Below are positions 1 to 64,000 of a DNA stretch of 64,000 bases, piece by piece (position 1 is the stretch's first letter; each line of letters starts with the position of its first letter). The position numbers and the translations under genes are program-made. The DNA is from Halalkalicoccus sp. CGA53. GTDB taxonomy: Archaea; Halobacteriota; Halobacteria; Halobacteriales; Halalkalicoccaceae. Under the pieces are notes generated by a model. It was not told the DNA's origin and did no database searches. It worked only from the letters and a program-made list of their open reading frames with translations. Location of the stretch: positions 620,001 to 684,000 of the forward strand of contig NZ_CP144125.1 of NCBI RefSeq assembly GCF_036429475.1, in the 5' to 3' direction.

Positions 1-597
1 GCGGATCTCCTGGCCGACCATCGAGACGCCCTGCACCAGAAAGCCCCCGACGCCGATCAGGAAGAGCAGCCAGATGAACAGGTCGTCCTCGCGGCTCGTG
101 TGCCGCCCCCAGAGCCGGACGTTCTGGACGACGTATCTCCTGTAGATCGCCATTCCGATCCCGACGACGAACAGCAGCCCGAACGCGTCGAGCACGAGCT
201 GGTAGGCGAGGTAGAAGTCCCCGACCCAGAACGACTCGCCGGTGGCCAGCCCGTAGGCGTCCATGTCGATGAAGAGGATGGTCGTCCCGATCAGCAGGAC
301 GAGAAAGCCCCAGAAGATGAAGGCGTGCATCAGCCCGCCGTAGAGGTCGCGGTTGAACTGTTTCTCGTTGCTGCCGGCGATCTTCGCGGCGGCGACGACC
401 CGCTCGGAGAGCTCGGAGAGCCGGTCGATCGGCTCCTCTGCCCCCTCCGTGTAGCGTGCGAAGCGCTCGTAGACGCCGTAGAGGAAGACCACGATCACCA
501 CGACCGAGAGGAAGTAGAACAACCCCTTCCCGACCGAGCCGATCTGCCAGAACGTCTCGCGGGTCGCCCCGGCCCCCGCCTGCCCGAGAACGTACAT
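1..597 (-). CDS. Membrane-bound Fe-S oxidoreductase, N-terminal part (cut by window edge)
   Basis: The reading frame stays open from the ATG at 597 to base 1, giving 199 residues with no stop. It starts MYVLGQAGAG and has several hydrophobic helices (near residues 18-36, 85-105, 135-155 and 185-198). This resembles the NarI-like (nitrate reductase gamma) membrane domain that precedes the HdrD/GlpC-type cysteine-rich Fe-S domains in large haloarchaeal (Fe-S)-binding proteins near electron-transfer flavoprotein genes. The Fe-S domains would lie outside the window and are inferred. A TATA-like GTTAAG lies about 30 bases upstream on the minus strand. Fold class is fairly sure; the electron donor and acceptor are unknown. 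Confidence 0.75.
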   Translation of the reverse strand, partial: MYVLGQAGAGATRETFWQIGSVGKGLFYFLSVVVIVVFLYGVYERFARYTEGAEEPIDRLSELSERVVAAAKIAGSNEKQFNRDLYGGLMHAFIFWGFLVLLIGTTILFIDMDAYGLATGESFWVGDFYLAYQLVLDAFGLLFVVGIGMAIYRRYVVQNVRLWGRHTSREDDLFIWLLFLIGVGGFLVQGVSMVGQEIR

Positions 598-838
598 AAT
601 CGTTGTGCTGTGTACCGGGCGCTTAACTCTTCTCACCGCGCCCGCGCGCCGCGGGCGTACGCGGTTCGACGACGGAGCGAGGTGAGGAGTTCGGGTCGGA
701 CGTGGTAGCGGATCGGCCGACAGAGGAGACCGAAACGGTAGCATACCCGCTCGAGTCGGAGCGTCGATCGGTCCCGGGCAGCTATTTCCGGCGTGCAGGG
801 GGTAAAGCGAAGTAGCGACTGATGGAGGTAGCGATCGG
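598..838. promoter_or_regulatory. Divergent intergenic region between Fe-S oxidoreductase and PPC protein
   Basis: This is a 241-base gap between diverging genes and has no convincing coding sequence. A GTTAAG-like box near 624 suits the leftward gene. A Shine-Dalgarno-like GGAGG at 824-828 sits 10 bases before the rightward ATG at 839, so that gene may be translated from a leadered mRNA. I see no other structure. Confidence 0.4.
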
Positions 839-2167
839 ATGTCGGGGAAGAGGACACTGTCACGACGAGCCGTACTGGGCGCAGGAGCACTCGTTACGAG
901 CGGGATACCGCTCGCACTCTCACGACCCGCTGTAGCGGAGGACGTCGAGGACGCGGTGCCGATCGAGTGCGGGGAGACGATCGCCGGAGAGCTAACGTCG
1001 GCGGACCCGGACGGGTTTCGCGACGACTCCCATCACTACGACACGTACACGTTCGAGGGCGACGCAGACGAGTTCGTCACCATCGACATGATCGCGGCGG
1101 AACCAGAGGAGGTCGACGCGATCGAGGAGTTCGAGGAGATCGACGAGCACGAGTGGATCGACGAACTCACCGAGGAGGACGTCGTGGAACTGCTCGACGA
1201 GGTCGAAGACGAGGAGGATGCGGTGGCGCTCCTCGACGAGTTCATCGGAGAGTTCGGGGACCCGTACCTCTACCTCCTCGGCCCGGATGGAGCGGTCCTC
1301 GCCGAGGACGACGACAGTGGGTTCTTCCTCAACTCGCGAATCAGACAGCGCATCCCGGAGACGGGAGAGTACACGGTCGTCGCGACGAGTTTCGGGCCCG
1401 AGACCTTCTTCCAGTACGAACTCTCGCTCGAGTGTCGGCAGTTCGCGGAGGTCGTCGGTGACGGAGAGCGAATCGAGTGTGGCGAGACGGTCCGTGGCGA
1501 ACTCACGTCCGAGGACGCCGTCGGCTTCCGGGGACCCGACCACTACCACGACGCCTACGTCTTCGAGGGGGAGGCCGGCGAGCACGTTACGCTCGCTCAC
1601 TCGCCGGTCGTGTTCGAGGACGACCCGTATCTGTACCTCCTCGGTCCCGACGGAGCCATCGTCGCGGAAGACGACGACAGCGGAACCGACCTCGGCTCGC
1701 GTCTCACGGCCGTGCTCCCACAGGACGGGGAGTACGTCGTCATCGCGACGACCTTCGGTCCGGAAGACGTCTTCGAGTACGAACTCTCGCTCGAGTGTCG
1801 GTCGTTTCAGGACGTCCTCGGTCCGCAGCGAACCGTCAGATGTGGCCAGACGGTCGCCGGCGAGCTGACGTCGAACGACGCCGTCGGCTTCCGAGGACCC
1901 GATCACTACCACGACGCGTACTGTTTCCTCGGGCGGGAAGGGGACACGGTGAGGCTCTCGCTTTCGACGGTCGACGGCGACACCTACCTCTACTTGGTCG
2001 ACGCGGCGGGACAGATCGTCGCGGAGGACGACGACGGTGGAAACGGGCTGAACTCGCTGATCGCCGACCAGCGACTCGAAGGGTCGGGAGTGTACTACGT
2101 CGTCGCGACGAGCTTCGGCTCCGACGCCTTCTTCGAGTACGAACTCTCCCTCGAGTGTCGGTCCTGA
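839..2167 (+). CDS. Tat-exported protein with three PPC-type repeats
   Basis: This is a 442-residue secreted protein. The N-terminus carries a twin-arginine signal ([11 protein letters not shown], Arg9-Arg10). Three copies of a beta-rich unit begin near residues 42, 212 and 333. Each has a CGxTxxGELTS start, a DxYxF strand, a D[10 protein letters not shown] segment with an acidic EDDDSG turn, and a YELSLEC end. The units resemble bacterial pre-peptidase C-terminal (PPC) domains, but no protease domain is present. The first unit alone carries a roughly 50-residue, almost purely acidic helical insertion (about residues 86-139). Function is unknown; cell-surface or extracellular binding is an inference. 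The start has a GGAGG ten bases upstream. Confidence 0.85.
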
Positions 2168-2266
2168 CCCCTACAGGAACTCGGCTATCGATCGCTCGAT
2201 GACGGGACTCTCGTTCGAACGCCGTACGGACGCACGATCGGTTCGTACACGCCGCTGCACGAGGTT

Positions 2267-2989
2267 CTAGGGGAGGACCGGCGAGCCGGAGATCGCTCCC
2301 ACGAGCAGCGAGATGGCGAGTGATGAGACGAGTGTATCCCGCCACGAGAACCGTAGCTCCGGCAGCGTCGCGTTCCACGAGAGACAGCGCGCACGCAGCG
2401 CGAGCGAGAGTCGATCCGCCCGGGAGAGCGTCCGCGAGACGCCCGCCACCACCAGCCACGAGATCCGGTTTCGAATCGGCTGCTCCGTCCCCAGCCGAGC
2501 GGCGTGAGCCGCACGCGCCCGTTGCAGGTCCTCGACCAACAGGGGGAGAAACCGGGCGACGAAGCCGACGCCGAGGCCCAGAAACCGGCCGGCGCGTCCC
2601 GGAAGCGTCCACGCGAGCGCCGCCTGCGAGTCGCGGATCGGCGTCGTCCGGACGTACGCCGCGGCGACCAGAAGCACGAGGAGGATCCGGTAGCTCGCGA
2701 GCACCGGGTCGACGGCCCGGTCGAGAGCGATCCACGGGGGGCCGAGGACGGCCGCCTCGATCAACGGCGCGGCGAGGACGAACGGGAAGACGATTCTGAA
2801 CGTCCAGAGCGTTCCGAACAGGGGCGTCCGGCTCGCGAGCAGGACGACCACGACGAGGCCCGAGAGGGCGAGGAGGCCCCGGGGCGTGGTGTAGGCGTAG
2901 GCGACGGCGACGAACGCGAGCTGGAAGGCGAGCTTCGAGCGGGCGTCGAGGCGGTGGGCGAACGAGGCACCCGAGGAGTAGCTCAGCAT
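2267..2989 (-). CDS. bioN: ECF transporter transmembrane (T) component, biotin type
   Basis: This 240-residue integral membrane protein belongs to the CbiQ/BioN/EcfT family. It has about five or six hydrophobic segments and a charged cytoplasmic loop with an ALRAR coupling motif near the C-terminal third, where T components contact the ATPase. It is the last gene of a three-gene leftward operon and overlaps bioM by 7 bases. In ECF systems the T subunit couples ATP hydrolysis to toppling of the substrate-binding subunit. The biotin assignment rests on the adjacent BioY; the protein alone would only say ECF T component. Confidence 0.88.
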   Translation of the reverse strand: MLSYSSGASFAHRLDARSKLAFQLAFVAVAYAYTTPRGLLALSGLVVVVLLASRTPLFGTLWTFRIVFPFVLAAPLIEAAVLGPPWIALDRAVDPVLASYRILLVLLVAAAYVRTTPIRDSQAALAWTLPGRAGRFLGLGVGFVARFLPLLVEDLQRARAAHAARLGTEQPIRNRISWLVVAGVSRTLSRADRLSLALRARCLSWNATLPELRFSWRDTLVSSLAISLLVGAISGSPVLP

Positions 2990-3684
2990 CGTGGATCGCG
3001 CACCGAGAGACCCGGGAGATCCGAAAGGACGTCTTCGGGATGGTCGTCCCGGACGATCCGCCCGTCCCCGAGAACGACGATCCGATCCGCGTCCTCCCAG
3101 ATGTCGCGTAAGTCGTGGGTGACGACGACTACGCTCGTCCCCGATCGGTGAAGCTCTCCGAGGCGGGCGAGCACGGACCGCCGTGCGGGCTCGTCGAGGC
3201 CGGTGAGCGGCTCGTCAAGGACGAGGTGATCGGGCTCCATCGCGAGCGCGCCAGCGATGGCGAGGCGTTCCTCCTCGCCGCCCGAGAGCGTCGCGATCCG
3301 GTCGTCCTCTCGCCCGCCCAGCCCGACAGCGGCGAGCGCCTCGGCCACCCTGCGGTCGATCCCCTCCCGAGAGAGCCCCAGGTTCTCGGGGCCGAAGGCG
3401 ACGTCCGCGCCGACGGTGGCCGCGACGAAGCCGTCTCTCGGGTGCTGAAAGACCATCCCGACGGTCGTCCGGGCGGCGACGAGGTCGGCTCCCACTCGAC
3501 GGCCGTTCACCAGCACCTCCCCAGCATCGGGTTCGAGCAGCCCGTTCCAGTGACGGACGAGCGTGGTCTTCCCCGAGCCGTTCGGCCCCGCGAGGAGGAC
3601 GAACTCGTCGTCGATCGCGAGCGAGACGCCGTCGAGTGCGACGGACTCGCCGTAGCGGTGGACCAGGTCTCGCGTCTCGATCAT
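2983..3684 (-). CDS. bioM: ECF transporter ATP-binding (A) component, biotin type
   Basis: This is a 233-residue ABC ATPase of the CbiO/EcfA family. It has Walker A GPNGSGKTT (near residue 34), a Q-loop (VFQHPRDG), the signature LSGGE, Walker B LVLDEP and the switch His in VVVTHD. It powers the BioY-BioN module from the cytoplasmic face of the membrane. Its ATG shares one base with the bioY stop (TGATG), and its 3' end overlaps bioN, so translation of the three genes is probably coupled. Only one A component is encoded, as in dedicated (group I) ECF systems. Confidence 0.92.
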   Translation of the reverse strand: MIETRDLVHRYGESVALDGVSLAIDDEFVLLAGPNGSGKTTLVRHWNGLLEPDAGEVLVNGRRVGADLVAARTTVGMVFQHPRDGFVAATVGADVAFGPENLGLSREGIDRRVAEALAAVGLGGREDDRIATLSGGEEERLAIAGALAMEPDHLVLDEPLTGLDEPARRSVLARLGELHRSGTSVVVVTHDLRDIWEDADRIVVLGDGRIVRDDHPEDVLSDLPGLSVRDPRC

Positions 3685-4283
3685 CAGGCGGCGGCGAGCG
3701 CGTCGCTCCGCACGATGCCGATCGCGGCGGCGATCTTCACCGCCTCGAACGGGACGAACGCGAGCGCGCTCGCGACGAACGCCCGCCCGAGGCTCACGTC
3801 CTGGACGAACGCGAATCCGAGGGTCCCCAGCGCGTAGATGATCACGGTACCGAGGACCATCGCCCCGACGAGCGTCGGGAGACTCGCTTCCCCGTGGTCG
3901 CGGAGCGTCGCCCCCCGGTGGACGACCAGGCCGACGACGCCCGCCGCGATCGGGTACGACCAGAGGTAGCCGAGGGTCGGACCCGCGAGCAGCACGCCCG
4001 GCCCTGCGGTCCCGCCCGCGAAGACCGGCACCCCGAGGGCGCCCGCGACCAGGTAAAAGAGCATCGCGATGGCCCCCCAGACGGGTCCGAGGAGGATCCC
4101 GGCGAGGAAGACACCGAGCACCTGCAGGGTAACCGGAACGCCCGGCGCGAGCGGGTTCGGAAAGGAGACGTAGGCGAACGCGCCCATCAGCGCGGCGAAG
4201 GTCGCCGCACGCGCGAGGTTTCTCACCGTCTCATCGCCGACGAGATCGACCGCTCCGGCCTCCGTTCGCGTCGTATTTGTCAT
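3684..4283 (-). CDS. bioY: Biotin ECF transporter substrate-binding (S) component BioY
   Basis: This is a 199-residue membrane protein of the BioY family, with about six transmembrane helices and family-typical segments (VPVTLQVLGVFLAG, LGPVWGAIAMLFYL, GPTLGYLWSYP). It binds biotin in the membrane and, with BioM and BioN, imports it. I chose the ATG at 4283 (MTNTTRTEA) over one eight codons upstream because it fits the family. It is the first gene of the operon. The divergent neighbour is a soluble protein of unknown function. No biotin synthesis gene is in the window, so the cell may be a biotin scavenger (inference). Confidence 0.92.
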   Translation of the reverse strand: MTNTTRTEAGAVDLVGDETVRNLARAATFAALMGAFAYVSFPNPLAPGVPVTLQVLGVFLAGILLGPVWGAIAMLFYLVAGALGVPVFAGGTAGPGVLLAGPTLGYLWSYPIAAGVVGLVVHRGATLRDHGEASLPTLVGAMVLGTVIIYALGTLGFAFVQDVSLGRAFVASALAFVPFEAVKIAAAIGIVRSDALAAA

Positions 4284-4345
4284 AACCGGCCATCTCGTCA
4301 AGCACACTCAAAGGTTCGGTTTACGAATTCGGTGTGGCGAAAGCG

Positions 4346-4354
4346 TTTATATAT
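4346..4354 (+). promoter_or_regulatory. TATA box for the 4384 gene
   Basis: TTTATATAT sits 30-38 bases before the ATG at 4384, in the divergent space between bioY and that gene. The spacing predicts a transcript with little or no leader. Confidence 0.65.
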
Positions 4355-4383
4355 CTCCGCCCCGTTCGAGCGCGCCACGAACC

Positions 4384-4980
4384 ATGGACGAGAAGACACA
4401 GGAGCTCCGTGACATCTTCCTCGAGATGAGCGGCGAGGGGTCGGTCACCGAGAGCCAGGAACAGACGAGGGGGTCGCTCGCGGACGACCGATCTGACGAG
4501 GAGCGCGTCGGGCCCGTGATCGAGACGATGCACGAGCGACTCGAGTTCGAGACCGACGAGGAGACGGAGACGTACGCGGCGGTCGTCAGGGGGTTCTTCG
4601 CCGACGAGAGCGACGAAGAGATCGCCGAGCGGATCGAAGTCGACGCCGACCGCGTCCTCGCGATGCGGATGGACCTCCACCTCGTGCGGGAAGCGGACAC
4701 CGAGGCCGCGGTCGAGACCCGCGACATCAGGCGACGGCGAGCCGACGGCGAGTCCGTCTCCGAGATCGCCGACGCCCTCGACGTCGCTCCCGAGGAGCTG
4801 GAGGGGGTCGTCCGCGCGCTCGAGGCCGAGGCGGCCTCCCGCCGGGTGAACGACCGCTATCGCGACGAGTTCGAGGCGATCGTCGCGGACGGCGACCTCT
4901 CGACCCGTCTCGCTCACGACGCCCGCGAGGACGGGCTGCGAGAGGCGACCGAGGGGATGGAAAACGAGCTCTCGATGTGA
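4384..4980 (+). CDS. Conserved haloarchaeal acidic protein, probably the conditioned-medium-induced protein 4 family
   Basis: This is a 198-residue, very acidic soluble protein starting MDEKTQELRDIFLEM, with a conserved-looking ESQEQTRGSL segment near residue 23. Two stretches look like helix-turn-helix repeats: FFADESDEEIAERIEVDADRV (split near residues 70-92) and a second RRADGESVSEIADAL copy near 118-135. I recognise the overall pattern as the haloarchaeal family annotated conditioned medium-induced protein 4, from memory and without a search. The repeated HTH-like units suggest a DNA-binding or regulatory role (inference). It is transcribed alone from its own TATA box. Confidence 0.7.
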   Translation: MDEKTQELRDIFLEMSGEGSVTESQEQTRGSLADDRSDEERVGPVIETMHERLEFETDEETETYAAVVRGFFADESDEEIAERIEVDADRVLAMRMDLHLVREADTEAAVETRDIRRRRADGESVSEIADALDVAPEELEGVVRALEAEAASRRVNDRYRDEFEAIVADGDLSTRLAHDAREDGLREATEGMENELSM

Positions 4981-5028
4981 GACTTCTTATGCGAGGACGC
5001 GCCCAGCGAGAGCGTGCCGCCCCACGCG

Positions 5029-5682
5029 ATGAGCGACCTCGCGATCGCCACCTACTGCCCGCGTAAGCTCTACTACACCTGGCAGGCCGACGATCGAACG
5101 GTGCCCGAGTCGGTACGAGAGCGCCGGGACCTCGCCTTCCGATATGACGAGTTGCTCGCGGCCGAGGAGAGCGCGCTCGCCGCCGAACCGATCGCCGTCT
5201 CGCCCGAAGCGTACCGGGCGAACGTAGAACGGAGCGCTGGGACGATCGACCGCTTCGACGACCTCGTGAACCCCGATGCGCGCGACGTATTGCTGACCGG
5301 TCGGGAGTGCCGTGGGATCGTCCACAAGGTCCTAGACGAGCCACCGGAGCCGTCGATGATATCGACCGGCAGCCCCCCGCGGCAGGGCGTCTGGGAGCCC
5401 GACTCGGTTCGTGCGGTCGCGGCGGCGAAGGCGCTCGCCTGGACTCGCGAGTTCCCGGTCGAACGGGCGTACGTCGAGTACCCCACGCACGGTGTGATCC
5501 GATCCGTCGAGATCACGACCCGGCGGAAGGCGACCTACCGACGGGCGGTTCGTACGACCGAGGCGATCGACGGTCCGCCGCCGCGGCTGCGCGGGAAGGC
5601 GAAGTGTCGGTCCTGTGAGTTCCGCGACCGTTGCGGGGTGCGGAGCCGGTCACTTCGATCGCTGCTCTTCGGCGCGAGGTGA
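5029..5682 (+). CDS. Stand-alone Cas4-like (Dna2/Cas4 superfamily) protein
   Basis: This 217-residue protein has the cysteine layout of Cas4 nucleases: Cys10 in YCPRKLYY and a C-terminal C-x2-C-x5-C (193, 196, 202), which together usually hold a 4Fe-4S cluster. Between them the family normally has a PD-(D/E)xK nuclease core with Asp and E-x-K. I find RGIVHKVLDEP and VEITTRRK but no convincing D...ExK set, so activity is doubtful. No CRISPR array or other cas gene lies nearby. An in-frame GTG at 5014 is an alternative start, and a TTCTTAT box at 4984-4990 would make it leaderless. A repeated 106-bp element begins just after the stop. Confidence 0.75.
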   Translation: MSDLAIATYCPRKLYYTWQADDRTVPESVRERRDLAFRYDELLAAEESALAAEPIAVSPEAYRANVERSAGTIDRFDDLVNPDARDVLLTGRECRGIVHKVLDEPPEPSMISTGSPPRQGVWEPDSVRAVAAAKALAWTREFPVERAYVEYPTHGVIRSVEITTRRKATYRRAVRTTEAIDGPPPRLRGKAKCRSCEFRDRCGVRSRSLRSLLFGAR

Positions 5683-5683
5683 T

Positions 5684-5789
5684 ACTCGTAGGGATCATCG
5701 TAGGAGCACATCGTTTCACGGCTGCGAATCGAACGACACCGGTGATCTGACGCCCCCAGGAACGATCAGCTACGATGATCCCTATCAGT
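5684..5789. repeat. 106-bp palindrome-ended repeat, copy 1
   Basis: The element fills the space between the convergent Cas4-like and sua5 genes. Its left end ACTCGTAGGGATCATCGTAG (5684-5703) is the inverted complement of the right end (5770-5789) at 18 of 20 positions. A second copy of equal length lies at 49410-49515: the first 20 bases are identical, about the first 69 are roughly 90% identical, and the right half is diverged apart from the terminus. The right end contains the sua5 stop codon (5785-5787). It could be a MITE-like mobile element, a bidirectional 3'-end/terminator structure, or a small RNA gene. Confidence 0.8.
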
Positions 5790-6366
5790 GGTCGGCGAGC
5801 CACTGCTCTACCTCGTCAGCGATCTCCCCCTGCCGGTGGATCTCCCCCATCTCGACGTCGACGACCGTACTCTCAGTTCCCGCCAGGGTTCCGCCGTCGA
5901 GGACGACCTCGCTTCGCTCCCGGATCGTCGGATCGAGGTCCTCTGCGCGCCTGGCGTTCGCCCCCCCGCTCCGGTTCGCGCTCGTCGCAGTGATCGGCGC
6001 GACCTCGGCGAGCAACGCCAGGGCGACCGGGTGGTCGGGAATCCGGATCCCGACCCGGTCGCGCCCGCCGGTGAGTTCGTCGGGTAGCTCGGGACCACGC
6101 TCGACGACGACCGTGACCGGTCCGGGGAGAAAGCGCTCTACGAACGCGCGCTCGCGTTCGGTGAGCCTCGTGTACTCTCTCGCTGTCTCTCCGTCCGGTA
6201 CCGCCATCGAGAGCGGTCGACCCCGCGCCCTCCCCTTCGCCTCGAAGGCCCGCTCGATCGCCGCGGGCGAGAGCGCGTCCGCTGCGAGCCCGTAGACCGT
6301 CTCGGTCGGGTAGACGACGAGGGCGCCCGACCGGATCGCGGCCGCGGCCCGCTCGATCGAGTTCAT
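5785..6366 (-). CDS. Threonylcarbamoyl-AMP synthase (Sua5/YrdC/TsaC)
   Basis: This is a 193-residue YrdC-domain protein. It makes L-threonylcarbamoyladenylate from Thr, bicarbonate and ATP, the first step of the t6A37 modification of ANN-decoding tRNAs. Visible family motifs are the N-terminal ALVVYPTETVYGLAADA, the KGRARGRPL nucleotide-binding segment, and SANRSGG near residue 140. It lacks the extra C-terminal Sua5 domain, so it is the short TsaC-like form. The start MNSIERA (6366) fits the family; upstream codons do not. It lies downstream of the peroxiredoxin and glutaredoxin genes on the same strand. KEOPS, which completes t6A, is represented by cgi121 at 33 kb. Confidence 0.93.
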   Translation of the reverse strand: MNSIERAAAAIRSGALVVYPTETVYGLAADALSPAAIERAFEAKGRARGRPLSMAVPDGETAREYTRLTERERAFVERFLPGPVTVVVERGPELPDELTGGRDRVGIRIPDHPVALALLAEVAPITATSANRSGGANARRAEDLDPTIRERSEVVLDGGTLAGTESTVVDVEMGEIHRQGEIADEVEQWLADH

Positions 6367-6398
6367 GGTACGGGATCGGCTGGGAGCCGAAAAAGCCT

Positions 6399-6905
6399 TT
6401 ACAGGTCGTCGATCGCGTCCTCGACCTCGTCCCACTCCGGGAAGTCGGGATGCTCGTTCGCCGCCCACGCGTACCCGATCGTCCCACCCCCGTCGATCAG
6501 GAAGACGGCGGGTCGCGGCTCCGAGACGCCACTCATCCCGTCGAGGTCGTTCACGACACCGTAGGCCTCCGCGATATCGTTACTCGGATCGCTGAACAGC
6601 GAGGCGTCGAGGTCTCGCTCCTCGAGAAACCGTTTGTGCTCGTACGGCGTCGAGATCGAGAGGCCGACGACGCGTACCCGCTCGTCGAGGTCCCGCTCCT
6701 GTACCTCCTTCCACGTGTAGAGCGCCGGGAACGCGCCGTCCATCGAGTGGAAGACGAGCAGGACCGGCCCTTCGTCCGTGAGCTCCGAGAGCGAGACGTC
6801 CTCCCAGAACTCCCGGTTCACCAGCGGGCGGGTGAACTCCGGGGCCCCCTCGCCGGATTCGGGGTGGTCGGCCGGCGGCAGCGAGACGACGTCGAAGTCG
6901 ACCAT
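6399..6905 (-). CDS. Peroxiredoxin-like (thioredoxin-fold) protein without cysteine
   Basis: This 168-residue protein has an AhpC/TSA-like fold. It contains a beta strand GPVLLVFHSMDGAF where peroxiredoxins carry the peroxidatic Cys motif, then VRVVGLSIS, a LFSDPSNDIAEAYGV segment, and PAVFLIDGGGTIGYAW. It has no cysteine at all, so classical peroxidase chemistry is impossible. Its ATG shares a base with the stop of the upstream glutaredoxin (TGATG overlap at 6905), implying coupled expression. A role as a redox-partner or scaffold protein is inference. The start at 6905 is set by that coupling. Confidence 0.8.
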   Translation of the reverse strand: MVDFDVVSLPPADHPESGEGAPEFTRPLVNREFWEDVSLSELTDEGPVLLVFHSMDGAFPALYTWKEVQERDLDERVRVVGLSISTPYEHKRFLEERDLDASLFSDPSNDIAEAYGVVNDLDGMSGVSEPRPAVFLIDGGGTIGYAWAANEHPDFPEWDEVEDAIDDL

Positions 6906-7162
6906 CAGGCCGCCCCCTCGCCGTAGGTGTCCTCCAGGTACTCGACGACGTTGGCGCTCTCGGCCATCGTCACGCCGGTCGTCTCGTCGACGAGCACCGG
7001 CACAGACCGGACGCCAGCGACCCTCTTCACGGCGGTCCGACGCGAGTGAAGCGCTTCGACGTATCGAGAGTGGTACTCGAGGCCGAGGTCGCCGAGCGTT
7101 CTGGCGACTCGTTCGCAGTACGGGCACGCCTGCAGCCGGTAGAGCGTGATCTGGGCGGTCAT
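6905..7162 (-). CDS. Glutaredoxin-like protein, CPYC active site
   Basis: This is an 85-residue thioredoxin-fold protein with the dithiol motif Cys13-Pro-Tyr-Cys16, the cis-Pro loop VRSVPVLVD and a C-terminal NVVEYLEDTYG helix, as in the glutaredoxin/GST-N family. It would reduce disulfides in the cytoplasm using a low-molecular-weight thiol; in haloarchaea gamma-glutamylcysteine is the known candidate. It is the first gene of a leftward cluster with a cysteine-free peroxiredoxin (1-base overlap) and then sua5. Confidence 0.88.
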   Translation of the reverse strand: MTAQITLYRLQACPYCERVARTLGDLGLEYHSRYVEALHSRRTAVKRVAGVRSVPVLVDETTGVTMAESANVVEYLEDTYGEGAA

Positions 7163-7269
7163 GGGTCGGTCGAGGGGCGCGAGCGGTAAACCGGTTCGGT
7201 CGGACGGCGGGCCGACGGCCCTCGGCGGAAATGGGAAGCGGTTTATCCGTGAGCGTACGACTCTCGGAC

Positions 7270-7419
7270 GTGCTGCGCAAGGGTTGCCGGTATCTCCGAC
7301 GCCCCGTCGACCGCCTCACGGGTCGCTTCAGTGCCCTCTCGAACGACCGGAAGAGCGTCGTCCTCGCGGTGGCCCTCGTCGCCACGATCGTCGTTCTGGA
7401 CGTCGTTCCGATCGGATGA
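7270..7419 (+). CDS. Small membrane protein coupled to UPF0324 transporter
   Basis: This is a 49-residue protein with a basic N-terminal half (LRKGCRYLRRPVDRLTGRF) and one C-terminal transmembrane helix (SVVLAVALVATIVVLDVVP). I chose the GTG at 7270 because a TTTAT box at 7242-7246 lies about 26 bases upstream; the frame is also open from an ATG at 7231, but that ATG precedes the box. Its TGA overlaps the ATG of the next gene (ATGA at 7416-7419), which supports a real, translated ORF. Function is unknown; it may assist the downstream transporter. Confidence 0.6.
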   Translation: MLRKGCRYLRRPVDRLTGRFSALSNDRKSVVLAVALVATIVVLDVVPIG

Positions 7420-8399
7420 GCGGGCGAGAGGCGATGCCCGGTCTCGCCTTCCTCGTCGCCGGAGCGCTCGCGGCGCACCTCCTCGCGCCGCTCGTCGGGG
7501 TCGACCGGATCCTGCTCGCGATCGCCGTCGGCGCGCTCTGTGCGAACACCGTCGGGATCCCCGGATATCTGCGGGAGGGCGTCGCTACCTACTCGGTCCT
7601 GCTCGGTGCGGGGATCGTCCTGCTGGGCGCATCGATCCCGCTCGGCGCGCTCGTCGAGTCGGGACCGGTGCTGCTCGCGCTCGTCCTCGGCGTCGCCGGG
7701 GGGACGCTCGCCCTCGTCGAACTGATCGCCCGTGTCGGCTTCGACCTGTCCGAACGCCTCCGGGCGCTGCTCGCCGCCGGGACGAGCATCTGCGGGGTCT
7801 CGGCCGTCGTCGCGGTCGCGAGCGCGATCCGCGCGCGACAGGAGCACATCGCCTACGCCGCCGCGACCGTGTTGCTCTTCGACGCGGTGACGATCGTCAT
7901 CTACCCCGTTCTGGGATCCGCCCTCGGCCTCTCGGACGCCGTGTTCGGGATCTGGGCCGGCCTCAGCATGTTCAGTACCGGACCCGTCGTCGCGGTCGGC
8001 TTCGCACACTCGGAGGTCGCCGGTCAGTGGGCGACGATGACGAAACTCGCGCGGAACGCGCTGATCGGCGTCGTCGTCGTCGCCTACGCCGCACGGTACG
8101 CCGACACGGGGAATCAGCGTATCGGGATCGCCGACCTCTACCGGCGGATCCCGGCGTTCGTCGTCGGCTTTCTGGTCCTCGCGGTCGTGGCGAACGCGGG
8201 TCTCCTCTCGGAGGGAGCGCTCTCGGCGATCGGCGACGTCGGCGACTGGCTCTTCTTACTCGCGTTCGTCGGCGTGGGCGCCGACGTCAAGCTCTCGCGA
8301 CTGCGAGAGACTGGCGTCGCGCCGTTGGTCGTCGTCGCGCTCGCGTTCGTCGTCACGAGCACGCTCACGCTCGCGGCGGCGCTCGCGCTCTTCGGCTGA
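7416..8399 (+). CDS. UPF0324/YeiH-family putative sulfate exporter
   Basis: This 327-residue protein has about ten transmembrane helices and belongs to the conserved hypothetical 698 (YeiH) family. Recognisable family segments are GTSICGVSAVVAVASAI near residue 120 and the GVGADVKLSRLR motif near residue 290. Members are annotated as putative sulfate exporters, but biochemical proof is thin. It overlaps a 49-residue membrane protein gene by 4 bases. The start MSGREAM at 7416 is fixed by that overlap. Substrate uncertain. Confidence 0.85.
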   Translation: MSGREAMPGLAFLVAGALAAHLLAPLVGVDRILLAIAVGALCANTVGIPGYLREGVATYSVLLGAGIVLLGASIPLGALVESGPVLLALVLGVAGGTLALVELIARVGFDLSERLRALLAAGTSICGVSAVVAVASAIRARQEHIAYAAATVLLFDAVTIVIYPVLGSALGLSDAVFGIWAGLSMFSTGPVVAVGFAHSEVAGQWATMTKLARNALIGVVVVAYAARYADTGNQRIGIADLYRRIPAFVVGFLVLAVVANAGLLSEGALSAIGDVGDWLFLLAFVGVGADVKLSRLRETGVAPLVVVALAFVVTSTLTLAAALALFG

Positions 8400-8446
8400 G
8401 GGGAAGAAACCCTTAATCCGACCGGCCGTCAATCGTTCGACGGCTA

Positions 8447-9790
8447 ATGGCCGACTTCTCGTCGTCAGTGGGTGCGGTGACCGTCCTCGGCCTCGATCTC
8501 TCGTTCGGGGTGCTGGCGGGCGTCACAGCGGTCGCGCTGGTCGTCCTGCTCTCGCTCTCCGCGCTGTTCTCGGCCGCCGAGATCGCGCTGTTCTCGCTCT
8601 CGGCCCACCGGATCGAGGAGCTCGTCGAGGAGGGGAGACCGCGGGCGGAGGCGGTCGCCCGGCTCAGGGAGGACCCACACAGGCTGCTCGTGACGATCCT
8701 CGCGGGCAACACGCTCTGTAACCTCGCGATGGCGGCGATCGCGGTCGGCCTGCTCGCGTTCGTCGTCCCCCCGCTGACCGCCGTCGCCGTCGGCGTCCTC
8801 GGGGTCGCGGCGCTCGTGCTCCTGTTCGGCGAGAGCGCGCCCCGATCGTACGCTGTCGAACACACCGAGTCGCTCGCGTTGCGTCTGGCCCGCCCGATCC
8901 GGCTCTCGGAGTACGCGCTCTACCCGCTGGTCGCGCTGTTCGACGTACTCACTCGCGGGGTGAACCGGCTGGTCGGCGGCGGCGGCGCGATCGAGACGCC
9001 GTATCTCACCCGCGACGAGCTGGAGGCGCTGATCGAGACGGGCGAGCGCGAGGGCGTCATCGACGAGGACGAACGCGAGCTGCTCTCACGCGTCTTCCGG
9101 TTCACCGAGACGATCGCGAAGGAGGTGATGACGCCCCGGCTCGACGTGACCGCGATACCTGCAGAAGCGAGCGTCGCCGAGGCGATCGACGTCGCCATCC
9201 AGAGCGGCCACGAACGGCTACCGGTCTACGACGCGAACCTCGACAACGTCGTCGGGATCGTCGCCGTCCAGGACCTCGTCCGCGAACACACCTACGGCGA
9301 GCGTTCGGATCCCTCGCTGCGGGACCTGACGACCCCGACGCTACACGTCCCGGAGTCGAAGGCCGTCGACGAACTCCTGCGCGAGATGCGTTCCGAGCGC
9401 CTGCACATGGTGATCGTCATCGACGAGTTCGGGACCACGGAGGGGATCGTCACGCTGGAGGACATCGTCGAGGAGGTCGTCGGCGAGATCCTCGACGGCG
9501 GGGAAGAACAGCCGATCGAGGTCCTCTCCGAGTCGGAGATCGTCGTCCGTGGCGAGGTGAACATCGACGAGGTGAACGACGCCCTCGAGATCGACCTCCC
9601 GGAGGGTGAGGAGTTCGAGACGATCGCCGGCTTCGTCTTCAACCGCGCCGGACGGCTCGTCGAGGAGGGCGAGACGTTCGCCTACGACGGCACCGACATC
9701 ACGGTGGAGGAGGTCGAGAACACCCGGATCATGAAGGCGCGGGTCGAGCGGACGAGGCGGGCGGTCTCGGAGACGGTCGAGGACGGGTAG
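8447..9790 (+). CDS. CNNM/CorC-HlyC-type transporter (hemolysin-family protein)
   Basis: This is a 447-residue membrane protein in three parts. A DUF21/CNNM transmembrane domain with four helices spans about residues 18-195. A pair of CBS domains follows (about 215-335, with EVMTPRLDVTAI and IVIDEFGTTEGIVTLEDI). A C-terminal CorC_HlyC domain ends the protein (about 345-425, EIVVRGEVNIDEVN). Family members move or regulate Mg2+ and other divalent cations, with the CBS pair sensing nucleotides. The architecture is complete and of usual length. It is monocistronic, converging with the phosphate transporter gene one base away. Confidence 0.9.
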   Translation: MADFSSSVGAVTVLGLDLSFGVLAGVTAVALVVLLSLSALFSAAEIALFSLSAHRIEELVEEGRPRAEAVARLREDPHRLLVTILAGNTLCNLAMAAIAVGLLAFVVPPLTAVAVGVLGVAALVLLFGESAPRSYAVEHTESLALRLARPIRLSEYALYPLVALFDVLTRGVNRLVGGGGAIETPYLTRDELEALIETGEREGVIDEDERELLSRVFRFTETIAKEVMTPRLDVTAIPAEASVAEAIDVAIQSGHERLPVYDANLDNVVGIVAVQDLVREHTYGERSDPSLRDLTTPTLHVPESKAVDELLREMRSERLHMVIVIDEFGTTEGIVTLEDIVEEVVGEILDGGEEQPIEVLSESEIVVRGEVNIDEVNDALEIDLPEGEEFETIAGFVFNRAGRLVEEGETFAYDGTDITVEEVENTRIMKARVERTRRAVSETVEDG

Positions 9791-9791
9791 T

Positions 9792-10985
9792 TCACACGAA
9801 CGTCCCGACGCCGGTGACGAGCCCGTAGCCGAGCGCGAGCGCGATCGCCAGCGAGCCGACCCAGGCGAGGAGGGTGAACCCGATCTTCCGCCGGCTGACG
9901 CCCGCCCCGCCCGCGGAGGCGGCAGCGCCCGCACCGACGACCGCGCTAACGATGATCTGGTTGAACGAGACGGGGATGCCGAAGAGGATCGCGGTCTGTG
10001 CGATAGCGAAGGACGGAATGAGCGCGGCGATCGATCGTCGAGGGCCGAGCGAGGAGTAGTCCTGGGCGATCGCCTTGATCATCCGTGGCGCGCCGGTCCA
10101 AGCGCCGATCAGCAGGCCGACACCGCCGCCGAACAGCACGGCGAGGACGGGGATCGAGAACGGGTCGAGCACCGGGAGGAGGGGGCCGATCGCGAGGCCG
10201 ACCTGGCTCCCGCCCGCCGAGAAAGCGACGAGCGCCCCGAGCGCGAGGAGGAAGCGTCGCTCGCCGCGTTCGACGCTCCCTCGCATGTCGCGGCCGACGA
10301 CCAGCGCCGCGACCGCTGCGATCAGGAGCGTCGTGGCCGGTCCGACCGGGTCGATCCCGAACCCGAGGTCGGCCCACGCGGAGACCGACTCCGCGATCGA
10401 GGCGTCCTCGCCCTCCGGACCGAGGACGGCGAACTCGACGTTCGCGAGCAGGACGCCGACGACGCCCGCGAGGACGGGGATCGCGAGACGATCGGGGACG
10501 TCCTCGCGCCGGATCGTGACCGCGGTGACGTAGGCGATCCCCCCACCGACGAACGGTGTGAGGATCCAGAGTGCCGCGATCTGCTGGTACTGTCCCCACG
10601 CGGGCGTCCCGCCGAGGGCGAGGCCCGCGCCGATCACCGCGCCGGTCGTGGTGAACGCGGTGGCGATCGGGTAGCCCGTGAAGACGCCGATCATCACGAG
10701 TGCCGCGGCGGTCAACAGCGCGATCGCCGCCCCCTCCGGGCTGAGTGTCACCCCGCCGATCAGGTCCCGCCCCATCGTCTCGGAGACGTTCTGGCCCTGG
10801 AGCACCGCGCCCGCGAAACAGAGGAGACCGACGACGAAGCCGGCGCGCATCACCGAGATGGCGTTCGCGCCGACCGCCGGGGCGAAGGGTGTCGAGCCGC
10901 TCGACCCCGCCCCGATCGACCACGCCATGAAGAGGCTCGCGATCGCTGCGACGATCGTCACGGCCACGACAGCGGGCTCTACCAT
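9792..10985 (-). CDS. Inorganic phosphate transporter, PiT family
   Basis: This 397-residue protein has about ten to eleven transmembrane helices. It shows the duplicated PiT signature near the N-terminus (GANAISVMRAG...FAGAVLQGQNVSETM) and in the C-terminal half (PVSFNQIIVSAVVGAG). PiT proteins are low-affinity phosphate symporters driven by H+ or Na+. No PhoU-like gene adjoins it. It starts MVEPAVVAVTI at 10985, and its stop is one base from that of the convergent CNNM gene. Confidence 0.9.
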   Translation of the reverse strand: MVEPAVVAVTIVAAIASLFMAWSIGAGSSGSTPFAPAVGANAISVMRAGFVVGLLCFAGAVLQGQNVSETMGRDLIGGVTLSPEGAAIALLTAAALVMIGVFTGYPIATAFTTTGAVIGAGLALGGTPAWGQYQQIAALWILTPFVGGGIAYVTAVTIRREDVPDRLAIPVLAGVVGVLLANVEFAVLGPEGEDASIAESVSAWADLGFGIDPVGPATTLLIAAVAALVVGRDMRGSVERGERRFLLALGALVAFSAGGSQVGLAIGPLLPVLDPFSIPVLAVLFGGGVGLLIGAWTGAPRMIKAIAQDYSSLGPRRSIAALIPSFAIAQTAILFGIPVSFNQIIVSAVVGAGAAASAGGAGVSRRKIGFTLLAWVGSLAIALALGYGLVTGVGTFV

Positions 10986-11111
10986 TCGTCCCTACTCGTC
11001 GTGAGGCTCGTAAGAACCTGTCGTCGGCGGTCGGTGCGCTATCGACAGGATACAGTGTCTCTCCGGCGGGAGATCGGCGGCTTCGGCGTCGGAGCCGGGT
11101 CGTTCGGGCCG

Positions 11112-11978
11112 CTACGACCGGTTCGATGCGTCCCCGGCGTCGGGCTCGTCCGTCACGTCCTCGTCCGGGTCCTCGTCGGCGTTGGCGGCAGCGATCGCCG
11201 GCGGCACCTCCTTCTCGGGGTGTTCGCCCTCGATCACGCTCGGCGGGTCGAGCGCCGGCTCGATCACCTCCTCGATTCGCTCCTCCTCGGGGACCGAGCT
11301 GTTCGCCTCCACCTCCCGGTTCGTGATCTCGATGCCCTCGGCGGCCTGTGCGGTCTCGACCTGCTTTCGCGCGCCGACGTGCCAGCGGTCGATCACCTGC
11401 TCGTACTCCGCGAGGCGCTCCGAGACCTCGGCTTTCAGCCGGTCGTCGTTGACGTTGATCTCGAGGACGAAGATCGGACGGTCGCCACGGTTCGACCGCT
11501 GGACGTTCGCGCTCACGAGTTCGTTGTCGAAGTAGTACGGGGCGATCTGCGTCATCACCTTCCGGTAGACCGTGTCCTCGACCTTCCTGAGCGCCTTCCT
11601 ACTCGCCGAATCCGCCGCCCGCGCGACGTAGCTGATCGACTCGCTCCAGTCGTCGATCGCGCCGTCGGTGTCCTCCGCCTCGAGCTTCTCGTAGGACTCG
11701 GTGAGCCGCTCCCCCGCCGTCTTCAGGTCCTCCTCGGCGTCCTTGCCGGCCCGTTCGCCCTCGCCCTCGTCGACGCTCGCCTGCGCCGCGGTCTTCTCCG
11801 AGACCTCCTCGTCGATCTCCTCGTCGGCCTTCGGCCGCCACCGCTCCCACTCGGCGAACGCCTCCGGGTACCGCGCCTCCGCGCCCGCCTCCCGCAGCGC
11901 GCGGCTCACACGTTCGCCGTGCTCGACGACCCGCGCCCACCCCCCGCGCTCCTTGAAACCGGAAACGGACTCTTCCAT
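11112..11978 (-). CDS. Conserved haloarchaeal coiled-coil protein, probably DUF5828
   Basis: This is a 288-residue soluble, acidic, mostly helical protein beginning MEESVSGFKERGGWARVVEHG. Charged Glu/Lys/Ala-rich coiled-coil segments occupy about residues 50-110. A better-ordered part follows (about 120-225) with an alpha/beta stretch RPIFVLEINVNDDRLKAEV. A low-complexity acidic tail (DEDPDEDVTDEPDAGD) ends the protein. It matches my recollection of the haloarchaea-specific DUF5828 family, whose function is unknown. It is transcribed alone. Confidence 0.72.
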   Translation of the reverse strand: MEESVSGFKERGGWARVVEHGERVSRALREAGAEARYPEAFAEWERWRPKADEEIDEEVSEKTAAQASVDEGEGERAGKDAEEDLKTAGERLTESYEKLEAEDTDGAIDDWSESISYVARAADSASRKALRKVEDTVYRKVMTQIAPYYFDNELVSANVQRSNRGDRPIFVLEINVNDDRLKAEVSERLAEYEQVIDRWHVGARKQVETAQAAEGIEITNREVEANSSVPEEERIEEVIEPALDPPSVIEGEHPEKEVPPAIAAANADEDPDEDVTDEPDAGDASNRS

Positions 11979-12024
11979 GCGCTACTGAGCGTTCACAGCC
12001 TCGCCGGCCATAGCTCTTCTGTCC

Positions 12025-12231
12025 TCATCTGCCGTAGATGAACCGCGACCCTACCTCGTCCAGCCGTTCTTTGAGTCCCGAGAGCGCGACGACGTGTGGC
12101 GAGACCCGACGGAGCTCCCGGTCCTCGAGTTCGATCCGCCCCTCGCCGAGGACGTCGCGGGGCTCGCCGACGACGTCGACAACCGCCGTCATCGAGCAGC
12201 GACCACAGGCCTCGGTCTTCTTCTCGCTCAT
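12025..12231 (-). CDS. Small CxxC protein, conserved haloarchaeal type
   Basis: This is a 68-residue protein starting MSEKKTEACGRCSMTAVVDV, with a single CGRC pair near residue 9 and another basic-hydrophobic half (VVALSGLKERLDEVG). One CxxC could bind metal only by dimerising or with other ligands. I chose the ATG at 12231 over one three codons upstream because the Lys-rich start resembles small haloarchaeal proteins. Function unknown. It is divergent from the cupin gene. Confidence 0.6.
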   Translation of the reverse strand: MSEKKTEACGRCSMTAVVDVVGEPRDVLGEGRIELEDRELRRVSPHVVALSGLKERLDEVGSRFIYGR

Positions 12232-12280
12232 CACGTCCACTAGAGCCTGCGGCGTGTTAACCGTTCGGCTATCCGTGGGG

Positions 12281-12286
12281 ATATAT
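12281..12286 (+). promoter_or_regulatory. TATA box for the cupin gene
   Basis: ATATAT lies 25-30 bases before the ATG at 12311, the spacing expected for a leaderless haloarchaeal transcript. Confidence 0.6.
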
Positions 12287-12310
12287 CCGTCCGCCGCCTC
12301 CGGTCCGACG

Positions 12311-12685
12311 ATGGGCTACCACGCACTCGACCCCGACGTGCTCCCCGAGACGCCCGATCGGCCGTGTTCGCGGCGAACGATCGGCGAGGCCGTGGGCCTC
12401 GAATCGGTCTCGGTCAACCGCTACGACGCGGAGCCGGGCGAGCAGATCCCGCTCGCCTACCACTCCCACGACGAACAGGAGGAGCTCCTCTACGTCCTCT
12501 CCGGTACCCTGTACGTCGAGACGCCCGAGCGCGAGTACGTGATTCGAGAGGGCGAGGTGTTCGTCGCCGAGCCCGAGAGCCCCCACCGGGCGTACAACCC
12601 GATCTCCGGGATCGAGCCCGTCAGCGTGCTCGCGGTCGGCGCGCCCCGGGTGGACGACGCCCGCCGCTACGACCCGCAGGGATGA
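12311..12685 (+). CDS. Cupin-domain protein
   Basis: This is a 124-residue single-domain cupin. The metal-binding motif 1 is visible as Y-H-S-H-D-E-Q-E-E (about residues 53-61), and motif 2 runs from the strand GEVFVAEPESPHRAYNP (about 83-99). Small cupins of this kind bind metal ions and act as isomerases, dioxygenases or sugar-binding proteins; the substrate here is not readable. The next gene starts inside its stop codon (ATGA overlap at 12682-12685), so the two are likely one operon. Confidence 0.82.
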   Translation: MGYHALDPDVLPETPDRPCSRRTIGEAVGLESVSVNRYDAEPGEQIPLAYHSHDEQEELLYVLSGTLYVETPEREYVIREGEVFVAEPESPHRAYNPISGIEPVSVLAVGAPRVDDARRYDPQG

Positions 12686-13281
12686 GCGATCGACCGAACG
12701 GACCCTCGACGGAGGCCGGCGACGAGGTCACCTGGGACGACCCCTTCCTCGACCGGGTGGCCGATCGGCTCGCGTCCAACTACGACCTCGAGCGGGACCG
12801 GCGGGTCGACGGGGAGACGTTCGACCTCTACGGCAGGATGACGATCCGGAACCAGAAACACTTCCTCCACCCAGCGCTCTCGTTCGCGCGTCACGACCTC
12901 GCCGAGCACCTCTTCGCCCGTCGCGCGAGCACGGTCCGTCTGGCGGACCTCGATCGGCTCGTCGCGCTCGGTCACGACCTCGCCGACCGGTGGATCGCCG
13001 CCGACGAACACCACTACAGCACCGACTTCACGTTCGTCCTCGTCGCCGAGGCGATCGACGAGGGCGTCGCCGAGTACGTCACCGACTTCTCCGACCGGAC
13101 GCTGCTATCCTACGGCTTTCACGGACACTACGAGGTCAACCTCGCCGTCGTCCGCCCCGATGCGGAGGAGGCGGTCGCGAGCGAGGGCGCCGACGTGGTC
13201 GAGGCGTTCCGGCTCTGGACGACGATCGACCGCGAGGAGCCGGGGCTGATCGACCTGATCGTCCGACGGCTCCAGCTCTGA
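12682..13281 (+). CDS. Conserved hypothetical protein coupled to cupin
   Basis: This is a 199-residue soluble acidic protein. The central part has RNQKHFLHPALSFARHDLAEHLF (split near residues 55-78) and a His-containing ADEHHYSTDFTFVLV segment near 112-127; the C-terminus ends LIDLIVRRLQL. I recognise no domain. The ATGA overlap with the cupin gene implies co-translation and perhaps joint function. The conserved-looking HH and FxxH residues could bind metal (speculative). Confidence 0.75.
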   Translation: MSDRPNGPSTEAGDEVTWDDPFLDRVADRLASNYDLERDRRVDGETFDLYGRMTIRNQKHFLHPALSFARHDLAEHLFARRASTVRLADLDRLVALGHDLADRWIAADEHHYSTDFTFVLVAEAIDEGVAEYVTDFSDRTLLSYGFHGHYEVNLAVVRPDAEEAVASEGADVVEAFRLWTTIDREEPGLIDLIVRRLQL

Positions 13282-13326
13282 CTCGGGCTCCGGAACGGAT
13301 CGCAGCGGAGAGCTGGTGAGGACGGT

Positions 13327-15150
13327 CTAGTCGTCGTCCTCTGCCGTCTCGCCGCCGTCGGCCGCGACGGCGTCGGTCCGGCGCACCGTCTTCAGGTTGC
13401 CGTAGCCGATCCACAGCAGCGCCACCCCGAGGCCGACGAGCACGAGCGCGAGCAGGCCCTGGACGATGCCGGCGACGACCTCGAAGGTGCCTTCGAGCCC
13501 GCCGAGGACGATCCCCTGGTAGAGCACCTGGTAGCCAGCGAGCCACAGCAGGCCGCAGACGGTGATCCCCGCCATCAGCGCCATCGGTCCGCCCGTGGAG
13601 ATCAGCTGTTTCGACTCGTCCCAGTTGGCGAGCCAGACCGTCGCGGTCAGGAGCGCGAGCGCGGCGAGCAGCTGGTTCGCGCCGCCGAACAGCGGCCAGA
13701 GCGTCTCCCACTCGCCGCTGCCCAGAAGGACGAACGCGATCACGACGATGACGCTCGTGTTCACGACCTTGTTCGCGCCGGCCTCCTCGACCGCGGTCTC
13801 GGGCGTCCCGACGATCTCCTCGACCATGTACCGGCCGAGCCTGACCGCGGTGTCCATGCTCGTGAGCAGGAACGCCGAGAGGACGAGCCCCATGAACACC
13901 GTCCCGCCGAACAGGGGGACGCCCAGCGCGGTCAGGATGATGCCGCCACCGTCGGCGAAGTTCGGGAGCGCGAGCGCGATGCCGCCCTCGGCCGGCGTCG
14001 CGGCGATCAGGACGACGGTACAGATCGCGACCGCCGCGAGCAGCCCCTCGCCGAGCATCCCGCCGTAGCCGATCAGCTTGGCGTCGGTCTCCTTGTTCAG
14101 CTGCTTCGCCGTCGTCCCGGAGGAGACCAGCGAGTGGAAGCCGCTAATCGTCCCGCAGGCGATCGTGAGAAAGAGCAGAGGGAACAGCGGCATCAGGAAC
14201 GGCACGAGGTCGCTGCCCATGAAGCCGTACCAGGCCGGGATGTTGATCGTCAGGGGTTCGGCGGTCGTCGTGATGAAGGTCCCGACGATCACCGCGAGCA
14301 GCGCGCCCCCGACGCCGGTGTACAGCAGGAACGACGAGAGGTAGTCCCGCGGCTGGAGCAGCATCCAGACCGGCAGCACGCTCGCGATCCCGCCGTAGAC
14401 GAGGATCGTGACGACCCAGGCGGCGATGTTCTGCTCGCCGAGCAGTTCGAGCGGGAAGCCCCCTAGCAGGACGAACGTCCCCTCGCGGAAGGCGTCCTCG
14501 GCTGGCGGCGTGAGCGCGATCGGGAACTGGATACCGACCCAGACGGCGACGAAGACCGCGGGGACGAATATCACGGTCCCTAGGGCGAACGACAGCCCGA
14601 GCTGGTAGAGCCAGACGCCGAAGATCAACGCGAGCGCGACGTAGAGGATGCTCGCCGTCGCCGCCTCCGGGAACGCGTTGAAGACGACGGCGATCACCAG
14701 TGCGAAGACGGCGACGACGAGGATCACGAGCAGGAACGCGAACCACAGCAGCATGTCCTTGCCCTGCTTCCCGACGTACTCGCCGAGGATCGAGCCGATC
14801 GACTTGCCCTCGTGTCTGATGCTCCCCGAGAGGGAGACGAAGTCGTGGACCGCCCCTAGGATCGGGTTCCCGATCGCGACCCAGAGCACGGCCGGCACCC
14901 AGCCCCAGATCAGCGCCGCCGTGATCGGGCCGACGATCGGCGCGCCGCCCGCGATGCTCGAGTAGTGGTGACCCAGTAGGACCGGTTTCTTCGCCGGGAC
15001 GTACTCCTGGCCGTCGTCGTACCGGTGTGCCGGCGTCTCACGCGAGTCGTCGAGGTCGACGAACCCCGCGAGGTACCGCCCGTAGCCGACGTAGGCGACC
15101 GTGAACGTCGTGAGGACGAGCGCCACGATCCATATGATGCCAAGTGACAT
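13327..15150 (-). CDS. cstA: Carbon starvation protein CstA-family transporter
   Basis: This is a 607-residue membrane protein with 15 or more transmembrane helices. It shows strong CstA signatures: YVPAKKPVLLGHHYSSIAG (near residue 50), GPITAALIWGWVPAVLWV, and IACGTISGFHSLVSSGTT near residue 350. In bacteria CstA and its paralogue BtsT import pyruvate, or peptides and amino acids, during starvation. The length matches the shorter archaeal form. A conspicuous AT-rich stretch (ATAATAAATATTAG, 15183-15196) upstream on the opposite reading strand probably holds its promoter. Confidence 0.93.
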   Translation of the reverse strand: MSLGIIWIVALVLTTFTVAYVGYGRYLAGFVDLDDSRETPAHRYDDGQEYVPAKKPVLLGHHYSSIAGGAPIVGPITAALIWGWVPAVLWVAIGNPILGAVHDFVSLSGSIRHEGKSIGSILGEYVGKQGKDMLLWFAFLLVILVVAVFALVIAVVFNAFPEAATASILYVALALIFGVWLYQLGLSFALGTVIFVPAVFVAVWVGIQFPIALTPPAEDAFREGTFVLLGGFPLELLGEQNIAAWVVTILVYGGIASVLPVWMLLQPRDYLSSFLLYTGVGGALLAVIVGTFITTTAEPLTINIPAWYGFMGSDLVPFLMPLFPLLFLTIACGTISGFHSLVSSGTTAKQLNKETDAKLIGYGGMLGEGLLAAVAICTVVLIAATPAEGGIALALPNFADGGGIILTALGVPLFGGTVFMGLVLSAFLLTSMDTAVRLGRYMVEEIVGTPETAVEEAGANKVVNTSVIVVIAFVLLGSGEWETLWPLFGGANQLLAALALLTATVWLANWDESKQLISTGGPMALMAGITVCGLLWLAGYQVLYQGIVLGGLEGTFEVVAGIVQGLLALVLVGLGVALLWIGYGNLKTVRRTDAVAADGGETAEDDD

Positions 15151-15282
15151 GGTTCGCTCTACGGGGTCCGACGCAGAATGGCATAATAAATATTAGCTAA
15201 ATCTCACCGCCCACCCGACATGGATCTAATCGGTCGGTGCGGGTGGGGTTCCCGACGAACGTCCCGGACGGCCGGGGAGGTC
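15151..15282. promoter_or_regulatory. Upstream region of cstA with AT-rich promoter segment
   Basis: This gap lies between the cstA start and the stop of the ArsA gene. An AT-rich block at 15183-15196 stands out from the G+C-rich background and lies about 35 bases upstream of the cstA ATG. The rest holds no gene. Confidence 0.45.
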
Positions 15283-16239
15283 TCACGGCTCCCGGTCCGG
15301 CTCGATCGCGAGCTCGTCCGCCGTCTCCTCGAGGAGCGTGCCCGTGATCTCCCGGCTCCGGGAGGGGATGCGCGCGACGATCGGCGGCGAGAACTCGCGT
15401 TCGATCCGGTCGACCCGTTCGCGCTCGGTCGCGACCTTCTCCCGCAGGTAGCGCGCTCCCGTCCCCTCCTCGTCCGGATCCGGCTCGGGGGTCAACTTGT
15501 TGATCACGATCCCCTCGACCGAGAGGTCGTACTCCTCGTGGGTGGAGAGCGACCGTTCGGTCTCGCGCACCGAGAGCTCGTCCGGCGTACAGACGAGGTA
15601 GAACGCCGCCTCTCGGAGGGTCTCGCCGGCGAACTCGAAGCGTTCCTTTCTGTGAGCGAGGTGTGCGAGGATCGGATCGCCCTCGGCGACGCGTCTCGGC
15701 TCCTGCCGGCCGATCGCCGCCATCTCGAACAGCTCGATGCTCTTCTCGCGCTTGTATGCCAGCCGGTCGATCCACTTGCCCAGCAGGTCGGGGAGTGCGA
15801 GCAGCCTGAGCGTCGAGCCCGTCGGAGAGGTGTCGAAGACCACCCGGTCGTACTCCGCCTCGCGCATCACGTCGACGAACCGGTCGAACAGCGCCGCCTC
15901 GTACGCCCCCGGGGTGCGGTGGGCCATCTCTATCTGGAGGTCGATCTCGTTGACGAGCGCCGCGCTAAGCTGGTCGTTCAGCCGCCGTTTCGTCTCCCGG
16001 AGGTGTTCCTGTACCTCGCGTTCGGGGTCGAGTTCCATCACCGCGAGCCGATCGTAGCCCTCGACCGCACGCGGATCGTCGTCGAACGACTGGTCGAAGA
16101 CGTCGCCGGTGCTGTGTGCCGGATCGGTGGAGACGACGAGCGTCTCGATCCCCGCGCGCGAACACCGCAGCGCGTAGGCGCTCGCCGCCGTAGTCTTTCC
16201 GACCCCGCCCTTCCCGCCGAAGAAGACGAACTCGGCCAT
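15283..16239 (-). CDS. ArsA/GET3/TRC40-family ATPase
   Basis: This is a 318-residue P-loop ATPase with the deviant Walker A GGKGGVGKTT (residues 8-17), switch I DPAHSTGDVF, and switch II FDTSPTGSTLRLL. This is the single-domain ArsA/Get3 form. Archaeal homologues deliver tail-anchored membrane proteins or, with ArsB, drive arsenite export; no arsB is adjacent. The next upstream gene's stop abuts its start codon (16240/16239), so they form an operon with an uncharacterised protein. I favour a chaperone or targeting role over arsenite export, from context only. Confidence 0.88.
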   Translation of the reverse strand: MAEFVFFGGKGGVGKTTAASAYALRCSRAGIETLVVSTDPAHSTGDVFDQSFDDDPRAVEGYDRLAVMELDPEREVQEHLRETKRRLNDQLSAALVNEIDLQIEMAHRTPGAYEAALFDRFVDVMREAEYDRVVFDTSPTGSTLRLLALPDLLGKWIDRLAYKREKSIELFEMAAIGRQEPRRVAEGDPILAHLAHRKERFEFAGETLREAAFYLVCTPDELSVRETERSLSTHEEYDLSVEGIVINKLTPEPDPDEEGTGARYLREKVATERERVDRIEREFSPPIVARIPSRSREITGTLLEETADELAIEPDREP

Positions 16240-16611
16240 CTAGAAGTGGTACTGCTGGCCCTTTCGCTCGAGCAGCGACTCGCGGTTCCACATCCGACGC
16301 TGCCACCCGCGGTACTCTGTCCCCAGATACGGGAGTAGCTCGGCGGTGTAGTACGAGACCGGGCTGGGGATGCCGAACGCCTCGGGGAAACACGAGAGCA
16401 TGAACGCGTCCTCTACGTCCTCGGCTTCCTTCTCGATCTTCTCGTAGGCCGGGTGGGAGATCATCCCGTGGTAGAGCCCGCGGAACCACTCGTCGGCGAC
16501 CCGCCGGTCGACGAGGTGTGACGCCACGCCGAGGATCGGCCCCTCGTAGAGCCGCCACAGCCACCGCTCGACGGCGACTCGCAGGCGGGCGATCCGGTCG
16601 ACCAGCTCCAT
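16240..16611 (-). CDS. Conserved haloarchaeal protein in operon with ArsA-type ATPase
   Basis: This is a 123-residue protein, starting MELVDRIARL (or two codons earlier at 16617). It is rich in aromatic residues: VERWLWRLYEGPILG, WFRGLYHGMISHPAYEKI, FMLSCFPEAFGIPSPVSYY, and a C-terminal MWNRESLLERKGQQYHF. No transmembrane helix is certain. I recognise no domain. Zero-base spacing to the ATPase start suggests the two proteins are made together; it may be a partner or client adaptor (inference). Confidence 0.72.
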   Translation of the reverse strand: MELVDRIARLRVAVERWLWRLYEGPILGVASHLVDRRVADEWFRGLYHGMISHPAYEKIEKEAEDVEDAFMLSCFPEAFGIPSPVSYYTAELLPYLGTEYRGWQRRMWNRESLLERKGQQYHF

Positions 16612-16689
16612 GGTCATCGTTCTCGCCCGCCGGGTGAAAACCGTGTCGACCCCGGCCCGGGGACGCCCGGTCGCACCGACCGGGAGGCG

Positions 16690-16696
16690 TTTATAG
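16690..16696 (+). promoter_or_regulatory. TATA box for the CobW-like gene
   Basis: TTTATAG is centred 26 bases before the ATG at 16719, predicting a leaderless mRNA. Confidence 0.65.
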
Positions 16697-16718
16697 CTCT
16701 CGCGGCCCACGGTCCGCC

Positions 16719-17987
16719 ATGGCGGACGAGCCAATCCCGGTGACGATCGTGAGCGGGCCGCTCGGGGCCGGGAAGACGACGCTGCTCAACCACCTCCTCC
16801 GGACGACCGACCGGCGACTGGCCGTCCTCGTCAACGACATGGGCGAGCTCAACGTCGACGCCGCGCTGCTCGAGGAGGGCGCGGTCGCGGCCGACGCCGG
16901 GATCGCCGAGCTCTCGAACGGCTGTATCTGCTGCGAGCTCAGGGACGACCTCGAGACCGAAGTCGTCCGGCTGGCCCGGTCCCGCGAGTTCGAGCAGCTC
17001 GTCGTCGAGTCCTCGGGCATCTCCGAGCCGGCACCCGTCGCTCAGCTGTTCACGACCGGCTCGGACGCGGCGGCGGTCTACGAGGTGGACGCGCTCGTCA
17101 CCGTCGTGGACGCCGCGAGCTTCGACTCGCTGTTCGGCGACGGCCCGGTCGAGCGCGCCGAGACCGAGGAGGGCCAGCGATCGCTCCCGGACCTCGTCGT
17201 CGAGGGGATCGAGTGCTGTGACGTGCTCCTGCTGAACAAGTGCGACCGGGTCGCCGACGACCGACTACACGGGATCGAGGCGACGATCCGGGAGCTCCAG
17301 CCGCGGGCCCGACTGATTCGGACCGAGTTCTGCGAGGTCGATCCGGCGGAGCTGCTGGGAACCGGCCGGTTCGACCTCGACGCGATGCGCCAGATGACGG
17401 CCTGGAAGCGGGCGCGCGAGCACACCGTTCGCGGCGAGGACGACACACACGACGATCACCCCCACGGAGACGGGAGTTCACACGGACACCGACATGGGCA
17501 CGAACACGGCCATCGCCACCCTGAGGAGGTCTACGGCGTGACCTCGTTCGTCTACCGTCGGCGGCGCCCGTTCGACCCGGAGCGGTTCGCGGCGCTGCTC
17601 GAATCGCTGCCCCCGTCGGTGATCCGGGCGAAGGGCGTCTGCTGGGTGGCTGGCCGCGACGAGTACGTACTGGTGGTGAGCCAGGTCGGCCCGATCACCC
17701 GCGTCGAGGCAACCGACGAGTGGGTCGCGGCCAAACACGAGATCGAACGCGAGCTATACAGGGAGAACCACCCGGAGCTGGCGTGGGACGAGGTGGTCGG
17801 CGATCGACGGATCGAGCTCGTGGTGATCGGCCGAGGGATGAACCACTGCGAGGTCGTGAGGTCACTCGACGACTGTCTGTTCGAGGGGACGGCCGACCCG
17901 GACGAACGTGTCGACGTCGAAGCGAGCGCGTTCCCCGACGCGCTCGACGAGTGCGTCGAGTTCACACGAGCGCGAGCGGAAGAGTGA
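16719..17987 (+). CDS. CobW/COG0523-family metal-chaperone GTPase
   Basis: This is a 422-residue G3E GTPase. It shows Walker A GPLGAGKTT (residues 13-21), the metal-binding C-x-C-C motif NGCICC (Cys69, Cys71, Cys72), Walker B-like VVESSGISEP, and the guanine-specificity motif NKCD. A histidine- and aspartate-rich insert (about 245-268, HGHRHGHEHGHRH) precedes the CobW C-terminal domain. COG0523 proteins insert or allocate Zn2+, Co2+ or Fe; the His-rich loop favours Zn or Co binding or storage. No metal importer adjoins it, so the client protein is unknown. It is leaderless from the TATA box at 16690. The 3' end overlaps the convergent membrane protein gene by 26 bases. Confidence 0.9.
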   Translation: MADEPIPVTIVSGPLGAGKTTLLNHLLRTTDRRLAVLVNDMGELNVDAALLEEGAVAADAGIAELSNGCICCELRDDLETEVVRLARSREFEQLVVESSGISEPAPVAQLFTTGSDAAAVYEVDALVTVVDAASFDSLFGDGPVERAETEEGQRSLPDLVVEGIECCDVLLLNKCDRVADDRLHGIEATIRELQPRARLIRTEFCEVDPAELLGTGRFDLDAMRQMTAWKRAREHTVRGEDDTHDDHPHGDGSSHGHRHGHEHGHRHPEEVYGVTSFVYRRRRPFDPERFAALLESLPPSVIRAKGVCWVAGRDEYVLVVSQVGPITRVEATDEWVAAKHEIERELYRENHPELAWDEVVGDRRIELVVIGRGMNHCEVVRSLDDCLFEGTADPDERVDVEASAFPDALDECVEFTRARAEE

Positions 17988-18282
17988 GTCCGATCAGCGC
18001 GACTGCCACGATCAACGCGGCCTCGAGCAGCCGTCTGAAGCGCGCCTCGGGGGGCACCTCCCGGCGGAACTCCGGGCGGAGCGTGTGGACGAACCGGTGG
18101 TACGACGCCGCGGCCGCCGCGAGGAACGCGACAGTCGAGAGCAGCAGGCCGGCCGGAAGCGAGAGCCCGAGCGCGAGAAAGTAGAGCGGCCCCCACGCGA
18201 AGCTCACGGTGAACGAGAGCGCGAGGACGACGAGCCAGGGGACCGGATCGACCCGCGTCCCCCACCGGTTCCGGAGGTTCAC
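17962..18282 (-). CDS. Small membrane protein, GTG start
   Basis: This is a 106-residue protein with three or four transmembrane helices and a polar LRPEFRREVPPEARFRRLLE loop before the last helix. I chose the GTG at 18282 (reading MNLRNRWGTRVD) because a TTTTACA box lies about 27 bases upstream on the minus strand. The open frame extends further, but that part lies in the promoter. It overlaps the 3' end of the convergent CobW-like gene by 26 bases. Function unknown. Confidence 0.65.
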   Translation of the reverse strand: MNLRNRWGTRVDPVPWLVVLALSFTVSFAWGPLYFLALGLSLPAGLLLSTVAFLAAAAASYHRFVHTLRPEFRREVPPEARFRRLLEAALIVAVALIGLTLPLALV

Positions 18283-18362
18283 GGTGTGGTAGGGGGTGCC
18301 AGGGTGTAAAACCGTTTCCGTGGGGTCGTCAGAGCTAAGCGGATCGACGAACACCCCCGGGC

Positions 18363-18548
18363 ATGGCCGGGAGAAAGCCCCAGGGCGATCCACGGGTGCT
18401 GTTCGTGATGAACGTCGTCCTCTCCTCGCTGTTCGTCTGGATGGTCCTCACGCTCGCCGAGTTCGGTGGAGTGACGACCTTTTCCTGGGAACGGTTCGCG
18501 CTCCTCACCACCGGTCTCGTGATCCTGACCTACCTCGTGATCAGCTGA
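18363..18548 (+). CDS. Small two-helix membrane protein
   Basis: This is a 61-residue protein. After a basic start (MAGRKPQGDPR) come two hydrophobic helices, about residues 12-32 and 42-60. It has its own ATG and sits alone between divergent and downstream neighbours. It resembles small conserved haloarchaeal membrane proteins, but I cannot name a family. The clean start and codon usage like the neighbours support it as real. Confidence 0.65.
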   Translation: MAGRKPQGDPRVLFVMNVVLSSLFVWMVLTLAEFGGVTTFSWERFALLTTGLVILTYLVIS

Positions 18549-18653
18549 TTACGTGTGGTCGCCAGCCCTCCCGAGGCGCTCTCCACCTCCGAGGACGTGT
18601 CGTGCGAGTGCCGGGTCAACGGTTATTCTTATGCTCCTCGGACGTGTCGGAAA

Positions 18654-19115
18654 ATGGACGATCGCTGGTGGCTCGGCGGGGCTCTCGGCGGTGCGATCGG
18701 GGCGGTAGGCTTCGGAGCGCTCGCGTTCCTCCTCGATCCCGAGTTCCTCGAGGCGACGGTTCCGGGGCTGTACGGCGTCGAGGCGGCGACGGGGATCGGA
18801 GTGGCGCTGCACCTCGTCCACGGTGCCGTCCTCGGACTCGTCTTCGCCGCGATCCTCGGCTCCGACGCGTTCGCCAGAACCGTCGGCGAGGAGCCGGTGC
18901 TCGGGGACACCGCCGCGACGGTCAGGGCTGGACTCGCGGGACTGGCCTACGGGGTCGCGATCTGGGCGCTCCTCCCCGTCGTCGTCGTTCCGCTGTGGGC
19001 CGCCGGGACCGGCATCGAGGCGGAGGTGCCGACGCTCGCGCTCGAGAGCCTGCTCGGCCACGTCGTCTACGGTCTACTGCTCGGCGCGACGTACGCGGCC
19101 GTCACTGGCCGGTGA
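18654..19115 (+). CDS. Hypothetical four-helix membrane protein
   Basis: This is a 153-residue protein with four hydrophobic helices. It begins MDDRWWLGGALGGAIGAVGF and contains the small-residue-rich HLVHGAVLGLVFAAI and the related GHVVYGLLLGATYAAV near the C-terminus, which suggests an internal duplication of a helix pair. I chose the ATG at 18654 because a GGTTATTCTT box lies 24-33 bases upstream. The 3' end overlaps the convergent SRPBCC gene by 14 bases. Function unknown. Confidence 0.7.
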   Translation: MDDRWWLGGALGGAIGAVGFGALAFLLDPEFLEATVPGLYGVEAATGIGVALHLVHGAVLGLVFAAILGSDAFARTVGEEPVLGDTAATVRAGLAGLAYGVAIWALLPVVVVPLWAAGTGIEAEVPTLALESLLGHVVYGLLLGATYAAVTGR

Positions 19116-19518
19116 GATCCCCCTCCAGCCCGTCGAGACAGCGCTCGAGTTCGGCCTCGCGCTTCCAGGCGGCGATCCGGTCGGTGAGCGGGCGCGGGAA
19201 GAGCCCGAGCGAGACCGCCGAGCGCATCGAGACCCGCACGCCCTCGTTCTCTGCAGCGTACCTGATCGTCGTCTCCATCGCCTCGAACGGGCCCGTCTCG
19301 CCCTCCTGATAGTACCGGTAGCCGTCGTCGAGTTCCTCGAAGAAGAGGCTCATCTCCAGTCCCTTCGCGCCGGCGATCACCCGCGTCCCGCCGTCGACCG
19401 TGGCGGCCTCGAGCACGGAGAAGGTGTCCTCGTGGGTGACGATCCGCTCCGGGTCGAGGACGCGCTCGACCCCCGGGATCGTCGCCCGGAGGAACCGGGA
19501 TGCTTCGACCTCGCGCAT
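19102..19518 (-). CDS. SRPBCC (START/Bet v1-like) family protein
   Basis: This is a 138-residue protein with the helix-grip pattern. It starts MREVEASRFLRATIPGVERVL, followed by strands ending in GTRVIAGAKGLEMSLFFEEL, DDGYRYYQEGETGPFEAMETT and a long C-terminal helix LFPRPLTDRIAAWKREAELER. SRPBCC proteins bind hydrophobic ligands; the ligand here is unknown. I set the start at 19518 because the upstream frame runs into the upp promoter and coding sequence. It diverges from upp. Confidence 0.75.
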   Translation of the reverse strand: MREVEASRFLRATIPGVERVLDPERIVTHEDTFSVLEAATVDGGTRVIAGAKGLEMSLFFEELDDGYRYYQEGETGPFEAMETTIRYAAENEGVRVSMRSAVSLGLFPRPLTDRIAAWKREAELERCLDGLEGDLTGQ

Positions 19519-19563
19519 GGCGGGAGGAGGCGCGAGGGGGCGATAAGCCCACGGATCGGGTGT

Positions 19564-19570
19564 CTTTATG
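19564..19570 (+). promoter_or_regulatory. TATA box for upp
   Basis: CTTTATG lies 25-31 bases before the upp ATG at 19595, consistent with leaderless transcription. Confidence 0.55.
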
Positions 19571-19594
19571 GCCCCATCGGACGCGCACACGAGT

Positions 19595-20269
19595 ATGCCG
19601 ATCGAAGACCGCGACAGCGCGTCGCTGCTCACCCACGCGCTCGCCCGGGACACCCTCTCGCGACTCAGGGACGTGAACACCGAACAGGTCGAGTTCAGGA
19701 AGGGGCTCGTGAAACTCGGGCGGATCTGCGGCTACGAGATCATCGACGGGAGCATGGAGACGGAGTACGTCGAGATCGAGACCCCCCTCGAATCCACGAT
19801 GGGCGAGCGGGTGAAGGGCCTCGACGACGTCGTGATCGTGAACGTCCTGCGCGCGGCGACGCCGTTCGTCGAGGGGCTGTTGAAGGCGTTCCCCCGGGCG
19901 AAACAGGGCGTCATCTCCGCCGGCAGGGACGAGGAGGCCGGGATGCACGACGGGGAGTTTCCGATCACCATCGACTACGTGAAACTGCCGGAGATCCGCG
20001 AGACGGACACGGTGATCGTCGCCGATCCGATGCTCGCGACCGGGAGCACGATGTGCGCGGTACTCGACGAGGTGCTCGCCGAGGGCCCGAACCCCGAGAA
20101 CCTGTTCGTCCTCTCGGCGGTGAGCGCCCCGGACGGCCTGCTCCGGGTCGCAGAGGAGTACCCCGAGGTCGACCTGCTCACCGTCGCGATCGACGACCGC
20201 CTCGACGAGAACGGCTATATCGTCCCCGGCCTGGGCGACGCGGGCGATCGGGCGTTCCGGACGAACTGA
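19595..20269 (+). CDS. upp: Uracil phosphoribosyltransferase
   Basis: This is a 224-residue cytoplasmic enzyme converting uracil and PRPP to UMP in pyrimidine salvage. It shows the PRPP-binding loop [10 protein letters not shown] (near residue 145), the [18 protein letters not shown] segment, and the C-terminal uracil-binding region [24 protein letters not shown], all standard for Upp. The start MPIEDRD at 19595 is supported by the TATA spacing and family length. It is monocistronic. Confidence 0.96.
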
Positions 20270-20395
20270 GTGCGACCCCCCTGTTTCCGATCGAAACCGA
20301 CTGACTCCGACTCGATCCCGTTCCACCCGCGACTCGTGAACCCGACCCACGGAGCCCCCCTGGTCCCGTGATCCACCGAGGTGCGTACGTCGCTG

Positions 20396-20581
20396 CTACC
20401 GCCCGTTCTCTAGCTCTCGAATCTGTTGTTCGAGCGCCGTGATCCGCTCCTCGTACGCCCGCTTCCCGTCGAGGAAGTCGTAGGCGGCGACGACGAGGAG
20501 GATCGGGAGCACGAGGTAGAAGCCGAGTTTGAGGAACGCGATCAGCAGTTCGGGAAAGCCGGGGACGAACAACGGGAGCAT
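20396..20581 (-). CDS. Small membrane-anchored coiled-coil protein
   Basis: This is a 61-residue protein. A hydrophobic helix spans about residues 7-35 (ELLIAFLKLGFYLVLPILL), followed by a short charged coiled coil (RAYEERITALEQQIRELENGR). The small size, helix-plus-coil layout and clean ATG at 20581 support a real gene. It could be a membrane tether or regulatory peptide (inference). It lies between upp and the peptidase-tail duplicate. Confidence 0.6.
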   Translation of the reverse strand: MLPLFVPGFPELLIAFLKLGFYLVLPILLVVAAYDFLDGKRAYEERITALEQQIRELENGR

Positions 20582-20637
20582 ACCGTAGAGGGGTTCCCTT
20601 GCTGTCGTAAGCTTTCGGAACCCGTGCGAGACGTGAG

Positions 20638-20715
20638 TTAGGCGTCGTCCTCGGCCGTAGAGAGCCCCTCGTCGCCGTGTTCCAGTGCTCTCGGCACGTC
20701 GTGGTAGTCGGAGGA
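20638..20715 (-). repeat. Diverged duplicate of the S9 peptidase 3' end
   Basis: Read on the minus strand this encodes a tail ...YHDVPRALEHGDEGLSTAED and then a stop. The S9 peptidase to the right ends ...HHDVPRALERGDDGLSAGED. The DNA matches 21453-21528 at roughly three quarters of positions. The segment has no start or body of its own, so it is a leftover copy of the peptidase 3' end. The vapBC-like pair lies between the two copies. Confidence 0.65.
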
Positions 20716-20779
20716 CGGGCGCTTTCGAGCGGTCGCGAAACGGCACAACAGACTTACTCCCGAGAGGTGTAGGCATCGT

Positions 20780-20980
20780 ATGAGCGATACGGACGGCTCT
20801 CCGACCGAGATCAAGGAGGACGGCGACACCTCCGACACGGGTTCGCTCCGCGAGCGCATGGCCTCGTTCCGAGACGAACACGTCTCCTCGAGACCGATCG
20901 AGTCACTCCGGGACGAGGCCGCGCAAGGGATTTCACTATCGGAAACCGTGATCGAGGGCCGTAACGAACGCGTCAAGTGA
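20780..20980 (+). CDS. VapB-like antitoxin (partner of broken PIN toxin)
   Basis: This is a 66-residue acidic protein: MSDTDGSPTEIKEDGD, then a basic-acidic helical part with RERMASFRDEH and ISLSETVIEGRNERVK. It has no clear DNA-binding fold, but its TGA overlaps the vapC ATG by one base, the usual arrangement of VapBC pairs. An ACTTAC box about 25 bases upstream could drive it. With the toxin destroyed it may be a relic still open by chance or an orphan regulator. Confidence 0.6.
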   Translation: MSDTDGSPTEIKEDGDTSDTGSLRERMASFRDEHVSSRPIESLRDEAAQGISLSETVIEGRNERVK

Positions 20981-21425
20981 TGCGGTATCGGTTCTTCGAC
21001 ACCTCGGCCCTGGTCAAGCGGTAGTATCGAGAACCCGGTACCGAGGTCGTGGACGACCTCCTCGACGATCCAGAGTCGTCGACCGTCATCAGCTCCCTCA
21101 CCGTCGTGGAGACCGCCTCCGCGCTCCGCCGAAAACACAACCGCGGGGAGATTCCGATCGACACCGTGAACGCGCTCCTCGCAGCCTTCTTCGACGAGGC
21201 GCTCGCCGGCTTCCTCGTCCTCCCGATGAGCGAAGCGCTGTTCGAACACGCGTTTTCGCTGGTCCTCGAAGACGACCTGTGGACGCTCGACAGCCTCCAA
21301 CTCCCGACTGCACTCGTCCTCGCCGAGTCGAGTGAGTGGAGTTCGTCTGTGCCGACTGGGCGCTCTGTTCGGTCGCAGACGCTCGCGGACTCGAATCGAT
21401 CGATCTGAGCGGAGCCGGCGACTGA
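20980..21425 (+). pseudogene. VapC-like PIN-domain toxin, inactivated
   Basis: The start MRYRFFDTSALVKR is a typical PIN N-terminus with the first catalytic Asp. Codon 15 (21022-21024) is TAG where the family usually has Tyr (KRYYREPGT). The frame then continues well: VDDLLDDP, a TVVETASALRR helix with the second acidic residue, and LWTLDSLQLPTAL with the third. Near 21334-21340 the frame is lost again. The expected end EFVCADWALCSVADARGLESI is present in another frame, stopping at 21425. One nonsense and one frameshift mutation make a functional ribonuclease toxin unlikely. Confidence 0.85.
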
Positions 21426-21428
21426 GTG

Positions 21429-23468
21429 TCAGCGTTCGTCTTCGTTCCCCTCGTCTTCACCCGCAGACAGTCCGTCGTCGCCTCGCTCCAGCGCCCTCGG
21501 TACGTCGTGGTGGTCGGAGTAGCCGTCGAACCAGCGGACGATCCGTTCTAACCGATCGACGACGTGACCCGGTTCGCCCGAGCGAGAGAGTTCGTGGCCC
21601 TCGCGGGGGTACCTGACGAGGCGGCTCTCGACGCCGTTTTTCCGCAAAAAGAGGTAGAACATCTCGGCGTTGTTCACGGGCACCCGGAAGTCGTTGTCGG
21701 CGTGGATCACGAGCGTCGGCGTGGTGACCTCGCTCGCGTACGCGACCGGCGAGCGCTCCCAGAGGAACTCAGGTTCCTCCCACGGCTCGGCCCCGAAGTC
21801 CCACTCGACCAGTTTGAACGCGTCGGTCGACCCGTAGAAGGAAGCGAGGTCGTAGACGCCGCGCTGGGCGACCGCCCCTCGGAACCTGTCCGTGTGCCCG
21901 ACGATCCAGCCGGTCATGTAGCCACCGAACGAACCCCCGGTCACGAACTGGTTCGTCTCGTCGACGTACTCGCGCTCGCAGACGGCGTCGGCACCGGCGA
22001 GCACGTCGGTCATCGTGACGTCGCCCCAGTCGCGTTCGATCGCGCTCAGAAACCCCTCGCCGTAGCCCGACGACCCCCGAGGGTTGCACCAGAAGACGAC
22101 GTAACCCCGGGCGGCGAGCGTCTGGAACTCGTGCCAGACGGTCCCGGACTGGCTCCACATCGCGTGCGGGCCGCCGTGGATCTCGACGGCGACCGGGTAA
22201 CTCCCCTCTGGGTCGAAGTCCGGCGGGTGGAGCACCCAGCCCTGGATCTCGGTTCCGGGCTCGGACTCGAAGCGGATCTCCTCCGGCTGTGGGATCGCTC
22301 GCCCGTCCAGGTACTCTGCGTTCACCCGCGTGAGGCGGTTCTCCTCCGCGCCGCCGGGGGTCGTGACGAACAGGTCCCCGCGGTGGTCCCACTCACTGCG
22401 GGTGAGCGCGACGGCGTCGCGGCCCACGTCGAAACCGTTCACCTCCCCCCGGTGGCTCACCGTCTCGACCTCCCCACCTTCCGCTGGCACCCGGCGAAGC
22501 GCCGTGTTCCCCTCGTCTGGCGTGAGGAAGTAGAGCCGTTCCCCGTCCGGGTCCCACCGCGGCGCGGAGGAGACGGTCCGATCGAGGTCCGCGGTGAGCG
22601 TTCGGGTCTCGCCGCTCTCGCGGTCGAAGAGCCGGACGTCGGTCAGCCTGAGCGTCGCTCGCTCCTCGGGCGTGTGGGTGAACGCGATCCGCCCGTCGTC
22701 GGTGGCCGCGAGTTCGGCCACCCAGCCGCTGGTCTGCGTGACCGTTTCGGTGTCGTCGGTCTCGAGGTCGTGGGCAACGATGTCGTAGACCGTCGAATCG
22801 TCCGGCTCTTCTCCCCGTTTCACTGCATAGTAAAGCGTCTCCCGGTCGCCCCACTCGGGCGCGACGTAGTCGAACTCGAACGTGCCCTCCGCAGTGCCCG
22901 TCACACGCTCGACCGTCCCGCTCTCGAGCACCCAGCAGTAGACGTGACTCCGTTTCCCGTCGGTGTACCGGGCGCCCGCGCGGTAGATCATTCGGTCGAT
23001 CACCCGCGGGTCCGGCGGCTCCGACTCGTACTCCGGGTCGTCGAGATCGAGGTCGCGTTCCTCCCCTCTGTCCTCGGCGGTGATCCCCTGTGTGAACGCG
23101 ATCCGTTTCCCGTCTGGACTCCACGCGATCGAGGAGACGCCGCCGACCACGTCCGTGAGGCGTTCGGCTTCGCCCCCGTCGGCGGGGAGGACCCAGAGCT
23201 GTGACCGGTCGTCGTCCTCGCCGCGCGTGCTGACGAACGCGAGACGGTCCCCGGAGGGACTCCAGCGCGGCTCCGAGTCGACGCCCTCGCTGACGGTGAA
23301 CCGACGGGCCTCGTTCCCACCGAGCGAGGCGAGGTAGACCGTCGCCTCGTAGCTCTCCTCGTCGTCCGGGACGGTCCTGACGAACGCGACCCGTTCGCCG
23401 TCCGGCGAGAGTCGGGGCTCGCCCACCTGTACGATCTCGTGGTAGTCGTGGGCACTGACCGTCTCCAT
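21429..23468 (-). CDS. S9-family serine peptidase (acylaminoacyl-peptidase / prolyl oligopeptidase type)
   Basis: This is a 679-residue enzyme with an N-terminal beta-propeller of WD40-like/TolB repeats (PRLSPDGERVAFVRT, PRWSPSGDRLAFVST, IAWSPDGKRIAF) and a C-terminal alpha/beta hydrolase domain. The catalytic triad is visible: Ser in GGSFGGYMTG, Asp in HADNDFRVP and His in PREGHELSR. It cleaves acyl-amino acids or short peptides in the cytoplasm. I chose the ATG at 23468 (METVSAHDYHEIV) because the propeller starts there. Its 3' end is acidic low-complexity sequence and has a diverged copy at 20638-20715. Confidence 0.93.
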   Translation of the reverse strand: METVSAHDYHEIVQVGEPRLSPDGERVAFVRTVPDDEESYEATVYLASLGGNEARRFTVSEGVDSEPRWSPSGDRLAFVSTRGEDDDRSQLWVLPADGGEAERLTDVVGGVSSIAWSPDGKRIAFTQGITAEDRGEERDLDLDDPEYESEPPDPRVIDRMIYRAGARYTDGKRSHVYCWVLESGTVERVTGTAEGTFEFDYVAPEWGDRETLYYAVKRGEEPDDSTVYDIVAHDLETDDTETVTQTSGWVAELAATDDGRIAFTHTPEERATLRLTDVRLFDRESGETRTLTADLDRTVSSAPRWDPDGERLYFLTPDEGNTALRRVPAEGGEVETVSHRGEVNGFDVGRDAVALTRSEWDHRGDLFVTTPGGAEENRLTRVNAEYLDGRAIPQPEEIRFESEPGTEIQGWVLHPPDFDPEGSYPVAVEIHGGPHAMWSQSGTVWHEFQTLAARGYVVFWCNPRGSSGYGEGFLSAIERDWGDVTMTDVLAGADAVCEREYVDETNQFVTGGSFGGYMTGWIVGHTDRFRGAVAQRGVYDLASFYGSTDAFKLVEWDFGAEPWEEPEFLWERSPVAYASEVTTPTLVIHADNDFRVPVNNAEMFYLFLRKNGVESRLVRYPREGHELSRSGEPGHVVDRLERIVRWFDGYSDHHDVPRALERGDDGLSAGEDEGNEDER

Positions 23469-23526
23469 GAGTGACGGGTCCGGCGTGCGGGGAAAATATA
23501 CTGTCGGTTCGCTCTCACGCCGCCGC

Positions 23527-24126
23527 TCACCGATCGATCTCGACACGACCGCTCGTCGCGTCGTTCAGCCGGTCGACCAGCGCGTCGGCCTCCTCGATCG
23601 GGACGCGCACCGAGAGCGCGACCCGTTCGCCGTACTCCGCATCGAACTCGTAGCCCGCGCTCTCGACGATCCCTCGCACCGTTCCCGAGTCGTCGTAGGC
23701 CGCCTCGATCTCGATCCGGGTGTGTGGGCGTTCCTCGACCACCTCCGTGGCGGCGACCGCCCCGCGTACGCCCCGGCCGTACGCGCGGACCAGCCCGCCG
23801 TAGCCGAGTTTCGTCCCGCCGAAGTACCGCACGACGACGCAGGCGACGTTCTCCAGTTCTTCGCCCTGGAGCACGTTGAGCGCGGGTTTGCCCGCCGAGC
23901 CGGTCGGCTCGCCGTCGTCGCTCGACCACTCCCGCAGTGGGTCGTCCCGCACCCGGTACGCCGGCACCGCGTGGCTCGCGTCGTCGTACTGCTCTCGCAC
24001 TCGTTCGACGAACGCCTCCGCAGCGCCGACGCTCGCCGCCGGCGCGATCTCGCCGACGAACTCCGAGCCGCGGACCTCGAACCGTGCGCTCGCGGGTGCG
24101 GCGACGGTTCGGTAGACGTCGCTCAT
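23527..24126 (-). CDS. IMPACT/YigZ-family protein
   Basis: This is a 199-residue protein with the UPF0029 signature: SHAVPAYRVRDDPLREWSSDDGEPTGSAG (split here across residues 52-80) and VVVRYFGGTKLGYGGLVRAY. A C-terminal ferredoxin-like domain (DUF1949-type) follows. Eukaryotic IMPACT/Yih1 inhibits Gcn2; the prokaryotic role is not established, perhaps ribosome-associated. The start MSDVYRTVAAP fits. The downstream gene on this strand is the S9 peptidase and the upstream one a small membrane protein. Confidence 0.9.
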   Translation of the reverse strand: MSDVYRTVAAPASARFEVRGSEFVGEIAPAASVGAAEAFVERVREQYDDASHAVPAYRVRDDPLREWSSDDGEPTGSAGKPALNVLQGEELENVACVVVRYFGGTKLGYGGLVRAYGRGVRGAVAATEVVEERPHTRIEIEAAYDDSGTVRGIVESAGYEFDAEYGERVALSVRVPIEEADALVDRLNDATSGRVEIDR

Positions 24127-24139
24127 CGCCGTCCCCCGT

Positions 24140-24598
24140 TCATCCCCGCTTCCCTCGTTCGATGACGAAGAGCGCCGAGAGGCAGACGAGCGCGCCGAGT
24201 TCGGCTACCTTCGAGACGAAGTCGACCGGGTCTGCGACCATGTGCTCGGAAAGCCCCGCGAGGAACGGCCCGCCGTGGGTGTGGCCGAACGCGCCAGGGA
24301 GGAGGCCGCCGAGGTCGCCGACGAAGTGCCAGGCGACGTAGCCGACGAGCGGGCCGACCATCAGCAGCGCGCCGTAGAGGTAGACGAGGTCGCGACGCGC
24401 CCCCAGAACGAACGCGAGGAGGCCGGCAACGAGTCCGAGGACGAACAGGGCCGACAGCGGCGCGAGCGGATCGGGCGTCGCGCCCGCCTCCCAGTAGGTG
24501 ACCAGCCGGGGCACCGAGTCCCAGAGGTGGATCACGCCCGCCACGGCGACGAGCTGTGCGGTGACCAGCTGGAGCGCCGTCTCTGCCGCCTCGTCCAT
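24140..24598 (-). CDS. Hypothetical four-helix membrane protein
   Basis: This 152-residue protein has four predicted transmembrane helices, starting MDEAAETALQLVTAQLVAVAGVIHLWDSVP. A His-Gly-rich loop (GAFGHTHGGPFLAGLSEHM) lies between helices 3 and 4. I recognise no family. It ends 13 bases from the IMPACT gene start and probably shares its transcript. I chose the ATG at 24598; the longer frame starts in the neighbouring promoter. Confidence 0.7.
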   Translation of the reverse strand: MDEAAETALQLVTAQLVAVAGVIHLWDSVPRLVTYWEAGATPDPLAPLSALFVLGLVAGLLAFVLGARRDLVYLYGALLMVGPLVGYVAWHFVGDLGGLLPGAFGHTHGGPFLAGLSEHMVADPVDFVSKVAELGALVCLSALFVIERGKRG

Positions 24599-24700
24599 AC
24601 CCGGCGTTGGCTCCCGTGGGGAAAGTGGTCGTCGGTTCGCACCGACGGCACTAGCCCGCACCGGCAATCAGGTTATCCCGTTGAACGGAGTATCCCCTCC

Positions 24701-25123
24701 ATGAGCAAGCACGTGCTCGTAGCGATCGACGGCTCGCCCGGTGCCGACCGGGCGCTTCGAAACGCCTGTGAGCGGTTCCCCGCGGAGGAGATCACGGCGC
24801 TCTACGCGCTCGACCCGTTCGGCCACTACCGTGGCCGGCGGTTTCCCGACCGCCTCGGCGACTGGCACCGCGAACTGAGCGAGTACGCAGACGACCTCTT
24901 CGAGGATGCGCAGACGGTCGCCGCCGAGGCGGGGGTCGACCTCGAAACCGAGACGGTCACGGGCGACCCCGCTCGGGTGATCCCGGAGTACGCGGCCGAG
25001 CACGACGTGGACGAGGTCGTGATCGGCGCACACGCCGGTACCGGTATCGTGAGCGTCCTCCTCGGAAGCGTCGCGGAGGCGGTTGTCCGGCGCTCGCCGG
25101 TGCCGGTGACCGTGGTTCGCTGA
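24701..25123 (+). CDS. Universal stress protein (UspA family)
   Basis: This is a 140-residue single UspA domain. The first strand is HVLVAIDGSPGADRAL, and the ATP-binding pattern G-x2-G-x9-G-S is visible in GAHAGTGIVSVLLGSVAEAV, followed by VVRRSPVPVTVVR. Haloarchaea carry many copies, and the particular stress is unknown. A GGTTATCCC box about 28 bases upstream suggests a leaderless mRNA starting at the ATG at 24701. Confidence 0.92.
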   Translation: MSKHVLVAIDGSPGADRALRNACERFPAEEITALYALDPFGHYRGRRFPDRLGDWHRELSEYADDLFEDAQTVAAEAGVDLETETVTGDPARVIPEYAAEHDVDEVVIGAHAGTGIVSVLLGSVAEAVVRRSPVPVTVVR

Positions 25124-25141
25124 CCCTACCGGCGACCTGCC

Positions 25142-25417
25142 TTACGAGTGCTCGAGACAGACGAGGTCACTCTCGGCGTCGTACCGGAGGATCCCCCGTT
25201 CGGCGAGCATCGGGAAGTGTCGCTCCCGGAACCGCTCGGCGAGTCGGGAGTCGCCCCCGACGCGCGCTCGCACCCGGTCGGCGACCTCGTCGACGGACGC
25301 CGGGTACGAACACCGCGCGAGGTAGGCGAGCGCACAGTCGAGCGCGTCGCTCGCCTCCGGCTCGTACTCCCTCGTCGATACCTCGATCCGACGTCGTCTC
25401 CCCGTATGAGTCGACAT
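25142..25417 (-). CDS. Small haloarchaeal winged-helix-like protein
   Basis: This is a 91-residue protein. After a polar start (MSTHTGRRRRIEVST) it reads DALDCALAYLARCSYPASVDEVADRV and FRERHFPMLAERGILRYDAESDLVCLE, the helix-helix-recognition-helix-beta-wing order of the small haloarchaeal DUF7344-like winged-helix proteins. It is probably a DNA-binding regulator of unknown target. The start at 25417 is inferred from the domain boundary. Confidence 0.65.
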   Translation of the reverse strand: MSTHTGRRRRIEVSTREYEPEASDALDCALAYLARCSYPASVDEVADRVRARVGGDSRLAERFRERHFPMLAERGILRYDAESDLVCLEHS

Positions 25418-25827
25418 CGAGTGAACCGAGACCTCCGAAGGGGATACACCCGGTGCCTGCGTGAACAAGGCCCCCGGTCGGGGCTCGCGGTTCGAGGCGT
25501 CGGACGGTCGAAGCCCCCACGACACGGTGGAGACGTCCTCGTAGTGGTAGCCGGACGGCCACCTCGGTCGGGTACTCGGTGATCTCGGAGAGCGCTACGG
25601 GTACGCATCGGTGCCGCTTCGGGGAATACGGGTCGCTCGTGTCTCTGCTCCGTTCGTATCGCGAATCGAGTGGTCCCCTCCCCACCCCCGCGCAGGCCCG
25701 ACGAATCGATCCCGCCCGCTGCCGGCGGGCGTGTATCCATACGCGGCTGCGGTAATGGTATTACCTCGTGAGCGACTCTCGCGCGACGGAAGTCGATCGA
25801 GCCGTATCGAACGGGTGGCGACGTGGA
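25418..25827. other. 410-base stretch without a recognisable gene
   Basis: Frames here are short or lack protein-like composition. Visible items are a G+C hairpin-prone segment near 25710-25730 (CCGCCCGCTGCCGGCGGGCG) and an imperfect palindrome GGTAATGGTATTACC near 25753-25767. It may contain a degraded gene, but I could not reconstruct one. Confidence 0.4.
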
Positions 25828-26331
25828 TCAGGAGAGTTCGATCCGGCGGACGAATCCCAGATCCCTGATCTCGTTGAGCAGGTCGCCCGGGATCGGCTCG
25901 TCGGTGACGAGGTGGAGACGGGGCTCGTCGGTGAACTCGGGGTCCTCGCTCACCGTCTGTCGGATCGTGATCCCGGCGTCGGCGATCATCCCGGTGACCG
26001 TCGCGACGATACCAACCGCCTCGGCGTCGTCGACGGCGACCGTGAGCACCGAGAGATCGAGCACGGGCGCGAGGTCCATCAGGCTCGGGATCTGGGAGAT
26101 GTTCTGGAAGATACGTCTGAGATCGGCGTCGGCGAGGATCGCCTTCGTCGTGGAGTCGACCACCCGCCGGTCGACGTCGATCTCACGGGCGACCTGCGTG
26201 TTGGGGATCTCGATCCCGCCGGAGACGACCCGTCCCTCGTCGTTGACCGAGAACCCTCGTTCGAGGAGCAGGCGAATGACCGCCTGCTGGCTCGGCGAGC
26301 CCTCGAACTTGCCCATGATCTCGTCGAACAT
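25828..26331 (-). CDS. ACT-domain regulator of amino acid metabolism
   Basis: This is a 167-residue protein. An N-terminal winged-helix part (GSPSQQAVIRLLLERGFSV, PNTQVAREIDVDRRVVDSTTKAIL) is followed by an ACT domain (LTVAVDDAEAVGIVATVTGMIADAGITIRQTV). This matches the archaeal COG2150-type regulators with HTH plus ACT. It lies 57 bases downstream of hisB on the same strand, suggesting a link to amino acid synthesis. The ligand is not readable. Confidence 0.85.
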   Translation of the reverse strand: MFDEIMGKFEGSPSQQAVIRLLLERGFSVNDEGRVVSGGIEIPNTQVAREIDVDRRVVDSTTKAILADADLRRIFQNISQIPSLMDLAPVLDLSVLTVAVDDAEAVGIVATVTGMIADAGITIRQTVSEDPEFTDEPRLHLVTDEPIPGDLLNEIRDLGFVRRIELS

Positions 26332-26388
26332 ACCCCCAGTTCTTCGTCGACCCCCTTTAGGTCGCTGGGTCGCCGTGTCCCCTCTGCG

Positions 26389-26976
26389 TTAGAGTTCGCC
26401 CTTCGTGCTCGGTGTCCCGCTCCGTCGCTCGTCGACCCTGGTGGCGTCGTCGAGCGCGCGGGCGAGACACTTGAACAGCGCCTCGACCTCGTGGTGGGCG
26501 TTCTCGCCGTCGACGGTGAGATGAAGCGTCAGCCCGGCGTGCATCGCGAGCGACTCCGCGAAGTGTCTCGCATTGTCGCTCGTGAACTCGCCCACCGAGT
26601 CCTGCGAGAACGTCCCCTCGAAGTAGAAGCGAGGACGGCCACTCACGTCGACGACGCACCCCGCGACGGCCTCGTCGAGCGGCACCCGGCGATCGGCGTA
26701 GCGGACGATCCCTTCCTTCTCACCGAGTGCCTCCGAGAGCGCCTCGCCGAGGACGATCGCACAGTCCTCTACCGTGTGGTGGTCGTCTACCTCCAGATCG
26801 CCGTCACAGCGCATCGTCAGGTCGAACAGGCCGTGGGCGGCGAACGCGGTCAGCATGTGATCCAGAAATCCGATCCCGGTTTCGGCGACGCAGTCGCCCT
26901 CGCCGTCGATCTCGAGCGTGCACTCGATCTCGGTCTCGGCCGTCTCGCGGGTGATCGCGGCCGTTCTCCCTGCCAT
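26389..26976 (-). CDS. hisB: Imidazoleglycerol-phosphate dehydratase
   Basis: This is a 195-residue monofunctional HisB. It catalyses step seven of histidine synthesis, imidazoleglycerol phosphate to imidazoleacetol phosphate. The duplicated Mn2+-binding pattern is clear: [13 protein letters not shown] with [14 protein letters not shown] in the first half, and [13 protein letters not shown] with [17 protein letters not shown] in the second. The ATG at 26976 ([12 protein letters not shown]) fits the usual length. A histidine-kinase gene on the other strand lies between it and hisA. Confidence 0.96.
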
Positions 26977-27056
26977 ACGGGGAGCAGACGGCCGCGGCAT
27001 AAGCCGGTTCCGTTCCGCCGACAGGACTTATGACCGACCGCGCGCTCTCTCGCGTA

Positions 27057-29360
27057 ATGGCCGAATCGCGCACCCGTGGCGAGCGCTCGCAGCCGGTCGT
27101 GGTGGCGGCCGTCGGCGGGTCCCGTCGCGCCGCCCTCTCCGGGATCGACGGGCTGTCGGTCCGCACGGCGACCGCAGACGAGACGCCCTCGCTCGTGGAG
27201 GAGGTCGAACCGGACTGCGTGGTCGTCGAGAGCGATGCGACGGGGTTCGATCTCGCACGGTCGATCTCCGAACGCCGGCCCGAGGCCTCGATCGTCGGCG
27301 TCCTCGACGCCGGCGGGAGCGTCGACCTCACGAACGCGCCCGTCACCGACGTCGTCCGGAGCTGCGGTGACTGGCCGTCGGTGCTCTCACACCGAGTTCG
27401 GCGGCTGGTTCGATCCGCCGCGGATCGGCGGGCGCTCCGCGAGAGCCGGGACAAGATCGCCCGGCTCCACGAGATCGAGGCGGAGCTGAGCGCGGCCGAG
27501 GAGGAGGGGGAGGTCTACCGGATCGCCGCCCGGGCCGCAGAGCGCGTCCTCGAGTTCGACCAGTGCGTGCTCACCGTCGAGGAGGGTGGCCGTCTCCACG
27601 TAGAGGCGACCTCCTCCGGGCTCCCCCCGGGCGGCGCGGAGCCGAAGTCGATCCGGGACGGGGTCGCCGGGCTGACCTACCGGACCGGCGAGTCGACGCT
27701 CGTCGCCAACGTCCGCGACCACCCGGAGGCGAACCCGGTGAAGCCCGAGTACCGCTCGGCGCTGAGCGTCCCGATCGGGGAGATCGGCGTCTTCCAGGCG
27801 GTCTCGAAGGAGGTGGGGTGGTTCACCGACGAGGACCGAGAGCTCGCCGAACTGCTCACGACCCACGTCGCAGAGGCGGTCGGTCGGCTGCGCTCGGCAC
27901 GGGCGCTGCGCGCCGAGCGCGACCGCTTCGCCTCGCTGTTCGAGACGCTCCCCGCGCCGGCGATCGAGGTCGACCTGGAGACCGAGCGGATCGTCGCGGC
28001 GAACCCACAGTACGAGGCGACGTTCGGCTACGAGGCGGAGGCCGTTATCGGCACCCAGCCGGGCGACGCACACGTCCCGGACGATCGCCTCGGCGAGTAC
28101 GAGGGGTTCATCGAACGGAACCGGGCCGGCGAGACGATCGAGGCCGAGGTCCGCCGGCGGACCGCCGACGGCGACGGCTGGTTCATCATTCGGGCGGCTG
28201 CGCACTCGGACGGCGGGGTATTCGCCATCTACGTCGACATCACCGACCGGGTCGAGCGCGAACGGGCGATCGAGCGGCTCCACGAGGCGACGCGCGAGCT
28301 CATGGACGCCGAGGACAGAGAGAGTGTCTCGGACCGGGCGGTCGAGGCAGCCGCCTCCGTGCTCGGACTGCCACACACCGCCATCCACGAGTTCGACCGC
28401 GAGGCGTGGTCGCTCGTCCCGCTCGCATGGACCGACCGGGTCGAGGAGAACCTCGGTGAGCCGCCGTCGCTCGGACCCGGAACGCTCGCCTGGGACGCGT
28501 TCAGCGCCGGCGAGACGCGGGTCTACGACGACGTGACCGACCAGGAGGATGTGCTGAACCCGGAGACGGTGCTCCGGAGCGAACTCTACATCCCGATCGG
28601 CCGAGAGGGCGTCGTCATCGCCTCCTCGTCGGAGGTCGGCGCGCTCTCCGATCACGACAGACATCTCGCGTCGGTACTCGCGGCGAACGTCGAGGCCGCC
28701 TTCTCCCGGACCGACCGCGAGGGGGCGCTCCGGGAGCGCGAGCGGGCGCTCGCCCGGCAGAACGAGCGCTTAGAGGAGTTCGCGAACATCGTCAGCCACG
28801 ACCTTCGCAACCCGCTCAACGTCGCGAGCGGCCACCTCGAACTCGCGCGACAGACGGGCGAGGAGAGCCACCTGGAGTCGGTGTCGGCCGCCCACGACCG
28901 GATGGACGCGATCGTCGAGAACGTGCTCACGATGGCCAGGACGGGACAGCCGCTCACCGACCGCCGGCCGGTTCCGGTCGACCGCGTCGTCACGCAGGCC
29001 TGGGGGACCGTCGCGACCGCTGACGCCACCCTCGACCTCGAAACCGATCTCGGCGTCGTCTCCGGCGACGAGACCCGGTTGCGACAGCTCTTCGAGAACC
29101 TCTTTCGCAACGCCGTCGAACACGGTGGCGAGGACGTGACGGTAGCGATCGAACCGCTCACCGGCGGAGGGTTCGCCGTCTCCGACGACGGCCCCGGCAT
29201 CCCCGAGGAGGAGCGAGGAAAGGTGTTCGACCGGGGCTTTTCCGGCGGCTGCGGGACAGGTTTCGGCCTCGCCATCGTCGGCGACGTCGTCGAGGCCCAC
29301 GGGTGGGAGATAGAACTCGGAGAGAGCGACGAGGGGACTCGGTTCGAGATCCGGACCTAG
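27057..29360 (+). CDS. Sensor histidine kinase with receiver-like, GAF, PAS, GAF and kinase domains
   Basis: This is a 767-residue cytoplasmic kinase. The order is a REC-like N-terminus (about 10-115, without an obvious phospho-Asp), GAF (about 135-285), PAS (about 290-410), a second GAF (about 415-560) and HisKA with His581 in SHDLRNPLN. HATPase_c follows, with N-box [19 protein letters not shown] and GTGFGLAIV. No transmembrane helix is present, so it senses an internal signal. I chose the ATG at 27057 because an ACTTATG box lies about 26 bases upstream. Its 3' end overlaps hisA by 4 bases. No response regulator is adjacent. Confidence 0.88.
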
Positions 29361-30091
29361 GATCCCGAGAGCGTCTCGCGCGCCTCGCCGAGCGTGAACC
29401 GACCCTCGTAGAGGGCGGTCCCGACGACGGCAGCGCTCGCCCCCGCCTCCGCCAGCGTCCGGAGGTCGTCCGTGGTGGTGACGCCGCCGCTCGCGACGAC
29501 CGGGATCGAGACCGCCTCGGCCAGCGCGCGGACCGGCTCGGCTCGCACGCCCGAGAGCCGCCCCTCGACGTCGACGTTCGTGAAGAGGATCGACCCAGCG
29601 CCCAGTTCCTCGTACCGGACCGCCGCCTCCGCCGGGTCGAGACCCGTCCCCTCGGTCCAGCCGGCGACGACGACCTCGCCGTCGCGCGCGTCGAGGCTCA
29701 CCATCACGCTCTCGGGGTGGGTCTCAGCGATCTCCGCGACGATCCCGGGACGCTCGATCGCCGCGGTGCCCAGGATCACCCGGTCGATCCCGGCGTCGAG
29801 CAGCGACCGGGCGCCCTCGGCGGTTCGGATGCCGCCACCGAGCTGGACGGGGACGGAGACCGCCTCGACGATCCGCTCGATCGCCTCGCGATTCACGCGG
29901 TCGCCCTCGAACGCGCCGTCGAGGTCGATCAGGTGGAGCGAGCGTGCGCCCTCGTCGATCCAGCGTCGGGCGGCCTCGACCGGGTCGCCGTATCGCGTTT
30001 CGGTGCCGCGCTCGCCGCCGACCAGCTGAACGGCCTCGCCGTCTCTCACGTCGACCGCGGGGATCACCTCGAACCGCTCGAACCTGCTCAT
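29357..30091 (-). CDS. hisA: ProFAR isomerase (HisA)
   Basis: This is a 244-residue TIM barrel. It catalyses the Amadori rearrangement of ProFAR to PRFAR in histidine synthesis. Visible features are the N-terminal [15 protein letters not shown] with the catalytic Asp, the phosphate-binding [14 protein letters not shown] and the C-terminal [16 protein letters not shown] half-barrel repeat with [11 protein letters not shown]. It is encoded convergently to the kinase gene that separates it from hisB. Confidence 0.96.
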
Positions 30092-30184
30092 GGGCCGATC
30101 CAGGGCCGAGAGGGGAGTAAACCCACCGGAGACGGCAGGCGAAACAGCAAGCTATACCCGTTTGGCCCGCGAACCCGACGAGTG

Positions 30185-30574
30185 ATGCCCACGGTAGAAT
30201 ACCTCAACTACGAAGTAGTGGACGACCAGGGTTGGGACATCTACGACGACGACCTCTTCGAGAAGGCCGACGACGAAGGCCTCGACGACGAGGACTACGG
30301 CACGTTAGATGTCAACGAAGGGGAGTACATCCTCGAAGCAGCCGAGGCACAGGGCTACGACTGGCCCTTCTCCTGCCGTGCGGGCGCCTGCGCGAACTGC
30401 GCGGCGATCGTCACGGAGGGCGAGATCGAGATGGACATGCAGCAGATCCTCTCGGACGAGGAGGTCGACGACAAGAACGTCCGACTCACCTGCATCGGCT
30501 CGCCCGCCGCCGACAGCGTGCAGATCGTCTACAACGCGAAGCACCTCGACTACCTGCAGAACCGCGTCATCTGA
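30185..30574 (+). CDS. Halophilic plant-type [2Fe-2S] ferredoxin
   Basis: This is a 129-residue ferredoxin with the cluster cysteines C64-x4-C69-x2-C72 and C103. The extra acidic N-terminal domain typical of haloarchaeal ferredoxins is present (about residues 16-45, [15 protein letters not shown]). It serves as electron carrier for 2-oxoacid:ferredoxin oxidoreductases and other reductases. A CTATAC box about 27-32 bases upstream suggests a nearly leaderless mRNA. Length and sequence match the abundant single-copy halobacterial ferredoxin. Confidence 0.95.
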
Positions 30575-30631
30575 GGAACGGACCTCGTTTTTACGACGGG
30601 AGTCGTCTCCGACGAGCGACAGCCGTAATCG

Positions 30632-30877
30632 TTACGGGACCACCTGCTCGCCGTCGTCGTCGTAGAGCGTGATCGCGTCGACCGGACAGACCCGTGCCGC
30701 CATCTCCGCGTCGAACTCCTCGCCTTCGGGCACCTCCAGTGAAAAGACGTTTTCTCCCACTTCCTCCCCATTGACGAGCGTCGCCTTCCCCGCATCCATG
30801 TCCTTCTCGAACGCCGCCCACTCGTCGACGCACTGGTAGATCGCGATGCAGGTGTCGCGGTCGAACTCGATTCGCAT
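30632..30877 (-). CDS. Small 3Fe-4S/4Fe-4S-type ferredoxin
   Basis: This is an 81-residue acidic protein. Cys10 and Cys16 (DTCIAIYQC) plus a distal [13 protein letters not shown] (Cys64) give a single-cluster ferredoxin with an incomplete four-Cys set, as in 3Fe-4S or Fer4_15-type proteins. The partner enzyme is unknown. It converges with the [2Fe-2S] ferredoxin and diverges from hel308. Confidence 0.82.
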
Positions 30878-30926
30878 ACCGCCCCTTGCGAGGACGCGAC
30901 CATAGCGCCTTCGGGGCGGAGGCGAT

Positions 30927-30936
30927 GGTTTAAACC
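30927..30936. promoter_or_regulatory. Palindromic TATA box between ferredoxin and hel308
   Basis: GGTTTAAACC is a perfect 10-base palindrome centred 27 bases before the hel308 ATG at 30959. Being symmetrical it could also serve the leftward ferredoxin, with a leader of about 27 bases. Confidence 0.6.
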
Positions 30937-30958
30937 GCGAGACAGACTACGATCGGTA

Positions 30959-33226
30959 ATGGATATCTCCGAGGTCCCGGGGGTGCCTCCGTGGTTCCGA
31001 GAGCACCTCGAAGAGGAGGGGGTCGAGTCGCTCTATCCCCCGCAGGCGGAGGCGGTCGAGGCGGGCGTCGCGGAGGGCGAGAGCGTCGTCGCGAGCGTGC
31101 CGACCGCGAGCGGAAAGACGCTGATCGCCGAACTCGCGATGGTCTCGTCGATCGCTCGCGGCGGCACCGCCCTCTACATCGTCCCCCTCAGGGCGCTCGC
31201 GAGCGAGAAACACGACGCCTTCACCCGGTTCGAGGCGTTCGGGCTCACCGTCGGCGTCTCGACGGGCAACTACGAATCGGACGGGGAGTGGCTCGCATCC
31301 TGTGATATCGTCGTCGCCACCAGCGAGAAGGTCGACTCGCTCGTGCGCAACGACGCCCCCTGGATCGACGATCTCACCTGTGTGGTCGCCGACGAGATCC
31401 ACCTCGTCGACGACGGCAACCGGGGACCGACCCTGGAGGTGACCCTCGCGAAGCTCCGACAGCTCAACCCGGACCTCCAGACCGTAGCGCTCTCGGCCAC
31501 GGTCGGCAACGCCGACGAGATCGCGGAGTGGCTCGACGCCGCGCTGATCGACTCCGACTGGCGGCCGATCGAGTTGCGTACCGGCGTCCTGTTTCGAAAC
31601 GCGCTCCACTTCGACGACGGCGCGAAAGAGGAGTTCCGGGTGCCCTCCGACCGGAAACCGACGGCGGCGCTCGTCGTCGACGCACTCTCGAAGGGCGGCT
31701 CGTCGCTCGTGTTCGTCAACTCCCGACGGAACGCCGAGGCGGAGGCGAAACGGCTCGCGAGCGCGGTCGGCCCGGAGCTCGAGGGAGGAGAACGAGAGGA
31801 GCTCGCCGCGCTCGCCGAGGAGATCCGCGGGGTGAGCGACAGCGAGACGAGCGACGACCTGGGGGCCTGCGTCGAACGCGGCGCGGCCTTTCACCACGCG
31901 GGACTCGCCCGCGAACACCGCTCACTCGTCGAGGAGGCGTTTCGAGCGCGGCTGATCAAGGCGATCAGCGCGACGCCGACGCTCGCGGCGGGGGTGAACA
32001 CGCCGAGTCGGAGAGTGATCGTCCGCGACTGGCAGCGCTACGACGGGAGCGTCGGCGGCATGGCCCCGCTCGCGACCCTCGAGGTCCACCAGATGTGCGG
32101 CCGGGCGGGAAGACCAGGGCTCGACCCGTACGGGGAGGCCGTCCTGCTCGCCTCCGGCCACGACGAACTCGAAGAGCTCTTCGACAGGTATATTTGGGCC
32201 GACCCGGAGCCGGTGCGATCGAAGCTCGCGGCGGAACCCGCGCTCAGGACCCACGTCCTCGCCACCGTCGCCTCCGGCTTCGCGGACTCCCCCGCGGGAC
32301 TTCGGGAGTTCCTCGACCGGACGCTCTACGCCACCCAGTCCGAGGACGCGAGGCACCTGGAGGGTGTGACCGATCGGGTGATCCAGTACCTCGAACGGAA
32401 CGAGTTCCTGGAGCGAGTGGAGGACGGGAACGCGCGCGGGGGCGTCCGGCTGAAGGCGACCCCGATCGGTCACACGGTTTCGCGACTCTACCTCGATCCG
32501 ATGAGCGCTGCGGAGATGATCGACGGACTGCGCGAGGCCGACTCCCCCACCGCGCTCGGGCTGTATCACCTCGCGGCGCGCACGCCCGACATGTGGGAGC
32601 TCTACCTCCGCTCGGGCGACCAGCAGCGCTACACCGAGGTCGCCTACGAGCGCGAGCGGGAATTCGTCGGCGAGATGCCGAGCGAGTTCGAGGCCGACCG
32701 GTTCGAGGACTGGCTCTCGGCGCTCAAGACCGCCCGGCTGATCGAGGACTGGGCCGACGAGATCGACGAGGACCGCATAACCGACCGGTACAGAGTAGGA
32801 CCGGGCGACATCCGGGGGAAGGTCGAGACGGCCACGTGGTTGCTCGGGGCCGCCGAACGGCTGGCGATCGAACTCGGCCTCGGCGTCGAGACGGTCGAGG
32901 CGATCACCGAGGCGCGGGTACGCGCCGAACACGGCGTCCGGGGCGAACTGCTCGACCTCACGGGGATCCGTGGCGTGGGACGAAAACGCGCCCGACGGCT
33001 CCACGACGCGGACTTCCGATCGCCCGAGGCGATCCGCTCGGCGGAGAAGGAGGAGGTCCTGAAGGCGTTGCGTGGCCGACGGAAGACGACCGAGTCGATC
33101 CTCGAGAACGCCGGCCACCCCGATCCGTCGCTCTCGGACGTGAGCGAAGCGGAGATACCCGAGCTGCCGGAGGACGACCGGGAACGAGGAGAGCCCGACC
33201 CCCAGACCGGGCTCGGTGACTTCTGA
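30959..33226 (+). CDS. hel308: ATP-dependent DNA helicase Hel308
   Basis: This is a 755-residue superfamily 2, Ski2-like helicase that unwinds forked DNA at stalled replication forks (3' to 5'). It shows Q-motif YPPQAEAV, Walker A PTASGKT (residues 48-54), DExH box ADEIHLVDD (near 142), motif III LSATVGN, and motif [19 protein letters not shown]-terminal helix-hairpin-helix/ratchet region follows ([16 protein letters not shown], near 660). The stop codon overlaps the cgi121 start by one base. Confidence 0.95.
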
Positions 33227-33720
33227 TGGAACTCGTCGTCTGCGAGACGAACGCCGACGACCTCGATACGTTCGTCGCCCGGTTGGGCGAGGTCGGCGAG
33301 GCACACGGCTGTGCGATCGGGGCGTTCTCGATTCGGTATATCGCCTGCGAACGCCAGCTCGAACGCGCCGTAACGCTCGCGAACCGGGCGTTCGATCGGG
33401 GCGAGAACGTCGCCGACGACCGGGCGATCGAGATACTCCTCTACGCCGCGGGCAGGCGACAGATCGACCAGGCGCTCGGGATCGGCGTTCGGGAGGGCGA
33501 GGGGCGAGCCGTCCTCGTGATAGACGGCGAGGACGAGACCGGGGCGATCGAGGCACTCTCGGGGCTGGTCGAACCGATCGACGAACCGGTGGATGGCGGC
33601 GCGGACCCGAAGCTGATCGCTGCGTACTTCGGGATCACCGATGCCGAACGGGAGGCGACCGATGCCGACCTCTGTGACCTGGTCTGCGAGCGGGTCGCGC
33701 TGCTCGACGTCGAGAAGTGA
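33226..33720 (+). CDS. cgi121: KEOPS complex subunit Cgi121
   Basis: This is a 164-residue Cgi121/TPRKB-like protein. The hallmark pattern is visible in ERAVTLANRAFDRGENVADDRAIEILLYAAGRRQIDQALGIGV (shown here across residues 45-87) and the late PKLIAAYFGITDAE. In KEOPS it helps recruit tRNA for t6A37 modification with Kae1-Bud32. It is translationally coupled to hel308 (TGATG), a conserved archaeal pairing to my knowledge. Together with sua5 at 5.8 kb it gives two parts of the t6A pathway in this window. Confidence 0.88.
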   Translation: MELVVCETNADDLDTFVARLGEVGEAHGCAIGAFSIRYIACERQLERAVTLANRAFDRGENVADDRAIEILLYAAGRRQIDQALGIGVREGEGRAVLVIDGEDETGAIEALSGLVEPIDEPVDGGADPKLIAAYFGITDAEREATDADLCDLVCERVALLDVEK

Positions 33721-33792
33721 CGCGATGGCCGTCGTTCGGGCCGACTCGCCTGCCGGGTGAAGCGTTTTTCCCGGGGCGGGCGGAGTGACGCC

Positions 33793-34164
33793 ATGACCGA
33801 GAACGACGAGACCGTGAGCGATCCCGAGGTCGTCGAGAACGCCGAACGGCGCGCTCGCTCGCGCGCCGTTCGGGTCGAGGACGCGGTGGACGACCTGGCC
33901 GCACGGACCTTCTCGGCTGGGAACTACCCGACGACGAGCGAGGAAATCGCCGAGGAGTACGGCACCCAGGAGATCGACCTGGCGAACGAGACGGAGACGC
34001 TCGGCGACGTGCTCGATCGGCTGCCCGACGAGCGCTACGAGAGCGAGGCCGAGGTCCGCGAGGCGGTCTACGGGGAACTGAGCGGTCAGGCCGGCGGAAG
34101 ACACGAGTACGACGAGGGAAGGGAGCTCGACTCCGACCCCGTCGACGAGGACCCGAGCCGGTAG
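33793..34164 (+). CDS. Conserved acidic haloarchaeal protein, DUF5789-like
   Basis: This is a 123-residue soluble acidic protein. The centre (YPTTSEEIAEEYGTQEIDL, then ETLGDVLDRLPDERYESEAEVREAVY) matches my memory of the haloarchaeal DUF5789/DUF2795-related family, followed by GRHEYDEGRELDSD. Function unknown. The ATG at 33793 has a GTTTTTCC TATA-like box about 28 bases upstream. Confidence 0.75.
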   Translation: MTENDETVSDPEVVENAERRARSRAVRVEDAVDDLAARTFSAGNYPTTSEEIAEEYGTQEIDLANETETLGDVLDRLPDERYESEAEVREAVYGELSGQAGGRHEYDEGRELDSDPVDEDPSR

Positions 34165-34181
34165 CCGGCGACAGGCGGGCC

Positions 34182-34187
34182 TATATA
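34182..34187 (+). promoter_or_regulatory. TATA box for MFS transporter gene at 34213
   Basis: TATATA lies 26-31 bases before the ATG at 34213, predicting a leaderless start. Confidence 0.65.
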
Positions 34188-34212
34188 CCCGGGCGGCGAG
34201 ACGGCCGAACGG

Positions 34213-35394
34213 ATGGCGGGCCCCCGCTGGCGCTACCGGTGGACGCTGCTTTCGACCTGTGTGCTCGCCTACTTCGCGACGCGGGTCGGGCAGGTGGCGA
34301 TCGGCGCGCTTGTCCCCGCGATCACCGAGACGTTTTCTGTCTCGTCTAGCTCCATCGGCGCGGCGCTCACCGGGATGTGGGTCGCCTACGCGCTCTCGCA
34401 GGTCCCGAGTGGCGCGCTCTGTGACCGAGTCGGCGAACGACGGGTCGTGCTGCTCGCCGTCGCGGTCGCAGGAGTCGGCGCGCTCGTCCTCGCGGGCGCA
34501 CCCTCGTTCCCGGTCTTCGCGGCGACCGCCGTCGCGCTCGGAGGTGGCGTCGGTCTCTACTACACCGCGGGGACGGTACTGCTCACGAGCGGCGCGGAGA
34601 ACCCGGCTCAGGCGATCGGACTCCACCGCCTCGGTGGCGAACTCGCCGGGATCGTCGCGCCGGTCGGGTCGGTCGGGATCGCGGTGTGGTTCGGCTGGCG
34701 AGGCGCGTTGCTCGCCTGTGCCCTCGTGACGGTTCCGGTGCTCTCCCTGGTCGTCCTCCGGGTACGACCGACGCCGTCGACCGACGGAAGCGAACCCGGT
34801 ACCGAGAGCGGGTTCGACCGGCGGGCACTCCTCACGATCACCCGGCGGCCGACGCTCGTCGCCGCGACGGCCGTCGCGAGCCTCGCGGAGTTCGTCGCCA
34901 TCGCGACGATCACGTTCCTCCCGGCACTGCTAATCGGGCTTCACGGCGTGAGCGCCGGGTTCGCTGGCGTACTGCTCACGACGTACTTCCTGGCCGTCGC
35001 ACTCTCCCAGCCGGCTGCGGGACGGCTCTCCGATCGGTTCTCGTGGGACATCGTCACCGCCTGTGTACTCCTCGTCGGATCAGGCGGCTACGCGCTCCTC
35101 GCGCTCGCACCGGGACCTGACTGGGTCGTCCCCGCGGTCGTTCTCTCGGGAGTCGCGATGGGGTGGAACGGTCCGGTACAGGCCCACGTCCTCGCGACGC
35201 TGTCCGAGCGCGACCGCGGAGCCGGTTTCGGTGCGATGCGAACGACGTACATCCTGCTCGGCGCGCTCGGGGGCGTCGTGACGGGTACTGTCGCCGACTG
35301 GGCCGGCTGGGAGAGCGCGACCTGGCTGCTCGCTGCGACGCTCCTCGTCGCGGTGCCCGTGGTCCTCTCCGATCGGGTGAGGGGAACCGATTAG
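34213..35394 (+). CDS. Major facilitator superfamily transporter
   Basis: This is a 393-residue protein with twelve predicted transmembrane helices and the loop 2-3 motif GALCDRVGERRVVLL. Its N-terminus (PRWRYRWTLL...ALTGMWVAYALSQVPSG) and C-terminal half (GAGFGAMRTTYILLGALG) closely resemble those of the MFS protein at 40506, so the two are paralogues. The substrate is unknown. It precedes an FMN-dependent oxidoreductase gene by 23 bases, which may act on the transported compound. Confidence 0.88.
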   Translation: MAGPRWRYRWTLLSTCVLAYFATRVGQVAIGALVPAITETFSVSSSSIGAALTGMWVAYALSQVPSGALCDRVGERRVVLLAVAVAGVGALVLAGAPSFPVFAATAVALGGGVGLYYTAGTVLLTSGAENPAQAIGLHRLGGELAGIVAPVGSVGIAVWFGWRGALLACALVTVPVLSLVVLRVRPTPSTDGSEPGTESGFDRRALLTITRRPTLVAATAVASLAEFVAIATITFLPALLIGLHGVSAGFAGVLLTTYFLAVALSQPAAGRLSDRFSWDIVTACVLLVGSGGYALLALAPGPDWVVPAVVLSGVAMGWNGPVQAHVLATLSERDRGAGFGAMRTTYILLGALGGVVTGTVADWAGWESATWLLAATLLVAVPVVLSDRVRGTD

Positions 35395-35417
35395 TCGGGG
35401 CGGACGATACTGGTGAT

Positions 35418-36710
35418 ATGTCCCCGCGGCTCACCGACCCGCTCGCGATCGGCGGCTGCGAACTGCCGAACCGGCTCTATCGCGCGCCGCTACTCGAGTG
35501 TGCCGGGAACGGTCCCGACGCCGTCGAAATCCTGATCGAGGAACTCGAACCCGCCGCCGAAGCGGGAGCCGGTCTGATCTTTCAGGGGGCGTCGATCGTC
35601 ACGCCGGAGGGCGGCTGTGCCGCGCCGAACATGACCCACGTCGCCGACCCCGACTTCGTCTCGCGGTGTTCCGAACTCACCGAGCGGATCCACGATCACG
35701 GCGGGAAGGTCTTCGTCCAGCTCGAACACGGCGGTCTTCGGAGTCTCGAGACCTGGCACCGGGCTTACCGCGACGACCACCCCGACCTGCGCCAGCTCGC
35801 GGTCTCCGAGCCGCCCGGACTCCTCAAATTCGCCGAACGTCTCGGCTTCCTCTCGTACGACCCACACGTCCTCGCGACCGGTGAGGTCTACGACCTCGCC
35901 GACCGATTCGGCGACTCCGCTAGCTGCGCGGCCGACGCCGGCTACGACGGGATCCACGTCGCTGGCGCGAACATGGGGATCGTCCAGCAGTTCCTCTCGC
36001 CGTACTACAACCGCCGCGAGGACGAGTTCGCGGAGGGAACGAGGTTCCTCGAGGCGGTCCACGACGCGATTCGCGAGCGGGCCGGCGACGTCCCGCTCGT
36101 GACCAAGGTCCCGGCGGAGACGCACTCGCCGCCGGGCGTGCGAACCCGGCTTTCGATACCCGATGCTGTCCGGATCGCGGAGGCCGCAGAGCGGATCGGG
36201 TTCGACGCCGTCGTCCCCGTCGACGGCTCGGTCTTCTGGGACATGAGCATCGTCAGGGGCGAGTACCCGGAGCGCGCGTGGTCGGACTCCCGGTTCGAGG
36301 CGGGGTACGAGTCGACGTTCGGCGGGCGACGCTGGAGACTGATCGCGGCGGCGAACCGACTCCACGCCCGCGGGTTCGCCTTCGAGCCGTCGTGGAACGA
36401 GCGGTTCTGTCGCGAGGTCCGGAAACGGGTCGGGGTTCCGGTGCTGATGGAGGGAGGTATCAGGAGACGGTCCGGGATCGACCGGCTGCTCGGCACCGGC
36501 GCCTGTGACGCGGTGGGGATCGGTCGGCCCTTCTACGCCGAGCCACGACTGCCGGCGAGGCTACTTTCGGACCCGAAGGCCGAGGCGGCCTGCGAGAACT
36601 GTAACAACTGTACCGTCCCGCAAGTGGCGGGCGCACGTGGGGTCTGCCGGACGCCGAGCGTGATGGCCCGTCGCGGAGAGCTCGTGCGGGAGGGGGCGTA
36701 CGACCGCTGA
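35418..36710 (+). CDS. Old-yellow-enzyme-family FMN oxidoreductase with Fe-S motif
   Basis: This 430-residue TIM-barrel NADH:flavin oxidoreductase is of the 2,4-dienoyl-CoA/enoate reductase type. The N-terminus is PLAIGGCELPNRLYRAPL, a substrate-site region GKVFVQLEHGG follows, and the late FMN-phosphate region is GIRRRSGIDRLLGTGACDAVGIGRPF. A cysteine cluster CENCNNC plus a later Cys (GVCRTP) suits the 4Fe-4S cluster of the large enzymes, but the C-terminal FAD/NAD domain is absent. It reduces activated C=C bonds; the substrate is unknown. The TGA overlaps the next ATG by one base. Confidence 0.88.
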   Translation: MSPRLTDPLAIGGCELPNRLYRAPLLECAGNGPDAVEILIEELEPAAEAGAGLIFQGASIVTPEGGCAAPNMTHVADPDFVSRCSELTERIHDHGGKVFVQLEHGGLRSLETWHRAYRDDHPDLRQLAVSEPPGLLKFAERLGFLSYDPHVLATGEVYDLADRFGDSASCAADAGYDGIHVAGANMGIVQQFLSPYYNRREDEFAEGTRFLEAVHDAIRERAGDVPLVTKVPAETHSPPGVRTRLSIPDAVRIAEAAERIGFDAVVPVDGSVFWDMSIVRGEYPERAWSDSRFEAGYESTFGGRRWRLIAAANRLHARGFAFEPSWNERFCREVRKRVGVPVLMEGGIRRRSGIDRLLGTGACDAVGIGRPFYAEPRLPARLLSDPKAEAACENCNNCTVPQVAGARGVCRTPSVMARRGELVREGAYDR

Positions 36711-37192
36711 TGGAGCCCGCCTTCCTCCTCGCGGTAGCGGTGCTCGTCGGCGGGGTGGTCGCGAGCTTCGTTCCGCTCGTTCCGGGCGCGGGCCTCTCGC
36801 TCGCCGCGATCGTCTTCTACTGGTGGTCGACGGACTACAGCGAGCCCGGCGTACTCTTCCTCGCGCTCGCCCTCGTCGTCGGGCTCTCCGCGCTCGTGCT
36901 CGATTACTTCTCGAGCGTCATCTCCGCACGGATCAGCGGTGCCTCGACGCGGACCGCGCTCGCCGCGGGCCTCGTCGGGGTCGTCGCGCTCGTCCTCGCG
37001 ACGCCAGTCGGTGCGCTCCTCGTCATCCTCCTCACCGTCTTCGTCCTCGAGTACCGCGAGTCGGGTGCCGTTGACGAGAGCGCCCGAAGAGCGGCGTACA
37101 CCACCCTCGGGATGCTCGCTTCGACCGCGACGCAGGTCCTCGTGACGCTCTTCCTACTCGTCGGGTTCCTCGTCTCGGTCCTCGTGCTGTGA
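36710..37192 (+). CDS. DUF456-family membrane protein
   Basis: This is a 160-residue protein with four or five transmembrane helices. It shows the DUF456 N-terminal pattern PLVPGAGLSLAAIVFYWWS, a Gly/Ala-rich centre and DESARRAAYTTLGMLAST before the last helix. Function unknown. One-base overlap with the oxidoreductase gene indicates co-translation, so it belongs to the MFS-oxidoreductase operon. Confidence 0.85.
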   Translation: MEPAFLLAVAVLVGGVVASFVPLVPGAGLSLAAIVFYWWSTDYSEPGVLFLALALVVGLSALVLDYFSSVISARISGASTRTALAAGLVGVVALVLATPVGALLVILLTVFVLEYRESGAVDESARRAAYTTLGMLASTATQVLVTLFLLVGFLVSVLVL

Positions 37193-37229
37193 ACGGCGGT
37201 TTTAGGTGCCGAGGCCTCCACCCCCTCGT

Positions 37230-37442
37230 ATGGCCTCACGTGAGGATATCCTCGAACTGCTGGCGCACTACGCACTGATGATCGTGATCATGTTCGCGGT
37301 CCTCGCGGGGATCGAGGCGCTCTACGGCGACCTCGACTTCCTCGTCTCGCTCGGCGTCGCCGTCGTCGTCGCGCTCGCCTACTCGATCGGCGTCCGGCGG
37401 CTAGGCGTGGCGCCAGCGGCGTGGCAGCGCGGCGAGAGCTGA
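37230..37442 (+). CDS. Small two-helix membrane protein
   Basis: This is a 70-residue protein. MASREDILELLAHYALMIVIMF starts the first helix, and the second covers VSLGVAVVVALAYSIGV; the tail is basic then acidic. A GGTTTTAGG box about 25-30 bases before the ATG at 37230 argues for its own leaderless transcript. Function unknown. Confidence 0.7.
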   Translation: MASREDILELLAHYALMIVIMFAVLAGIEALYGDLDFLVSLGVAVVVALAYSIGVRRLGVAPAAWQRGES

Positions 37443-37445
37443 TAC

Positions 37446-37524
37446 GGACTGCTGTAGCTGGTTACCGCTCGGACCGAGAGGTGAGTACCCGTCTGAGCGG
37501 GACGGACGGACTGCTGTCCGTCCG
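37446..37524 (+). other. Hairpin with repeated CGGACTGCTGT, downstream of small membrane protein
   Basis: The 11-mer CGGACTGCTGT occurs at 37446-37456 and again at 37508-37518. The second copy forms the loop side of a perfect 8-bp hairpin (GGACGGAC at 37501-37508, GTCCGTCC at 37517-37524). It could be a transcript end or a regulator site before the nitroreductase gene. Confidence 0.4.
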
Positions 37525-37564
37525 AAGCGTCGGTATTCATGCCCGACCGATCCCCAGACGGGAC

Positions 37565-38209
37565 ATGGACACCTCGGAGGTCATCCGAACCCGCCGGTCG
37601 GTCCGCGAGTACCGGGACGAGCCGATCGACGACGCGCTGCTCGAGGAGTTGGTCGAACTCGCCACCCTCGCGCCATCGAGTTACAACATGCAGCCGTGGG
37701 AGTTCCTCGTCTGCCGGGAGGAGAGAACGCTCGAACGGCTCCGCGACTGTGCCTACGACCAGCCGCAGGTGACCGACAGCGCGGCGACAGTCGTCCTCCT
37801 GGGGAACCTCGATCCGGCGGCGCACGCCCGTCCGATCCTTGAGGACTCCCTCGAGAAGAAGTACATCGAGAGCCGGAACGCGGTCGAGCGCCGGATCGAC
37901 CGGATCGAGGGGAAACGCGAGGACCCGATCGAGGATCGCCGGCTCTGGACGACCAAGAGCACGTCGCTCGCGGCGATGACGCTCATGCTCGCCGCCTGGG
38001 ACCGCGGGATCGCCTCCTGTCCGATGGAGGGCTTCGACGCCGACGCGCTCTGTCGGGAGTTCGGAATCGACCCCGAGTCCTACGACCCGGTGATGCTGAT
38101 CACGCTCGGTTTCCCGGCCGAGGACGCCGAAGACATCGTTCGCGAGCGGAAACACCGACGGCCGATCGACGACCTGTGTCACTTCGAGTCGTTCGGTCCG
38201 ACCACCTGA
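37565..38209 (+). CDS. Nitroreductase-family flavoprotein
   Basis: This is a 214-residue FMN-binding protein. The N-terminal RTRRSVREYRDEPIDDALL carries the FMN-contacting Arg-Ser-Arg pattern, then LAPSSYNMQPWEFLV. A central SLAAMTLMLAAWDRGIASCPMEGF and a late VMLITLGFPAED are typical. Such enzymes reduce quinones, nitro compounds or flavins with NAD(P)H. The ATG at 37565 fits the family start; upstream sequence is the hairpin region. Confidence 0.9.
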   Translation: MDTSEVIRTRRSVREYRDEPIDDALLEELVELATLAPSSYNMQPWEFLVCREERTLERLRDCAYDQPQVTDSAATVVLLGNLDPAAHARPILEDSLEKKYIESRNAVERRIDRIEGKREDPIEDRRLWTTKSTSLAAMTLMLAAWDRGIASCPMEGFDADALCREFGIDPESYDPVMLITLGFPAEDAEDIVRERKHRRPIDDLCHFESFGPTT

Positions 38210-38491
38210 ACCGGGTGCTCAGCCGCCGTCGTACCGTTTCGACAGAGTCTTGACATCGCATCCCGCAAGTCGGGGTCGAGAACAGCGTCGAAGCCGATCG
38301 AGCGACCGTGCTCGACCGCGAATGAACGGATCGAGAGTCCGTTGGAGCCGCGTCCGCCGGTGACGAAGGGACGAACCCTCTGTGATGATGGGGTCGCACC
38401 CGCCGATCGTTTCGGTTGCGGGCTCACGTTCCCGCGGAGACGGACCTCTTCGCTACCTAACCGTTTTGCCCGTCGGGTCCTACCCACGGGT
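38210..38491. other. 282-base gap before the P450 gene
   Basis: No gene is convincing. A minus-strand frame through 38230-38350 gives protein-like text (SIRSFAVEHGRSIGFDAVLD) but has no usable start or family match, so a degraded fragment is possible. The P450 promoter probably lies near 38455-38467 (CTACCTAACCG, GTTTTGCC). Confidence 0.35.
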
Positions 38492-39817
38492 ATGGCAGTG
38501 AGGCCACCGGGACCGAAGGGGGTCCCGGTCATGGGGAGTACGGCCCAGTACGCGCGCGACCCGTTCCGGTTCATGGACGCGGTGCGCGACGCCTACGGCG
38601 ACATCGCCCGGTTCGAACTCGGCCGGGAGTGGACGTACATGCTCACGAACCCGGCGGACGTCGAACGGGTGCTGCTCACCGAGGAGAGTGCGTACGAAAA
38701 GCCCGAGTTCCAGACCGACGCCCTCGGCGAGTTACTGGGGAGTGGACTGATCCTGAGCGAGGGCGAGCTCTGGCGGCGGATGCGCGAACTCTCGGCCCCC
38801 GCGTTCGGGAGCGACCGTCTCTCGTCGCTCGTCCCGACGATGGTCTCGCACACCGAGGCGATGACCGAGCGCTGGGACGACGGCAACCGGATCGCGATTG
38901 AACCGGAGATGGCCCGGGTGACCGTCGCTATCATCACCGACGCGATGTTCGGCGACGACCTCGGCCGGGAGCGGATAAGGCGTGTCCAGGAGAACCTCGA
39001 ACCGCTCGGCCGACGTTTCGAGCCCGATCCGATCCGCTTTCTCCTCCCGAACTGGGTACCGACCGCGGGAAACCGCGCCTACCGGGCGTCGATCGCCGTG
39101 CTCGACGGCGTGCTGGAGGAGGTGCTCGCGGAACGGGGGCCGAGCCCCGAGGGTGGCGACCTGCTCTCGATCCTCGTCCGTGCGCGGGAGGAGGGCCTGA
39201 TCGACGGGACACAGGTCCGCGACGAGCTGATGACGATGCTGCTCGCCGGCCACGACACGACCGCGTTGACGCTCACCTACGCCTGGTGGCTGCTCGGCAC
39301 GCACCCCGAGGTAGAGGCGCGGCTCCACGAGGAGTTCGACTCGATCCTCGGTGGCGAGCCGCCGCAGACCGCCCGACAGGTGCGCGAGTTGCAGTACGCC
39401 GGGTGGGTGCTGAACGAGGCGATGCGGCTCTACCCACCCGTATACACCATGTTCCGGCAGGCGAAACGGGACGTCAGGCTCGCGGGCTACGGGATCGAGG
39501 CGGGGTCGATGCTGATGCTTCCCCAGTGGGCGATCCACCGGGACCCGCGGTGGTTCGACGATCCAGAAGAGTTCGATCCGGAACGGTGGCGTCCCGACCG
39601 AGCGGCGGCTCGCCACCGGTTCTCGTTCTTCCCGTTCGGCGGCGGTTCCCGGAGCTGTATCGGCCGACAGCTCTCGCTCCTGGAGGCGAAGGTGATCCTC
39701 GCGACCGTCGCGAGCGAGTATCGGTTGCGCCCGGTCGGCGACCGTACGTTCGACCTCAGGGCGTCGCTCACCCTGCATCCGAGGGAGCTGATCGAGATGC
39801 AGGTTCGCGAGCGCTGA
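38492..39817 (+). CDS. Cytochrome P450
   Basis: This is a 441-residue soluble P450. It has a proline-rich start (RPPGPKGVPVMG), the I-helix oxygen-activation motif AGHDTTA, the K-helix ExxR (NEAMRLYPP), the PERW meander motif, and the heme-binding loop FPFGGGSRSCIGRQ with the axial Cys. It has no membrane anchor. It would hydroxylate a lipid, terpenoid or xenobiotic; the substrate is unknown. A ferredoxin partner could be the [2Fe-2S] protein at 30 kb (inference). The ATG at 38492 matches the family start. Confidence 0.95.
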   Translation: MAVRPPGPKGVPVMGSTAQYARDPFRFMDAVRDAYGDIARFELGREWTYMLTNPADVERVLLTEESAYEKPEFQTDALGELLGSGLILSEGELWRRMRELSAPAFGSDRLSSLVPTMVSHTEAMTERWDDGNRIAIEPEMARVTVAIITDAMFGDDLGRERIRRVQENLEPLGRRFEPDPIRFLLPNWVPTAGNRAYRASIAVLDGVLEEVLAERGPSPEGGDLLSILVRAREEGLIDGTQVRDELMTMLLAGHDTTALTLTYAWWLLGTHPEVEARLHEEFDSILGGEPPQTARQVRELQYAGWVLNEAMRLYPPVYTMFRQAKRDVRLAGYGIEAGSMLMLPQWAIHRDPRWFDDPEEFDPERWRPDRAAARHRFSFFPFGGGSRSCIGRQLSLLEAKVILATVASEYRLRPVGDRTFDLRASLTLHPRELIEMQVRER

Positions 39818-40129
39818 TCAGGGAACGGTCTCGTGCCAGGGCTCGTCGCACTCGGGACAGCGTCGGATCGGGTCGGCGGGGGTCGCGGTCCGCCCACAGG
39901 CCGGACAGACCCACTCGGTCGCACCCTCGTAGCGGTCGAGGAACCAGTCCATCGTCCCGCCGCGTTCGACCAGTTTTGACTCCTCGAACGCGTGGACGAC
40001 GACCGTGTGACCGGTCTCGGACTCGTGGTGGAGCCGGAGGCGTTCGAGCGTGTCGTAGGCGTACCACTCGACACCCTCGTCGAGCTCGTCACAGTCGAGA
40101 CAGGTTGCGGTGATCCAGATATCTCCCAT
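39818..40129 (-). CDS. Protein with two zinc-ribbon-like cysteine pairs
   Basis: This is a 103-residue protein. It has an N-terminal CLDC pair (near residue 10), a central helix with HHESETGH (His residues that could complete a zinc site), and a C-terminal ribbon VCPACGRTATP...RRCPECDEPW. It probably binds zinc and nucleic acid or protein; no family is recognised. Its stop abuts that of the convergent P450 gene. Confidence 0.75.
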   Translation of the reverse strand: MGDIWITATCLDCDELDEGVEWYAYDTLERLRLHHESETGHTVVVHAFEESKLVERGGTMDWFLDRYEGATEWVCPACGRTATPADPIRRCPECDEPWHETVP

Positions 40130-40505
40130 TGTCGTATCCTTCGGTAAACACATCTGATCCGTTATGCATTTTTGTCGTACACCAGCTCATGTATACTTTC
40201 GTAAATACCTTCCGGGAGAGATAATCGGCAGACGGGGACGCCAGCCGGAGTTACCTTGCGAGTGACCTATAGACAATCAGGTATTTGTGGTCTTCCTCCA
40301 ACGGTGGCGGCCAAAAAACGGTCCTCCCCTGGTCGATGGGCATCGACTCGGGATCCGGATGGTGGGTGAACGGTGGTCCGACAGCGTCGAGCGGACCGAC
40401 GGCACGACCGGTCGTCGGTCGACCGAACCGACCGCGCCCGACATATACGTCATATAATAATAAGAGTTTCGTCATTTCATCGCCCGGACGTGGACCGACA
40501 CCCTC
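40130..40505. other. AT-rich 376-base intergenic region
   Basis: The region is markedly AT-richer than its surroundings, with TATA-like stretches near 40170-40210 and at 40451-40463 (ACATATACG, CATATAATAATAAG). The latter lies about 45-55 bases before the MFS ATG at 40506 and is its likely promoter. Poly-A tracts (AAAAAA near 40313) stand out. I see no gene. The composition suggests horizontally acquired or regulatory DNA. Confidence 0.5.
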
Positions 40506-41741
40506 ATGGCCGCAAGCGGCGTCGGGGCGGTAGATTCGGTCCGACGACCGGTCGGTGATCCACACTCGATGCGCTGGCGATACCGGGAGACCGTCCTCGC
40601 GCTCTGTACCGTCGCGTTCTTCGCGACGATGGTCGCGCGGCTGGTTATCAGCCCGGTAGTGCCGTCGATCACCGCGGAGTTCGCGGTGTCGAACACGGTC
40701 GTCGGCCTCGCGCTCACCGGGATGTGGATGGCCTACGCGCTCTCGCAGTTTCCCAGTGGGGTGCTCGCCGATCGCTACGGCGAACGGGTCGTGATTCTCG
40801 TCGCGATCTGGGGGACCGGGGTGACGAGCCTGCTGCTCGCGCTCTCGCCGAACTACCCCGCCTTCTTACTCGTCGCGATCTGTCTCGGCGGCGTCGCCGG
40901 CCTCCACTACAGCGTCGGGACGACGCTGCTCGCCCGCACCTACCGGGACATCGGCACCGCGATCGGACTCCACAACGCCGGTGCGCCGGCCGCCGGACTG
41001 CTCGCGCCGATCGCCGCCGCGTGGGTCGGCGTCCAGTACGGCTGGCGGCCCGCGGTCGCGCTCGGCGCGCTCGTCGCGATCCCCGCCGCGGTCCTCTTCG
41101 CCTGGAGGGTCGAACCGACGGAGCCACAGCGGCCCGAGCAGCCGATGCGCGAACGGTTCCAGGTCGGACCCGTCCGCGACCTGCTTTCGAGACCGGAGAT
41201 CGCCTTCACCGTCGGTCTCTCCGTGCTCTGTGCGTTCGTCTGGCAGGGCACCGCCTCCTTCCTCCCGACGTTCGTGATCGAGCACCGGGGCGGCTCGCCG
41301 GCGCTCGCGGGCGTCGTCTTCTCCGCGTACTTCGTCGTCCAGGGCGTCGTGCAGGTCGGCGTCGGCGCGCTCTCCGACCGGATCGGTCGCGACCGCACCG
41401 CGGCCGGCTGTATGGTCGCCGGTGTCCTCGGGTTCTCGCTGTTCGTCGTCGGGTCGGGACTCCCCTCGATGGCGCTCGCCGTTCTCCTCGTCGGCACGGG
41501 GCTTAGCTGGTCGGCCGCGGTGCTCCCCCGCTTCATGGACCACCTCTCCGAGTCGGAGCGGAGCGCCGGCTTCGGGCTGGTTCGAACCGTCTACATGGTG
41601 ATCGGCTCGCTCGGGTCCGTCGGCGTCGGCCTCGTCGCCGACACCTTCGGCTGGGCCGTCTCGTTCGGCATGCTCGTCGCCTCCCTCTCGATCGTCCTCT
41701 GTGCGCTCGTCACCAATCGGCTGCTCGGCCTCGGGTACTGA
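40506..41741 (+). CDS. Major facilitator superfamily transporter (paralogue of 34213 gene)
   Basis: This is a 411-residue protein with twelve transmembrane helices. Loop 2-3 motif VLADRYGERVVILV and a C-terminal GFGLVRTVYMVIGSLGSVG are visible. The region from MRWRYRETVL onward aligns with the MFS protein at 34213 (both have RWRYR and ALTGMW-x-AYALSQ), so the true start could be the ATG at 40569 rather than 40506. The longer start is closer to the strong TATA element. Substrate unknown. Confidence 0.87.
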   Translation: MAASGVGAVDSVRRPVGDPHSMRWRYRETVLALCTVAFFATMVARLVISPVVPSITAEFAVSNTVVGLALTGMWMAYALSQFPSGVLADRYGERVVILVAIWGTGVTSLLLALSPNYPAFLLVAICLGGVAGLHYSVGTTLLARTYRDIGTAIGLHNAGAPAAGLLAPIAAAWVGVQYGWRPAVALGALVAIPAAVLFAWRVEPTEPQRPEQPMRERFQVGPVRDLLSRPEIAFTVGLSVLCAFVWQGTASFLPTFVIEHRGGSPALAGVVFSAYFVVQGVVQVGVGALSDRIGRDRTAAGCMVAGVLGFSLFVVGSGLPSMALAVLLVGTGLSWSAAVLPRFMDHLSESERSAGFGLVRTVYMVIGSLGSVGVGLVADTFGWAVSFGMLVASLSIVLCALVTNRLLGLGY

Positions 41742-41909
41742 GACCGGTAGCCGTGCGCCGTTCGAGGGTATCGTACCCCGCGATCCCGGAAGTCTCCACA
41801 CGGCACCGGCAAACGGGACGAGTCTCCGTCACCGACGACCGTCGAGCGATCCGTGCAAACGCTGAATACACTCGTCGGTGCACGAGGTGTGTGAACGTCA
41901 TTCGCGCCC

Positions 41910-43739
41910 GTGACCGGGAGCCCGGTTCGCTTCCGGATCGGAGGGAGAGCGGTGTTCGTTGATCTGCTCCTCGGCGTACTCGTCGGGATGCTCGCGCTCT
42001 GTGGTCCCGTCGCGCTCTCTCGACGGCTCGAACGGGATAGCGGACCGAACGGGACCGACCCCTCAGACGGGGCGGTCCGGCCCGACGGTGGCTACCCAAG
42101 CGAGCACGGCGTGGAGCGGGCGAAGCCGACCGGCGTGCTCCGCTGGCTGACGACGGTCGACCACACGGACATCGGGCTGCTGTACTTCGCGGTCGCCGGC
42201 GCCGCGTTCTTCTGGGGCGGCACCGACGCGATCATGCTCCGGACGGAGCTTCTCACCCCCGAGACGGAGGTCTTCACGATCGAGACGTACAACGCACTCT
42301 TCACGATGCACGGCATCACGATGCTCTTTCTCTTCGCCACCCCGGCGATCTTCGGTTTCGTGAACTACTTCCTCCCCGTCCTGATCGGCGCCGACGACAT
42401 GGCCTTTCCCCGCGTCAACGCGATCGCGTTCTGGCTGCTGCCGGTCTCGTTCGTGCTCATCCGCGCGGACATGCTCACCGATATGCCCGGTCACGTGATC
42501 GCGCTCGTCGACCCGGCGCTCGCCGAGCCGCTGTTCGCCATCTCGCCGATGGAAGCCGGCTGGACGATGTACCCGCCGATGTCCGCCGAGATGGTGAGCC
42601 CACACCTCGACCTCGTCCTCCTGGGACTGCACCTCTCCGGCATCGCGACCGTGATGGGCGCGATCAACGTCATCGCGACGATCTTCACCGAGCGCGCGCC
42701 GGAGATCGACTGGAACAGGCTCGACATCCTCTCGTGGACGTTCCTCGCGCAAGCGGGGCTGATCCTCTTCGCCTTCCCGATGCTCGGCAGCGTCCTCCTG
42801 ATGCTGCTGGCCGACAGGAACCTCGGGACGCAGTTCTTCACGGTCGAGGGTGGCGGGCCGATCCTCTACCAGCACCTGTTCTGGTTCTTCGGCCACCCGG
42901 AGGTCTACATCGTCGTGCTCCCGCCGATGGGGCTGATAAGCTTCATCCTCCCGAAGTTCGCGGGTCGCAAACTCTTCGGCTTCAAGTTCATCGTCTACTC
43001 GACGCTCGCCATCGCGGTGCTCAGCTTCGGCGTCTGGGCACACCACATGTTCACGACGGGGATCGATCCGCGGGTCCGAGGGGCGTTCATGGCCGTCACC
43101 ATCGCAATCGCGGTGCCGAGCGCGGTCAAGGTGTTCAACTGGATCACGACGATGTGGCAGGGCCGGATACGCCTCGAGGCGCCGATGCTCTTCTGTGTCG
43201 GCGCCATCGCGACGTTCATCGTCGGCGGCGTGACGGGGGTGTTCCTCGGTTCGATCCCGATCGACCTCCGGTACCACGCGACGTACTACGTCGTCGGCCA
43301 CTTCCACCTGATCATCACCGGATTCATTCCGTTCGCGATGTTCGCCGGCGTCTACTACTGGTACCCGCTGTTCACGGGACGGATGTACGATCGTCGCCTC
43401 GCGAAGATCCACTTCTGGACGAGCACGGTCGGCGTGATCGTCACCTTCCACGCACTGTTACTGCTCGGCGCGCTCGGCCTCCCGAGACGGTACGCCGAGT
43501 ACCCCGGCGAGTTCGTCTCGCTCCAGGTCGTCGCCACGCTCGGGGCGTTCGTCATCGCGGTCGGTCAGGTCGTCTGGGGCTGGAACATGGTCCAGTCCTA
43601 CCGACGGGGACCGCTCGTCGACGGCGACCCCTGGAACCTGAAGGAGCACGGCTTCTTCACGCGCGAGTGGGAGTGGTTCGAAGCCCGGCTGGAGGAGGGT
43701 GAGGCAGACGCGGTCGCGGTCGCCAGGGACGAGGAGTGA
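41910..43739 (+). CDS. Cytochrome c oxidase subunit I (heme-copper oxidase, A type)
   Basis: This 609-residue protein has twelve or more transmembrane helices and all core residues: the heme a His in TMHGITMLFLFATP, the CuB His-Tyr site WFFGHPEVYIVV with the D-channel Glu, the CuB pair VWAHHMF, and the two heme His in VVGHFHLIITGF. FGHPEV marks the A1-type D-channel. It pumps protons while reducing O2. No subunit II (CuA) gene lies beside it; the flanks are an MFS gene and a small membrane protein. The GTG at 41910 is the longest start; later GTG or ATG codons before the first helix are possible. Confidence 0.92.
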   Translation: MTGSPVRFRIGGRAVFVDLLLGVLVGMLALCGPVALSRRLERDSGPNGTDPSDGAVRPDGGYPSEHGVERAKPTGVLRWLTTVDHTDIGLLYFAVAGAAFFWGGTDAIMLRTELLTPETEVFTIETYNALFTMHGITMLFLFATPAIFGFVNYFLPVLIGADDMAFPRVNAIAFWLLPVSFVLIRADMLTDMPGHVIALVDPALAEPLFAISPMEAGWTMYPPMSAEMVSPHLDLVLLGLHLSGIATVMGAINVIATIFTERAPEIDWNRLDILSWTFLAQAGLILFAFPMLGSVLLMLLADRNLGTQFFTVEGGGPILYQHLFWFFGHPEVYIVVLPPMGLISFILPKFAGRKLFGFKFIVYSTLAIAVLSFGVWAHHMFTTGIDPRVRGAFMAVTIAIAVPSAVKVFNWITTMWQGRIRLEAPMLFCVGAIATFIVGGVTGVFLGSIPIDLRYHATYYVVGHFHLIITGFIPFAMFAGVYYWYPLFTGRMYDRRLAKIHFWTSTVGVIVTFHALLLLGALGLPRRYAEYPGEFVSLQVVATLGAFVIAVGQVVWGWNMVQSYRRGPLVDGDPWNLKEHGFFTREWEWFEARLEEGEADAVAVARDEE

Positions 43740-44201
43740 TTACGGTCCGGAGGAGTGCGTCGCCGCGACCGCCGGGGGCTTCCCCCCGAACCGTTCGTAG
43801 ACGACCCCGAGCGTGAAACCGTAGGCGAGGTGCGCGAGGAACGTGAAGAAGAGGTAGATGAAGAGGAACTGGGCGCTCAGCTCCTCGGGCCGGCCCAGGA
43901 GGACGAACGCGATCCAGAGACCGAACGCGAAGACGACGGCCTGGACGGTCGGATCGTCGGTCCGGAGGAGGCGGCCGAGGTACGGTGAGATCGCGACGAA
44001 GAGCACCGGCCAGGCGAGGATCCCGGCCGCGGTGAAGATCGCCATCCCGACGACGTCCTCTCCGGGGAGGCCGACGAACCGGGCGATGATCGCGGGGACG
44101 TCGAGGGTGAGCCGGGTCTGGGTCGCGAGAAAGAGGAAGACGAGCATCATCACGGCCGTCGCCGCGGTGCCGGCGACGACCGCTCGGGCCAGCCTGTTCA
44201 T
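43740..44201 (-). CDS. DUF6789-like membrane protein next to oxidase subunit
   Basis: This is a 153-residue protein with four transmembrane helices. It starts MNRLARAVVAGTAATAVMML and ends LAHLAYGFTLGVVYERFG, a haloarchaeal family I recall as DUF6789, often near respiratory genes. Its stop abuts the oxidase stop (convergent). The role may be assembly or accessory subunit of the oxidase (inference). Confidence 0.75.
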   Translation of the reverse strand: MNRLARAVVAGTAATAVMMLVFLFLATQTRLTLDVPAIIARFVGLPGEDVVGMAIFTAAGILAWPVLFVAISPYLGRLLRTDDPTVQAVVFAFGLWIAFVLLGRPEELSAQFLFIYLFFTFLAHLAYGFTLGVVYERFGGKPPAVAATHSSGP

Positions 44202-44296
44202 ACCGTCCCTACCTCGCTTCGGTCGAAAACGCTGTCGATGGGGGCCACCCGGCGTGAAGGGAACCGTACTTCCCGGGCCTCCCCGAACCCCAGGTG

Positions 44297-45517
44297 ATGA
44301 GCGTCACCACCGACCGCGACACCCTCGGCCGATACTCGCTGGTGGCGCTCGGCGGCGGGGGCTACTGCTGTCTGATGTTCGTCTGGTTCTCGCTCCCGGC
44401 GTACCTCGCACCCGTGATCGACGAACTCGGTCTCACGAGCACCCAGGCGGGCGTGCTCGTCGGCGCGATCCCGCTCACCTACATCCCACTGGGGCTGGCG
44501 AGCGGCTACCTCGTCGATCGGGTCGGCCCGCGGATCGCGCTCGCCCTCGCGCTCGTGATCGTCGGTAGCTCCCAGCTCCTCCGGGCGGTCGCGGAGGGCT
44601 TTCCCTCACTCCTGCTCGCGACGATGCTGATCGGCGTCGGCGGCACGGGAATCACCTTCGGACTGCCGAAACTCGCCGCCGACCTCGTCCCTGCCGAGAG
44701 AGTGGGTACCGCTTCCACGATCTACCTCGTCCCCTCGTACCTCGGGACCGCCGCCGCGTTCGGTCTCGGTCGGCCGGTGATCGGGCCGTTCCTCGGCGGG
44801 TGGCGCCCGCTGTTCCTCGCGAGCGGGCTCTTCGTTCTCGTCTACGCCTGTCTCTGGGCGCTCGCCGCGATCGTCGCTGGGAGGGGCGGCGTGGCGGAGC
44901 CGAGGACCGAGCCCGGGGACGGGAGTTCCCGAACGTTCCGCGACGACCTCGGTGCCGTGATCGGCAGCCGCGCGATGTGGCTGCTCGTCGTGATCGGGAC
45001 GATGTACCTCTTCACGCTCCACGGACTGCAGGGCTGGCTCGTCACGATCCTCGAAGCAGGGGGGAGTTCGCCCGCCGTCGCGGGGACGATCGCGAGCCTG
45101 CTCGTCGTCGCCCAGATCGCGGGCGTACTCGCCATCCCGCCCCTCTCCGATCGGTACGATCGCAGACACGAAGCCGTGGTCGCCTGCGGGGTACTCTGTA
45201 TCCTCGGTCCACTCGGCCTCCTCCTGGTCGTGGGTGGCGGCTGGTTCGCCCTCCTCCCCGTGGCGCTGATCGGGCTCGGTGTCGGCGGGCTCTCGCCGCT
45301 CGTCCGGGCACTCCCGGTCGAACTGGAGGGGATCGGCCCGCGACTCACCGGGACCGCCGTCGGCCTCGTCTTCGCCGTCGGAGAGATCGGCGGCTTCCTC
45401 GGGCCCGTGATCGTCGGCGTGCTCAACGACCTCACTGGCTCGTTCGTCCCGGGGATCGCGCTGTTCGCCTGCTGTGGGGTGATCGTCGTGCTCGCGGGAT
45501 ACGCGCTCGACGTCTGA
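44297..45517 (+). CDS. Major facilitator superfamily transporter
   Basis: This 406-residue protein has twelve transmembrane helices. Loop 2-3 contains GYLVDRVGPRIALA, and helix 5 has VPSYLGTAAAFGLG. It is less similar to the two MFS proteins at 34 and 40 kb. The substrate is unknown. I chose the ATG at 44297; a GTG one codon upstream is equivalent. It converges with a decayed oxidoreductase gene. Confidence 0.87.
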   Translation: MSVTTDRDTLGRYSLVALGGGGYCCLMFVWFSLPAYLAPVIDELGLTSTQAGVLVGAIPLTYIPLGLASGYLVDRVGPRIALALALVIVGSSQLLRAVAEGFPSLLLATMLIGVGGTGITFGLPKLAADLVPAERVGTASTIYLVPSYLGTAAAFGLGRPVIGPFLGGWRPLFLASGLFVLVYACLWALAAIVAGRGGVAEPRTEPGDGSSRTFRDDLGAVIGSRAMWLLVVIGTMYLFTLHGLQGWLVTILEAGGSSPAVAGTIASLLVVAQIAGVLAIPPLSDRYDRRHEAVVACGVLCILGPLGLLLVVGGGWFALLPVALIGLGVGGLSPLVRALPVELEGIGPRLTGTAVGLVFAVGEIGGFLGPVIVGVLNDLTGSFVPGIALFACCGVIVVLAGYALDV

Positions 45518-45547
45518 GAGATCGGGCGACGTGTTCCGTCGCCTGGG

Positions 45548-46190
45548 TCAGTCGGGCGTCCCTCCGTCGGTGGCGAACGCTCGCGTCTCCGAGCCCGCCG
45601 CGGCGTTCTCGTCGAGGTACACCGCCCTCCCGCGGACAGAGGAGGTGTAGATAGCGTCGATGATCCGCTGGACAGCGAGTCCTTGCTCGACCGTGTTCCG
45701 GTCGGGCTCTCGCCCCTCCGCGATACAGTCGAAGAAGTACGCCTGCTCCGAACGGTGACTCGACCCCGTACCGGTCTCGACGGTCCGCTCGAAGCGGTAG
45801 TTGAACCGACCATCAGCGTCGCGTCGGACGATTCGGCGGCGGTCGCGATACGTTCGGCACTCGTGATGGTGTGTGCGAGCGGCTTCTCGCAGAGCACGTG
45901 GACCCCGGCGTCGAGTGCGGCGGTCACGTACTCCTCGTGGAACCGGTTCGGCGTCGTGACGATCACGGCGTCGACCCCCTCGCGGAGCAGCGCGTCGAAC
46001 GAGTCGAACGTCGGGACGCCGAACTCCCGTTCGTACTCCACGCGTGCCGGCCCGGAGACGTCCACGCCGCCCGCGAGGTCGACCCCGTTCTCGAGGGCGC
46101 ACTCGGAGTGCCAGACGCCGATACCGCCCAGACCGACGATCCCGGCCGCAGGTTCTCTGTCTCGCTGTTCATTGGTATACGGGCTCGTGG
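45548..46190 (-). pseudogene. Gfo/Idh/MocA-type oxidoreductase, decayed
   Basis: The first part encodes a normal Rossmann half: GIVGLGGIGVWHSE, VDAVIVTTPNRFHEEYV and HVLCEKPLAH, the catalytic EKP motif. After DATLMVG, near 45803-45806, one base is missing, and the expected FNYRFERTV continues in another frame. This joins directly to a C-terminal piece (EQAYFFDCIAEGREPD to GGTPD) with roughly 100 or more residues of the middle missing. The N-terminal frame also lacks a nearby start codon, while an ATG in a shifted frame (MNSETEN, about 46170) suggests a further indel. It was probably a sugar or inositol dehydrogenase. Confidence 0.8.
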
Positions 46191-46612
46191 TATCGAGGAG
46201 TCCTTCATCGTAGTAGTAAGCCGAGAGAAGTCGGAGGAGGGGACCCGTCGGTAACCGACCGACGGACGAGCCGAGCGATCGGTCGGCCGGCGTCGACCGG
46301 AACTGGAGGAGGCGCACTTCCGGACGTTCCGAGCGGTCCACTTCCGTCGGGGTGGTTCGCGATGGCTCGAGGACCGTCCGCGTCTGCGACCGACCGGCTG
46401 GCGCTCCCGTCGACGAACCCCGCGTACTCCATCCAAGGTACTGCCAGTGCGTCTTCTAATCGTCTCGTACTTTCCCAAAAGGTTGTTCAAACTTATTTTA
46501 ATATTCGTTTATATACTTCGTACGGCCATCGGCACACGTCACCGGACCGTGCGGGATGGTGGAGTTCGGTGACGCGGACGGCGGCCGTGCTGGGTCGCTG
46601 TCGGAGGACGAC
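46191..46612. other. 422-base gap with an AT-rich promoter segment
   Basis: No gene is recognisable. Bases 46470-46520 are strongly AT-rich, with CTTATTTTAATATTCG and a good TATA box TTTATATAC at 46508-46516 reading rightward toward the secreted-protein gene. The low G+C contrasts with both sides. Confidence 0.5.
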
Positions 46613-46658
46613 ATGCCAGAGAGATCTACATCAAAAAAAACGGATCGGACGACGGATG
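46613..46658 (+). other. Tat leader start split from its gene by an A8 run
   Basis: The ATG at 46613 reads MPERSTSKK and then enters a run of eight A (46633-46640). With seven A the frame would continue RIGRRMAIRTVAGALTLGAG, a complete twin-arginine signal for the secreted protein that follows. With eight A, as here, that frame leaves the gene. Translation from the in-frame ATG at 46656 would lack the Arg pair. Confidence 0.6.
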
Positions 46659-47216
46659 GCGATACGAACTGTAGCGGGCGCACTCACACTGGGGGCCGGT
46701 TTCGGTGGTCTCGGATCGGTGAGTGCGGAGCACCAGGAGAACTACGCGGAGATCGACTTTAGCGATCAGAGATCGAACGGTACGACCGTAACCGTCGACT
46801 ACACGAAGCTCCGGGCAGACGGCTTCATCACGGTCCACACCTGGGACCTCATCGTCGAGCAGGACGGACCGGGGACGATCGTCGGCGTCTCTCGACACCT
46901 CGAACCGGGCGAGTACGTCGACGAGGTCGTCCGGCTCATCCACCCGACTCGGGGCTTCTCCTCGGCGTTCGATGATCAGAACCGCCTCTCGGAGGACCAG
47001 CGGCCGATCGTCGTCCCACACCGTGACATGGAGCACATCGGCGAGTTCGACTTCGCGGTCGCACCGTACGTCGATATCCCGTTCACCAACGGGACGCGCG
47101 AACGTGAGGACCTCCCCGTCGAGGGAGCGGTGAACAACGTCGCGTCGGTCACAGTCGCTCCCCCGGCATGGGGGCGATCACGTGGGGCTGGCCGAGGAAT
47201 GAGCGGGCGGCGGTAG
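46656..47216 (+). CDS. Secreted DUF7282-like protein
   Basis: The open frame reads MAIRTVAGALTLGAGFGGLG...SVSAEHQENY, a signal peptide hydrophobic core with a likely cleavage after SVSA. An immunoglobulin-like repeat follows (DFSDQRSNGTTVTVDYTKL, GFITVHTWDL, GTIVGVSRHLEPGEYVDEVV, VNNVASVTVA). This matches the haloarchaeal DUF7282 pattern found in secreted and S-layer-associated proteins. Its natural start is probably the upstream ATG at 46613 in the frame lost at the A8 run, so it may be a pseudogene, phase-variable, or affected by a sequencing error. Confidence 0.7.
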   Translation: MAIRTVAGALTLGAGFGGLGSVSAEHQENYAEIDFSDQRSNGTTVTVDYTKLRADGFITVHTWDLIVEQDGPGTIVGVSRHLEPGEYVDEVVRLIHPTRGFSSAFDDQNRLSEDQRPIVVPHRDMEHIGEFDFAVAPYVDIPFTNGTREREDLPVEGAVNNVASVTVAPPAWGRSRGAGRGMSGRR

Positions 47217-47333
47217 CTGCTCGTCCCAACGAGCGTCGCGTTTCTACGACTAGTGAGAGCCGAGGTCACGCATAGGAGCGGTTATTTCAGTCAGCGAGTG
47301 GCCACTGGCCGTGGCCGGTCGGAAAGAGCTGAG

Positions 47334-47406
47334 TAGTCCTGCCTGGATTCGAACCAGGGTCCTTGCCTCCAGAGGGCAAGAGGATTGGCCGCTACCCCAC
47401 AGGACT
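47334..47406 (-). tRNA. tRNA-Gln (anticodon CTG)
   Basis: The minus strand folds into a 73-base cloverleaf. The acceptor stem AGTCCTG pairs with CAGGACT. The anticodon stem TTGCC/GGCAA closes the loop CTCTGGA, whose anticodon CTG reads CAG. The T arm is CCTGG-TTCGAAT-CCAGG. The discriminator base is A and CCA is not encoded. There is no intron. It lies 46 bases from the ArsC-like gene, on the edge of the accessory segment with decayed genes. Confidence 0.95.
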
Positions 47407-47452
47407 TCACCTCTCCGTACCTGTCCTCGCCACTTATGCCTGTCGAACCGCC

Positions 47453-47899
47453 CTACAGGCCCACCGAAACCTCGGCCTCGACCTCGTCGAACAGCGCCTC
47501 GATCCGGACCTCGATCTCCTCTCTGATCGCCCGGACCTCCGCCTCGCTCTTCCCGTCCGGATCGGCGAGCTCCCAGTCCCGGACATCCACACCGACGTCC
47601 GCGTCCAATTCGAGCGTCGAGCAACCCATCGTCGCGACCGCGTCGCAGGAGGCGAGTTCCGCCTCTGAGACCTCCCTAGGTACCTTCTCCGAGAGATCGA
47701 TCCCGACCTCCGACATCGTCTCGACCACCTCGGGGTGGACGCGCTGTGCAGGAAGCGTCCCGCCCGTGACGATCTCCACGTCGAGGTCCCTCCGAGCGGC
47801 CTCGCGCTCGGCGAACGCGGCGGACATCTGGCTCCGCCCGGCGTTCTGTACGCAGACGAAGCCCAGTTTCGGACGTCGATCGGTCGTGGACTGGTTCAT
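47453..47899 (-). CDS. Low-molecular-weight phosphatase / arsenate reductase (ArsC-type)
   Basis: This is a 148-residue LMW-PTP-fold protein with the P-loop C-x5-R-S in [16 protein letters not shown], the catalytic region [16 protein letters not shown] and the acid segment [12 protein letters not shown]. This is the thioredoxin-coupled ArsC or tyrosine phosphatase type. No other ars gene adjoins it, so arsenate reduction is plausible but not shown. A CTATATACG box at 47945-47953 (minus) lies about 46 bases before the ATG at 47899. Confidence 0.85.
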
Positions 47900-48052
47900 A
47901 CGCGATCTACTCGTGGCGACCACATAGTGCCACCGATGAAACTCCCGTATATAGGCAATAGAGGGCTCGTTACCGGTGTGGAGCACTATATACGTCGAAC
48001 ATCTCGAACGGCGAACCGACACCGACATGCGCCGGGATGGAGATTTCAGCCC
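47900..48052. promoter_or_regulatory. Divergent promoter region of arsC-like gene and purO
   Basis: Two TATA-like elements are seen: CTATATACG on the minus strand at 47945-47953 and CTATATACG on the plus strand at 47986-47994. The nonamer is the same in opposite orientations, 32 bases apart. Both neighbours would have leaders of roughly 20-30 bases. Confidence 0.5.
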
Positions 48053-48673
48053 ATGTACGTCGGACGGTTCATCGTCGTCGCACCCGACCGCGCGGGCTAC
48101 CGCGTCTCCTCGCGCTCGTTCCCCGATCGCCGGGTGATAGACAGAGACGGAACCCTCACCGTCGCGCCGACGCCCGGAGCAGCGGAGACCGACAACCCCT
48201 ACGTCTCGTACAACTGCGCGCGGTTCGTCTCCGAGGGTGATCCCGAGGCAGGACCGGAGAACGCGGAGGCGGCGGTGCTCGGCAACGGTTCGCAGGTCGA
48301 CCCGATCGCGGAGAAGCTCTCGATGGGCTACCCCGCCCGCGACGCGCTCTCGACGGCGCTGCTCGCGCTCGACTACGAGAAGGACGACTACGACACGCCA
48401 CGGATCGCGGGGGTGCTGGACTCCGAGGAGGGGACGCCGGTCGCGACGGTCGGGATCGTCCGTCGGGACGCCCTGCTGGTCGAAGCGGTCGAGGAGCCGA
48501 CGCTCGTCGCGACCTACGAGCGAGACACGCCCGAGGCGTTCTCGCTCGACGCGACGAGTTCCGAAGGGGTCGCGAGCGAGCTCTACGACCACGAGTTCGA
48601 GCACGCGGTCTGCGCGGCGGGTGTCGAGCGGTCGGAATCGGGCTTCGTGACGGCGATCGAGAACGGCGAGTAG
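48053..48673 (+). CDS. purO: Archaeal-type IMP cyclohydrolase PurO
   Basis: This is a 206-residue NTN-hydrolase-fold enzyme closing the purine ring (FAICAR to IMP) in the last step of purine synthesis. It begins [26 protein letters not shown], contains [10 protein letters not shown] near residue 51 and [25 protein letters not shown] in the middle, all PurO-typical. The ATG at 48053 matches the family start. It is followed by a phosphoesterase gene on the same strand. Confidence 0.9.
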
Positions 48674-48724
48674 AAGAGAGGGGCACGCCGAGGAGTGAAG
48701 GAGCTCGCGGGCCTCCGTTCGCGC

Positions 48725-49384
48725 ATGCACGTGGGAGTCATCTCCGATATTCACGCGAACCGGATCGCTCTGGAGAGCGTCCTCGCCGACATGCCCGCGG
48801 TCGACCTGTTCGTCTGTGCGGGCGACGTCGTCGGCTACAACCCCTGGCCGGCCGAGTGCGTCGCGGAGATCCGATCCCGGGAGGTGCCGACCGTGCTGGG
48901 CAACCACGACCGGGCGGTGGTCGAGGGGAGCGGGTTCTGGGGCAACGAGATGGCCGACGCCGGCGTGCAGTACGCGATCGAACGGCTGAACGAACGTGAG
49001 AAAGAGTGGCTCGCCGGGCTTCCCGAGACCCGAGCGGTCGCGGACGGACGGATCGGGCTCGTCCACGGCCACCCCGACGACCCGGACTGCTACACCTACC
49101 CCGAGTCGTTCTCGGCCTCGATGCTCGGCGAGGAGGAGCTGCTCGTCCTCGGCCACACCCACGTCCAGGGTCATCGGGTCTACGACGAGGGGATCGTCTG
49201 CAACCCCGGGAGCGTCGGTCAGCCCCGGGACGGCGATCCGCGGGCGGCGTACGCTATCGTCGACCTCGACACGAAGGATGTCGAGGAACGTCGCGTCGAG
49301 TACGACGTCGACGCGGTCGTGGAGGCGATCGAGGAGGCGAGACTTCCGAAACGGACCGGCGAGCGGCTCTACCGGGGGAAGTGA
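48725..49384 (+). CDS. Metallophosphoesterase (calcineurin-like)
   Basis: This is a 219-residue two-metal phosphoesterase with all motifs: DIHANR (residues 8-13), GDVVGYN, GNHDRAV, a His in LVHGHPDD, and GHTHVQGH. It resembles the YfcE/MJ0936-type phosphodiesterase subfamily. The substrate is unknown, perhaps cyclic nucleotides or nucleotide derivatives. The start MHVGVISDIHANR at 48725 is fixed by the fold. The repeated 106-bp element starts 25 bases after its stop. Confidence 0.9.
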   Translation: MHVGVISDIHANRIALESVLADMPAVDLFVCAGDVVGYNPWPAECVAEIRSREVPTVLGNHDRAVVEGSGFWGNEMADAGVQYAIERLNEREKEWLAGLPETRAVADGRIGLVHGHPDDPDCYTYPESFSASMLGEEELLVLGHTHVQGHRVYDEGIVCNPGSVGQPRDGDPRAAYAIVDLDTKDVEERRVEYDVDAVVEAIEEARLPKRTGERLYRGK

Positions 49385-49409
49385 GAGCGAGCAGGCGAGA
49401 GCGAGAGAA

Positions 49410-49515
49410 ACTCGTAGGGATCATCGTAGAAACACATCGTTTCTCGGCTGCGAAACGAACGACACCGGTGATCTGTCCGCCTGAGAGGGCGATTGGTACG
49501 ATGAGCGCTATCAGA
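49410..49515. repeat. 106-bp palindrome-ended repeat, copy 2
   Basis: The length equals the copy at 5684-5789, and the left terminus (49410-49429) is identical to it. Internally TCGTTTC and GAAACGA (49437-49443, 49452-49458) form a perfect 7-bp hairpin with an 8-base loop. The first copy has one mismatch in this stem. The right terminus is more decayed (TACGATGA then CTATCA conserved) and includes the aspartate kinase stop codon (49511-49513). It lies, as before, between convergent genes. Confidence 0.78.
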
Positions 49516-50689
49516 ACGCGTCCTGGATGATCGAGAGGGCGTCCTCGCGATCGCGCCAGTCGACGAAGATGGCGACGCTCGTCGCGCTCGTGATCACGTC
49601 GTGGATCGTGATGTGGGCGTCGGCAAGCGGGTCGACGATCCCCCGAATGACGCCCGGCTGGTTCGGGAGCTCCCCCCCGGTAACCCGGACGACCGCTATC
49701 CCGTCCTCGAGCGTGACGCTCGAGAGCGACTCGTCGGCGACCACCGAGTCGTGGAGCACCGCTTCCGCGTGTTCTGCCCGGTCCTCGTCGACGTAGAACG
49801 TGACCGAGTCCATCCCGCTCGCGACCGCGTCGATGTTGATCTCGCTGTCGGCGAGCGCGGTCGAGAGCGCCGCGAGGATCCCGAACCGGTTCCTGATCGC
49901 CCGACCCGCGACGGTGATACAGGCGAGAGGCTGTTCGCGCATGTCGATCAGGTTCCGGAACTCGCCCTCGATGCTCGTCCCTCCGGTGAGGAGGTCGCCG
50001 TGCTGGTAGTGGACGACGCGGACGTCCATCCGGCCGTCCTTGTAGCCGAGCGCGGAGGGCGCGACGACCTCCGCTCCCCGGAACGAGAGGCTCCGGAGTT
50101 CGTCGACCGATATCTCCCCGACGTTCCTGGCACCCTCGACCACCGAGGGATCACCGGTCATCACGCCCTCGACGTCGGTGACGATCACGACCTGATCGGC
50201 GTCCATGTACTGGCCGAGCATCACCGCGGTGGTGTCGCTCCCGCCGCGGCCGAGCGTCGTGACGGTCCCGTCTCTCGTCTCGGCGAGGAACCCCGTGATC
50301 ACCGGGACGACCTCGTCGAGTCGCGCCGCGAGCGCCTCGGCGCGCCGGGTGGTCTCCTCGACGTCGACCTCGCCGTGGTCGTCGGTGACCACCGGCCAGT
50401 CCGGGTGGCCCGGCTCGACGAAGACCGCATCGATCCCCCGGGCGGCGAGCGCCGCCTTCAGCATCCGGACCGACGTCCGCTCGCCCATGCTCACGATCTC
50501 CGCACGGTCGGTGTCCGCCGCGTCGAACGTGATCTCCGAGAGGAGGTCGTCGGTCGTCGAGCCCATCGCGCTCGCGACGACCGCTATCTCGTGACCCTCC
50601 TCGGAGGCGGCGGCGACCGAATCCGCCGCCCGATCGATCCGATCGCCGCTCCCGAGGCTCGTCCCGCCGAACTTCGCTACGACCCGCAT
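49511..50689 (-). CDS. lysC: Aspartate kinase
   Basis: This is a 392-residue enzyme catalysing the first step of the aspartate pathway (Thr, Met, Lys). The N-terminal kinase motif is VAKFGGTSLG, followed by a conserved LGRGGSDTTAVMLG and VTDVEGVMTGDP. Two ACT domains fill the C-terminus (ITVAGRAIRNRFGILAALS, VVRVTGGELPNQPGVIRG) and probably bind an inhibitory amino acid. The ATG at 50689 fits; a GGTTATTTAGC promoter-like stretch lies about 55 bases upstream. The 3' end is inside the repeat element. Confidence 0.94.
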   Translation of the reverse strand: MRVVAKFGGTSLGSGDRIDRAADSVAAASEEGHEIAVVASAMGSTTDDLLSEITFDAADTDRAEIVSMGERTSVRMLKAALAARGIDAVFVEPGHPDWPVVTDDHGEVDVEETTRRAEALAARLDEVVPVITGFLAETRDGTVTTLGRGGSDTTAVMLGQYMDADQVVIVTDVEGVMTGDPSVVEGARNVGEISVDELRSLSFRGAEVVAPSALGYKDGRMDVRVVHYQHGDLLTGGTSIEGEFRNLIDMREQPLACITVAGRAIRNRFGILAALSTALADSEINIDAVASGMDSVTFYVDEDRAEHAEAVLHDSVVADESLSSVTLEDGIAVVRVTGGELPNQPGVIRGIVDPLADAHITIHDVITSATSVAIFVDWRDREDALSIIQDAF

Positions 50690-50867
50690 CGTCCCCCTCC
50701 GGTGGGAGCTCGCGCTGACATGGGGTAGCCTACCCACAGGTGCTAAATAACCCTGTCCATGGGGGAACGAGCCACCGACAACGGTAAGCTTCTCCAGGTA
50801 CACCGATGAAAGAAGCTATGAGCTGTAGGGGACGCGCTATCACGCCCACGACGGGCGACAGCGGCCG

Positions 50868-53800
50868 ATGACCGGAAGCCACCCGCCTCGCGTCGTCGTC
50901 GTCGGCGACGCCGACCTCGCGACCGCGCTCGAGGACTCGACCGACGCCGCCGTCGAAGCGGGCGATCTTACCACCTTCGATGCCATCGAAACGGACTGCG
51001 TCGTCCTCGTTCACGAGGGCCCGACAGAGGAGATCGAAGCCCTTGCCGGACGGATCGACGATTGGGCGCTGCTCGTGGTCACCGAGGACCCGGAGACAGC
51101 CATCGAGGGCGGTGCCGACGAGGTCGCACTCCCCGGCCGGACCGCCGTCCTCGCCCACCGAGTCGACCGACTCCTCGCCCACCGGCGGCTCGAACGCGAA
51201 CGCGACGCGAGCCGGAGCTACCACGAGCGCCTCGCCGAGGCGCTCCCGGTCGGGGTGATCCACCACGGCTCCTCGGGGCGGATCCGGTTCGCGAACCGAC
51301 GGGCGCGAGAACTGCTCGGCCGGTCGACCGAGGAGATCGCCGCCCTCTCGTACGACGCCGCCGAGTGGGGGCTCACCGATCCCGACGGGAACCCCCACCC
51401 GACCGAGGAACTCCCGTTCGCGCGTGTCGACGCGGGCGAGTCGCGGATCGAGGAGCAAGAGCTCTGTGTGGAACGCCCCGACGGGAGCCGGGTCGACCTC
51501 TCCGTGAACGCCGGACCCATGCCCCTCTCCGACGGGTCCGACGGCGTCCTCGTGACGTTCGAGGACGTCACCCAGCGGGTGCGACTCGAGGGCGAACTCG
51601 AGGCACTCCTCGGGCGGGTCACCGACGCGTTCTTCGGGCTCGACGAGAGTTGGCGGTTCACCTACCTCAACGAGCGGGCCGAGGAGCTGATCGGGTTCGG
51701 CGACCGCGAGCTCGTCGGGGAGGACGTCTGGGAGATGTTCCCGGACGCCGAGGGGACAGCGTTCGAGCGGGAGTATCGCCGGGCGATGGAGACCGGGGAG
51801 CCGGCGTCGTTCACCGAGTATTACCCCGAGCCGCTCGACGCCTGGTTCGAGGTCAACGCCTACCCCGACGAGACCGGCCTCTCGGTCTACTTCCGCGACG
51901 TCACCGAGCGACGCCGACGCGTCCTCGAACTCGAACGCTTCGAGACCGTCGTCGAGACGCTCCCGACGGGCGTCCTGGTCTTCGACCGCGAGGGCGTCGT
52001 CCTCGCGAACGCACGGGCCGAGGAGATACTCGGTCGCTCCGCCGAGGAGATGACCGACCTCTCACACGACGCCACGGAGTGGGAGATCACCTCGTTCGAG
52101 GGGGAGGTGCTCCCCCCCGGCCGGCTCCCGGTCGAACGGGTGTTCGAGAGCGGGGAGGCGCTGTTCGACGAGGAACACACCGTCAGGAGACCGAACGGAA
52201 CGACGGTCTACCTCTCGGTCAACGCCGCCCCCCGTTCGGACGGCGGGACGGTCGAGGAGGTGACGGTGACGCTCGAGGACGTGACCGACCGCGTACGCCT
52301 CGAGAGCGAACTCGCCGAGGTGTTCTCGCGCGTCTCCGACGCGGTCTACGCGGTCGACGAGGAGTGGCTGTTCACCTACTGCAACGAGCGCGCCGAGGAG
52401 CTGTTCGGCCGCTCCCGGGAGGAGCTCCTCGGACGCTCGCTGTGGGAGAACCTTCCTGAGAACCGGGACTCCCCAGCAGAGGAGGCGTTCACCCGGGCGA
52501 TGGAGAGCCAGGAGCCGGCCAGTTTCGAGTGGCGACACGGCTCGCGAGACCGGTGGTTCGAGGTCAGCGCCTACCCCGGTGAGACCGGCCTCTCGGTCTA
52601 CGTCGCCGACGTCACGGAGCGAAAGCGCTTCGAGCGGACGCTGACCGCGCTCTACGAGATGACGAGCGAACTGCTCTACGCCGAGACGGAGTCGGCGGTC
52701 TTCTCGCTCGCGGTCGAGGCGGCGACCGACGTGATCGGGCTCTCGGAGCTGTCGATATCGCAGTTCGACGCTGCGGAGAACGTCCTCTACCCGGTCTCCG
52801 GGATCGGGGACGCCGGTCGGGCGGATCCCCGTATCTGGCGAGCGTTCCTGGAGGGCGACTCGCGCGTCGTCGACGACGATGACGGTACGACGCTGATCGT
52901 CCCGATCGGCCGTCACGGCGTCGTCGTCGCACCGGTGAGCGATCCAGTGGAGCCGAGCCTCACGCTCGTCGAACTGCTCGCACAGACCACGAGCGCGGCG
53001 CTCGACCGCGTCGAACGCGAGAGCGCGCTCGGAGAGCGCGACCGGGCGCTCGAACTGCGGACCGACCGACTCGAACGCCTCAACCACGTCGTCGAGACGA
53101 CCCGCGACGTCGGCACCGCGCTACTGGGTGCGGACACCAGGGAGCAGATCGAACGGCTCGTCCCCGAGCGCCTCGTCGCCGCCGGCTTCCCGCTCGCGTG
53201 GATCGGTCGGGTCGGGTCGGACGACGCTCTCGAGGTCGAGCGATGGGCGGGCGAGAGCAGGGCGTACCTCGACCGTCTGGAGCCGGACGGCTTCGTCGGC
53301 GAACCGTCGCACCGTGCGGCCACCGACCGGGAGGTGGTGGCCGTCTCGAACGTCGCCTCGGGCCTCCACACAGAGGGGTGGCGGGCTGCCGCACTCGCCG
53401 AGGGCTATCAGTCCGCCCTCTCGGTCCCGCTCGTACACGACGGGGTCAGCTACGGGGTGATGAGCGTCTACGCCGACCACCCGGGCGCCTTCGACGGGCA
53501 GAGCGAGACCGCCTTCGCGGACCTGGGCGAGGACGTCGCATACGCCATCGCCGCTGTCGAGACCAGACGGACGCTGCTCTCGGACCGGGTGATCGAACTC
53601 GACCTCCGGCTCCACGGCGTCGAGTGTCCCCTCCGGGACGTCGCCACGGCTGCGAGAGCGTCCGTCGAGTGTACCGGTAACGCTCTCGGTCCCGAGGGCA
53701 GCGCCCGGCTCGCGGTCACCCTCGAACGGTCCCCCGACCGGGAGTTCCGGAGCCGAGTAGAGGCGACCCCCGGGATCGAGCGCGTCGACGGGCGGGAGGG

Positions 53801-54236
53801 AGAACGGTCGTTCGAGGTCCTCGCGAGCGGTCCGACGCTCGCCACGCGCCTCGCTTCACTGGGAGCGCGTCCGAGACGTCTCGTCACCGATCCCGACGGC
53901 GAGATGCGGGTGATCGCCGAACTCGCGCCGGGCACCGACGTCCGCGCGTTCGTCGAGCGTCTCCGGACCGTCCACCCGGACGTGGAGCTGCACGCGCGGC
54001 GAGAGACCGATCGCGTGAGGGATACGACCGGGCGCGATCCGTTCGCGGCGCTCACCGAGAGGCAGCGAGAGATCCTCACGACGGCGTACCGCGAGGGCTA
54101 CTTCGAGTGGCCCCGCGAGCGCTCCGGGCAGGAGCTCGCCGCCGACCTCGACATCTCCCAGCCGACGTTCCACCGCCACCTCCGCGTGGGGAGCAGACGG
54201 CTGCTCGACGCGCTCGTCGACGGTGAAACCGAGTGA
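50868..54236 (+). CDS. Multi-PAS/GAF Bat-type transcriptional regulator
   Basis: This is a 1122-residue cytoplasmic protein. A short receiver-like N-terminus (about 1-105, weak acidic pocket) is followed by four PAS units (about 118-235, 240-350, 355-470, 475-590). Alternate PAS units share the phrases RVRLE-x-EL, WF-E-V-x-AYP-x-ETGLSVY and EE-LxGR, showing tandem duplication. GAF-like domains occupy about 595-730 and 745-905, then a Bat-associated region. The C-terminal HTH_10 follows (LTERQREILTTAYREGYFEW...ISQPTFHRHLRVGSRRLL). It belongs to the bacterio-opsin activator class; the target genes are not evident. Confidence 0.9.
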   Translation: MTGSHPPRVVVVGDADLATALEDSTDAAVEAGDLTTFDAIETDCVVLVHEGPTEEIEALAGRIDDWALLVVTEDPETAIEGGADEVALPGRTAVLAHRVDRLLAHRRLERERDASRSYHERLAEALPVGVIHHGSSGRIRFANRRARELLGRSTEEIAALSYDAAEWGLTDPDGNPHPTEELPFARVDAGESRIEEQELCVERPDGSRVDLSVNAGPMPLSDGSDGVLVTFEDVTQRVRLEGELEALLGRVTDAFFGLDESWRFTYLNERAEELIGFGDRELVGEDVWEMFPDAEGTAFEREYRRAMETGEPASFTEYYPEPLDAWFEVNAYPDETGLSVYFRDVTERRRRVLELERFETVVETLPTGVLVFDREGVVLANARAEEILGRSAEEMTDLSHDATEWEITSFEGEVLPPGRLPVERVFESGEALFDEEHTVRRPNGTTVYLSVNAAPRSDGGTVEEVTVTLEDVTDRVRLESELAEVFSRVSDAVYAVDEEWLFTYCNERAEELFGRSREELLGRSLWENLPENRDSPAEEAFTRAMESQEPASFEWRHGSRDRWFEVSAYPGETGLSVYVADVTERKRFERTLTALYEMTSELLYAETESAVFSLAVEAATDVIGLSELSISQFDAAENVLYPVSGIGDAGRADPRIWRAFLEGDSRVVDDDDGTTLIVPIGRHGVVVAPVSDPVEPSLTLVELLAQTTSAALDRVERESALGERDRALELRTDRLERLNHVVETTRDVGTALLGADTREQIERLVPERLVAAGFPLAWIGRVGSDDALEVERWAGESRAYLDRLEPDGFVGEPSHRAATDREVVAVSNVASGLHTEGWRAAALAEGYQSALSVPLVHDGVSYGVMSVYADHPGAFDGQSETAFADLGEDVAYAIAAVETRRTLLSDRVIELDLRLHGVECPLRDVATAARASVECTGNALGPEGSARLAVTLERSPDREFRSRVEATPGIERVDGREGERSFEVLASGPTLATRLASLGARPRRLVTDPDGEMRVIAELAPGTDVRAFVERLRTVHPDVELHARRETDRVRDTTGRDPFAALTERQREILTTAYREGYFEWPRERSGQELAADLDISQPTFHRHLRVGSRRLLDALVDGETE

Positions 54237-54320
54237 TGGCTAACAGTATAGCGTCGATCCCCGCCGGGAGGCTAACTGTATACTGGCGAGATTGAACCGG
54301 TCGGGGTGTCTCGAAGACGT

Positions 54321-54617
54321 ATGGAACCGGGATCTGTCGAACGTGAGGTCGGATCGGAGGACATCTGTGCGGTCGTGGTGGACGCCGTTGCGGACGCGAA
54401 GGGAGTCCACCCGCTCGACCTCGAACCGAAGCTCTACGACGTCATCGAGCCCGACGCGCTCGTCGACCTCTGGTCCTCGAGCGACTCGCCACCGCGCTCG
54501 ATGCGGATCGGTTTCTCCATGGCCGGCTGTGACGTCGTGGTCCGCGGTGACGGCCGGGTCGTCGTCACCCCCGGAGAACCGACACCCGACCCGACCGGCG
54601 CGAGCGTCGGGGAGTGA
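54321..54617 (+). CDS. HalOD1-domain protein
   Basis: This is a 98-residue protein with the haloarchaeal output domain 1 pattern: ICAVVVDAVADAKGVHPLDLEPKLYDVIEPDAL, read here across residues 15-47, then RIGFSMAGCDVVVRGDGRVVV. HalOD1 proteins are thought to act as output modules of signalling chains. It lies directly downstream of the multi-PAS regulator and may be controlled by it. Its TGA overlaps the next ATG by one base. Confidence 0.85.
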   Translation: MEPGSVEREVGSEDICAVVVDAVADAKGVHPLDLEPKLYDVIEPDALVDLWSSSDSPPRSMRIGFSMAGCDVVVRGDGRVVVTPGEPTPDPTGASVGE

Positions 54618-54799
54618 TGACCTCCGACACCGATCAGGTCGACGTCTCCGACTCCCGTTCGGATCGCTGTACGAACTGCGGGGGCTCGATCGAGACGACC
54701 GACTGGCACCCGGTCACCACCGAGGTCGACGAGGACGGCTCGGTCGAGCTCTTCGCGTTCTGTAGCTGGCGCTGTCGGGACCGGTTCGAGGAGGGCTAG
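54617..54799 (+). CDS. Small zinc-binding protein with two CxxC pairs (DUF7576-like)
   Basis: This is a 60-residue protein with Cys pairs CTNC and CSWRC separated by about 30 residues, and a conserved-looking FAFCSWRCRDRFEEG tail as in MYM/TRASH-like treble-clef fingers. It is coupled to the HalOD1 gene by TGATG. Possibly an adaptor for signalling; I recall the family as DUF7576. Its 3' end overlaps polD1 by 4 bases on the opposite strand. Confidence 0.75.
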   Translation: MTSDTDQVDVSDSRSDRCTNCGGSIETTDWHPVTTEVDEDGSVELFAFCSWRCRDRFEEG

Positions 54800-56382
54800 G
54801 AGAACGACCGGGCCGTGACCGAGAGCGTATCGAGGTCGAGGATCACGGCGTAGGCGACGTCGGGCTGGATGTTCACGCTCCGCTGGAAGTCGGTCTGGGC
54901 CTGCCAGCACGCACTGTTGACGATCCGAACCCCGTGGTACTCCCCGACGCCGAGTTTGTGGACGTGGCCCGCGTGGAAGACGTCGGGCACCTCCTCGATC
55001 ACGAGGTAGTCGCGTTCCTCGGGCGCAATCCGGGTCCGGCCGCCGTACTGGGGAGCGACGTGTCGCTTTTTCAATAACTGTGTCATCGTCCGCTCGATCG
55101 CGTCGTAGCTCGCCTTCGTCTCGGGCAGTTCGGCGTTCACCTCGTCGAAGGAGGTCCCATGGTACATCAGCACGGAGACGCCCTCGATCGTCACGACCGA
55201 GGGGTTTCCCGTGATCCGCGCGTCGTGAGCCGACATGATCTCCCTGAGTTCGTCGTCGAACCCCGGCTGTGGCTCGGCGAGACGGACGGCGTCGTGGTTG
55301 CCGGGGATCATCACGACCTCCAGATCGCCCGGGACCGACTTCAGGTGCTCCGCGAACCGCTCGTACTGCTCGTAGATGTCGATAATCGTGAGTTCTGCGT
55401 CCTGGTTCGGGTAGACCCCCACGCCCTCGACCATGTCTCCCGCGATCAGGAGGTACTCGATCGGCTCGGCCTCCTGGGTGTGGAGCCAGTCGGCGAACCG
55501 CTCCCAGGCCTCCTCGACGAACTCCTGACTCCCGACGTGGACGTCGCTCACGAGCGCGGCCTGGACGTGTCGATCCGCCGTGTTCGGCCGGTTCGTTCTC
55601 GGCACCTCGGGGAAGTGCATCTCGTCGGTGAAGACGATCCCCGCGTCGTCCGAGAGCGTTCCCGTGACCGCGATCACCTCGTCGCAGAGCAGTTCGTCCA
55701 CGACCTCGGCGAGCTCACGGTCTTTCATCACCAGACAGGGAAACCGCCCGGTCGTGTCCTCCAGTTCGATCAGCCAGTGGCCGTTCGCGGTCGAGCGGAC
55801 GTCGTTGACCATACCGATGAGTTCGACGTCGCTCCCCCCGGGCATCCCCCGTACCGCGCGCATCGGCCGGTGGTTCACCCGCCCGCGCAGCATCGCCGAG
55901 AGCCGTTCGTAGCGGTCGCGAAAGAGCGAGACGAACTGCTTGTACTCGCCGGTCCCGGTGCTTCGCCCGGTGATGTCCCCGGTGATCTCGATCGGGCTCT
56001 CGGGCCGGGAGCCCGTCCCTCCGGCCGCCCCCGGCTCCAAGGCGGCCCCGGCTTCGGACCCCGTGCTCGTACTGCGAGACCCCTCCGTTTCCACTGGAGT
56101 TTGTCCCCCTCCCTCTGGCGGTTTCGGGCTCGGGGTTCCAGTCGAAACGGAGGGGTCTCCGTTCGGATGAGGCGAACCCGACGACCGACCTTTCACGTCG
56201 AGAACGGACCGGACGTGCTCGCCGGTGAGCACCAGCGTTCCCTCGGGAAGGCTCTGGGTGACGCGTTCGACGCATTCCTCGAACTCGTCGGCCTCCGCGA
56301 GTAGGGTGAGCGCCTCCCGGTCGACGTTGATCCCGCGGGCCACGAGTGCCCTGAGTACCCGGCGGTCGGCCTCGTCTGACAC
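54796..56382 (-). CDS. polD1: DNA polymerase D small subunit (DP1, exonuclease)
   Basis: This is a 528-residue subunit of the replicative polymerase D. An OB fold spans about residues 185-260. A calcineurin-like phosphoesterase domain carries DVHVG (about 280), GDMVEG (315), GNHD (361), YHGT (407) and GHVHK (472), the full set for 3'-5' proofreading. A disordered Ser/Gly/Pro linker (about 65-130) joins the N-terminal helical part. Two ORB-like sites lie in that linker. The position next to sec11 and orc1 matches the conserved haloarchaeal origin neighbourhood. Confidence 0.93.
   Translation of the reverse strand: MSDEADRRVLRALVARGINVDREALTLLAEADEFEECVERVTQSLPEGTLVLTGEHVRSVLDVKGRSSGSPHPNGDPSVSTGTPSPKPPEGGGQTPVETEGSRSTSTGSEAGAALEPGAAGGTGSRPESPIEITGDITGRSTGTGEYKQFVSLFRDRYERLSAMLRGRVNHRPMRAVRGMPGGSDVELIGMVNDVRSTANGHWLIELEDTTGRFPCLVMKDRELAEVVDELLCDEVIAVTGTLSDDAGIVFTDEMHFPEVPRTNRPNTADRHVQAALVSDVHVGSQEFVEEAWERFADWLHTQEAEPIEYLLIAGDMVEGVGVYPNQDAELTIIDIYEQYERFAEHLKSVPGDLEVVMIPGNHDAVRLAEPQPGFDDELREIMSAHDARITGNPSVVTIEGVSVLMYHGTSFDEVNAELPETKASYDAIERTMTQLLKKRHVAPQYGGRTRIAPEERDYLVIEEVPDVFHAGHVHKLGVGEYHGVRIVNSACWQAQTDFQRSVNIQPDVAYAVILDLDTLSVTARSFS
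56080..56155. other. Inverted pair of ORB-like origin recognition boxes inside polD1
   Basis: On the minus strand 56080-56099 reads CTCCAGTGGAAACGGAGGGG. On the plus strand 56136-56155 reads TTCCAGTCGAAACGGAGGGG. Both continue with TCTC, giving an almost perfect inverted repeat separated by 36 bases. The sequence matches the three sites beside orc1. They fall in the low-complexity linker codons of polD1 (about residues 74-101). Confidence 0.75.
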
Positions 56383-56460
56383 GCCCCGAGTTTCCCCCCG
56401 GGAGAGAAAAACGTGGCGAAACCCAGAAGGTTCAAACGCGGACCCGTGTTAGGGGAGTCG

Positions 56461-57318
56461 ATGAGTGGCCCCGAGGACGGCCCCGGTCGGAGCGGGCCGT
56501 CGCGGCCGGATCGATCCGGCAGCTCGACGATCGGAACACGGGACGAAGAGCGCCCGGAGTCCGTCCGGGAGTGGGCGCACTGGGCGTGGACCGTCGACCG
56601 GGGTGCCGTGATGGTCGCACGGGAGATCGCGATCAGCGCGAGCGTCGTCCTCCTTATCGGACTGCTGCTGTTCGGGATCAGCGGCGTCTGGCCGCCGATG
56701 GTCGCGATCGAGAGCGGGTCGATGAGCCCGAACATGCACCAGAACGACCTGGTGTTCATCAGCGCGCCCGACCGGTTCGCGAACGACGCCTCGATCGAGG
56801 GGACCGGCATCGTCCCCGCCGACGAGGCCGAGCGGAACGGCTACAGCAAGTTCGGCGAGGCGGGCGACGTGATCGTCTTCACCCCGAACGGCAACGACCA
56901 GCGCACGCCGATCATCCACCGCGCCGAACTCTGGGTCGAAGAGGGCGAGGACTGGTACGACCGCGCGGATCCCGACGCCGTGGGCGCTGCGGGGAGCTGT
57001 GACGAGCTCCAGAACTGTCCCGCCCCGCACGACGGCTTCATAACGAAGGGAGACAACGAAGCGACGAACACACAGTACGACCAGGTAAGGGGACAGACCG
57101 ATCCGGTGAAGCCCGAGTGGGTGCTCGGCACCGCCGAGCTCAGGGTGCCCTACCTCGGCTGGGTCCGCCTCCAGCTCGCCGAGATCGGTTCGCCGGGAAC
57201 CGCCACCGTCGAGATCGTCTCGGAGCCGACCACGGTGGCCGGGCCGGTCGAAGCGGTTGCGGCGACCGACTCCGCCGGGTCCGATCCGGTCGGCGCCGAT
57301 CGCTGTCTCCTCACGTAG
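56461..57318 (+). CDS. sec11: Signal peptidase I (archaeal Sec11 type)
   Basis: This is a 285-residue membrane-anchored serine protease removing Sec signal peptides. A polar N-terminal extension of about 60 residues precedes one transmembrane helix (ISASVVLLIGLLLFGISGVW). The catalytic Ser in ESGSMSPNMHQNDLVF follows, then the archaeal His (in place of bacterial Lys) in TPIIHRAELW and Asp in ITKGDNEATN. The C-terminal tail is low-complexity. The ATG at 56461 is preferred over one 16 codons upstream. It sits between polD1 and orc1 as in other haloarchaeal oriC regions. Confidence 0.93.
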   Translation: MSGPEDGPGRSGPSRPDRSGSSTIGTRDEERPESVREWAHWAWTVDRGAVMVAREIAISASVVLLIGLLLFGISGVWPPMVAIESGSMSPNMHQNDLVFISAPDRFANDASIEGTGIVPADEAERNGYSKFGEAGDVIVFTPNGNDQRTPIIHRAELWVEEGEDWYDRADPDAVGAAGSCDELQNCPAPHDGFITKGDNEATNTQYDQVRGQTDPVKPEWVLGTAELRVPYLGWVRLQLAEIGSPGTATVEIVSEPTTVAGPVEAVAATDSAGSDPVGADRCLLT

Positions 57319-57448
57319 AGCGGATACGAGCGCGAGGACACTCGGTTCGTGGCGCTATCACAGGTTCGGCGTGATAGCAGCTTACCGGCCGTGAACGTCG
57401 GATACGGGTAACCGAAGGAGTACGATCGGCCGGCTCTCGATGCGGGGA

Positions 57449-58939
57449 TCAGCTGTCGAAGCGGGCCTGGACGAACGGCTGGACGTCGTCGATGTCACCC
57501 AGTCGTGAATCGGCCATCAGCACGGCCTCGGTCTCGTCGATCGGGACCGAGAGGGTGATCTCCTTCGTCCGGCCGTACCGGCCCTTGCTCACGACCGAGG
57601 CGTTCGCGATGCCGAGCATGTCGAGTTCGCTGATCAGGTCCGTCACCCGACGCTGGGTGAGCGGGTCGGCGTCGATCTCGCCACAGAGGCGTTTGTAGAT
57701 GTTGTACACCTCGCCGGTGTTGATCGTGTGGATCCCGTTCTTCTCCAGGAGGATGATCGCGAAGAGCACGAGCTTCGACTGGGTGGGGAGCGTCCGTACC
57801 ACCTCAACCACGCGGTCGAGTTCGATCTTGTCCTGGGCCTGCCGGACGTGTTCCTCGTCGACCTCGCCGAGGCCCTCGCGTTCGGCGAGTTCGCCCGCCG
57901 TTCGGAGCAAGTCGAGCGCACGTCGTGCGTCGCCGTGTTCCTGGGCGGCGAACGCCGCACAGAGCGGGATGACGTCCTCCGTGAGCGCCGCCGGTTCGAA
58001 CGCGATCTCCGCGCGGTGCTGGAGGATGTCCCGGAGCTGCGTCGCGTCGTACGGCGGGAAGACGATCTCCTCCTCCCCGAGACTCGACTTCACGCGCGGG
58101 TCGAGGAAGTCGGTGAACTTGAGGTCGTTCGAGATGCCGATGATCGACACCCGCGAGTTCTCGAGTTCGCTGTTCATCCGCGAGAGGTTGTAGAGCGTGT
58201 CGTCACCCGACTTCTCGACGAGTTTGTCGATCTCGTCGAGCATGATCACGACCACACGCTCCCTGTGATCGACCGCGTCGAAGAACTCCTGGTACACTCG
58301 ATCCGTCGGCCAGCCGGTCATCGGAACGGCCTCCATCTCCTCTAGCTCCGTCTCCAGCGTCTCGATGCGGTCGTCGACCTCCGAGACCGACTCGAACGGC
58401 GTCTCCGCGAGCGAATCCCGGTCCTCCCGGACGTCGTCCGTGAGCGTGCGGAGCCGGTCGAGCCCGCGTTCGATCCCCCGCTCGTTCGCCTCGATGAACT
58501 TGTTGCCGAGCTGCGCCAGGACCCGGTACTGGGTATCGGTCACCTCACAGTTGATGTACTCGACCTCGCAGGGGACATCGTACTTCTTCGAGGTCTGTTC
58601 TAGCTCCTGGCTGACGAACTTCGCGCTCGCGGTCTTTCCGGTCCCTGTCTTCCCGTAGATGAGGATGTTCGAGGGGGTCTCGCCACGGAGCGCGGCGACG
58701 AGGATCGTCGCCATCTTGCTGATCTGGTCCGAACGGTGGGGGAGCTCGTGGGGGGTGTAGGAGGGTCGGAGCACCTCCTTGTTCTCGAAGATCGGCTCGC
58801 CGCTCATCAGGTCGTCGAACAGTCCCTGGCTGGTCCCCTCCTCGTCGAGGACCTCGTCGATCTCGACGTCGAACGACCAGTCGTCGGCCGCGGCTCGACG
58901 CCCCCTGCCGTTCGTCCCTGATGCGTTGTCGCCCGTCAT
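57449..58939 (-). CDS. orc1: Origin recognition protein Orc1/Cdc6
   Basis: This 496-residue AAA+ initiator protein binds ORB sites. Walker A GKTGTGKT lies at residues 96-103, Walker B with sensor 1 in VVIMLDEIDKL and IGISND, and an arginine-containing sensor 2 GDARRALDLL. A C-terminal winged helix follows (about 405-490, TGEVYNIYKRLC, LTQRRVTDLISEL). A halophile insertion rich in Glu/Asp (about 165-205) is present. The ATG at 58939 is adjacent to the first ORB. It is probably the initiator for the neighbouring origin. Confidence 0.95.
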   Translation of the reverse strand: MTGDNASGTNGRGRRAAADDWSFDVEIDEVLDEEGTSQGLFDDLMSGEPIFENKEVLRPSYTPHELPHRSDQISKMATILVAALRGETPSNILIYGKTGTGKTASAKFVSQELEQTSKKYDVPCEVEYINCEVTDTQYRVLAQLGNKFIEANERGIERGLDRLRTLTDDVREDRDSLAETPFESVSEVDDRIETLETELEEMEAVPMTGWPTDRVYQEFFDAVDHRERVVVIMLDEIDKLVEKSGDDTLYNLSRMNSELENSRVSIIGISNDLKFTDFLDPRVKSSLGEEEIVFPPYDATQLRDILQHRAEIAFEPAALTEDVIPLCAAFAAQEHGDARRALDLLRTAGELAEREGLGEVDEEHVRQAQDKIELDRVVEVVRTLPTQSKLVLFAIILLEKNGIHTINTGEVYNIYKRLCGEIDADPLTQRRVTDLISELDMLGIANASVVSKGRYGRTKEITLSVPIDETEAVLMADSRLGDIDDVQPFVQARFDS

Positions 58940-58954
58940 GGATGCGAGTGGGAA

Positions 58955-58974
58955 CCCCCCTATTTCAAGTGGAA
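58955..58974 (-). other. ORB-like site at the orc1 start
   Basis: The minus strand reads TTCCACTTGAAATAGGGGGG, 16-35 bases upstream of the orc1 ATG. It resembles the other origin boxes. It may allow Orc1 to repress its own transcription as well as load at the origin. Confidence 0.65.
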
Positions 58975-59176
58975 TCCTCGCCCGCGACACGAGGAAATGG
59001 CCTCCAGAAGGCCTCTATCACCGGGATTCCGCGTGGTGGTCGGGGAGAATCGTGTACTTGAAGCAGACGAACGCAATGGTCAGCGGAGTCTTAAACCTAT
59101 CCCTTCACCCGGAGGTCACCATGACGACGATCGACGGTTCTGTCGACGGGTTGATCTCTCGACTGTGACCCCCCCA

Positions 59177-59196
59177 CCCCTTCGTTTCTACTGGAG
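59177..59196 (-). other. ORB site, left flank of unwinding element
   Basis: The minus strand reads CTCCAGTAGAAACGAAGGGG, followed by TGGGGGGG, the extended G-string form. Confidence 0.8.
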
Positions 59197-59368
59197 ACGG
59201 ACGAGAGAGTACCCGACCGCGAGGAGCGGAGGGTGAGGGAAGCTTTATCTGGTTGGGTAACGAATAACTACCGTAATAGGCCTAGAGCCGTTGTCTAGAA
59301 GGGATACTGTTCTAGATTTAAATGTGTTGGCGGTCGTTTCGGGCCATCTCCTCGCTCGGTCGCCCGGT

Positions 59369-59388
59369 CTCCACTTGAAACGGAGGGG
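59369..59388 (+). other. ORB site, right flank of unwinding element
   Basis: The plus strand reads CTCCACTTGAAACGGAGGGG, followed by TGGGGGTTAC. It is inverted relative to the site at 59177. Confidence 0.82.
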
Positions 59389-59467
59389 TGGGGGTTACAC
59401 GTCGGGAACCCCCGCGGTTACCCTCTCGTACCCACTCCCCCTCGTCCGTCGTCGTAACCATTCACCC

Positions 59468-59829
59468 TCATGCGTCAACCGGACTCGTCCTCGATCTCCA
59501 CGAGCGCCCGATCTCACCGCTCCCTTCGGTCACCGTCCCGCCCCCTCCAGCCTCATCTCTCCATCTCCGGCCGTCGGCCCCCCGTCTCCATTCCGTCGCC
59601 TTCGCCGCTAGTCGCTCTCCCATTCGCGCCCGCCACCCACTCAAACACTCTTCGAGTCGTCTCGAGCCGTTCCCGATCGAACGTGCGTACCTCGCATCGA
59701 TCTCCACCTCGAACGTGCCGTCCGTCTCTCGACACCGGTTCGGAGCTCCTCGTACTCGTGGTAGTGGAACCGTCCGATCTCGTCCCCGTCCACGGACAGC
59801 CGGTCCGGAGCCTCTCTCGCGACCGACAC
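59468..59829 (-). pseudogene. Frameshifted gene remnant between oriC and oapA
   Basis: The minus strand from a GTG at 59829 reads MSVAREAPDRLSVDGDEIGR, then FHYHEYEELRTGVER, and loses frame near 59727-59732. One missing base would restore DGTFEVEIDARYARSIGNG and a helical stretch (RRLEECLSGWRARMGERLAA) to a stop near 59468. The region is pyrimidine-rich on the plus strand, as expected if the other strand was coding. A CTTAAAT box lies about 30 bases before the GTG. It may be a true pseudogene or a sequencing error. Family unknown. Confidence 0.5.
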
Positions 59830-59856
59830 GCGCTGGTTAACACGTGTCTGACACAG

Positions 59857-59864
59857 ATTTAAGT
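59857..59864. promoter_or_regulatory. Shared AT-rich box upstream of oapA
   Basis: ATTTAAGT (ACTTAAAT on the other strand) lies between the remnant and oapA and could serve as a TATA element in both directions. For oapA it predicts a leader of about 35 bases carrying the Shine-Dalgarno GGAGGA just before the ATG at 59922. Confidence 0.5.
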
Positions 59865-59921
59865 GAACCGAGGTGTGTTCTACGGCCGTGTTTCCGCCCG
59901 GACAGGGCGGAGGAGGATAGG

Positions 59922-60563
59922 ATGGGTCTGTTCACGGAGATTAGAAACAGTATTCAACGCGCCGCCGACCGGTTGTTCGCCGCCGACACCCCAAAACGGA
60001 TCGGGATCTACGGCCCTCCGAACGCCGGGAAGACGACGCTCGCGAACCGGATCGCCCGCGACTGGACCGGCGACGCGATCGGTCCCGAGAGCCACGTTCC
60101 CCACGAGACGCGTCGCGCACGCAGGAAGGAGAACGTCGAGATCCAGCGCAACGGCAAGTCGGTGACGATCGACGTCGTCGACACGCCGGGCGTGACCACG
60201 AAGGTCGACTACGAGGAGTTCCTCGAGTTCGAGATCGAGAAGGAGGACGCGGTGCGTCGCTCCCGCGAGGCGACCGAGGGGGTCGCCGAGGCGATGCACT
60301 GGCTGCGCGAGGACGTCGACGGCGTCATCTACGTCCTCGACAGCGCGGAGGACCCGTTCACCCAGGTGAACACGATGCTCATCGGGATCATCGAGAGCCG
60401 GGACCTTCCGGTACTCATCTTCGCGAACAAGATCGACCTGGAGGAATCGAGCGTCCAGCGGATCGAGAACGCCTTCCCACAGCACGAGACCGTACCGCTG
60501 TCGGCGCTCGAGGGCGAGAACATGGACGAAGTGTACGACAAGATCGCGGAGTACTTCGGGTAA
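59922..60563 (+). CDS. oapA: Origin-associated Era/Der-like GTPase OapA
   Basis: This is a 213-residue P-loop GTPase with G1 GPPNAGKTT, G3 DTPGVTTK and G4 NKID, beginning MGLFTEIRNSIQRAADRLF. It lacks the KH domain of Era. Haloarchaeal orthologues sit next to oriC1 and are called origin-associated protein A; their role is not settled. It has a strong GGAGGA Shine-Dalgarno, unusual among these mostly leaderless genes. It is first in the oapA-oapB-oapC operon. Confidence 0.9.
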   Translation: MGLFTEIRNSIQRAADRLFAADTPKRIGIYGPPNAGKTTLANRIARDWTGDAIGPESHVPHETRRARRKENVEIQRNGKSVTIDVVDTPGVTTKVDYEEFLEFEIEKEDAVRRSREATEGVAEAMHWLREDVDGVIYVLDSAEDPFTQVNTMLIGIIESRDLPVLIFANKIDLEESSVQRIENAFPQHETVPLSALEGENMDEVYDKIAEYFG

Positions 60564-60564
60564 G

Positions 60565-60957
60565 ATGGCGGAACTCAGAGAACCGGACGACGACGGCGAC
60601 GGGGTCCAGATCGACCTGATCAGCGGCGAGCGGATGTCGAACATGGCCTCGATGGAGAAGATCCGGATGATCCTCGACGGCGTCCACGACGGCAACATCG
60701 TCATCCTGGAGGAGGGGCTCTCCCCCGAGGAGGAGTCGAAGCTGATCGAGGTGACGATGGGTGAGATCACCCCCGACGGGTTCAACGGGATCGAGATCGA
60801 GACGTATCCCCGATCCCAGACCGGCGGCGGGAGCTTCCTGGATCGACTGATGGGCAGGGAGTCGACCGCAAAGCTCACCGTGATCGGCCCGGCGAACCAG
60901 ATCGAGACCCTCCACAAGGACGAGACGTTGATCAGCGCGCTCGTCTCGCGGCGCTAG
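60565..60957 (+). CDS. oapB: DUF2073 protein OapB
   Basis: This is a 130-residue protein of the DUF2073 family, starting MAELREPDDDGDGVQIDLIS. Family-typical parts are IRMILDGVHDGNIVILEEGL and ESTAKLTVIGPANQIETLHK. It starts one base after the oapA stop. It is conserved beside haloarchaeal origins. An archaeal OapB homologue is, to my knowledge, an RNA-binding protein of the OLE RNP in bacteria only by name, so I do not infer function from that. Confidence 0.88.
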   Translation: MAELREPDDDGDGVQIDLISGERMSNMASMEKIRMILDGVHDGNIVILEEGLSPEEESKLIEVTMGEITPDGFNGIEIETYPRSQTGGGSFLDRLMGRESTAKLTVIGPANQIETLHKDETLISALVSRR

Positions 60958-60963
60958 CCCCGA

Positions 60964-61662
60964 ATGCCTCACCAGTGTACGACCTGTGAGCGGACCTTCC
61001 CCGACGGCTCGAAGGAGATGCTCTCGGGCTGTCCGGACTGTGGCGGCAACACGTTCCAGTTCATCCCGAAGGGCGAGCGACCGAGCCCGAGCGAGGAGCC
61101 GCCGGACCGACCCGAACCCCCTGGCGGATCGGTCACGCGGAAGGCGGCGCGGGCGGGCACTGCGGTTCGCGACTGGGTGAGCGCGAGCGGACACGACGAC
61201 GGTGCCTCGACGGAGGGGACGTCCGGGGGTGCAGATAGCGGGCGTGCGGGGAGCGGGAAGGAGTGGCCCGACCAGCACGCAGCGGATCGGACCGGGAGCG
61301 ATTCGGAGGCAGACGACCTGATCGATGCGGACGCCGCCGATACGGGTGGGGAGGACAGCGCACAGAGCGCCGCTCGCTCCGACATCGTGACCGAGGAGGA
61401 GCTCTCCTGGGCCGCCGCGAGCGTCGACGAGTCGGCCGACGCCGATCCCGAGGAACCCGAGGACGACGCCGACGAGAGCCCCGGAATCGACGAGCTCCGC
61501 CGGGAGCTCAACGAGCAGTTCGAGAGCATCAGGATTGTCGACCGGGGGACCTACGAACTCAACCTGATGGAGCTGTACAAACGCGACGAGTACATCATCG
61601 CGCTCCGCGAGGACGGCCGATACGTGATCGAGATGCCCGAGTCCTTCCGGGGCGACCGGTAG
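60964..61662 (+). CDS. oapC: Zinc-ribbon protein OapC
   Basis: This is a 232-residue protein. The N-terminal zinc ribbon is HQCTTCERTFPDG...SGCPDCGGNTFQF. A long disordered acidic linker (about 40-170) follows, and a folded C-terminal domain reads LRRELNEQFESIRIVDRGTY with ELYKRDEYIIALREDGRYVIE. This is the COG3364/OapC arrangement next to origins. It ends the operon six bases after oapB. Possibly DNA- or RNA-binding. Confidence 0.87.
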   Translation: MPHQCTTCERTFPDGSKEMLSGCPDCGGNTFQFIPKGERPSPSEEPPDRPEPPGGSVTRKAARAGTAVRDWVSASGHDDGASTEGTSGGADSGRAGSGKEWPDQHAADRTGSDSEADDLIDADAADTGGEDSAQSAARSDIVTEEELSWAAASVDESADADPEEPEDDADESPGIDELRRELNEQFESIRIVDRGTYELNLMELYKRDEYIIALREDGRYVIEMPESFRGDR

Positions 61663-61835
61663 CGCTCGACGGGATCCACCTCCGACGGGGATCTACCCTC
61701 CCTCCGGTTCGACGTTCGCGCGATCCTCGACCCTCCCGGTTCGAGTGGAAATCACGGGCAGTGGCAGTCTTCTTCGTTCGCTCGTTCCACTGGACACGTG
61801 GGTCGTTCGCCCGTGACGCCGGGAACCCACCCGTC

Positions 61836-61841
61836 TTTATA
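61836..61841 (+). promoter_or_regulatory. TATA box for the 32-residue membrane protein gene
   Basis: TTTATA is centred 26 bases before the ATG at 61865. It places the transcript start at or next to the small gene's first codon. Confidence 0.7.
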
Positions 61842-61864
61842 CTGCGGCGTACTCACCTCCCGGT

Positions 61865-61963
61865 ATGAGTCAAGCGACTGCGATCGTGGTCGGAACCGTC
61901 GTCGTCTCGGCGCTGCTCTCGGCGCTGATGATCGGGGCGTTCCTCGTCGGCGTCCTCTCGTAG
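61865..61963 (+). CDS. 32-residue single-helix membrane protein leading an operon
   Basis: This short gene reads MSQATAIVVGTVVVSALLSA followed by LMIGAFLVGVLS and TAG: one transmembrane helix with a tiny polar start. It is supported by the TATA box at exact leaderless distance and by the next gene's ATG directly after its stop (61963/61964). It may be a membrane microprotein or a leader whose translation sets expression of the downstream gene. Confidence 0.7.
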   Translation: MSQATAIVVGTVVVSALLSALMIGAFLVGVLS

Positions 61964-62752
61964 ATGTTTCGCGAGCGGGGCCTCAACGACGAACTCGAGG
62001 CAGTCCGTGCGGCACACGCTCCGGAGACACTGGTACTCGACTGCGAGGCGGACTTCGAGAGCCTCCCGCCGGAGGCGCTCGACGAACTCGCGCTCGTGAC
62101 TCGGGAGCTACACCCGGTGAGCTACCCGACCGAGTGGCTCCCCGAGAGGACGCCCGACCCGCTCCGTCGGTTCGCGGGATCGGACCTGGTGATCGGCCTC
62201 CCCGAGGGTGGGAGCGTGATCTGGACGCGACAGACCGAGCCCCCGCTCTGTCTGGTTAAAGCCCGGGTACAGGGCGCTCCCGAGGGGTTCGTCGACTTCC
62301 TCGTCGCGAACGCGCTCGTCGAGGTGGGTCTCGAGCTTCCCGAGAGCTTCCTCGGGTTCTTCGGCGAGCGATACACCGACCTGGTGGAGGCGCTCGCGTT
62401 CTCGCCGGCGAGCAGCTACCAGGTCGCTGCCGCACTCTACCAGGGGTGGATCGGACTCCACACCCGCGAGACGTTCGCCGGGTGGGCCGACGAGTTCCGG
62501 ACGCTCCACGACGAGTGGGTCGACGCCGGCGAACGCCTCGAACCGAGGCTGGACGACCTCTCGACGGAGGTGGCGACCGGAGAGACCGACTTCGCCGAGG
62601 CGACGGAGTACGCCTGCGGGGCGATCAGACACGACCTCGACCTGCCGACACCGTTCTCGGCGCTCGACACCGAGGCCTACCGGGAGTACGGTGCGGAGTA
62701 CGCGGTCCGCTGGGCGGAGAAGACGGTCGCGGCGCTCGGCGAGGGGACCTAG
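61964..62752 (+). CDS. Conserved haloarchaeal hypothetical protein
   Basis: This is a 262-residue soluble acidic protein. It begins MFRERGLNDELEAVRAAHAP, has a central FVDFLVANALVEVGLELPESFLGFFG and aromatic AAALYQGWIGLHTRETFAGW, and ends YAVRWAEKTVAALGEG. It shows no domain I can name with confidence (perhaps DUF7089). The ATG follows the stop of the 32-residue gene without a gap. The 3' end overlaps the convergent gene by 4 bases. Confidence 0.75.
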   Translation: MFRERGLNDELEAVRAAHAPETLVLDCEADFESLPPEALDELALVTRELHPVSYPTEWLPERTPDPLRRFAGSDLVIGLPEGGSVIWTRQTEPPLCLVKARVQGAPEGFVDFLVANALVEVGLELPESFLGFFGERYTDLVEALAFSPASSYQVAAALYQGWIGLHTRETFAGWADEFRTLHDEWVDAGERLEPRLDDLSTEVATGETDFAEATEYACGAIRHDLDLPTPFSALDTEAYREYGAEYAVRWAEKTVAALGEGT

Positions 62753-63327
62753 AACTCGCCGGTGACGTCCCCGTTCTCGTCGAGGTAGATCGTCCCGTCG
62801 AACAGCTCGACGTACCGCTCGACGGTCGCCTCGTCGTGGACCTCCCTTGCGAGGTGAAAGAGGCCGACCGCGTCGTGCTCTACGAGCAGGTCGAGGAGCT
62901 CCTCCATCGCCTCGTAGACGGGCTCGTCCTCGGCGTAGTAGATCAGTTCGGTGACGGAGTCGACGCTCACCCGGAGTTTGCCGTCGTGAGCCTCGAGGAA
63001 GGCCTTTACCTGAGAGACGATCCCGTCGACGTCGTCGGGTGCGGAGACGTAGTGGACGTTCTCGGCGCTCCGGCGCGAGTAGCCGCGTTCGACGCTCAGC
63101 GTGTCGAGGATCACGGCTCTGGACTCGTCGACGCCGTAGTGGTCGATCTTCTGCATCACCTCGCGGGCGGTGGTGCGGGTCGAGACGACGAGAAAGGAGT
63201 CGGTGTCGGTCTTCAGGAAGTCGGTGTCGATCCGGTCGGTCTCGCCCGTGCTCGGATGGACGAGGAGGACCCCGGTCCCGCCGGGGATCGAGTCGGGGGT
63301 GTTCTCCACCGCGAGGGCGTACTCCAT
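62749..63327 (-). CDS. RecA/KaiC-like haloarchaeal protein without Walker A
   Basis: This is a 192-residue alpha/beta protein. GTGVLLVHPSTGETDRIDTDFLK and SFLVVSTRTTAREVM are followed by a strand ending in AVILDTLSVERGYSRRS, DDVDGIVSQVKAFLEAH and LRVSVDSVTELIYYAEDEP. The layout resembles KaiC/GvpD-type RecA-fold domains with a Walker B-like SVDSVTELIYY, but no P-loop is visible. It probably lost ATPase activity; related haloarchaeal DUF7090/DUF7504 proteins are my best guess. A CTTATAT box about 27 bases upstream fixes the ATG at 63327. Confidence 0.72.
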   Translation of the reverse strand: MEYALAVENTPDSIPGGTGVLLVHPSTGETDRIDTDFLKTDTDSFLVVSTRTTAREVMQKIDHYGVDESRAVILDTLSVERGYSRRSAENVHYVSAPDDVDGIVSQVKAFLEAHDGKLRVSVDSVTELIYYAEDEPVYEAMEELLDLLVEHDAVGLFHLAREVHDEATVERYVELFDGTIYLDENGDVTGEF

Positions 63328-63433
63328 GTCCACACAGCCGAAGCGGACCGATATAAGCGTGGGGGAAGCCGAGTTCGGCGCCCCGAGACGCGGTCTCCGA
63401 ACGGTTTTGACGGAGCCAGCCCTGGCCCCGACA

Positions 63434-64000
63434 TGAGCGTCCGCGAGGAGTTCGACGACTGGGCGGCCGACGGCCGGGACAGGGGGATGGAAGCGCGCCA
63501 CTGGCACACCGCGAAACACGCACTCGCTGCGATGCCCGTAGAGGAGGACGAATCGGTCCTCGACCTCGGGACCGGGAGCGGCTACGCGCTCCGCGTGCTC
63601 TCCGAGACCAGGGGGATCGGTGCGGGCTACGGACTCGACGGCTCGCCCGAGATGGTACGAAACGCCGCCTCCTACACCGAGGACCCCTCGATAGGTTATC
63701 TGATCGGCGACTTCGGTTCGCTCCCGTTCGCCGAGAACCGTCTCGATCGCTGTTTCTCGATGGAGGCGTTCTACTACGCCGCCGACCCGACGGAGACGCT
63801 CTCGGAGCTCCACCGTGTCCTGCGTCCGGGCGGGACGTTTCACTGCGCGGTGAACTACTACGAGGAGAACGTCCACTCCCGCGGCTGGCAGGAGGACATC
63901 TCGGTCGAGATGACGCGCTGGAGCGCCGGGGAGTACCGCGAGGCGTTCCGGGAGGCGGGCTTTCACGTCGCCTCCCAGGAGAACGTCCCCGACACCGAGA
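63434..64000 (+). CDS. Class I SAM-dependent methyltransferase (cut by window edge)
   Basis: The frame is open from the ATG at 63434 to the last base (189 residues). The SAM motif I is VLDLGTGSGYALRVL, followed by the acidic loop GLDGSPEMVRNAA, motif II region SLPFAENRLDRCFSMEAFYY and motif III LHRVLRPGGTFHCAVNYY. It is a Methyltransf_11-type small-molecule methylase; the substrate is not readable. The C-terminus lies outside the window. Confidence 0.9.

Follow-up and report, generated by a model that had tools for sequence, protein, structure and literature searches.

A short haloarchaeal MITE that duplicates a 3-bp target, frequently the TGA stop codon of a neighbouring gene

We found that two 106-bp repeats in a 64,000-nucleotide stretch of the Halalkalicoccus sp. 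CGA53 genome (hereafter the window) belong to a dispersed family of short elements with inverted ends, and we hold, with a probability of about 93%, that the family is a non-autonomous MITE of 96–101 bp that would be moved in trans by a DDE transposase into the target (A)C-T[C/G]A-G(T), duplicating the central 3 bp and reaching stop codons by way of non-coding C-TGA-G sites. The window carries the following features (TIR, terminal inverted repeat; TSD, target-site duplication).

5014..5682, + strand: Cas4-like gene (weak PF01930 match, below cut-off), ending 6 bp ahead of the copy 1 element
5686..5688, no strand: left TSD of copy 1, decayed (TCG)
5689..5784, + strand: MITE copy 1, element proper, 96 bp (TIRs and boundaries from a 40-copy alignment and TSD analysis)
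5689..5703, + strand: left TIR of copy 1, TAGGGATCATCGTAG
5770..5784, - strand: right TIR of copy 1, CTACGATGATCCCTA
5785..5787, - strand: right TSD of copy 1, TCA, the TGA stop codon of sua5
5785..6366, - strand: Sua5/YciO/YrdC gene (PF01300), its stop being the TSD of copy 1
45515..45517, + strand: empty target, the TGA stop of an MFS-transporter-like gene (44294-45517); a MITE copy duplicates the TGA at the matching site of a congener MAG (G001, C353)
48695..49384, + strand: metallophosphoesterase gene (PF12850), upstream of copy 2
49412..49414, no strand: left TSD of copy 2, decayed (TCG)
49415..49510, + strand: MITE copy 2, 96 bp, right end decayed
49415..49429, + strand: left TIR of copy 2
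49496..49510, - strand: right TIR of copy 2, decayed (3 mismatches)
49511..49513, - strand: right TSD of copy 2, TCA, the TGA stop codon of the aspartate kinase gene
49511..50689, - strand: aspartate kinase gene (PF00696 and ACT), its stop being the TSD of copy 2

Consistent with an earlier note on this DNA, the repeats at 5684-5789 and 49410-49515 are each 106 bp long and start with 20 identical bases, the ends of copy 1 are inverted repeats at 18 of 20 positions (14 of 20 in copy 2), and both copies follow the stop of a rightward gene (ending at 5682 and 49384) and overlap that of a leftward gene, the TCA at 5785-5787 for sua5 and the TCA at 49511-49513 for the aspartate kinase. The length given there needs correction, however: the mobile unit in both copies is 96 bp (5689-5784 and 49415-49510) plus a 3-bp TSD, and the outermost TCG and TCA of the 106-bp repeats are duplicated target lying outside the element proper. 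The left part is indeed conserved between the two copies (63 of the initial 69 bases identical, against 21 of the final 37), but an unconserved right half is not a trait of the element; in an alignment of 39 copies (mean column identity 82%) the two TIRs are conserved alike, so the divergence on the right of the window pair is due to the decay of single copies.

Querying the genome itself with the DNA of copy 1 at E<1e-4 returned at least 40 copies (best non-self E 1e-24), on both the 3.76-Mb and the 280-kb contig, well above what chance would give. Matches to the TIR with three or fewer mismatches numbered 129, compared to 4 for a reversed control pattern. The unit consists of TAGGGATCATCGTAG...CTACGATGATCCCTA with 15-bp TIRs and a 3-bp TSD, contains no transposase gene, and measures 96–101 bp in nearly all of 114 copies (98–101 bp outside the window).

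Identical 3-bp flanks were present on the left and right of 23 of 40 copies, a number reached in 0 of 10,000 shuffles, and all 23 pairs are TCA/TCA or TGA/TGA, mostly with C before and G after. In the congener (MAG Halococcaceae CSSed162cmB_235), the 3-bp flanks are identical in 39 of 41 copies and the 15-bp TIRs are mostly perfect, which points to recent activity. The same MAG supplied two orthologous comparisons. At C2:2801389 the Halalkalicoccus genome reads GAGATC-TGA-GTTCTCC, the TGA being the stop of the gene at C2:2800693-2801391, and the MAG (C276), 91% identical in its surroundings, reads GAGATC-TGA-[101 bp]-TGA-GTTCTCC; the second empty site is the TGA at 45515-45517 of the window, filled at C353 of the MAG. 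Because filled and empty sites differ by the element and one TGA, insertion with a 3-bp duplication is established. The family is thus dispersed, multi-copy and present or absent at orthologous sites, and the TSDs, empty sites and recent activity uphold the MITE interpretation that the earlier note had offered. In another genome, MAG B79T1B8, some copies (e.g., C111:1082, C126:959 and C2:3649) have CTA/TAG flanks compatible with a 2-bp TA duplication in CTAG, and others have TSA or AST 3-bp duplications; from these flanks, the duplication length may vary with the target.

Copies with both TIRs occur well beyond this genus, as a search of other haloarchaea revealed: the pattern was found in 70 stretches of a species-level genome collection, all from Halobacteria or from MAGs titled Halococcaceae, Haloarculaceae, Natronomonas or Euryarchaeota, and including Natrarchaeobius, Salinadaptatus, Natronosalvus, Natronolimnohabitans, Halapricum, Halorussus, Natronorubrum and Halalkalirubrum. 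Equal layout and length with a TSD were seen in Natrarchaeobius, Salinadaptatus, Natronolimnohabitans, Halorussus, Natronomonas and others; viral contigs held no copy with both TIRs. Subfamilies have unlike interiors and near-equal length (98–101 bp), and have in common the TIR and two motifs, a left one close to NAGTTCATAG and a right one close to CCGGTTGG.

The duplicated triplet is the neighbour's TGA stop in about 23 of 39 copies in this genome, with the element in either orientation. After empty sites had been restored for 87 copies from seven genomes, 46 insertions lay at stops, 36 were intergenic and 5 fell inside called genes, coding insertions being scarce. Stops make up 46 of the 82 non-coding insertions, as compared to 19.0 expected from TSA sites alone (with every non-coding TSA site of these loci as the reference) and 31.8 expected from target context (sites weighted by the flanking preference learned from non-stop insertions), an excess over the latter of 1.45-fold that is provisional because the genes were called with a dicodon caller written for this analysis, by which short genes were perhaps missed or overcalled. 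The stop-codon overlap follows from the C-TSA-G target, because an element that lands in a TGA stop doubles it and leaves the gene intact. We thus conclude, provisionally, that the target motif and the loss of coding insertions explain most of the stop-codon pattern, with the 1.45-fold excess remaining; a stronger claim of stop-codon targeting was weakened once target context was modelled. In mechanistic terms, a DDE transposase, most likely IS630-like, would cut and paste the MITE in trans into (A)C-T[C/G]A-G(T), and the central 3 bp are duplicated on insertion. Coding sequence is intolerant of insertion, and in this compact GC-rich genome a large part of the C-TGA-G sites that are left are stop codons; insertion at one yields TGA-TAGGG..., the gene retains its own stop, and the second copy of the TSD is free to decay, TCG being found in both window copies. 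In a few copies (L012, L021) the end of the gene has moved into the element, CGA replacing TGA and the element's TAG following. At L037:3075-3581 a reading frame enters the MITE, which supplies the final residues and stop of a gene that, by our reading, is probably cupin-like.

Whether stop placement is purely passive, owing only to the target motif and to lost coding insertions, is a sub-question within the MITE reading, and we place it slightly short of even odds: 32 of the 46 stop insertions are expected from target context by itself and the non-stop insertions have much the same ACTSAG context, whereas 46 or more stops arose in 0 of 20,000 context-weighted draws for all copies and in 1–2% for single genomes, figures to which the gene-call caveat applies. 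One might go further and imagine a transposon lineage whose C-TGA-G preference and stop-codon-length duplication are tuned to stops as a safe haven, with a retention benefit from tidying 3' ends, spread across haloarchaea at a nearly fixed length of ~99 bp and moved by an IS630-like transposase that makes a 3-bp rather than a TA duplication, a proposal that we consider unlikely. The earlier note favoured a bidirectional 3'-end structure or small RNA, in which the 15-bp TIR stem, present in RNA from either strand, would terminate transcription, stabilise the 3' end of the mRNA or act as an sRNA, a function that would place and keep the repeat behind stops. The TIR does form a strong hairpin, 46 of 82 copies abut a stop at 1.45 times the context expectation, and divergent (promoter) gaps look under-represented (raw counts 3/40 vs 121/515). 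Stops are also more frequent in species with older-looking copies than among recent ones (29/41 vs 14/35, P=0.01), a trend confounded by the way copies were sampled, but this apparent retention could come from age and gene-call biases, and very recent copies are already at stops. Moreover, the two orientations of the element with respect to the gene are equally frequent (10 left, 10 right), interiors are unlike between subfamilies, there is neither a U-tract nor a terminator-like site, and Rfam gave no match. TIR pairing lacked covariation above shuffles when pairs with double changes were counted, and we rejected an RNA-structure reading, the consensus fold being the TIR stem only; a sigma-70/terminator scan, a method not suited to archaea, returned nothing. 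Position exactly between convergent genes, true of the two window copies, does not hold for the family: convergent gaps contain 15 of 40 copies in this genome vs 26% of background sites, an enrichment that is not significant (P=0.34, test on the 13/39 count), and convergent-gene specificity was likewise rejected. The constant position once taken as a sign of a 3'-end role is largely explained by target sequence and TSD. A 3'-end element is, in our judgement, very improbable; gene-end placement is mainly a consequence of target and duplication, a 3'-end role, for which the retention trend would speak, may have been acquired later, and we infer that most copies have no host function.

As to the enzyme that would move the MITE, IS630-like elements of ~1072 bp encode HTH_33/HTH_32 and DDE_3 proteins in two overlapping frames. 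One in G029 (C6) has the TIR TAGGGATTAGC and the TSD TTG; another in Natronorubrum halalkaliphilum (G103, C15) has the TIR TAGGGATCAGC, the TSD TGA and GTTCATA at positions 18–24; and a related one in G004 has the TIR TACTSACGGC and the TSD TGA. The likeness of the first two to the MITE takes in the outer 9 bp of the TIR (TAGGGATYA) and, for G103, the GTTCATA at 18–24, with the middle differing, and all three autonomous elements have a 3-bp TSD (TGA or TTG), as the MITE does (TSA). The ends of the MITE thus bear a good but incomplete resemblance to those of insertion sequences in other haloarchaea, limited to the outer 9 bp and positions 18–24. On these grounds the MITE is most likely mobilised by an IS630-like DDE transposase. 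We found no autonomous partner with the full 15-bp MITE TIR: in four other genomes, paired exact TIRs were ~100 bp apart, this genome had no autonomous copy with the same TIR among the matches listed, unpaired TIRs in three other genomes were mostly decayed MITEs, and a scan of 1.26 Mb for long inverted TIR pairs turned up nothing beyond passenger cassettes and a nested element.

Alternatively, the MITE could be mobilised by a transposase of the IS5 superfamily, subgroups of which make TNA, ANT or TA duplications. We saw duplications of TSA and AST and perhaps of TA within CTAG (CTA/TAG flanks in some relatives), and described IS630/Tc1/mariner elements duplicate TA (PMC2170065), a rule from which the 3-bp TSD departs, for which reason we write of an IS630-like transposase and not of an IS630 member. 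However, no IS5-like element with these TIRs was met in a search that was not aimed at IS5 transposases, and three DDE_3 elements share the TSD length, two of them also the outer TIR, so an IS5 origin seems doubtful. Proteins of ~146 aa that match the IS630-like transposase over its HTH N-terminal half only, the DDE half being absent, are encoded at G000 C2:2269065-2269478 (L202) and have homologues in most genomes of that family; they are possibly domesticated TIR-binding proteins or repressors.

The MITE is an ordinary kind of object in a widespread and, by present comparison, new version, and would make a new MITE superfamily. The TIR sequence had no description in the literature searched (ISfinder and subscription journals were outside its scope), and publications dealing with haloarchaeal MITEs, with IS630 and with insertion at stop codons gave no match for the family. 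The MITEs of Haloquadratum walsbyi and the SMR-A repeats (~110 bp) are similarly short, non-coding and haloarchaeal, with prominent TIRs and tens of copies per genome, and the former match a transposon in end sequence and TSD type (PMC3119063). SMR-A repeats, however, have no target duplication and prefer IS605/PATE palindromes (PMC3119063), whereas the present element has a 3-bp TSD at C-TSA-G sites or stops and about half of its copies lie at gene ends, and we rejected membership in SMR-A. It could yet prove identical with one of the HqIRS elements. The related autonomous elements resemble IS630/Tc1/mariner (e.g., ISY100, PMC2170065) in their HTH_33/HTH_32 and DDE_3 proteins and length of about 1.07 kb, and differ in that they duplicate 3 bp (TGA, TTG) and not TA, which remains part of the element as its end. 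RU-type small mobile sequences (PMC2229807, PMC2759123) are also MITE-like intergenic repeats of 100–170 bp, sometimes within genes, but come from enterobacteria, and the portions of those reports considered here describe no stop-codon placement with a 3-bp TSD. The MITE accounts for a class of small haloarchaeal intergenic repeats that might easily be taken for terminators or small RNAs, suggests a simple and harmless entry to compact genomes by a transposon that duplicates the stop codon at its landing site, and points to a testable IS630-like group with a non-canonical 3-bp duplication.

It also points to gene mobilisation by MITE pairs in archaea. The unit at C2:386918-388006, a TauE/SafE gene (PF01925) between two inverted copies, recurs on C1 with 98% identity over 1040 bp, the homology beginning exactly at the first base of the element (TAGGG) and the second MITE copy being truncated there; the pair, its two copies moving jointly, carried the passenger gene to another place. 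Mobile insertion cassettes, known from bacterial IS work, are likewise transposase-less units between TIRs with passenger genes, but the TauE unit has a complete MITE copy, and not a simple TIR, at either end. A 1023-bp cassette at G000 C1:25885-26907 (L190), without transposase, has perfect 20-bp TIRs (TAGGGATTAGCAAAAGAAGT), CTA/TAG flanks and a SAM methyltransferase gene, and by its structure appears to be a mobile insertion cassette. The similar cassette of ~1045 bp at G065 C3:15855 (L192) has imperfect TIRs (TAGGGATCAGC / TAGGAATTAGC), CTA/TAG flanks and a 219-aa protein that looks TMEM175-like. A second MITE-like family of ~80 bp, with the TIR TACGGACTGCTGTAA, is inserted into a copy of the stop-codon MITE at G000 C2:2863008-2863187; the reverse nesting is seen in the congener MAG (C382, 1260), and double elements of 181–183 bp occur in Salinadaptatus as well.
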